Shown: positions 1 to 38,680 of the stretch, one piece after another
Numbering within the stretch: position 1 is the stretch's first letter
How the letters are laid out: each line of letters begins with the position of its first letter
DNA from: Burkholderiales bacterium
Lineage (GTDB): Bacteria; Pseudomonadota; Gammaproteobacteria; Burkholderiales; JABEVD01
Direction of reading: 5' to 3'
Length of the DNA: 38,680 nucleotides
Assembly (NCBI GenBank): GCA_013044025.1
Contig: JABEVD010000095.1
Coordinates: 1-38,680, forward strand
Notes under the pieces: model-generated
The model's database searches: none
Told to the model about the DNA's origin: nothing
Seen by the model: the letters and a program-made list of their open reading frames with translations, nothing else
Translations under genes and position numbers: made by a program

Positions 1-20
1 AATCAAATCGGAGAACTAGA

Positions 21-96
21 TGGGGTGGCTGATGGGACTCGAACCCACGACAACAGGAATCACAATCCTGGACTCTACCAACTGAGCTACAGCCAC
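21..96 (-). tRNA. tRNA-His (anticodon GTG)
   Basis: Reverse complement reads GTGGCTGTAGCTCAGTTGGTAGAGTCCAGGATTGTGATTCCTG...GGTTCGAGTCCCATCAGCCACCCCA; cloverleaf with GTG anticodon and encoded CCA. Confidence 0.95.
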
Positions 97-117
97 CACT
101 GAAACAACACTAACAAC

Positions 118-194
118 TGGCGTGCCCGACAGGAATCGAACCTGTAACCCCCAGCTTAGAAGGCTGGTGCTCTATCCGGTTGAGCTACGGGCAC
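118..194 (-). tRNA. tRNA-Arg (anticodon TCT)
   Basis: Reverse complement GTGCCCGTAGCTCAACCGGATAGAGCACCAGCCTTCTAAGCTGG...GGTTCGATTCCTGTCGGGCACGCCA. Confidence 0.95.
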
Positions 195-213
195 AGTTAC
201 CGGGCACTATATC

Positions 214-290
214 TGGTCGGGGTGGAGAGATTTGAACTCCCGACATCCTGGTCCCAAACCAGGCGCGCTACCAGGCTACGCTACACCCCG
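214..290 (-). tRNA. tRNA-Pro (anticodon TGG)
   Basis: Reverse complement CGGGGTGTAGCGTAGCCTGGTAGCGCGCCTGGTTTGGGACCAGG...GTTCAAATCTCTCCACCCCGACCA. Confidence 0.95.
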
Positions 291-300
291 GAAAGGCGAG

Positions 301-329
301 ACTATACGCCGAGTCTGGAGAAACGTCAA
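301..329 (-). promoter_or_regulatory. sigma-70-type promoter for the tRNA cluster
   Basis: On the minus strand TTGACG (324-329), 17-nt spacer, TATAGT (301-306), about 10 nt upstream of tRNA-Pro; GC-rich discriminator CTCGCC. Confidence 0.7.
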
Positions 330-526
330 ATGCAGGATGCATCCTGATCCGGAAAAAGGCGCTGCGCCGGGAAAATCCGCGGCAGATTTGATATTGTTAC
401 GATAAAATGGATATTGGTGTAGACTTCGGTTTTTGCTCAGGTGCCGGAAGGGTCGGGCGAGGCGGGCCCGAACGATTGGCGGCCCAGGGCTGCAAGCTTG
501 TTCAATTGCCAGATAGTTAGGAAGAT

Positions 527-946
527 ATGATGTCCTCAGAAAAAGTGAAAATTCCGTACGTGCCAGAAGAAGGCGAGGAATACATGAATCCCAGGCAGCT
601 CATGCACTTTCGGAACCTTCTCGAAGGCATGAAGCAGGAACTCGCACTGGATATCGACAGGACCGTGCATACCATGCAGGACGAGGCAACCGTGTTCGCC
701 GATCCCAACGACAGGGCAAGTCAGGAATCGGACATGGCGCTCGAACTCCGAAGCCGCGACCGCGAACGCAAGCTGATCAAGAAGATCGACGAAATCATCG
801 CCAAGATCGATACCGAAGAATACGGCTACTGCGAAAGCTGCGGCGTGGAAATCGGACTCGGCAGGCTGGAGGTTCGCCCCACCGCAACGCTCTGCATCGA
901 TTGCAAGACCCTCGACGAGATCCGCGAAAAGCAGATCGCGAAATGA
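527..946 (+). CDS. dksA: RNA polymerase-binding transcription factor DksA
   Basis: 139 aa ORF; CESCG...CIDC zinc finger and DksA-like N-terminus (NPRQLMHFRNLL). Confidence 0.95.
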   Translation: MMSSEKVKIPYVPEEGEEYMNPRQLMHFRNLLEGMKQELALDIDRTVHTMQDEATVFADPNDRASQESDMALELRSRDRERKLIKKIDEIIAKIDTEEYGYCESCGVEIGLGRLEVRPTATLCIDCKTLDEIREKQIAK

Positions 947-955
947 TGCACGCCA

Positions 956-1462
956 ATGCATGAAGACGACGAAGAAGTAGAAGTACCCAGCAAATCGAGC
1001 AAAAAGCGCGAAATGCACGCGCTGCAGGACCTGGGCGAAGAACTGGTCGCGCTTTCGAAGGAGCGGCTCGAGGAAATCGAGCTTCCGGAAAAACTGCTCG
1101 ACGCCATCCGGGAAGCGAAAAGGCTCAACAGCTTCGGCGCGCAGAGACGGCAGATGCAGTACATCGGCAAGCTGATGCGCGAAGTCGATCCGGAAGAGAT
1201 CCGGAGAAAGCTCACTTTTTGGGATGCGCAATCGAAGGAAAATGCGGCAGAACTCCATCTCGTCGAACGCTGGAGGGAAAGGCTGCTGGAAGACGATTCA
1301 GCATTCGACGAATTCGCGAGATCCTACCCCGATTCCGACATCACCCGATTGAGGACGCTGGCGAGGAGCATTCTGAAGGACCGCGCCGCGGAAAAGCCTC
1401 CGAAACAGTACCGCCCCTTTTTCAGGATGTTGCGCGACACGATCAGGAAAGAGACGGACTAG
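956..1462 (+). CDS. darP: ribosome biogenesis factor DarP/YjgA (DUF615)
   Basis: 168 aa; SKSSKKREMHALQDLGEELVAL and FGAQRRQMQYIGKLMREVD are typical of the YjgA/DUF615 family. Confidence 0.9.
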   Translation: MHEDDEEVEVPSKSSKKREMHALQDLGEELVALSKERLEEIELPEKLLDAIREAKRLNSFGAQRRQMQYIGKLMREVDPEEIRRKLTFWDAQSKENAAELHLVERWRERLLEDDSAFDEFARSYPDSDITRLRTLARSILKDRAAEKPPKQYRPFFRMLRDTIRKETD

Positions 1463-1491
1463 GCTGCATGGAATTGGTGTAAAATTCCCCC

Positions 1492-2514
1492 ATGCTGAAC
1501 GAACGCGCCCAAGTACTGCTGAAAACCCTGGTCGAGCGATACATCGAGGAAGGCCAGCCGGTGGGTTCGCGTGCCCTCACACATTACTCCGGACTGGAAC
1601 TCAGCCCCGCCTCGATCCGCAACGTGATGGCCGATCTGGAGTCACTTGGTTTCGTATCGAGTCCGCACACTTCAGCGGGAAGGATCCCGACCGCGAAAGG
1701 CTACCGCTTCTTCGTCGACTCCCTGCTCGTGGTCAAACCGCTCGAAAAACGGGAAATCGAACAACTGGGCGGCAATCTCCAGCCGAACAACCCTGCGCGC
1801 CTCATCAATTCCGCATCGCAGCTCCTTTCCGAACTCACCCGTTTCACGGGGGTGGTGATGGCGCCCAAGCTGGATTCCTCCCCCTATCTGCGCCACATCG
1901 AATTCCTGCACCTTTCGGAGAAGCGCATCCTGCTCATCTATGTCACTTCCGACGGCGAAGTGCACAACCGGATCATCTTCACCGAGAGAAAATACACTTC
2001 TTCCGAACTGAGGGAGGCCTCCAATTTCCTGACCGAGAATTTCGCCGGCAAGACCCTGCAGCAGATCCACGGCAGGATCCGCGCCGAAGTGTCGGCGATC
2101 AGACAGGATGTGAGCGAACTCATGTCCGCCGTCGTGGATGAGGCTTCTTCTTCGAGCGAACCGGCCACAGGCGACTGCGTCATTTCCGGAGAAAGCAATC
2201 TGCTGCATGTCAGCGATCTTTCCTCGAACCTCTCCCGCCTCAGAAACCTGTTCGATCTGTTCGAAAAGAAAACCGCCCTGCTGCAACTGCTCGACGCGGG
2301 AAGAAAAGCACAGGGCGTGCAGATCTTCATCGGCAGCGAATCCGGCCTGGGACAACTCGACGAATGCAGCGTGATCGCAGCCCCCTACCATTCGGAAGAC
2401 AGGATCGTGGGCACGCTCGCCGTGATCGGGCCCAAACGCATGGCCTACGAAAGAATCATACCGATCGTCGATGATACGGCAAAACTCCTGAGCGGAGCAC
2501 TCTCACAGACATGA
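1492..2514 (+). CDS. hrcA: heat-inducible transcription repressor HrcA
   Basis: 340 aa; [49 protein letters not shown]; upstream of grpE-dnaK-dnaJ. Confidence 0.97.
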
Positions 2515-3578
2515 CATACAAACCCGAACCACCCCACCGGCACGGCCAACGGAAAAAGGTCGCCATCCTGCTCGTCAATCTCGGCACGCCGGAAGCGCCC
2601 ACCGCGACCGCGCTGAAACCCTACCTGCGCGAATTCCTCTCGGACCCGAGGGTCGTCGAGATCCCGAGACTGCCCTGGTGGCTGATCCTGAACGCTTTCA
2701 TCCTCACCACGAGACCGGCGGAATCCGCGAAGAAATACGCAAAGATCTGGACGCCGGAGGGCTCCCCACTGAAAGTCCATACCGAAAGACAGGCGAAGCT
2801 GCTCGCCTCGAAGATGGAAGGAACGATCGTCGATCATGCGATGCGTTATGGAAATCCTTCCATCGAATCGAAGCTGGGCGAACTGAAAGCGCTGGGATGC
2901 GACCGGGTGCTGATCCTCCCCCTCTATCCTCAATATGCGGCAAGCTCTTCCGGGACCGTCTACGACGCCGTATTCTCCGCCACGAAATGCATGAGGAACC
3001 CGCCCGAAATCCGCATCATCAAGCATTTCCACGACCACCCCGGATACATTGCTGCGCTTGCCGAAAACATTTCGAATTACTGGAAGGTGCATGGCGAGCC
3101 GGAAAAGCTGGTGATGAGCTTTCACGGCGTGCCGCGCCGCACCCTCGATCTCGGCGACCCCTACCACTGTGAATGCCAAAAAACCGCAAGGCTGGTCGCA
3201 AAAGCGCTGGGGCTGGACGAAGACCGCTATATCGTGAGCTTCCAGTCGCGCTTCGGCCGCGCGAAATGGCTGGAACCCTATACGGTCGAAGTGCTGGAAA
3301 AGCTCGGCAAGGAAAAATGCGGCCGGGTCGACGTGGCCTGCCCGGGTTTCGTCTCCGACTGCCTCGAGACGCTCGAGGAAATCGACATGGAAGTCAGGAC
3401 CTCCTTTCTCAACGCAGGCGGCGGACAATTCCGCTACATTCCCGCATTGAACGAGAGCGAAGGCTGGATGCGCGCCCTCGCGGACATCGCGCAGGAGAAC
3501 CTGCAGGGATGGAATTTTCCGGAAAGCGAGGATCCTGCGGCAAGGGAGCGCGCCCTGAAAATGGGGGCGAAGGATTAA
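2511..3578 (+). CDS. hemH: ferrochelatase
   Basis: 355 aa; [68 protein letters not shown]; overlaps hrcA by 4 nt (ATGA). Confidence 0.97.
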
Positions 3579-3583
3579 AGGCA

Positions 3584-3612
3584 CTTGAAATCCGGACCGA
3601 AGCCTCCATTTA
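3584..3612 (+). promoter_or_regulatory. sigma-32 (RpoH)-type heat-shock promoter upstream of grpE
   Basis: CTTGAAA (3584-3590), 13-nt spacer, CTCCATTTA (3604-3612), close to the consensus CTTGAAA-N13-CCCCATNTA; followed by SD AGGAGG and the grpE ATG. Confidence 0.8.
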
Positions 3613-3640
3613 CAAGACCAACCAATCAGGAGGACCACAG

Positions 3641-4138
3641 ATGCAGGAAGAGCAGAACCCAGAAATCCATGAGGTAGCAGAAGGAACCGGCATGGAAGAG
3701 CTCCTGAAGCAGGCGGAACTCGCCGTACAGGAGCACCGCGATGCCTGGCTGAGAGCCAGGGCGGAAGCGGACAATGTCAGGAAGCGCGCGCAGCTCGACA
3801 TCGCCAATGCGCACAAATACGCCATCGAAAATTTCTCCACCGATCTGCTTTCCGTGAAGGACAGCCTGGAATCCGCGCTTGCAGTGGAAAAGGCAACCAT
3901 CGAAAGCATGAAGGATGGCGTCGAACTCACGCTGAAGCAGCTTGCTTCCGTATTCGCCAAATACCGTATCGAGGAAATCAATCCTCTCGGAGAAAAGTTC
4001 GACCCGCACCACCACCAGGCGATCAGCATGCTTCCCTCGGATCAGCCGGCCAATACGGTGATCCAGGTATTGCAAAAGGGATACAGGCTGAACGAGCGGA
4101 TCATTCGCCCCGCGCTCGTCATCGTGGCGCAGGGTTGA
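3641..4138 (+). CDS. grpE: nucleotide exchange factor GrpE
   Basis: ORF 3173-4138 trimmed to the ATG at 3641 ([12 protein letters not shown]...), preceded by [32 protein letters not shown] and [15 protein letters not shown] are GrpE hallmarks. Confidence 0.95.
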
Positions 4139-4161
4139 AAATTCCGCCCTGAACCACATAT
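4134..4161 (+). promoter_or_regulatory. sigma-32-like promoter upstream of dnaK
   Basis: GTTGAAA (4134-4140), 13-nt spacer, CCACATAT (4154-4161), same spacing as the grpE element; -35 overlaps the grpE stop codon. Confidence 0.55.
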
Positions 4162-4196
4162 ACGATACAAATCAACCAATCTGAAGGATAGACATA

Positions 4197-6089
4197 ATGG
4201 GAAAGATCATCGGCATCGACCTGGGAACCACCAATTCCTGCGTCGCGATCATGGAAGGCGGCAAGCAGAAAGTCATCGAGAATGCTGAAGGGACCAGAAC
4301 CACTCCCTCCATCGTGGCCTACACCGAAGAAGGAGAAATCCTGGTCGGCGCACCTGCCAAGCGCCAGGCGGTCACCAACCCCCAGAACACCCTTTTCGCA
4401 GTGAAGCGCCTCATCGGACGCCGCTTCGCCGAAAACACGGTGCAGAAGGATGTGGCCCTGATGCCCTACAAGGTCATCAAGGCGGACAACGGAGATGCAT
4501 GGGTCGAGGTTCGCGGCAGGAAAATCGCGCCGCCCGAAGTTTCCGCGCAAGTCCTGATGAAGATGAAGAAAACCGCGGAAGACTACCTTGGCGAGACTGT
4601 CACCGAAGCGGTCATCACCGTACCGGCCTATTTCAACGATTCGCAGCGTCAGGCGACCAAGGATGCAGGCAGGATCGCAGGACTCGAAGTCAAGCGCATC
4701 ATCAACGAACCGACCGCTGCCGCCCTCGCTTTCGGCATGGACAAGAAGGAAGGCGATCGCAAGATCGCGGTCTATGACCTGGGCGGCGGAACCTTCGACA
4801 TTTCCATCATCGAGATTGCGGAAATCGACGGCGAGCACCAGTTCGAGGTGCTTTCCACCAACGGCGACACTTTCCTGGGCGGCGAAGATTTCGACCAGCG
4901 CATCGTCGACTACCTCGCAGACGAATTCAAGCGCGAACAGGGAATCGACCTCAAGAACGACAAGCTCGCGCTGCAGCGCCTGAAGGAAGCTGCGGAAAAA
5001 GCCAAGATCGAGCTGTCTTCCTCGCAGCAGACCGAAATCAACCTGCCCTACATCACGGCTGACGCGACCGGTCCCAAGCATCTCGCCATGAAGATCACCC
5101 GCGCCAAGTTCGAAAGCCTGGTGGAAGATCTCATCGAGCGCACCGTCGAGCCCTGCAAGATCGCGATCAAGGATGCAGGCGTCAGCATTTCCGACATCGA
5201 GGACGTGATCCTGGTGGGCGGGCAGACCCGCATGCCCAAGGTTCAGGAAAAGGTTCGCGAATTCTTCGGCAAGGAGCCCAGGAAGGACGTGAATCCGGAC
5301 GAGGCGGTCGCTGTGGGTGCAGCGATCCAGGGCGGCGTGCTGCAGGGCGAAGTGAAGGACGTGCTGCTGCTCGACGTCACGCCCCTTTCGCTCGGCATCG
5401 AAACCCTGGGCGGAGTGATGACCAAGCTGATCCAGAAAAACACCACCATCCCGACCAAGGCTACCCAGATTTTCTCCACAGCGGAAGACAGCCAGACCGC
5501 GGTGACCATTCATGTGCTGCAGGGCGAGCGCGAAGTCGCCAGCGGCAACAAGAGCCTCGGACAGTTCAACCTGACCGACATCCCGCCCTCCCCGCGCGGC
5601 ATGCCGCAAATCGAAGTCACTTTCGACATCGACGCGAACGGCATCCTGCATGTCTCTGCGAAGGACAAGGCCACAGGCAAGGAAAACAATATCAAGATCC
5701 AGGCGAGCTCCGGCCTCTCTGACGACGAAATCGATCGCATGGTGAAGGATGCGGAAGCCCATGCCGCAGAGGACCGCGAGGCGCTCGAAGTGGTCGAAGC
5801 CAGAAACCAGTGCGATGCGATGATCCATTCCATCCGCAGGATGCTCACCGAGCATGGCTCCAAGCTTTCCCCTTCGGAAGTGAGTTCGATCGAAAAAGCC
5901 ATCGCCGATGCGGAACAGGCAGTCAAGGGCAATGACAAGCACGAAATGCATGCGCGTATGGAAGCGCTGAAGACCGCCTCGCAGAAGCTCGCCGAAGTGC
6001 TGCAGCAGCAGGGCAATGCTGCCGGCGGCTCGGGATCCGATTCGGACGTGGTCGATGCGGAATTCGAGGAAGTCAACGACAAAAAATGA
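4197..6089 (+). CDS. dnaK: molecular chaperone DnaK (Hsp70)
   Basis: 630 aa; [46 protein letters not shown]. Confidence 0.99.
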
Positions 6090-6098
6090 CCCTGACCG

Positions 6099-6120
6099 GA
6101 TGGCGGGGTAACCCGCCATC
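6099..6120 (+). other. perfect 9-bp intercistronic hairpin with GTAA tetraloop between dnaK and dnaJ
   Basis: GATGGCGGG-GTAA-CCCGCCATC; no following T-tract; ends 9 nt before the dnaJ ATG. Confidence 0.85.
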
Positions 6121-6129
6121 GACCTGAAA

Positions 6130-7242
6130 ATGACCAAAAAAGACTATTACGAAATACTTGGCATCGGCAGGGATGCTTCCGAGGAGGATATCAAGAAGTC
6201 CTACCGGAAGCTTGCCATGAAATTCCATCCTGACCGGAACCCGGACGATCCCAAGGCGGAAGAGCAGTTCAAGGAAGCCAAGGAAGCTTACGAGACCCTT
6301 TCCGATCCGAAAAAGCGCGCCACCTACGACCAGTTCGGGCACGCAGGATTCGAACCGGGCGCGGGCGGTTTCGGCGGTGGATTCTCGGGCGGATTCGCAG
6401 ATGCATTCGGCGACATCTTCGGCGATATTCTGGGCGGGCGCGGCAGAAGCAATGTCTACCGCGGCGCAGACCTTCAGTACAACCTGGAAATCACGCTGGA
6501 GGAAGCGGCTCGCGGAACCGAGACCAAGCTCAGGATCCCCACCATGGATTCCTGCGAAACCTGCAAGGGTAGCGGAGCGAAGCCGGGAACGCAGCCTGTC
6601 ACCTGCCCCACCTGCGGCGGCCATGGCCAGGTCAGGATCCAGCAGGGTTTCTTTTCGATCCAGCAAGCCTGTCCGAAATGCCAGGGGAGCGGCAAGATCG
6701 TCACCAATCCTTGCGGCGACTGCGGCGGATCCGGACGGGTGAAGCGTCACAAGACGCTTTCCGTGAAGATTCCGGTCGGCGTGGACGAAGGAGACAGGAT
6801 CCGGCTAACAGGCGAAGGCGAAGCGGGCGTCAACGGAGGACCTCCCGGAGATCTCTATGTCGTCATCCACCTGAAATCCCACCCCATCTTCAGGCGCGAG
6901 CACAACGATCTGCATTGCGAAATGCCGATCAGCTTCGGCACGGCAGCACTTGGAGGCGAAATCGAGGTTCCCACTCTGGACGGAAACGTGAAGCTCAAGG
7001 TTTCCCCGGAAACGCAGAGCGGAAAAGTGATGAGGATCCGCGGCAAGGGAATCAAGGGGGTGAGAAGCTCCAGCATCGGAGACATCCTGTGCCATCTCGT
7101 GGTCGAAACGCCGCTCAACCTCACCGATCGACAGAAGGAACTGCTGAAGGAATTCGATTCCATCAGCCACGAAAACCGCTCCCGCCACATCCCGAAATCG
7201 GAATCGTGGATGGACAAGGTCAAGTCCTTTTTCACGGAATAA
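6130..7242 (+). CDS. dnaJ: molecular chaperone DnaJ (Hsp40)
   Basis: 370 aa; J domain ([39 protein letters not shown] motif), G/F region, four CxxCxGxG zinc motifs. Confidence 0.98.
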
Positions 7243-7247
7243 CATTT

Positions 7248-7272
7248 CCGCCACGCAAGTGGCGGATTTTTT
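7248..7272 (+). terminator. rho-independent terminator after dnaJ
   Basis: CCGCCAC-GCAA-GTGGCGG followed by ATTTTTT, 6 nt after the dnaJ stop. Confidence 0.92.
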
Positions 7273-7436
7273 CATACGGCCCCGAATCCGATCAGATTGT
7301 CGATCAAGGCCTCCGCCATCATCCAGTCGGCAGCAGGATCGGCAGGCTCTTCCCTCCTTCTCCTCTCCTCACCGAGGAAATAGGCCTTTTCTGAAATCAA
7401 TGCATAACGCTTGTGCGGGGAAAGCTCCTCGTCCAT
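7272..7436 (-). CDS. small DUF2934-like protein (hypothetical)
   Basis: MDEELSPHKRYALISEKAYFLGEERRRREEPADPAADWMMAEALIDNLIGFGAV resembles the DUF2934 pattern (I..RAY.L.E.RG....DWL.AE). ORF track extends to a TTG start at 7457. Confidence 0.55.
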   Translation of the reverse strand: MDEELSPHKRYALISEKAYFLGEERRRREEPADPAADWMMAEALIDNLIGFGAV

Positions 7437-7511
7437 CCCCTCATCGACCCTTGCCAATTCTGTTCTCCGCAGATGTGTCTATAAGATATATAGCACAACC
7501 TTCCGGAAACG

Positions 7512-8054
7512 CTACCAGGAGCCGGAAAGAATTCTTTCCGCCCAGAACAGTCCTGAAACGGTCTTGCCATCAGAAATCTCGCCGCATCGCACCATTTCCA
7601 GCGCGTCTCCAAGCGAAATCTCGACATTCTCGAGAAATTCCTCTTCGTCCGTTTGCTTTCCTGCGTGGCTCAGGTTTTCCGCGATGAAATAGACGAGACG
7701 CTCGTCCGAATAGCCTATGCAGGGATGAACGGTCGCGATTTCGCGGAAATCGCTCGCTTCATATCCGGTCTCCTCGCGAAGCTCCCTTCTCGCGCATTCG
7801 AGCGGCGTCTCGCCGGGATCGATCTTTCCTGCAGGAAGCTCCAGAAAAGTGCGATCCAGCGGATACCTGAACTGGCGCACCATGAGCAGATTGCCATGCG
7901 GATTGATGGCAATGATGACGGAAGCTCCGGGATGGCGGATATATTCCCGGAAAGCCAGATTTCCGTCAGGAAGCTTCACGCTGTCCCTTCTCACCTTGAG
8001 AAGGCCCCCGTCGTAGACGAGGGCGGAATCGATCCTGGATTCCCGAAGGGACAT
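7512..8054 (-). CDS. NUDIX hydrolase, ADP-ribose pyrophosphatase-like
   Basis: [16 protein letters not shown]...; NUDIX box GKIDPGETPLECARRELREETGYEA; start overlaps the nuoN stop (TGATG), so the 294 aa ORF is trimmed here. Confidence 0.92.
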   Translation of the reverse strand: MSLRESRIDSALVYDGGLLKVRRDSVKLPDGNLAFREYIRHPGASVIIAINPHGNLLMVRQFRYPLDRTFLELPAGKIDPGETPLECARRELREETGYEASDFREIATVHPCIGYSDERLVYFIAENLSHAGKQTDEEEFLENVEISLGDALEMVRCGEISDGKTVSGLFWAERILSGSW

Positions 8055-9502
8055 CAGAATCCGGCTGACTGGATGGATTGCGCGCAGAGCGCCATCAGGG
8101 ACGAAGGTAGAATACCGAGCAGCAACATGGCCAGGCCGTTGACGCCGAGCAGGATGCGGCAATCCGAAGTACCCACGATCGGAGAATGATCCACGGGCGC
8201 GTCGAAATACATCAGTTTGACGATCCTGAGATAATAGAATGCGCCGATCAGGGAGAACATCACGGCGGCGATCACGATGCCGAGATGTCCTGCATTGAGC
8301 GCTGCCTGCAGCACGGAAAACTTGGCATAGAACCCGACAGTGGGCGGAATGCCCGCCATCGAGAACATCAGCAACAGCATGACGAAAGCATGCCATGGGC
8401 TCCTGGCATTGAGTCCGCGATAGTCGTCGAGATTGTCCGCTTCGAACCCTTCCCTGGAGAGCAGCATGATCATGCCGAAACCGCCCAGAGTCATCAAAGC
8501 ATAGATGAGCACATAGAACATCGCCGAGCTGTATCCGTTCACGGTTCCGCTCAGAATCCCGAGCAGCAGAAAGCCCATGTGGGAAATGGTTGAATAGGCG
8601 AGCATTCTCTTCAGGTTGGTCTGCGCGATCGCGGTGATGTTGCCAAGGCCCATGGAAAGCACGGAAAGGATCGCAAGCATCTGCGACCAGTCATGAACCA
8701 GGGGCTGCAATCCTCCCGCGAGGATCCTCAACACGAAAGCGAACGCGGCGAGCTTCGGGGCGGAGCCGATGAAGAGCGTGATCGCAGTGGGCGCGCCGTG
8801 ATAGACGTCCGGGATCCACATGTGAAAAGGAACCGCGCCGAGCTTGAAACCGAGTCCGGCCACCACGAACACCACGCCGAACACCAGCACATTGTTGTTC
8901 GCCTGACCGCTGCGAATGACTTCCAGGATGCGCGATACATCGAGGCTGCCGGTCGCGCCATACAGCATCGACATGCCATACAGGAGCAAGCCCGATGCGA
9001 GCGCGCCCAGCACGAAATACTTCATCGCAGCTTCGGTCGATATGGACGAATCGCGCTGCAGCGCCACCATCGCATACAGGCTGAGGGACATCAGTTCCAG
9101 ACCGAGATACAGGGTGAGGAAATTGCTCGCGGAAATCATCACCAGCATGCCGAGGGTGGTGAAAAGCGTGAGGGTGTAGAACTCCCCGCGGAAAAGCCCG
9201 CGCTTTTGCAGATAATCGCGGGAATAGCTGAGCAGGATCATCACGCTGAGAAAGGTGCCGACCTTGAGCACCGAAGTCATCATGTCGCTCACGTACATGC
9301 CGCTGAAGGTGTGGACCGGGCTCATGTGGGCAGTCATGATCGTGACGACCACTGAAATTGCGAGCGCCCCCTGCGTGAGCAGATAGGTCGTGAAACGCTT
9401 CGCATCCTCGATGAAGAGATCCACCACCAGGATGGCCGACAAGGCGCAGAGCAGGAAAATTTCTGGAAGCGCTGGAGTGAAATCAGGCACGGAAAAATTC
9501 AT
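8054..9502 (-). CDS. nuoN: NADH-quinone oxidoreductase subunit N
   Basis: 482 aa polytopic antiporter-like protein; [19 protein letters not shown]; last nuo gene in order. Confidence 0.96.
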
Positions 9503-9515
9503 TCGATGTCCCTAT

Positions 9516-10997
9516 TTACAATTTGCTGTGGGCGACATGCGCGAGCAGATCGCTCACCGAAGCATGCATGAGTTCGCTGACCGGAAGAGGATAAAGCCCC
9601 ATGCCGAGTACGCCGATGGCGAGAATCGCCAGGAACAGGAACTCCCTTCCCGAAATGTCGGCGAGTTCAGCGACATGAGAATTCGCGATGGCACCGAAAA
9701 TCACCCGCTTGAACATCCAAAGGGTGTATGCGGCGCCGAAAACCAGGGTGGTGGCAGCGCCGAAGGCGAGCCAGAAATTGGCCTTCATCGCACCCAGGAT
9801 CACCATGAACTCGCCGGCGAATCCGCTGGTTCCGGGAAGCCCGGAATTGGCCATGGCGAACAGCATGAAGAAGGCTGCGAACATCGGCATCTTGTTCGCC
9901 ACCCCACCGTAGTCGGAGATCTTCCTGCTATGCATCCTGTCGTAGAGCACGCCCACGCACAGGAACATCGCCCCTGAAACCAGACCATGCGAAATCATCT
10001 GCACGATCGCGCCTTCGGTGCCGATGGAATTGAAGATGAAGATGCCGAGCGTGACGAATCCCATGTGCGAAATCGAGGAATACGCGATCAGCTTCTTCAT
10101 GTCGGTCTGCACCAGAGCGACCAGGCCGATGTAGATCACCGCAATGAGCGACAGGGTGATCATGAAGCCCGAAAGCGCATGGCTCGCATCCGGCGCGATC
10201 GGCAGCGAGAATCTCAGGAAACCGTAAGCGCCCACTTTCAGCATGATCGCTGCGAGCACCACCGAGCCACCCGTCGGCGCTTCGACGTGCGCATCGGGCA
10301 GCCAGGTATGCACCGGCCACATCGGCACCTTGACTGCGAAGGCGAGAAAGAAAGCGATGAAGATGAAAATCTGCGCGGTGATACCGATCGGCAGCCTGTA
10401 ATAATCGAGAATGTTGAAGCTTCCCGACTTGTTGTACAGATAGATCAAGGCGACCAGCATCAGAAGAGAGCCGAGCAACGTGTACAGGAAGAACTTGATC
10501 GCAGCATAAACCCGGTTCGGTCCGCCCCATACGCCGATGATGATGAACATCGGAATCAGCATGGCTTCCCAGAATACGTAGAAAAGCAATGCATCGAGCG
10601 CCATGAAAACGCCGTTGACGATGCCGGACATGATGAGGAAGGCGGCCATGTATTGTGCAACCTTGTTCTCGATCACTTTCCAGCCTGCGATCACAACCAG
10701 CGGGGTAGTGAAACAGTTGAGCAATACCAGCCAGAGCGAAATTCCGTCCAGGCCCAGATGATAATTGACATGGAAGCGCTCCACCCACGGAACCATCTCG
10801 GTGAACTGCATTCCTGCCGTGGAAGGGTTGAACTGGGTATAAAGCGGTATGGCGACCAGGAAACCCAGGATCGAACCGACCAGGGCGATCATCCTGGCCA
10901 TGTTCGCATTCCTGTCTCCTCCGGTCGCGAGCACGGCAAGGCCCGCCAGGATCGGCAGCCATATCACCACGGACAGTATCGGCATTCCTAAAATCAT
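9516..10997 (-). CDS. nuoM: NADH-quinone oxidoreductase subunit M
   Basis: 493 aa; WPVHTWLPDAHVEAPTGGSVVLAAIMLKVGAYGFLRF, LIAYSSISHMGFVTLG. Confidence 0.97.
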   Translation of the reverse strand: MILGMPILSVVIWLPILAGLAVLATGGDRNANMARMIALVGSILGFLVAIPLYTQFNPSTAGMQFTEMVPWVERFHVNYHLGLDGISLWLVLLNCFTTPLVVIAGWKVIENKVAQYMAAFLIMSGIVNGVFMALDALLFYVFWEAMLIPMFIIIGVWGGPNRVYAAIKFFLYTLLGSLLMLVALIYLYNKSGSFNILDYYRLPIGITAQIFIFIAFFLAFAVKVPMWPVHTWLPDAHVEAPTGGSVVLAAIMLKVGAYGFLRFSLPIAPDASHALSGFMITLSLIAVIYIGLVALVQTDMKKLIAYSSISHMGFVTLGIFIFNSIGTEGAIVQMISHGLVSGAMFLCVGVLYDRMHSRKISDYGGVANKMPMFAAFFMLFAMANSGLPGTSGFAGEFMVILGAMKANFWLAFGAATTLVFGAAYTLWMFKRVIFGAIANSHVAELADISGREFLFLAILAIGVLGMGLYPLPVSELMHASVSDLLAHVAHSKL

Positions 10998-11017
10998 ATC
11001 AATCCTATTTCAAAAGT

Positions 11018-13000
11018 TCACGGCTTGACGAACCAGGCGTTGAGAACCCCGCTTATGCTCAGCAGAACGAAAAGGCCGAAGATCATGGCGAAGGCATAGT
11101 GATAGACGTATCCCGACTGCAGTTCCCGCATCAGTCTGGAAAATCCGGCCACCACTCGAGCCGCACCGTTGACGAAAAATCCGTCGATCACCCTGACGTC
11201 TCCCTTGCTCCACAGGAAGTTGCCGATCTTCCTGGCGCCTCCTGCAAAAAAGAAATCGTTGAATTCGTCGCAGTAATACTTGTTTTCCAGCAACTTGTAG
11301 ATGAAGCCGAAGCGCTCGGCGATTTTCGCGGGAAGATCGGTTCTCACCATGTACAGGAACCATGCGGTCAGAATCCCGAGCAGCGAAAGAATCATCGGCA
11401 AGGTCAGCAGGTTGTGCAGCACGATGTCGAGCGAGGAAGCGCTGTGATATTCCTCCTTGAGGTGGCCGAGCACGTCATGCACTTCCGAAACCACGATCGC
11501 GCTGCCGAAATAATCCCCGAACAACAGCGGCTTGATGTAAAGCCAGCCGGCCAGCATGGAAGGAATCGCGAGCAGGATGAGCGGCAGCGTCACCGTCCAG
11601 GGAGACTCGTGAAGATGCGACTCGGTGTGATGATCCATCCTGGGCTTGCCGTGGAAAGTCATGAACAGCAGGCGGAAGGAATAGAAGGCGGTCACGAAAG
11701 CGCTCGTCACCACCGCGAAGTAGGCGAATCCCGCTCCCGGGAGCTGGCAGTCGCGCACCGCATCGATGATCATGTCTTTCGAGAAGAATCCGGAGAAAGG
11801 AGGAATTCCGCACAGGGCGACAGAGCCCACCACCACGCACCAGTAGGTGATCGGCATGTATTTTCTGAGCCCGCCCATCTTTCTCATGTCCTGCTCGTGG
11901 TGCATCGCGATGATCACGGAACCCGCGGCCAGGAACAGCAGCGCCTTGAAAAATGCGTGCGTCATGAGATGGAAGATCGCGCCTGCGTAGGCGGATGCGC
12001 CCAGCGCAGTCGTCATGTAGCCGAGCTGGGAAAGCGTCGAATAGGCGATCACCCGCTTGATGTCGTTCTGTACCATGCCGAGGAAAGCCATGAACAGCGC
12101 CGTGATCGATCCGATCACCAGGATCACCGAAAGCGCGGTCTCGGAAAGCTCATAAAGCGGAGACATGCGCGCCACCATGAAAAGGCCGGCAGTCACCATG
12201 GTCGCTGCATGGATCAGCGCGGAAATCGGCGTCGGGCCTTCCATCGAATCGGGCAGCCAGACATGCAGGGGGAACTGCGCCGATTTTCCCATTGCGCCGA
12301 TGAAAAGAAAAATGCAGATCGCGGTCATCAGCAGCCATTGCGAACCCGGAATGATCTCGATGGTGTCCATGGTCATCGAAGGCGCCTTGGCGAACACGGA
12401 TTCATAATCGAGCGTGCCGAAATGCGCCATGATGAGCCCGATTCCCAGCAGGAAACCGAAGTCGCCCACGCGGTTCACCAGGAATGCCTTGAGGTTCGCA
12501 TAGATCGCGGTTGGCCTCGTGTACCAGAAACCGATCAGCAGGTAGGAGACGAGACCCACCGCTTCCCAGCCGAAAAAAAGCTGCAGGAAATTGTTCGACA
12601 TCACCAGCATCAGCATCGAGAAGGTGAAGAGCGAAATGTAGCTGAAAAAGCGCTGATAGCCGTCGTCGTCCTGCATGTAGCCGATGGTATAGATGTGCAC
12701 CATCAGCGAGACGAAAGTGACCACCAGCATCATCAGCACGGTCAGCCGGTCGATGAGGAATCCGATCTCGAAACGCACGTCTCCGGAAGTGAGCCAGGTA
12801 TAGACCGCACCGTTGAAATTGTGACCGGCCATCACGTCCTGAAAGATCAGGATCGAGCACAGAAAGGCCACCGCCACGCCGAGGATGGTGATGGAGTGCG
12901 ATGCCGTCCTGCCGATTTTTCTGCCGAAAAGCCCGGTGATCACGGCGCCGAAAAGCGGAGCCATCGGCACCAGCAGATACAGTTTTTGCATATCGGTCAT
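11018..13000 (-). CDS. nuoL: NADH-quinone oxidoreductase subunit L
   Basis: 660 aa; FPLHVWLPDSMEGPTPISALIHAATMVTAGLFMVARMSPL. Confidence 0.97.
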   Translation of the reverse strand: MTDMQKLYLLVPMAPLFGAVITGLFGRKIGRTASHSITILGVAVAFLCSILIFQDVMAGHNFNGAVYTWLTSGDVRFEIGFLIDRLTVLMMLVVTFVSLMVHIYTIGYMQDDDGYQRFFSYISLFTFSMLMLVMSNNFLQLFFGWEAVGLVSYLLIGFWYTRPTAIYANLKAFLVNRVGDFGFLLGIGLIMAHFGTLDYESVFAKAPSMTMDTIEIIPGSQWLLMTAICIFLFIGAMGKSAQFPLHVWLPDSMEGPTPISALIHAATMVTAGLFMVARMSPLYELSETALSVILVIGSITALFMAFLGMVQNDIKRVIAYSTLSQLGYMTTALGASAYAGAIFHLMTHAFFKALLFLAAGSVIIAMHHEQDMRKMGGLRKYMPITYWCVVVGSVALCGIPPFSGFFSKDMIIDAVRDCQLPGAGFAYFAVVTSAFVTAFYSFRLLFMTFHGKPRMDHHTESHLHESPWTVTLPLILLAIPSMLAGWLYIKPLLFGDYFGSAIVVSEVHDVLGHLKEEYHSASSLDIVLHNLLTLPMILSLLGILTAWFLYMVRTDLPAKIAERFGFIYKLLENKYYCDEFNDFFFAGGARKIGNFLWSKGDVRVIDGFFVNGAARVVAGFSRLMRELQSGYVYHYAFAMIFGLFVLLSISGVLNAWFVKP

Positions 13001-13002
13001 GC

Positions 13003-13308
13003 TTATCCTTTAAGGCTGTCGATTTCGTCCACGTTCACCGTTCCACGATTGCGGAACAGCACCACCAGAATGGCGAGCCCGATGGCGGATTCGGCTGCTG
13101 CGACGGTCAGAATGAAGAACACGATGATCTGCCCCGCCGTATCGCCGAGATAGCGGGAAAAGGCGATGAAGTTCATGTTGACGGCGAGCAGCATCAGCTC
13201 GATCGCCATCAGGATGATGATCAGGTTCTTCCTGTTGAGGATAATGCCGACGATCCCGATTGCGAACAGAATCGCGCCCAGCACCAGATAATGCGATAGT
13301 GACAACAC
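13003..13308 (-). CDS. nuoK: NADH-quinone oxidoreductase subunit K
   Basis: 101 aa; [47 protein letters not shown]. Confidence 0.97.
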
Positions 13309-13324
13309 CCGAATTCCCCCTTAC

Positions 13325-13933
13325 TTAACGTTCGGCTCGCTTGGCCGGTCTGATGTCGACGAGGCGGACCCTTTCCGACCTCTTCACTGCGACCTGCCAG
13401 GCTGCATCCTGCGACTTGGTTCCCTTGCGGCGGCGCAAGGTGAGCGCAATCGCGGCTACGATCGATACCAGCAGCACGACCGCTGCAATTTCGAACGGAT
13501 AGACATATTGCGTATACAGCAGGGTGCCGATTTCACCGGTGTTGCTGTATCCGGCAGGATGCGCCTCGGGGGCGATCATGCCGGCGAGTCCGAAGCGCTC
13601 GCTGCCGAGGACGATCCACATCTCGACCACCATGATGGAAGCGAGCAAGGCACCGAAGGGAAGCCAAGCCCAGATTCCTTCCCGGATCTTCAGCAGGTTG
13701 ATCTCCAGCATCATCACCACGAACAGGAACAGCACCATGACCGCGCCCACATACACGAGCACCAGCACGATGGCGAGAAACTCCGCTTCGAGAAGAAGCC
13801 ACAGCCCCGCCGCTGTGAAGAAGGCCAGCACCAGAAAAAGCGCCGCATGGACCGGATTCCTCACCGTGATCACGGCAAGGGAGGAAAGCACCAGCACGGC
13901 AGCGAAGAAATAGAAAACCAGTGTCTCGATCAT
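13325..13933 (-). CDS. nuoJ: NADH-quinone oxidoreductase subunit J
   Basis: 202 aa; NPVHAALFLVLAFFTAAGLWLLLEAEFLAIVLVLVYVGAVMVLFLFVVMML. Confidence 0.96.
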   Translation of the reverse strand: MIETLVFYFFAAVLVLSSLAVITVRNPVHAALFLVLAFFTAAGLWLLLEAEFLAIVLVLVYVGAVMVLFLFVVMMLEINLLKIREGIWAWLPFGALLASIMVVEMWIVLGSERFGLAGMIAPEAHPAGYSNTGEIGTLLYTQYVYPFEIAAVVLLVSIVAAIALTLRRRKGTKSQDAAWQVAVKRSERVRLVDIRPAKRAER

Positions 13934-13942
13934 GTTTTCAAC

Positions 13943-14431
13943 CTAGCGGTAGCGCGCATCCTGCGCGCGGTCAGCTGCAATCTGCTCTTCGTTCTTGTCG
14001 CCGATGGCGAGCAGCATGGGTTTGGTGTAGAGCAGTTCGCTCCTCTTTTCTGCGTGATACTCGAAAATCCTGGTCTCCACGATCGAATCGACCGGGCAGG
14101 ATTCCTCACAGAATCCGCAGAAGATGCATTTGGACAGGTCGATGTCGTAGCGGGTGGTGCGACGGGTTCCATCCTCGCGCTGTTCCGAGTCGATGGTGAT
14201 CGCAAGCGCAGGACAGACCGCTTCGCAAAGCTTGCAGGCGATGCAGCGTTCCTCGCCGTTGGGATAGCGGCGCAATGCGTGCAGTCCCCTGAAGCGGTTC
14301 GACTGCGGCGTCTTCTCTTCCGGAAACTGCACCGTGATCTTGCGTGCGAAGAGATAGCGTCCCGTGAGGGCCATGCCCTGCACCAGCTCCAAGAGCAGGT
14401 AGGTTTTAAAAAAGTCCTTGATCCATTTCAT
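13943..14431 (-). CDS. nuoI: NADH-quinone oxidoreductase subunit I
   Basis: 162 aa; two 4Fe-4S motifs [12 protein letters not shown] and [12 protein letters not shown]. Confidence 0.97.
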
Positions 14432-14444
14432 CTCGATTTTCTCC

Positions 14445-15473
14445 TCACCACAGCCACAGCGGAGTCTGCATCCAGGCGCCGACGACGACGATCCAGACCA
14501 GCGTCACGGGAATGAATACCTTCCATCCAAGACGCATGATCTGGTCGTAGCGGTACCTCGGGAAGGTTGCGCGAATCCAGAGGAAAACGAAGAGCAGGAA
14601 AGCGATCTTGCCGAGCAGCCAGAAAATTCCGGGAATCCAGGTGAACGGCGCGATATTGACGGGAGGAAGCCAGCCGCCCAGGAACATCAGGGAACAAAGC
14701 GCGGACACCAGGATCATGTTGGCATATTCAGCCAGATAGAACACCGAGAAGGTCATGCCGGAATATTCCACATGGAAACCCGCCACGATTTCGGATTCGC
14801 CTTCGGCCACGTCGAATGGAGCGCGATTGGTTTCAGCCACCGCGGAAATCATGTACACGAGAAAAAGCGGAAACAGCGGGATGAAATACCAGTTCCAGAA
14901 ACCGCCTCCATGCTGTCCTTTCACGATCTCGCCGAGATTGAGGCTGCCCGCCACCATCAGCACGCCTACCAGCGCGAACCCCATCGCGATCTCGTAGGAG
15001 ACGATCTGCGCGGCGGAGCGGATCGCGCCGAGAAACGCATACTTGGAGTTCGACGCCCATCCGGAGACGATCACGCCATACACGCCCATCGAGGTGATGG
15101 CGAGAATGAAGAGCAGACCGGCATTGACATTCGCAAGCACGAGTTCGGGAGAAAAAGGAACCACCGCCCAGGCGACCAGCGCGGGGGCAATCGCAAGAAC
15201 CGGCGCCAGCAGGAAAAGGAACTTGTTCGATTCCTCCGGGATGATGATTTCCTTGAAAAGGATCTTCACCGCGTCCGCGATCGGTTGCAAAAGCCCGCGT
15301 GGACCCACCCGGTTCGGCCCGATCCGGACCTGGATGTAGCCGATCACCTTGCGCTCTGCGAGCGTGATGTAAGCGACCGTTCCAAGGATCGGCAGGACCA
15401 GCGCGACGATCTTCACCAGCGTCCAGACGACAGGCCATGCAGGACCGAGAAGTTGTTGAAAATATTCCATCAC
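14445..15473 (-). CDS. nuoH: NADH-quinone oxidoreductase subunit H
   Basis: 342 aa; [40 protein letters not shown] overlap with nuoG. Confidence 0.97.
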
Positions 15474-17746
15474 AAACGCTCCACGATGATCTGCCCGAAC
15501 ATCGGACCGAGGTTAGAGGTCATTGAATGCCCTGCCGCGATCGCCACACAATCGTCCGAAAGTCCTTCGTCGAGACGCGCGTGGATGCTGACTTCGCCCT
15601 CTCCCTGCCTGACGAGGACGGGGGATCCGTCTTCGATCCCGAGCTTCGCGAGCAACTTCGCATTCATTGCGGCCGCGGGCGCTGCCGCCAGCGCGGCATT
15701 TTGCAGGGATGGCGCGCGGCGAACCAGCGAATCCGCCGAATAGATCGGAACGTGACTCACGCGCTGCAGTCCATGAACGGGTTCTGCTGCTGCGCAATCC
15801 CCATCCGGGGCGTTGCCAAGTCTGGAGGAAGAAAGGTCGATTTCATCGAGCACCTGCTTCGAATCCTCGTAATCGAATCCTGCCACGCCCATCATGTTGC
15901 CGAGCACCCTCAACACCTTCCAGCCAGGACGGGTATCCTGAAGGGGAGAGACTGCGCCGGCGAAGCTCTGCGCGCGCCCTTCCGCGTTCACGAAAGTGCC
16001 GGAAGTTTCGGTAAATGGAGCGATCGGCAGCATCACGTCCGCATATTCGCATGCCTTGTGCGAGAAGGAAGTGAAGGCCACGACCATTTCAGCCTTTTCC
16101 ATCGCGGCAAGCGCTGCCTGTGGATCGTTGCAATCGAGTTCCACCTCGGCATTCCAGAGCAGATAGGCGTGCCTCGGATCCTTCAGCATGGAAGCTGCAT
16201 CGAGGCCGGATTTTCCAGGCAGCGCGTTGGCAAGATATCCGCCCACGCTGTTCGCAGCTTCTCCGGTGAATCCGAATTTCGCGCCCAGTCTGGCTGCGAT
16301 CTTGGAAGCGAGAACATGGATCGCGGATGCGTCGGGATGATTCGTTGCAAGATTGCCGAGCAGGATTCCGACATTCTTTCCGGAAGCCAGGCTTTTCGCG
16401 ATATCCGCAGCGACTCCTTTTGAATCGGACGTATTCTCAAGCGCGGACAAAACACCGCCCAGCGTTTGGGCAATCCTGTCAGGTGAAGCGGCTGCGATGT
16501 GTTTCGCTGAAATCCGGTTCGCATCTTCGGAAGGATTGATGAAGGATACTTCCAGTCCCTTTTTCGCAGCCTGACGGATGCGGTTCGCCAGAAGCGGATG
16601 ATCGTTCCTCAGATGACTGCCCACCACGAGCAACCTGTCGAGTTGGGAGACTTCCGAAATCTTCATGCCGAGCCAGGGAGCACCCTCGCTCTTCACCCTG
16701 AAATCGGACCGTCTCAGACGAAAATCGATGTTTTCCGACCCGATTCCGCGCATCAGCTTCTGCAGCAGATGCAGTTCTTCCAGCGTGGAATGAGGCGTGG
16801 CAAGCGCGCCGATCGCGGCAGCGCCTTTCGCGGAGACAATGTCCTTCAGCCCGCGCGCGACATATTCGAGCGCGACCTTCCAGTCGACTTCACGCCATTC
16901 TCCGCCCTGCCTGATCATGGGCTTGGTCAGTCTTTCTGCGGAATTGAGGGCCTCGTAGGAGAAGCGGTCCTTGTCGGAAATCCAGCATTCGTTGATTTCC
17001 TCGTTCTCCACCGGCAGCACGCGCATCACCCGGTTGTTTCTCACCTGGATGGAAATGTTCGTGCCCAGGCTGCAATGCGGGCTCACCGAGCGGCGACGCG
17101 AAAGCTCCCAGTTCCTCGCCGAATAACGGAATGGCTTGCTGGTGAGCGCGCCCACCGGGCAAAGATCGATCATGTTTCCGGACAGCTCCGAATCCACGGT
17201 CCTGGAAACGAAAGGCATGATCTCGGAATGCTCGCCGCGTCCTCCCATGCCGAGTTCCATGATTCCGGCGATTTCCTGACCGAAACGCACGCAGCGGGTG
17301 CAATGGATGCAGCGTGTCATGTCGGTGGAAATGAGCGACCCAAGATTCTTGTTGGAAACCACCCTCTTTTCTTCTTCGAAGCGGGATTCCACCCCGCCAT
17401 AGCCAACCGAGAGATCCTGAAGCTGGCATTCGCCGCCCTGATCGCAGATCGGGCAATCCAGAGGATGGTTGATGAGCAGGAATTCCATGACCGCCTTCTG
17501 CGCCTGGACAGCAAGCTGGGAATGGGTTTTCACCTTCATTCCGGCGGCCACCGGCGTCGCGCAGGCGGGAAGGGGTTTGGGCGCCTTCTCCACCTCGACG
17601 AGGCACATGCGGCAATTCGCGGCGATCGAAAGCTTCTTGTGGTAGCAAAAATGCGGCACGTAGACGCCGACCTTGCCGGCGGCATCCATGATCGTGCTGC
17701 CCTGGGGCACGCTGACCGGTTTTCCGTCTATTTCGATTTCAAGCAT
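15470..17746 (-). CDS. nuoG: NADH-quinone oxidoreductase subunit G
   Basis: 758 aa; 2Fe-2S N-terminus [40 protein letters not shown], molybdopterin oxidoreductase-like C-terminus. Confidence 0.97.
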
Positions 17747-17756
17747 ATCTTACCGT

Positions 17757-19031
17757 TCAAGAAGAAGCGGGGACCATGCATTTCATATGGTCGATGTGGT
17801 ACTGGAATTCATCGCGAAAGGTCTTCACGAAGCTCCTCACCGGCATCGCTGCTGCATCTCCGAGCGCGCAGATGGTGCGGCCCTGGATGTTGTCGGACAG
17901 GTTGAGCAGAAGATCGAGATCCTCGTTCCTGCCCTTCCCGGACTCGATCCTGTCGATCATGCGGTGCATCCAGCCGGTCCCCTCGCGGCAAGGGGTGCAT
18001 TGTCCGCAGGATTCCTCGTAGTAGAAATAGGCGAGGCGCTGCAATGCTTTGACCATACAGACCGTCTCGTCCATGATGATCACGGCGCCCGATCCGAGAT
18101 AGGATCCCGCTTTCGCGATCGAATCGTAATCCATGTCGAGTTCCATCATCACTTCGCCTGTCAGGACCGGCATCGAAGATCCACCGGGAATGCAGGCTTT
18201 GAGCTTCCTTCCGCCGCGCATTCCGCCGGCCATTTCCAGCAGTTTCGCGAAAGGCGTGCCGAGCGACACTTCGTAATTGCCGGGGCGATTGACATGACCT
18301 GAAACGGAGAAGATCTTGGTCCCGCCGTTGTTGGGCTTGCCCAATGCCTGATATTTTTCTCCGCCGTTCAGGATGATCCAGGGAACCGATGCGAAAGTCT
18401 CGGTATTGTTGATGGTGGTGGGCTTGCCATAGAGGCCGAAGCTCGCAGGAAAGGGAGGCTTGAAGCGCGGCTGCCCCTTCTTACCCTCGATCGATTCGAG
18501 CAGCGCGGTTTCCTCGCCGCAGATGTAGGCGCCGTATCCGTGATGATTGTGAAGCTGGAAGGAAAACCCGGACCCCAGGATGTTGTTCCCGAGATAGCCC
18601 GCGGCTCTTGCCTCGTCGATGGCTTCTTCAGCACGCTCGTAGACTTCCCAGATCTCGCCGTGGATGTAGTTGTATCCAACCGGAATGCCCATGGCATAGG
18701 CGGCGATGATCATTCCCTCGATCAGCATGTGCGGGTTGTAGCGCATGATGTCGCGGTCCTTGAACGTGCCGGGTTCGCCCTCGTCGGTATTGCAGACGAG
18801 ATATTTGGCACCGGTATAGTTCTTCGGCATGAAGCTCCACTTGAGGCCGGTCGGGAATCCTGCGCCCCCGCGGCCGCGCAATGCGGATTTCTTGACTTCG
18901 TCGATCACCTGCTCCGGCGTCATCTTCTCGTCGAAGATTTTCCTGAGCGCGGCATATCCGCCGCGCTTTTCGTAATCCGCGAGACGCCAGGTCCTGTCTC
19001 CGTCCAGTCCCTTGAGGAGTATCTGTTCCAT
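17757..19031 (-). CDS. nuoF: NADH-quinone oxidoreductase subunit F
   Basis: 424 aa; [54 protein letters not shown]. Confidence 0.98.
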
Positions 19032-19033
19032 AG

Positions 19034-19510
19034 CTATTCCAGTTCAGCCAGAATTTTGTCGACTTCCGCAGGCGTGAGCGATCCGCACATCTTCACATTG
19101 TTCAAAATGAAGAGCGGAGCTTCGCCGCATGCGCCGAAACACTCCCCTTCCTTCAGGGTGTATTTCCCGTCCGGGGTGGTTTCGTTGAATCCGATGCCGA
19201 GCTTGCCTTTGAGATAGCCACCGATGTCGTTGGCGCCGGAAAGCGCGCATGGCAGGTTGGTGCAAAGCGTGATCTTGTATTTTCCGACCGGCTTCAGGTC
19301 GTACATATTGTAGAAGCTGGCGACCTCGTAGACCGCGATCGACTCCATTTCCAGATATTTCGCAACGAAGGCGATGGTTTCCGGCGCGAGCCAGCCCTTC
19401 TCCATCTGCGCGATCCTGAGCGCAGACATCACGGCGGACTGCTTCTGATCCGCAGGGTATTTGGCGATTTCCCTGTCGATTTTCACCAGGGATTCGGCAC
19501 TCAGCGTCAT
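19034..19510 (-). CDS. nuoE: NADH-quinone oxidoreductase subunit E
   Basis: [41 protein letters not shown]...CTNLPC...[11 protein letters not shown]; longer ORF trimmed to the ATG overlapping the nuoD stop (ATGA). Confidence 0.95.
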
Positions 19511-20760
19511 CGATCCACCTCCCCGAAAACGATATCCTGCGTCCCGATAATCGCAACGACGTCTGCTATCATGTGTCCTTTCGACATTTCTTCGAGAGAA
19601 GCGATGTGCGCAAAACCGGGCGCCCTGATCTTCATGCGGTAAGGCTTGTTCGCCCCGTCGGAGACGAGATAGATCCCGAATTCTCCTTTCGGATGCTCCA
19701 CCGCAGCATAGGCTTCCCCTTCGGGCACATGCATTCCTTCGCTGAACAGCTTGAAGTGGTGAATCAGGTCTTCCATGTTTTCCTTCATGGAAGCGCGGGA
19801 AGGCGGCGCCACCTTGTGGTTCTCGGTGATGACCGGGCCGGGATTGGCACGCAGCCAGTCCACGCACTGTTTCACGATGCGGTTGGACTGGCGCAGCTCT
19901 TCCACGCGCACCAGGTAGCGATCGTAACAGTCTCCGTTGACCCCGACCGGGATCTGAAAATCCATCCTGTCGTACACTTCATAGGGACGGTTCTTGCGAA
20001 GATCCCATTCGATTCCTGAACCTCTCAGCATCGGGCCGGTGAATCCCATCTGCAGGGCGCGCTCTGGAGAAACCACGCCGATTCCGACGGTTCTCTGCTT
20101 CCAGATGCGGTTTTCGGTGAGCAGCGTTTCGTATTCGTCGACATAGCGGGGAAAACGCTTGGTGAAATCCTCGATGAAATCGAGCAGGGAGCCCTGCCGG
20201 TTCTCGTTCATCGACTTCACGGCGGATTCGTTGTGCCACTTGGACGCCTGGTATTGCGGCATCACGTCCGGAAGATCGCGGTACACCCCCCCCGGACGAT
20301 AATAGGCGGCATGCATGCGCGCCCCGGAAACCGCTTCGTAACAGTCGAACAGATCTTCGCGCTCGCGAAATGCATACAGGAATACGGTCATCGCGCCGAT
20401 GTCGAGCGCATGCGCGCCGAGCCAGAGCAGATGATTCAGGATTCGGGTGATCTCGTCGAACATCACGCGGATGTATTGAGCGCGGATCGGCACGTCGATC
20501 TGCAGCAGCTTCTCGATCGCCATCACATAGGCATGTTCGTTCGACATCATCGAAACATAATCCAGCCTGTCCATGTAAGGCACGGATTGCAGGAAGGTCT
20601 TGTGCTCGGCAAGCTTCTCCGTCGCCCGATGCAGCAGGCCGATATGCGGATCGGCGCGCTCGATCACTTCGCCGTCGAGCTCCAGAACGAGTCGCAGCAC
20701 GCCGTGCGCGGACGGATGCTGCGGCCCGAAATTCAACGTGTAATTTCTGATTTCAGCCAT
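19507..20760 (-). CDS. nuoD: NADH-quinone oxidoreductase subunit D
   Basis: 417 aa; [43 protein letters not shown]. Confidence 0.98.
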
Positions 20761-20763
20761 TTG

Positions 20764-21336
20764 TCATGCCTCGCCGTAATTCTCTTCACGCACGATGCGC
20801 GGCGTGTTCTCCCTCGGCACCACGGTGACGGGCTGATAGACGACGCGCCCGAGATGTTCGTCGTAGCGCATTTCCACGTTTCCGGAGAGGGGAAAATCCT
20901 TCCTGAAAGGGTTGCCGACGAATCCGTAATCGGTGAGCAGGCGCCGCAGATCCGGGTGTCCCGAGAACATGATCCCGTACAGATCGAATGCTTCCCGCTC
21001 GTACCAGTTCGCGCAGTTCCACACAGGAATGCAGGACTCGACCACCGGAAAATCGTCGTCTTCGGCATACACCCTGACCCTCAACCGCTCGTTGCGACTC
21101 ACCGCGAGCAGATGATAGACGACCGCGAATCTCCTGCCTTCGCGCCCGCCGTTTCCGTAGGTGAGGTAATCCACTCCGCAAAGATCGATGAGCATCTCGA
21201 AACCCATCTCTTTAAGCTTCGCAAGCGATTCCAGCAGACCCGCTGCAGCAATCTCGATGGTGATTTCATCCAGCCGATCCGTGTGGCTCAGCAGTTTCCC
21301 GGACAGAGCCTCTTCGAATTGATTCCTGTCGATCAT
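20764..21336 (-). CDS. nuoC: NADH-quinone oxidoreductase subunit C
   Basis: [16 protein letters not shown]...; [46 protein letters not shown] trimmed to the ATG overlapping the nuoB stop. Confidence 0.95.
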
Positions 21337-21815
21337 GATTGTCTGGCGATGGTATTGGTGCGTTTGATCTTGTTCTGCAGCTGAATGACGCCGTACAGAA
21401 GCGCTTCGGCCGTGGGAGGACACCCTGGCACATAAATGTCGACGGGGACGATGCGATCGCATCCTCTCACCACCGAATAGGAGTAATGATAATAGCCGCC
21501 GCCGTTTGCGCAGGACCCCATGGAAATCACCCAGCGCGGCTCGGACATCTGGTCGTAGACCTTCCTGAGGGCGGGCGCCATCTTGTTGCAAAGAGTCCCG
21601 GCCACCACCATCACGTCGGACTGGCGGGGACTCGCGCGAAACACCACCCCGAAGCGGTCCAGGTCATAGCGGGAGGCACCCGCATGCATCATTTCGACTG
21701 CGCAACAGGCAAGACCAAAAGTCATCGGCCAAAGGGAGCCGGTTCTCGCCCAGTTGATCACATTGTCGATCTGGGTGGTGACGACCCCCTTCTCGAGAAT
21801 GCCCTCTATTCCCAT
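21333..21815 (-). CDS. nuoB: NADH-quinone oxidoreductase subunit B
   Basis: 160 aa; [66 protein letters not shown]. Confidence 0.98.
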
Positions 21816-22162
21816 TCAAGCGCCCCCTTCGTCCATTCGTAAACAAAACCGATCGTGAGAATCCCCAGGAAAACCACCATGGACAGAAAGCCGAAAAGAC
21901 CGAGCTTCTTGAGGACCACGGCCCAGGGAAAAAGAAAAGCGATTTCGAGATCGAACAGGATGAACAGGATCGCGACCAGGTAATAGCGGACGTCGAACTT
22001 CATGCGGGCATCATCGAAGGCCTCGAAACCGCACTCGTATGGGGAATTTTTTTCCGCGTCAGGACGATGCGGACCCAGTATGGCACCAGCTACCATGGGA
22101 GCAACCCCCATGACGATGCCGACAAAAATGAACAGCAGTACCGGAAAGTACTCTTGCAGCAT
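21806..22162 (-). CDS. nuoA: NADH-quinone oxidoreductase subunit A
   Basis: 118 aa; [53 protein letters not shown] upstream. Confidence 0.97.
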
Positions 22163-22203
22163 AATGCCCCTCCTCCAAACTTGACCGCGGACTGGCGCCC
22201 GGG

Positions 22204-22238
22204 ACCGGCTTATTTTTTACCGGCTACTTTTTACAGCC
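22204..22238 (-). repeat. short imperfect tandem repeat in the tRNA-Leu/nuoA intergenic leader
   Basis: ACCGGCTTATTTTTT / ACCGGCTACTTTTT / ACAGCC on the plus strand; units start at 22204, 22219 and 22233. Confidence 0.6.
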
Positions 22239-22257
22239 AAAGCTTCGTATTATTCAT

Positions 22258-22342
22258 TGGTGCCGATGGCCAGACTCGAACTGGCACAGCTTTCGCCACC
22301 GCCCCCTCAAGACGGCGTGTCTACCAATTTCACCACATCGGC
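22258..22342 (-). tRNA. tRNA-Leu (anticodon GAG)
   Basis: Reverse complement GCCGATGTGGTGAAATTGGTAGACACGCCGTCTTGAGGGGGCGG...GTTCGAGTCTGGCCATCGGCACCA; long variable arm. Confidence 0.95.
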
Positions 22343-22371
22343 AATATTAATGAGAGACATTCAATTCGAAA

Positions 22372-22400
22372 ATTATAACCAATCCATCCGCAGATGGCAA
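22372..22400 (-). promoter_or_regulatory. strong sigma-70-type promoter for tRNA-Leu and probably nuoA-N
   Basis: Minus strand TTGCCA (22395-22400), 17-nt spacer, TATAAT (22372-22377). Confidence 0.75.
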
Positions 22401-22405
22401 GTCAT

Positions 22406-22720
22406 TTATTTCGGAATCTCTCCCGTCCTGGACCCGGTTGCAGGCTTCGCCTCGACCTTGACGTGCGCCATGACCCCGGAAGAGCCCGCCCTGTGGCTGG
22501 ACAGATAAGTCAGCCCGAGACTGGTCGCAAAAAAGATGGCTGCCAGCACAGCAGTCGATCGACTCAGAAAATTTGCCGACCCGCTCGAACCAAACAGACT
22601 TCCAGCAGAACCGCTGCCGAAAGCGGCCCCCATGTCCGCGCCCTTGCCCTGCTGAAGCAGAACCAGAACGATCAGCGCAGCCGCAGCCAGCGCATGCAAT
22701 ATCAGAATGACAGTACTCAT
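22406..22720 (-). CDS. secG: preprotein translocase subunit SecG
   Basis: MSTVILILHALAAAALIVLVLLQQGKGADMGAAFGSGSAGSLFGSSGSANFLSRSTAVLAAIFF; start trimmed from 22744. Confidence 0.95.
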   Translation of the reverse strand: MSTVILILHALAAAALIVLVLLQQGKGADMGAAFGSGSAGSLFGSSGSANFLSRSTAVLAAIFFATSLGLTYLSSHRAGSSGVMAHVKVEAKPATGSRTGEIPK

Positions 22721-22722
22721 TT

Positions 22723-23478
22723 TTAGCGTGCCGCTGCGCGGCAAATTTCGTTGAATTCGCCCGATACCAGTGACGCGCCGCCGATCAGGCCGCCGTCGAT
22801 GTCGGGCATGGCAAAAAGCTCTTCCGCATTGGAAGCTTTCACGCTTCCGCCATACAGGATACTGATTTTTGCAGCCACTTCCGCATTCAGGCTCGCGATG
22901 CGATTGCGCAGGAACGCATGCACTTCCTGAGCCTGCTCAGGCGTAGCCGTCCTGCCGGTTCCGATCGCCCAGACCGGCTCGTAGGCAATGACGGAATGGG
23001 CCAACGCTTCCGCGCCGACATACCCGGTCACTGCGTCCAGCTGCTCGCCGACCACCTTCTCGGTGATCCCGGCTTCGCGCTCGGCAAGCGACTCGCCCAC
23101 GCAAAGGATCGGAACAAGTCCGGCATCGACCGCCGCCTTGAACTTCTCGGCGACCGTGACACTGGTCTCGCCGAAGATCGCCCGGCGCTCGGAATGTCCG
23201 ATGATAACATAGGTTAGCCCGAAATCCCTGAGCATCGACGCCGAAACTTCTCCCGTATACGCACCCTTGTCGTACTGGGAAAGATTCTGCGCGCCACTGA
23301 AGACATGGGTCCCGGAAAGCTCACCCTGCAGCTGAAAGAGATATGGAAATGGCGAACAGACCACGCAGGTCACACCTTCGAGACCCGCCGTACCTGAAAC
23401 CACCCCTTTCAGAAGCGCTTCGTTGAGCGCCAGACTGCCGTTCATCTTCCAGTTGCCGGCAACAATCTTGTTACGCAT
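22723..23478 (-). CDS. tpiA: triosephosphate isomerase
   Basis: MRNKIVAGNWKMNGS, YVIIGHSERRAIFGET, YEPVWAIGTGRTATPEQAQEVH, ILYGGSVKASNA; start trimmed from 23535. Confidence 0.97.
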   Translation of the reverse strand: MRNKIVAGNWKMNGSLALNEALLKGVVSGTAGLEGVTCVVCSPFPYLFQLQGELSGTHVFSGAQNLSQYDKGAYTGEVSASMLRDFGLTYVIIGHSERRAIFGETSVTVAEKFKAAVDAGLVPILCVGESLAEREAGITEKVVGEQLDAVTGYVGAEALAHSVIAYEPVWAIGTGRTATPEQAQEVHAFLRNRIASLNAEVAAKISILYGGSVKASNAEELFAMPDIDGGLIGGASLVSGEFNEICRAAAR

Positions 23479-23506
23479 CGATATCCTTGTGCAAAAAACG
23501 AAATGA

Positions 23507-23535
23507 ATATTACCTTTGAAAGCCTCACTGGTCAA
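23507..23535 (-). promoter_or_regulatory. sigma-70-type promoter for tpiA
   Basis: Minus strand TTGACC (23530-23535), 17-nt spacer, TAATAT (23507-23512). Confidence 0.65.
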
Positions 23536-23591
23536 TTGTCATGATCTTCATCTCCCCCTGTAACATTATTGCAATATCCACAGGATATGAT
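23536..23591 (+). promoter_or_regulatory. putative PhoB box(es) and -10 element of pstS
   Basis: CTGTAACATTATTGCAATA (23558-23576) resembles CTGTCAT-N4-CTGTCAT; TATGAT (23586-23591) lies 10 nt after the second heptamer; additional TTGTCAT at 23536, exactly 22 bp upstream. Confidence 0.6.
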
Positions 23592-23660
23592 TTGTCTGCG
23601 AAATCATGCGGATCTGCAAAGCGCAGATCCATCCGATCACCAACGCAGAAGGAATACCTA

Positions 23661-24710
23661 ATGTTCGCAAAGAAAAGCCGCAATCTGATCCTTGCTTCCG
23701 CCATCGCCTATGGCATGAGCGTCACCGCAGCCTTCGCCACCGACATCACCGGCGCTGGCGCAACCTTCCCCTACCCGATCTATTCCAAGTGGGCTGAAGC
23801 CTACAAGGCCAAGACCGGCATCGGTCTCAACTATCAGTCGATCGGCTCCGGCGGCGGTATCAAGCAGATCAATGCGAAGACGGTGGATTTCGGCGCATCC
23901 GACATGCCCCTCACTTCCGATGAGCTCAACAAGGACGGCCTGATGCAGTTCCCGGCCGTGATGGGCGGTGAAGTGCTGGCAGTGAACCTGCCCGGCATCA
24001 AGAAGGGTGAAATCAGGCTGAACGGCAAGATCATCGCAGACATCTATCTTGGCAAGATCACCAAATGGAACGACCAGGCCATCCGCGCGGTCAACAAGGG
24101 CGTGAACCTTCCCGACATGAAGATCTCCGTGGTTCACCGTTCCGACGGTTCGGGCACCACCTTCATCTTCACCAATTATCTTTCCAAAGTCAGCGGCGAC
24201 TGGAAGAGCAAGATCGGCATGGGCACCGCGGTCAAGTGGCCGGTGGGTGTGGGCGGCAAGGGCAATGAAGGCGTTGCTTCCTACGTCCAGCGCATCAAGG
24301 GTTCGATCGGCTATGTCGAATATGCTTATGCGCTGCAGAACAACATGATCTACACCCAACTGCAAAGCCACGACGGCACCTTCCTGATGCCTTCGAGCGA
24401 AACCTTCCAGGCAGCGGCTGCCGGCGCGGACTGGGCGCATGCGCCCGGATTCTACGAAATCCTCACCAACGAGGAAGGCAAGAGCTCCTGGCCCATCACC
24501 GGCGCCACCTTCATCCTGATGCACACCTCACAGGAAAAGCCGGCGAACGCCAAGGAAGTGCTGAAGTTCTACTCCTGGGCCTATGACAACGGCGCCAAGA
24601 TGGCCGAAGAGCTGGTTTACGTGCCGATGCCCAAGTCGGTCGTCGACCTGATCAGGTCTTCCTGGAAGGAAAAGATCAAGGATACTTCCGGAAAATCGGT
24701 CTGGAACTGA
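23661..24710 (+). CDS. pstS: phosphate ABC transporter substrate-binding protein PstS
   Basis: MFAKKSRNLILASAIAYGMSVTAAFA signal peptide; DITGAGATFPYPIYSKWAEAYK, GSGGGIKQI, HRSDGSGTTFIFTNYLS; start trimmed from 23541. Confidence 0.97.
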   Translation: MFAKKSRNLILASAIAYGMSVTAAFATDITGAGATFPYPIYSKWAEAYKAKTGIGLNYQSIGSGGGIKQINAKTVDFGASDMPLTSDELNKDGLMQFPAVMGGEVLAVNLPGIKKGEIRLNGKIIADIYLGKITKWNDQAIRAVNKGVNLPDMKISVVHRSDGSGTTFIFTNYLSKVSGDWKSKIGMGTAVKWPVGVGGKGNEGVASYVQRIKGSIGYVEYAYALQNNMIYTQLQSHDGTFLMPSSETFQAAAAGADWAHAPGFYEILTNEEGKSSWPITGATFILMHTSQEKPANAKEVLKFYSWAYDNGAKMAEELVYVPMPKSVVDLIRSSWKEKIKDTSGKSVWN

Positions 24711-24738
24711 TTTCTGTAACATGACTTGATCTATAATT

Positions 24739-24760
24739 AGGGGCCATTCCGGCCCCTTTT
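24739..24760 (+). terminator. intrinsic terminator/attenuator between pstS and pstC
   Basis: AGGGGCC-ATTCC-GGCCCCT followed by TTT; AT-rich flanks. Confidence 0.8.
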
Positions 24761-24776
24761 AATTGCAACTTCGACA

Positions 24777-25742
24777 ATGATAACCAATTCAAAATCTGAA
24801 TCCAGGGAAAAATATCAGGCTTTCATCGATGCAGGCTTCAAGCACACGACGAGATTCTTCGCCTTTGCGGTACTGGCGCTTCTTGCCGGAATCATCGCGG
24901 AGCTTTTTATCGGCGCACTCCCTTCCATCAAGGCTTTCGGCTTCGGCTTTTTCACCAGTTCCGACTGGGATCCCGTAAACGTACAGTTCGGCTCGCTGGT
25001 TTCGGTCTACGGAACCCTTGCCACTTCGCTCATCGCCATTCTGATCGGCATTCCGGTCAGCTTCGGCATCGCGCTTTATCTCACCGAGATTTCCCCACCC
25101 TGGCTGAAACGCCCTCTTGGCGTGGCCATCGAGCTTCTCGCCGGCATTCCCAGCATCATTTACGGCATGTGGGGACTTTTCGTGTTCGCGCCCAAACTTG
25201 CGGACACCCTCCAGCCATGGCTCATCGACCACCTCGGGCCCTTGCCGGTGATCGGCGTCCTGTTTCAGGGCGCGCCGATGGGCATCGGCATGCTGACCGC
25301 CGGCATCATCCTCGCGATCATGATCATTCCCTTCATCGCATCGGTGATGCGCGACGTTTTCGAGATCGTCCCCCCGACGCTCAAGGAATCGGCCTATGCG
25401 GTGGGTTGCACCACCTGGGAAGTGGTCTGGCATGTCGTGCTGCCCTACACCCGGATCGGTGTGGTGGGCGGAGTGTTGCTGGGCCTGGGTCGAGCGCTTG
25501 GCGAGACCATGGCGGTGACCTTCGTCATCGGCAATGCCCAGCATCTGAGTTTTTCCCTGCTCGATCCTGGCAGCAGCATCGCTTCCACGCTGGCCAACGA
25601 ATTCAACGAGGCTTTCGGAAAGGTGTATACTTCCGCCCTCATCGAACTCGGCCTCATCATGTTCCTCATCACTTTCGTCGTGCTTGCGTTCTCCAAGCTG
25701 CTGCTCTACAAGCTGAGCAAGCGCGAAGGCGAGAAATCCTAA
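24777..25742 (+). CDS. pstC: phosphate ABC transporter permease PstC
   Basis: 321 aa polytopic; [41 protein letters not shown]. Confidence 0.96.
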
Positions 25743-25752
25743 GGAGCCGCCA

Positions 25753-26595
25753 ATGAATCTGTATACCAAAAGGCGGATCATCAACGCCGTCAACCTGTCC
25801 CTCTCCATGGCCGCCATGGCTTTCGGTCTGTTCTGGCTGGGCTGGATCCTCTGGACCCTGATCGATCATGGATTTTCGAGCATTTCCATGGATGTGTTCA
25901 CCAAGATCACGCCTGCGCCCGGCTCGAACGGAGGATTGCTGAACGCCATCGCGGGAAGCCTGTTCATGACGGTCGCGGGCATCGCGATCGGCACACCGAT
26001 CGGCATATTCGCCGGGATCTATCTCGCAGAATACGGGCAGCGCGGCTGGCTGGCTCCTGCCACGCGCTTCATCAACGACATCCTGCTTTCTGCGCCTTCG
26101 CTCGTGATCGGACTGTTCGTCTACCAGATCTTCGTCGCATCGACCCATCATTTCTCGGGCTGGGCCGGTTCCTTCGCGCTCGCGCTGATCGTGATTCCGG
26201 TCGTGGTCCGCACCACCGAAAACATGCTGAAACTGGTCCCCAACAGCCTGAGGGAGGCGGCCGCTGCCCTCGGCGCGCATCAATGGAGAGTGATTCTTTT
26301 CGTCACCCTGCGCGCTTCCAAGGCGGGTATCGTCACCGGCATCCTGCTCGCGCTCTCCAGGATCAGCGGCGAGACCGCGCCGCTGTTGTTCACCGCGCTC
26401 AACAATTCCTTCTGGAATGCGAACATGAATGCGCCGATGGCCAACCTGCCGGTGGTCATCTTCCAGTTCACGATGAGCCCTTATGACGACTGGCACAAGC
26501 TTGCATGGGTCGGCGCGCTCCTCATCACGTTCGGCGTGCTGGGGCTCAACATCCTGACCCGAGTGCTGTTCAGAAGCAAGACCAATCTACACTAA
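25753..26595 (+). CDS. pstA: phosphate ABC transporter permease PstA
   Basis: 280 aa; [39 protein letters not shown]. Confidence 0.96.
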
Positions 26596-26605
26596 GAAAA
26601 CTGAC

Positions 26606-27379
26606 ATGGAATCGACAAAATCGCAAAAGGCCAAGATCGAGGTTCGCAATCTCGATTTCTATTACGGAAAATATCACGCCCTGCGCTCGATCAATCTTTC
26701 CATTCCGGAAAAGATGGTGACGGCCTTCATCGGACCATCCGGCTGCGGCAAGTCCACCCTGCTCAGGACCATGAACTGCATGTATTCGCTCTATCCTCAC
26801 CAGAGGGCGGCGGGTGAAATCGTCATCGACGGTGAGAACATTCTGGACGGCAAGCGCGACCTCAACAGCCTTCGCGCCAGGATCGGCATGGTTTTCCAGA
26901 AGCCCACCCCCTTTCCGATGTCGATTTACGACAACATCGCCTTCGGAGTGAAGCTGCATGAAAGGCTGAATCGCAGCGACATGGACGACCGCGTGGAATG
27001 GGCGCTCAAGAAGGCTGCGCTCTGGGACGAAGTGAAGGACAAGCTGAAGCAGAACGGAAACAGCCTTTCCGGCGGTCAGCAGCAGCGTCTTTGCATCGCG
27101 CGCGGCATCGCGGTGAAGCCTGAAGTGCTGCTGCTGGACGAACCGGCATCCGCGCTCGACCCGATATCGACCGCCAAGGTGGAAGAACTCATCACCGAGC
27201 TGAAAGACGATTACACCATCGTCATCGTGACCCACAACATGCAGCAGGCTGCGCGAGTCTCGGATTACACCGCCTACCTGTATCTTGGCGAGCTGATCGA
27301 ATTCGGTGAAACCACCTCGATCTTCACCACGCCGAAACAGAAGGCAACCGAAGACTATATCACCGGCAGATTCGGTTGA
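26606..27379 (+). CDS. pstB: phosphate ABC transporter ATP-binding protein PstB
   Basis: 257 aa; Walker [54 protein letters not shown]. Confidence 0.98.
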
Positions 27380-27383
27380 TTTC

Positions 27384-27429
27384 CGAACGTTACCCGTGGG
27401 CGATGCGTCGCCCTTGCAGGTAACGTTCG
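27384..27429. repeat. nested inverted repeat between convergent pstB and the GGDEF/EAL gene
   Basis: Outer arms CGAACGTTACC (27384-27394) and GGTAACGTTCG (27419-27429), 11 bp perfect; inner GGGCGA-TGCG-TCGCCC (27398-27413). Confidence 0.9.
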
Positions 27430-29876
27430 AATTCTTCCGGAAGCAGTGGCTCGCTGTAGTAGAAACCCTGGATCTCGTCGCAGCCCTGCTCCTTCAGCAT
27501 GTCGAACTGCGCTTTGGTTTCCACTCCCTCGGCGATCACCTTGAGGTTCAGGCTGTGCCCCATGCTGATGATGGTCCTGGTGATCGCCGCATCCGCCTCC
27601 ACGGTAGTGATGTCCCGGACGAAGGAACGGTCTATCTTCAGCCTGTCCAGGGGGAAATACCTGAGATAATTCAGGCTGGAATATCCGGTTCCGAAATCAT
27701 CTATGGAAAGCTCCACCCCGAGCTTCTTCAGCTTGGCCAGCGTCACCATGGTTTCCTGCGCATTCTGCATCACCATGCTTTCCGTGAGTTCGAGTTCGAG
27801 GAGTTTCGGATCCAGGCCGGTTTCCTCCAGAATGCGCGAAATGATGTCGCTGATTTTCTGCTGCCTGAACTGAAGCGCGGAAATGTTCGCTGAAACCGGC
27901 AGGGAAATCATGCCGGAATCGCGCCAGCGCTGGCACTGACCGCAAGCCGTCTGCAGCACCCAGTCCCCGATCGGGGAAATGAGTCCGCATTCTTCCGCGA
28001 TCGGAATGAATTTCGAAGGCGGGATTTCCCCCTTCTCGCCGTGCCTCCAGCGAATCAGCACTTCCAGACCGATGAGGTTTCCGCTTCGCAAATCCATCTT
28101 CGGCTGGTATTTCAGGTAGAACTCTCCTTTTTTCAGCGCCTGCCTGAGATCCACTTCCATGGAAAGTCGCTCGAATGCTTCCGAATTCATTTCCGCGCTG
28201 AAAAACTGGAAATTGTTCCTGCCGGCTTCTTTCGCATGATACATCGCAGCATCGGCATTCCGGATCAGTGTTTCGCTCGTGCTTCCATCCTGCGGAAAAA
28301 GGCTGATCCCGATGCTGAAGGAAACGACCAGATGCTGGCCTGCGATGTGGTGGGGCTCGGCCATTTCCTTCACGATGCCTTCCGCGACATGGATGACCGA
28401 TTCCGGATTCTCGATCCCGGTGAGGACGATGATGAACTCGTCACCACCCTGTCGGCAGACCGTGTCCGACTCGCGAATGTGCTTTTTCAGGCGTCTTGCA
28501 ACGGACTGGAGCAGCAGATCCCCGGCGAGGTGACCCAGGGAATCGTTGATGCTTTTGAACCGGTCCAGGTCCAGGAACAGCAGCGCGATCTGATTGCCGC
28601 TTCGCCTCGCAGCAGCCAGCGCTCTCGACATGTGTTCCTCGAAGAGCACGCGGTTCGGCAGTTCGGTGAGCGGGTCGTAATAGGCAAGAAAACGGATCCT
28701 TTCCTCGCTGCGCTTTCTGCTCGTGATGTCGGTGAAGATCGCGATATGGTTGGCAAGCTCCCCCCTGTCGTTTTTCTCGGTGCTGATGGAGAGCCATTCA
28801 GGATAGATTTCCCCTGATTTCCTGCGGTTCCAGATTTCCCCCTGCCATTGTCCGGTATTGCGGATCGAGCGCCACATTTCCTCGTAGAATTCGAGATCCT
28901 GCTTTCCGGAAGAAAGAAGTTTCGGATTCCTTCCGACCACTTCCTCCTGGGTATAACCGGTGATCCGGGTGAATGCGCGATTGACGGAAATGATGCGGTT
29001 TTGCGCATCGGAGATGATGATCGCTTCCTCGCTGTTCTCGAAAACCTTCGCATACAGGGCGAGCTTGTTGGTCACGCCTTCCAGATTCTCGACGAAGACA
29101 TTGAAGGTTCCCGCGAGCTCATCCACATCCCGGTGCCTGCCGTCGATTTTCGCTCGAACGGTGAGGTCCATGTTCGACCTCGCCTCGCCCATGATCTGCT
29201 TGAGCCTGCCAAGCGGTTCCTCGATGTTCTTGACGACGATGCGGCGCACGAAGGACCCGATGATGGCGGAGAGGATCAGTTCGAATGCCAGCAAACCCCA
29301 CCAGAGCCAGCTGTTCAGCTTCTCCATGGAGAGTTCCTCGTCGGTCAGGTTCAGCGTGACGCTCGCCGCCCCGTTGACGCTTCCCGGCTGCACATGGTGG
29401 CACATCAGGCAGTTCGTTCCCCTGAAGTTTGTGCTCACCACGAAGGGGATCACTGCCCTGAAGCGCAGTTCCCCGTCCTTTCTGAATTTTTTGTAAACGG
29501 GTCTGGCGGTTTCGATCGCCTTGCGGTCGAGCGCATCGACCGCAGCCTCGGAAGGCAATCCAGGCCCGAACTGATCGCTCACCTGCTTGGCCCGGATGAT
29601 GCGGAGCTCCTCGATGCCCCTGGTGGAGGACATTTTCCTGAGCAGCAGCAGCCGGTTGCGGGGATCGCTGATCTTGCCGGTCACCATCAGCTTGTTGAGG
29701 CCGTTGATGAGGCCGTCAGCGGTATCCTGGGCGATCGATCTCGAATCGGACAGCTCGCGGGATTCGAACATTCCCACGATCCATTGCTGAAAAACCAGGA
29801 ACAGCACGAATACCGCAGTCATGATGAGGATCTGCAGCTTCCACTGTACCCCGAGCGCGTGCCACCAGTTCCGCAT
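27390..29876 (-). CDS. membrane sensor with c-type heme motif, HAMP, PAS, GGDEF and EAL domains (c-di-GMP cyclase/phosphodiesterase)
   Basis: MRNWWHALGVQWKLQILIMTAVFVLFLVF TM1; NCLMCHHVQPG (CxxCH) in the periplasmic region; TM2 LWWGLLAFELILSAIIGSFV; HAMP; PAS EAIIISDAQNRIISVNRAFTRITGY; RESDTVCRQGGDEF; EVLIRW, ELTES, IDDFGTGYSSL, IAEGVET. Track ORF starts at a TTG (29897). Confidence 0.93.
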   Translation of the reverse strand: MRNWWHALGVQWKLQILIMTAVFVLFLVFQQWIVGMFESRELSDSRSIAQDTADGLINGLNKLMVTGKISDPRNRLLLLRKMSSTRGIEELRIIRAKQVSDQFGPGLPSEAAVDALDRKAIETARPVYKKFRKDGELRFRAVIPFVVSTNFRGTNCLMCHHVQPGSVNGAASVTLNLTDEELSMEKLNSWLWWGLLAFELILSAIIGSFVRRIVVKNIEEPLGRLKQIMGEARSNMDLTVRAKIDGRHRDVDELAGTFNVFVENLEGVTNKLALYAKVFENSEEAIIISDAQNRIISVNRAFTRITGYTQEEVVGRNPKLLSSGKQDLEFYEEMWRSIRNTGQWQGEIWNRRKSGEIYPEWLSISTEKNDRGELANHIAIFTDITSRKRSEERIRFLAYYDPLTELPNRVLFEEHMSRALAAARRSGNQIALLFLDLDRFKSINDSLGHLAGDLLLQSVARRLKKHIRESDTVCRQGGDEFIIVLTGIENPESVIHVAEGIVKEMAEPHHIAGQHLVVSFSIGISLFPQDGSTSETLIRNADAAMYHAKEAGRNNFQFFSAEMNSEAFERLSMEVDLRQALKKGEFYLKYQPKMDLRSGNLIGLEVLIRWRHGEKGEIPPSKFIPIAEECGLISPIGDWVLQTACGQCQRWRDSGMISLPVSANISALQFRQQKISDIISRILEETGLDPKLLELELTESMVMQNAQETMVTLAKLKKLGVELSIDDFGTGYSSLNYLRYFPLDRLKIDRSFVRDITTVEADAAITRTIISMGHSLNLKVIAEGVETKAQFDMLKEQGCDEIQGFYYSEPLLPEEFERYLQGRRIAHG

Positions 29877-29903
29877 GATCCCCCTTCCGGTCTTCAAGCG
29901 GAA

Positions 29904-31262
29904 TCAGCCCGCTTCCTGTCGCACCGCCTGCGCGATCGAATCCGCCCAGAATTGCACCCTGTCCCTGGATTTTCCCTCGACCATCACGCGGATCAGCGGC
30001 TCGGTGCCCGATGCGCGCAGCAGCACCCTCCCCTCGCCGTCCAGATTCCTTTCCGCGTCGATTCTGGCATTTCTCACGGTTTCATTCGCATCGCAATCGA
30101 ATTTCTTCGCCACCCGCACATTCACCAACACCTGAGGATAGAGATCCACTCCTGCAATCAGACCGGACAGCGTGGCATTCGATTCGCGCAGCGCATGCAG
30201 CACCTGAAGCGCGGAAATGATCCCGTCTCCGGTGGAATGCCGGTCGAGACAAAGAATGTGCCCCGATCCTTCCCCACCGATCTGCCATCCGTTCCTTTGC
30301 AGCAATTCGAGCACATAGCGGTCTCCGACCTTCGCCCGCTCGAAAGCAATCCCGGCCCTGGAAAAGGCATGCTCCACGGCGAGATTGGTCATGACTGTAC
30401 CGACCACGCCCCCTTTCAGCGTGCCGTTGTTTTTCCTGTGGTTCGCAATGATGTAGAGAAGCTGATCCCCGTCGAAAAGCCTTCCCTGCGCATCGACCAT
30501 GACCACCCGGTCTCCGTCACCGTCGAAAGCGATGCCGATGTCGGCGCGATTTTCCATCACCGCGCGCTGCAGCGCTTCGGGGTGGGTCGCACCGCATTCA
30601 TGATTGATGTTGATCCCGTCCGGGGATGCGCCGATGGCCACCACGTCCGCGCCCAGCTCGTGGAATACGTTCCAGGCGATGTGGTAGGTCGCCCCATGCG
30701 CGCAATCGACCACGATACGCATTCCCCTGAGATCCAGTTCCGAGGGAAAACTTCCCTTGCAGAACTCGATATAACGCCCGGCCGCATCGTTCATCCGCCT
30801 CGCGCGTCCGAGCTCTGCGGAAGCTCTGGTGACGATGGGATCGTCCATGCTCTCCTCGATCGCCGTTTCCACTTCGTCCGGAAGCTTGCTCCCTGTCCCT
30901 GAAAAAAACTTGATTCCATTGTCTTCATAGGGATTGTGGGACGCGCTGATCACGATGCCCGCCTGAAGGCGCAGCGCGCGGGTGAGATAGGCCACCGCCG
31001 GAGTCGGAATGGGCCCCGCCAGGAAAACGTCCACGCCAGCTGCGGACAGACCTGCCTGCAGCGAGGATTCGAGCAGGTAGCCGGAAACCCGGGTGTCCTT
31101 GCCGATCAGCACGGTGGGACGCTCGCCGCTCGAAAGATGCCAGTCCCGGGAAGCCAGCATCCTGCCCGCGGCATAACCCAGTCTCATCACGAATCCTGGC
31201 GTGATCGGCAGTTCGCCGACTTTTCCCCTCACCCCGTCGGTGCCGAAATATTTTCTGCTCAT
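29904..31262 (-). CDS. glmM: phosphoglucosamine mutase
   Basis: 452 aa; [48 protein letters not shown]. Confidence 0.97.
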
Positions 31263-32077
31263 TTTTTCTTTCCCCTGATTTGATCCAAAATCATGATCGC
31301 GTCGCGCATTCCCGCCACTTCATGCACCCGAACGATGTCCGCGCCCCTCTCCAGAGCGAGCAGGGAAGCTGCGAGGGAAGCCGGATCCCGCCGCTCCACT
31401 GGCTTTCCCGTGATCGCACCCAGCATCGATTTCCTGGAAAGCCCCGCGAGGATCGGCACGCCGTGCAGCTTCAGTTGCTCGAGGTTGCGCAGCAATTCGA
31501 GATTCTGTTCCAGCGTCTTGCCGAAGCCGAAACCCGGATCGATGACGATGCGCTGTTTAGCGATTCCGGCATTCGTCATCGCCTCGATCCTGTCCCCAAG
31601 ATATTTTCCCACCTCGTCGACGACATCGCGATAGACAGGCGCATTCTGCATGGTGCGTGGCTCCCCCTGCATGTGCATGAGGCAGACGCCGACTTCCGAT
31701 CGGGCGATGAATTCCAGGTCGACGCCCTCGAGCGCACGGATGTCGTTGATGATACAAGCGCCGCAGCGGATCGCTTCCTTCATCACTTCCGGCTTCACCG
31801 TGTCGACCGAAACCGGGATGTTCTCCCTGACCAGCGCCTCGATCACCGGGATCACCCTCGCGAGTTCCTCCTGCGCGGATACCGGGCTTGCGCCGGGACG
31901 GCTCGATTCCCCGCCGATGTCGAGAATATCCGCCCCTTCCCGGAATAGATGCAATCCATGACCGATCGCCTCATCCGCGCCGCGTCCGCCATCCGAAAAG
32001 GAATCCGGCGTGACATTGACGATCCCCATGACAAGAGGATGGGTTAATTCAAACCGGAATTTGCCGCAGGTGAGCAT
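31259..32077 (-). CDS. folP: dihydropteroate synthase
   Basis: 272 aa; [50 protein letters not shown] overlap with glmM. Confidence 0.97.
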
Positions 32078-32084
32078 GACAGGA

Positions 32085-32105
32085 GGGCGCAGAAAAACTG
32101 CGCCC
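32085..32105 (-). other. perfect 8-bp hairpin in the ftsH-folP intercistronic gap
   Basis: Minus strand GGGCGCAG-TTTTT-CTGCGCCC; no T-tract after the stem; ends 7 nt before the folP ATG. Confidence 0.85.
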
Positions 32106-32110
32106 GATTT

Positions 32111-34000
32111 TCAGAGTGCGGCGGCCGGCTTTGCGCTGCTTGCGCTGTTGCCGTCTGAAGGGGTGGAAGGCGCCGCTGGAGCGTTATGAGAAGGCCTGGG
32201 CGGACGAGGATCCTTGCCTTCCATGATGTCGTTGATCTGGTCGGCATCGATGGTTTCCCATTCGAGCAGGGCTTTCGTCATCGCTTCGATCTTGTCCGCA
32301 TTTTCCTCGATCAGCCTGCGAGCCAGCGAATACTGGGTTTCGATGATGTTGTGGATCTCGTTGTCCACCTTCTGCATCGTCGCTTCGGAAAGATTCTTGT
32401 GGGTGGTGACGGATCGACCGAGGAATACCTCTCCCTCGTTCTCCCCATACACCATGGGTCCCAGCATATCGCTCATGCCCCACTGGGTCACCATGCGCCG
32501 CGCCAGATCGGTGGCCCGTTCGATGTCGTTGCCTGCCCCCGTGGTCATCTGCTTCATGAACCCTTCCTCGGCGATCCGTCCGCCCATCAGCACGGCGATG
32601 TTCTTCAGGATGTGGTCGCGATTCATGCTGTAGCGATCTTCCTGGGGCAACTGCATGGTCACGCCAAGCGCGCGTCCCCTGGGAATGATGGTGACCTTGT
32701 GAACCGGATCGGTGCCGGGAAGCAGCTTCGCCACGATGGCATGACCGGACTCGTGATAGGCGGTGTTCTTGCGCTCCTCCTCGGGCATGACCATGGAGCG
32801 GCGCTCCGCGCCCATCATGATCTTGTCCTTGGCGCGCTCGAAGTCTTCCATGTCGACCAGGCGCTTGTTGGTGCGCGCAGCGAAGAGCGCAGCCTCGTTC
32901 ACCAGGTTGGCGAGATCGGCGCCGGAGAATCCGGGCGTGCCTCGCGCGAGAATCTGCGCGGAAACGTCGGGCGCGATCGGCACCTTCCTCATGTGCACCA
33001 GCAGTACCTGTTCGCGACCGCGGATGTCGGGCAGCGGCACCACCACCTGCCGATCGAACCTGCCTGGACGCAGCAAGGCAGGATCGAGCACGTCGGGCCG
33101 GTTGGTCGCGGCGATCACGATGACGCCCGAAGCGCCTTCGAATCCGTCCATTTCCACGAGAAGCTGGTTCAGCGTCTGCTCGCGCTCGTCGTTTCCGCCG
33201 CCGAGTCCTGCACCCCGCTGCCTGCCCACCGCATCGATCTCGTCGATGAACACGATGCACGGTGCATGCTTTTTCGCCTGATCGAACATGTCGCGCACCC
33301 GCGATGCGCCGACGCCCACGAACATTTCCACGAAATCGGATCCGGAAATGCTGAAGAAGGGAACCCTCGCCTCCCCGGCAATGGCGCGGGCCAGCAGCGT
33401 TTTTCCGGTTCCGGGACTACCCACCAGCAGCACGCCCCTCGGAATTCTGCCGCCCAGCTTCTGGAACTTGGAGGGATCCCTCAGAAAGTCGACCAGTTCG
33501 CTGACTTCTTCCTTGGCTTCCTCGCATCCCGCCACATCCGCGAATGTGATCGGGTTGGAACTCTCGTCGAGCAGTCTTGCCTTGCTTTTTCCGAAGGAAA
33601 AGGCGCCTCCCTTCCCCCCTCCCTGCATCTGGCGCATGAAGAAGACCCACACCCCGATCAGCAGCAGCATCGGGAACCAGGAAACGAAAATGTTCATCAG
33701 CATGGAAGGTTCTTCCTCGGGCTTGGCTTCGATCAGCACGCCATATTTCAGGAGATCGCTCACCAGCCATGGATCAGAAGGGGAATAGGTCACAAAATGC
33801 TTGCCATCCGTCCTCACGCCCTTCAACAAATGCCCCTCGATGGTCACCTTGGCCACCTGGCCCTGCTTCACTTCGCCGATGAACTGGGAATACTCCAGTT
33901 GCCCCTGGGTCGCATGGCGCGCACTGAACTGGTTGAAAACCGACATCAGCACGAGCGCAATCACGAGCCAGATGACAATATTTTTCAGCAGACTGTTCAA
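32111..34000 (-). CDS. ftsH: ATP-dependent zinc metalloprotease FtsH
   Basis: 629 aa; [40 protein letters not shown] metalloprotease motif. Confidence 0.98.
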
Positions 34001-34070
34001 CGTATCTCCTTAAACTCGCACGTCCAAATTCAATTCTAAACCCATTTAGGACATTTCGTAACAAATAAGT

Positions 34071-34685
34071 TCAGTTTTTTCCCAGGCCGAGCAGGTATAC
34101 TTCGCTGCTGCGATCCCTGGAAGCTTTCGGCTTTCTGGAAAGCACCTTGTGGAAAACCGCTCTCATTTCCTTCAGGTAATCCTCGTAACCTTCTCCCTGG
34201 AAAACCTTGACCAGAAAAAAACCGCCCGGCTTCAGGTGATCCCTGGAAAATTCCAGGGCAAGCTCGGCAAGATGCATGCTTCTCGCCTGGTCCGTGGTCC
34301 CCACTCCGGAAAGATTGGGGGCCATGTCGGAAATTACAAGGTCCACCTGTCTTCCATCCAGACTTTTTTCGAGAAGGGAGAGCATTTCCTCCTCCCGGAA
34401 ATCCCCCTGGATGAAATCCACCCCGGAAATCGGCTCCATCGGCAGGATGTCGAGCGCGATCACCTTGCCGCCCTTCACCTTCTCAGCCGCCACCTGGGAC
34501 CATCCGCCGGGGGTCGAGCCGAGATCGACGACCGTCATGCCGTTCCTGAAAAGCCTGTCCTTTTCATCGATCTCGAGGAGCTTGAATGCGGCGCGCGAGC
34601 GGTAGCCTTCGCTTTTCGCGCGCTTCACGTAAGGGTCGGTGACATGTTCGTGCATCCATGCACGGCTGGTCTTGCTTCTCTTCAT
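34071..34685 (-). CDS. rlmE: 23S rRNA 2'-O-methyltransferase RlmE (FtsJ/RrmJ)
   Basis: 204 aa; [50 protein letters not shown]. Confidence 0.96.
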
Positions 34686-34713
34686 CGGTTAAAATCATGC
34701 ATTTGGAAATACC

Positions 34714-35007
34714 ATGCTCACACCCCAGCAGAAAAAATTCCTGTCCGAAAAGGCGCATTCACTCGAACCGGTCGTCCTCATCGGCAAGAACGGACTCACT
34801 CCTGCCGTCCTCAAGGAAATCGATGTCGCGCTGAAAAGCCACGAACTCGTCAAGATCCGCTTCCAGGGCGGTGAAAAGGAAGAGCGGGAAGAAGCGCTCG
34901 GGCAAATCTGCAGCGAGCTTTCCGCTCATCCCGTCAAGCATATCGGCAAGATGCTGGTGGTCTACAGGGCTGCGGAAAAACCGAAGATCGTGCTGCCCAG
35001 GGCCTAA
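34714..35007 (+). CDS. yhbY: YhbY family (CRM domain) RNA-binding protein
   Basis: 97 aa; LTPQQKKFLSEKAHSLEPVVLIGKNGLTPAVLKEIDVALKSHELVKIRF. Confidence 0.95.
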   Translation: MLTPQQKKFLSEKAHSLEPVVLIGKNGLTPAVLKEIDVALKSHELVKIRFQGGEKEEREEALGQICSELSAHPVKHIGKMLVVYRAAEKPKIVLPRA

Positions 35008-35447
35008 CGCTTCGCCACCACGAGATACAATCCGAGCACGCTTTCCACGAGATAAACCACGCTGGAAATGCCGTGCCAGGTGCGGAAACGGTCCTGGAAC
35101 ACGCTCTGCATTACGTCGCGCGGCATCGCTTCCTCCTTGAGGTGCTCGATGACGGGCTGAATGCCGAAGTGTCCGGCCGCAGTCAGCACCAGCATCAGGA
35201 GCACCGCCCAGAAGAATCCTTCCTTCAGGGCGGAAGTCCCGGAGCGGTGGGCGCTGTCGATGAGCAGATAGATCCCGCAAACGAATCCCACCCAGGAAAT
35301 CGCCGCGAACATCTTGCCGGCGAGCATGCCGGCGAGCATCCTGTCGGGAAGCGACGAGAACAGCAGGGGCGCCACCATGTATCCTGTCACCCACAGCCCG
35401 CCCACCCAGAGGGTGAGCAGGGCATTGCGCAATCCATCCGATTTCAT
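35004..35447 (-). CDS. DUF4149-like integral membrane protein
   Basis: 147 aa, about four TM segments; LWVGGLWVTGYMVAPLLFSSLPDRMLAGMLAGKMF resembles DUF4149. Confidence 0.8.
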   Translation of the reverse strand: MKSDGLRNALLTLWVGGLWVTGYMVAPLLFSSLPDRMLAGMLAGKMFAAISWVGFVCGIYLLIDSAHRSGTSALKEGFFWAVLLMLVLTAAGHFGIQPVIEHLKEEAMPRDVMQSVFQDRFRTWHGISSVVYLVESVLGLYLVVAKR

Positions 35448-35923
35448 CAGATGTATTTGACTTCCAGTATCTCGAGCTCGCGAATGCCGCCGGGAGCCAT
35501 CACTTCCGCGATATCCCCTTCCGACTTGCCGATGAGGGCGCGCGCGATCGGGGAACTCACCGAAATCTTGCCGAGCTTGATGTCCGCCTCGTCGTCGCCC
35601 ACGATCTGATAGGCCACGACTTCACCGGAGGAAAGGTCCTCCAGTTCCACGGTCGCGCCGAACACGCATCTTCCTTCCGCATCCAGGAGCGCGGGATTGA
35701 TGATCTGCGCATTGGAAAGCTTGGATTCGAGTTCTGCGATCCTGCCCTCGATGAAGCTCTGGCGATCCTTGGCCGCATCGTATTCTGCGTTTTCGGAAAG
35801 ATCTCCGTGCGATCTCGCTTCCGCGATCGCCGCGATGACGTTCGGGCGCTCCACGGTTTTCAGGTGATGCAGTTCCGCCTTGAGTTGTTCCGCACCGGTC
35901 ACGGTGAGTGGAATCTTGTTCAT
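35447..35923 (-). CDS. greA: transcription elongation factor GreA
   Basis: 158 aa; [52 protein letters not shown]. Confidence 0.98.
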
Positions 35924-38680
35924 TTCTGTTCCTTTGCTTGCGCGGCGTGCAGCCCCTGAACGCTGTAGGCGTGGAGCTCGGACATGTGCTGGATTCCGAT
36001 GCAGGCAGCCCTCGCTTCCGACATCGTCGTGTAATAAGTCACCCTGCCCTGCAACGCCGCATTTCTGATCGAATAGGAGTCGCGAATGGCCGCCTTTCTG
36101 TCTTCCACCGTGTTCACGATGAGGTCGATTTCATGATTCTTGATCATGTCGACGACATGGGGTCGCCCTTCGGTCACCTTGTTGACGGTCACGGCATTGA
36201 TTCCGGCCCGATTCAATTCGAGCGCGGTGCCGCGCGTGGCATGAATGGCGAAGCCTTTTTCGGCAAGCATGCGGCCGATTTCGACTGCCTTCTGCTTGTC
36301 TGCCTGCTTCACGCTGATGAAGGCATTGCCCGATTGCGGAAGCTTCACGCCGGCCGCGAGCTGGGATTTCACGAAGGCTTCCGGGAAGGTCTTCCCCACC
36401 CCCATGACTTCGCCGGTGGACTTCATCTCCGGTCCCAGCAGCGTGTCCACGCCCGGGAACTTGATGAAGGGAAACACCGCTTCCTTCACCGAATAATGAT
36501 CGGGAATCACTTCCCCCCCCACGCCCTGATCATCGAGCGATCTTCCCGCCATGCATCTTGCCGCGATCATCGCAAGCGGCAGGCCGGTCGCCTTCGAGAC
36601 GAAGGGAACGGTGCGCGACGCCCTGGGATTGACTTCCAGAACATACACCGTCTCTCCCTGGATCGCGAACTGGATGTTCATGAGTCCCACCACCTGCAGC
36701 GCTTCGGCCAGCAGCACCGTCTGGCGCCTCAGTTCGTCCTGGATTTCCGGAGAAAGGGAGAAGGGCGGCAGCGAACAGGCAGAATCCCCGGAATGCACGC
36801 CGGCTTCCTCGATGTGCTCCATGATCCCGCCGATCAGCACGCGCTTGCCGTCGCAGACCGCATCCACGTCGACTTCGAGCGCATCGTTGAGGAAGCGGTC
36901 GAGCAGCACCGGCGAATCGTTCGAAACGCTGACCGCCTCCTTCATGTAGCGCTCGAGGTCTTCCTTCCTGTGGATGATGCGCATCGCGCGACCGCCGAGC
37001 ACATAGCTCGGACGAACCACGAGCGGATATCCGATCTCCTCGGCGAGCAAAAGCGCATCCGCCTCGGTCCTCGCGGTACGATTGGGCGGCTGGCGCAGTC
37101 CCAGTTCGTGGATCATCTTCTGGAAACGCTCACGGTCTTCGGCGCAGTCGATCATGTCCGGACTGGTTCCGATCACCGGAACGCCGTTCGCTGCAAGGTC
37201 GTCCGCAAGCTTCAAGGGGGTCTGACCCCCGAATTGCACGATGACGCCCACCGGCTTTTCGACATGCACGATTTCCAGCACGTCTTCCAGCGTGAGCGGC
37301 TCGAAATAGAGCCGGTCCGACATGTCGTAATCGGTGGAGACCGTCTCCGGATTGCAGTTCACCATGATGGTCTCGTAGCCGTCTTCGCGCATGGCGAGCG
37401 CGGCATGCACGCAACAGTAATCGAACTCGATTCCCTGACCGATGCGATTCGGGCCTCCGCCCAGGACCATGATTTTCTTTTTGTCAGAAGGCCTCGCTTC
37501 GCATTCTTCCTCGTAGGACGAATACAGGTAGGCGGTGTTCGTGTCGAATTCTCCCGCGCAGGTATCGACGCGCTTGTACACGGGACGCAGACCGAGTTCG
37601 GTCCTGCGCGCCCTCACTTCTTCTGCAGCGCATCCCAGAAGCTTGGCGAGCCTCCTGTCGGAAAAACCACTCCGCTTCAATTTCCTGAGTTCCGCATATC
37701 CGAGTTCGGAGCAGGATTTTCCGGCAAGCGCCTTCTCCTGGCTCACCAGATCCTCGATCTGGGCGAGAAACCAGGGATCGATCCCGGAAAGGCTGCGGAT
37801 TTCCTCGAAGCTCAGATTGTTGCGGAATGCGTCGGCGACATGCCAGATCCGCTCCGGCCCCGGATCGCCGAGTTCGGATTCGATCTCGTCGAGGTCTGAC
37901 GTGATTTCATCGAGCCCGTCCTTTCCGGTCTCGAGGCCGCGAAGCGCTTTCTGGAAGGATTCCTGGAAGGTTCGCCCCATCGCCATCACTTCGCCCACCG
38001 ATTTCATCTGGGTGGTGAGCCGATCGTTTGCCTGCGGGAATTTCTCGAAGGCGAAACGCGGGATCTTGGTGACGACGTAATCGATGGAAGGCTCGAAGGA
38101 AGCGGGCGTCGCCCCTCCGGTGATTTCGTTCCTGAGTTCGTCGAGCGTATAGCCCACCGCGAGCTTCGCCGCGACCTTCGCGATCGGGAAGCCGGTCGCC
38201 TTGGAAGCAAGGGCGGAAGAGCGCGACACGCGAGGATTCATCTCGATCACGATCATCTTGCCACTTTTCGGATCGATCGCGAACTGCACGTTCGATCCGC
38301 CGGTGTCCACGCCGATTTCGCGCAACACGGCGATCGATGCGTCGCGCATGATCTGGTATTCCTTGTCGGTGAGCGTCTGCGCGGGGGCGACCGTGATCGA
38401 ATCCCCGGTATGCACGCCCATCGGGTCGAGATTCTCGATGGAGCAGACGATGATGCAGTTGTCGTGCCGGTCGCGAACGACCTCCATCTCGTATTCCTTC
38501 CAGCCGATCACCGATTCCTCGATGAGAAGCTCGCGGGTCGGAGAAGCATCCAGCCCCGCCTCGCAGATCGAAGCGAATTCGTCGCGGTTGTAGGCGATCC
38601 CTCCCCCGCTTCCGCCCATGGTGAAGGAAGGCCGGATGATCACCGGATAGCCGATGGAAGCCTGAACCTGGAACGCTTCC
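35920..38680 (-). CDS. carB: carbamoyl-phosphate synthase large subunit (5' end truncated by the window)
   Basis: More than 907 aa, open to the window edge; [44 protein letters not shown]-grasp duplicates; ATGA overlap with greA. Confidence 0.98.

Follow-up and report, generated by a model that had tools for sequence, protein, structure and literature searches.

A predicted periplasmic heme c sensor joined to GGDEF and EAL domains in a Burkholderiales genome

The gene and its output module

The window considered here is the whole stretch of DNA that was analyzed, 38,680 nt of contig JABEVD010000095.1 from a Burkholderiales bacterium (assembly GCA_013044025.1). Its minus strand carries a complete open reading frame of 828 aa (27390–29876), which starts with the ATG at 29876 and ends with the stop codon 27390–27392; a TTG at 29897, 21 nt upstream of the ATG, is also a possible start. 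The gene is codirectional with glmM (29904–31262, minus strand), from which it is separated by 27 nt, and convergent with pstB (26606–27379, plus strand). Recomputed coordinates agree with what the sequence-only reading had given for the frame, its neighbors, the heme motif, and the RESD, GGDEF and EAL motifs. Besides the frame itself and its Pfam matches, the assignment as a heme-sensor GGDEF-EAL protein is supported by purifying selection: against a 94%-identical orthologue from another MAG of the genus (L002), dN/dS is 0.10 overall, 0.09 in the sensor, 0.06 in PAS-GGDEF and 0.14 in EAL, and the whole protein thus appears to be maintained.

The encoded domains, all on the minus strand, follow one another as TM1, periplasmic domain with CLMCH, TM2, HAMP, PAS, GGDEF and EAL. 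TM1 (about aa 13–35; 29772–29840) is the hydrophobic part of a long N-terminal helix in the AlphaFold2 model, and TM2 (about aa 190–215; 29232–29309) is the hydrophobic segment that opens the C-terminal helix. The succession of TM2, HAMP and PAS after the heme motif, already proposed from the letters, is supported by this modeled helix and by Pfam, which recognizes the cytoplasmic PAS domain (aa 275–385; 28722–29054; PF13426, 1.2e-19) and places HAMP (aa 221–266; 29079–29216; PF00672) just under its cut-off, at 21.5 bits for a threshold of 25 that is passed in relatives.

The GGDEF (aa 398–555; 28212–28685; PF00990, 1.6e-53) and EAL (aa 576–810; 27447–28151; PF00563, 3.2e-76) domains are intact and predicted to be catalytic. 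The putative inhibitory site RESD (aa 468–471; 28464–28475) precedes the GGDEF motif (aa 477–481; 28434–28448) with five residues between them, and EVL, ELTES, DDFGTG and AEGVET begin at aa 605, 696, 726 and 782, respectively. The catalytic residues, on which the initial proposal of an active enzyme had depended, are intact in the sequence, the EAL set being kept in full as E(VL), N, E(LTE), DD(FGTG), K(IDRSF) and E(GVET). The whole GGDEF-EAL module is collinear with the catalytic MorA, the nearest protein of solved structure (E 1.7e-141). Among NCBIfam equivalogs, the phosphodiesterase DibA (NF045675) comes closest, with 677 bits for a cut-off of 980. Intact GGDEF-EAL hybrids are often net phosphodiesterases. 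By analogy, the net output is probably phosphodiesterase activity, the sign being one that sequence does not reveal.

The predicted periplasmic heme domain

The region between the two membrane helices (about aa 36–177; 29346–29771) is a predicted single-Cache domain that contains the attachment motif CLMCH (aa 156–160; 29397–29411), with H160 as the predicted proximal heme ligand. Conservation of CxxCH, on which the sequence-only reading had hinged, is complete: C156, C159 and H160 are invariant in the 36 non-redundant relatives of a first alignment (A1) and in 19 more distant ones, hence in 55 of 55, with the reservation that one of the six seed peptides in one of the relative searches was TNCLMCHH, which contains the motif and therefore biases the loci from that peptide search towards it, the other loci having come from whole-domain searches. 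The second set (A3) was drawn from the phylum by a whole-domain search and comprised 20 relatives, of which one repeats a member of A1. Met64 (29685–29687), the predicted switchable distal ligand, is as invariant as the motif (55/55), and the full list of invariant positions in A1 (n = 36) reads M64, G67, R75, R95, G104, G106, P144, C156, C159, H160 and G169. Since C156, C159 and H160 do not vary among the relatives, CLMCH is, on this comparative evidence, no chance motif.

The AlphaFold2 model, built on the A1 alignment, has a mean pLDDT of 94.4 and a single-Cache fold. The TM1 helix extends into the periplasm and is followed by a helix at 72–83 and by strands at 88–95, 127–133, 136–146 and 167–176, after which the chain enters TM2. 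The short helix that bears CxxCH sits between the third (136–146) and fourth (167–176) strands, and a helix inserted at precisely that place is the defining layout of the sCache_heme domains described in a 2026 preprint (PMC12889525). Foldseek against the PDB retrieved the Geobacter chemoreceptor GSU0935 (3b42, E 1.1e-6) as well as the Cache domains of WalK and CitA, the first rank being an integrative model of WalK-YycH. WalK is not known to bind heme through a CxxCH motif, so that only the fold is common to both, and a WalK-like Cache was rejected as the identity of the domain.

Assignment to a family required profile comparisons, as no Pfam or NCBIfam family scores above its cut-off in residues 1–230. 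The Tll0287-like family PF11845 (cut-off 24.1) yields no match for the window protein at E values up to 10 and at most 18.5 bits in marginal relatives among the matches listed; it was rejected as the direct family. Likewise, PF21563 (Mcp40H-20_sensor, cut-off 27) does not match the window protein and gives weak matches in 7/36 and 4/26 relatives, GSU0935 itself scoring 1.1e-44. A DUF515 match (E 0.018) spans the TM region and was judged spurious. A profile search of PDB sequences recovered GSU0935 (3b42, E 0.006) and GSU0582 (3b47, E 0.037), and in the same alignment Met64 stands opposite residue 26 of the 3b42 chain, which corresponds to Met60 because C106 of that chain is the published Cys140. 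In an hhalign comparison with PF11845, represented by 30 members of the same order, some 60 columns around CxxCH aligned at 96.8% probability (E 2.8e-10).

Thus a conserved CXXCH, a Cache fold with a helix between the third and fourth strands and profile homology are all found, and methionine occupies the Met60 position, as in a GSU0935-type His/Met ligand set. A distal cysteine of the Tll0287 type (His/Cys) is not found: C156 and C159 are the sole invariant cysteines in A1, and position 64 is methionine. By sequence and modeled fold, the domain belongs, as a diverged member, to the heme-Cache superfamily, and its His/Met set is like that of the Geobacter chemoreceptors and unlike the His/Cys set of Tll0287. 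The initial suggestion of a DUF3365/Tll0287-like N-terminus holds at the level of the superfamily, but the family does not match, and GSU0935 and GSU0582 are closer. GSU0935 is the nearest type because Met64 aligns with its Met60 and is invariant; the similarity is weak by sequence, at about 20% identity.

We infer that heme is almost certainly bound covalently to the periplasmic domain in vivo. Heme c assembly proteins of the Ccm type (PF01578; CcmC/CcmF/CcsA) are encoded in the host, with three in this genome and one or more in every one of the nine congeners. Taken together, motifs, fold and conservation agree with the original proposal of a predicted covalent-heme sensor in the periplasm joined to intact GGDEF and EAL domains.

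Paralogues, proposed mechanism and alternatives

Searches across the contigs of the genome (2.56 Mb, 88% complete) identified four copies of the heme cassette, and each of nine congeners carries four to eight. Pfam analysis of representatives revealed three kinds of output, namely MCP, Aer-like PAS-sensor-MCP and PAS-PAS-GGDEF-EAL, and a Sideroxydans MAG (L020) combines the cassette with PAS-GGDEF, as read from its translation. In a tree of the sensors, sequences group mainly by output type, and those of PAS-GGDEF-EAL proteins fall into a single clade (100/99), which divides into a subclade at the glmM site and another at a different locus. Homologues of the RuBisCO large chain and PilZ c-di-GMP receptors are present in 9/9 congeners.

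Several observations accompany these counts. One own-genome copy (L061, 3–842) is truncated by a contig end before its output domain. In the Aer-type receptors (L056, 10650–12716, and relatives) a cytoplasmic PAS domain at the N-terminus is combined with the periplasmic cassette, which gives a single MCP two potential sensors of redox state. A dense heme-chemotaxis cluster occurs in a related genus (G032): three heme-cassette chemoreceptors are grouped (L064, 5208–12493) beside CheY-like, CheW/CheV-like and MotB-like genes, as judged by eye from translations. The own genome also encodes a true PF11845 domain (E 1.6e-25) on a different protein from the window gene, with a PAS-PAS-HD-GYP output (L001, 1–2112, minus strand of contig C20), so that heme-Cache inputs would serve two different classes of c-di-GMP output. 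With 34 EAL matches, some of which are contig-end fragments, the genome has unusually many c-di-GMP enzymes for 2.56 Mb, and the window gene is therefore one of many.

As we envisage it, the protein would be an inner-membrane one-component receptor bearing a single heme c, bound through C156 and C159, on its periplasmic single-Cache domain, with H160 as proximal ligand and Met64, where the long N-terminal helix ends, as sixth ligand. In GSU0935 the distal ligand Met60 coordinates the heme in its reduced form, leaves it when the heme is oxidized, and gives way to CO or NO (PMC8396549). Met64 may behave in the same manner, coordinated in the reduced state and lost either upon oxidation or when NO (or CO) takes its place. 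The ligand switch would shift the N-terminal helix against TM2, and the signal would be relayed through HAMP and PAS to GGDEF-EAL, thereby setting local c-di-GMP. EAL would dominate as a net phosphodiesterase, and GGDEF would act either as a working cyclase under product inhibition or as a regulator that binds GTP. The protein would be one of four paralogous sensors in its genome, acting beside chemoreceptors with the same cassette. We give this scheme as a whole, a periplasmic His/Met heme c acting as a redox (or NO) switch on c-di-GMP turnover with net phosphodiesterase activity expected, a probability of roughly 0.6; the nature of the signal, redox or NO, and the sign of the output are what we infer.

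A variant in which the heme of the same protein serves chiefly as an NO sensor, NO displacing Met64 and thereby switching c-di-GMP turnover, appears possible, if rather unlikely. It draws on the in vitro NO binding of a membrane-bound, HAMP-containing sCache_heme signaling protein of P. azotoformans, which behaved selectively as an NO rather than a redox sensor (PMC12889525), and on GSU0582 and GSU0935, which bind NO in both redox states (PMC8396549). However, copper nitrite reductase, the one NO source searched for, scores above cut-off in 0/9 congeners and has no match in the 88% complete own genome, which on this search leaves no obvious endogenous origin for NO. Moreover, a general redox cue accounts no less well for the many chemoreceptor paralogues of this autotrophic lineage.

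Alternatively, the heme could be structural or electron-accepting, and a small molecule in the Cache pocket could be the real ligand that governs c-di-GMP. Cache folds usually bind small ligands, and the invariant R75, R95 and P144 could form such a pocket; nevertheless, the invariance of Met64, equal to that of the heme cysteines and at the position of the GSU0935 heme ligand, makes this improbable, and dual use of this kind is not reported for the characterized members considered here.

The neighborhood offers a final alternative. The arrangement of ftsH-folP-glmM facing pstBACS is kept in all eight congeners in which glmM was found (own genome included), and the sensor gene stands at the glmM/pstB junction in three of them (G000, G002, G007). 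It is absent from the junction in four (G003, G004, G006, G008), and G001 retains a frameshifted EAL remnant (L078, 2885–3168), closest to the version of G000, G002 and G007, whose position between glmM and pstB shows that the gene was lost at the site. A sister gene follows an Aer-type heme-cassette chemoreceptor and a further GGDEF-EAL gene in G001, G005 and G006, and a GGDEF-EAL gene in G003. Readthrough from glmM is plausible, as neither a promoter-like nor a terminator-like site lies in the 27-nt gap, but a pairing so poorly conserved says little about function, and the position beside glmM and the phosphate genes is, from this synteny, probably incidental. A role of the gene in amino-sugar synthesis or phosphate uptake through cotranscription with glmM beside pstSCAB, a cotranscription first suggested from the same-strand arrangement, is hence rejected as highly improbable, given the congeners that lack the gene there and the paralogues that adjoin heme chemoreceptor or GGDEF-EAL genes instead.

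Significance and relation to known systems

Should the proposed redox switch be correct, it would provide a testable periplasmic heme control of c-di-GMP, most of the studied heme inputs (DosP, globin-coupled sensors) being cytoplasmic and non-covalent. Within these small genomes of autotrophs, the sharing of one cassette between chemoreceptors and c-di-GMP enzymes would also offer a natural system for studying the redox wiring of swimming and attachment. The domain is under-annotated: the window protein and its relatives, among the matches listed, fall below every Pfam cut-off, yet the cassette profile matches about 38% of the genomes sampled from the phylum (77 of 200). Speculatively, these sequences may represent a large, unnamed His/Met branch of heme-Cache sensors, widespread in the phylum yet overlooked by Pfam. 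In this autotrophic genus the branch would have expanded to between four and eight copies per genome, whose potentials might differ, and one covalent-heme input would let both chemotaxis and c-di-GMP turnover follow a single extracellular redox gradient.

Novelty is nevertheless modest, as fusions of heme-Cache sensors to c-di-GMP enzymes have been published before, and the ranking of this gene as the window's best candidate for new biology was overstated. sCache_heme domains are fused to MCPs, kinases and GGDEF/EAL enzymes (PMC12889525), and iron-oxidizing Gallionellaceae encode single-CXXCH MCPs and a DGC/PDE protein (Table 1, clusters 152, 40 and 400, of PMC10734462). Londer et al. (2006), as cited in PMC13277305, recognized c-heme sensors as a family of Geobacteraceae and other bacteria. 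The terms "c-type heme" and "cytochrome" are absent from the text of a census of c-di-GMP sensors (PMC8846402), which suggests that a functional link between heme c and c-di-GMP has had no published test, though the idea is not unimagined. The heme-binding CHASE4 c-di-GMP proteins of P. aeruginosa (PMC13277305) were set aside as counterparts, since their domain is different and was assayed with heme b only.

Among characterized proteins, GSU0935 and GSU0582 (3B42, 3B47; PF21563) resemble the window protein in their Cache/PAS-like periplasmic fold between two TM segments, the CxxCH near its C-terminal end, the distal methionine at the same alignment position (Met ligation is not seen in every GSU structure, His/water being found as well) and the HAMP output. 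The window protein differs in being about one-fifth identical to them and below the PF21563 cut-off, in its PAS-GGDEF-EAL output, and in a longer domain with a conserved QFGPGLP-E segment. With the sCache_heme proteins of PF11845 (DUF3365/Tll0287) it shares the single Cache, the CxxCH helix between the third and fourth strands and the ensuing G-x-x-x-GA-S strand, but the family model does not match, the loop after CxxCH is short, and an invariant methionine replaces the distal cysteine of Tll0287. The Gallionellaceae clusters, listed and not analyzed in PMC10734462, are similar by description, with one CXXCH, a chemoreceptor or DGC/PDE output and an origin in relatives of iron oxidizers, among which the Sideroxydans MAG carries the cassette. 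MorA of P. aeruginosa and DibA match the whole GGDEF-EAL module with all motifs kept, but have a different input domain, and the window protein falls below the DibA equivalog threshold. Finally, DosP, the heme-PAS oxygen-sensing phosphodiesterase of E. coli, is likewise a heme-controlled PAS-GGDEF-EAL protein with methionine as an exchangeable ligand; its heme b is held non-covalently in a cytoplasmic PAS domain, in contrast to the predicted periplasmic heme c of the window protein.
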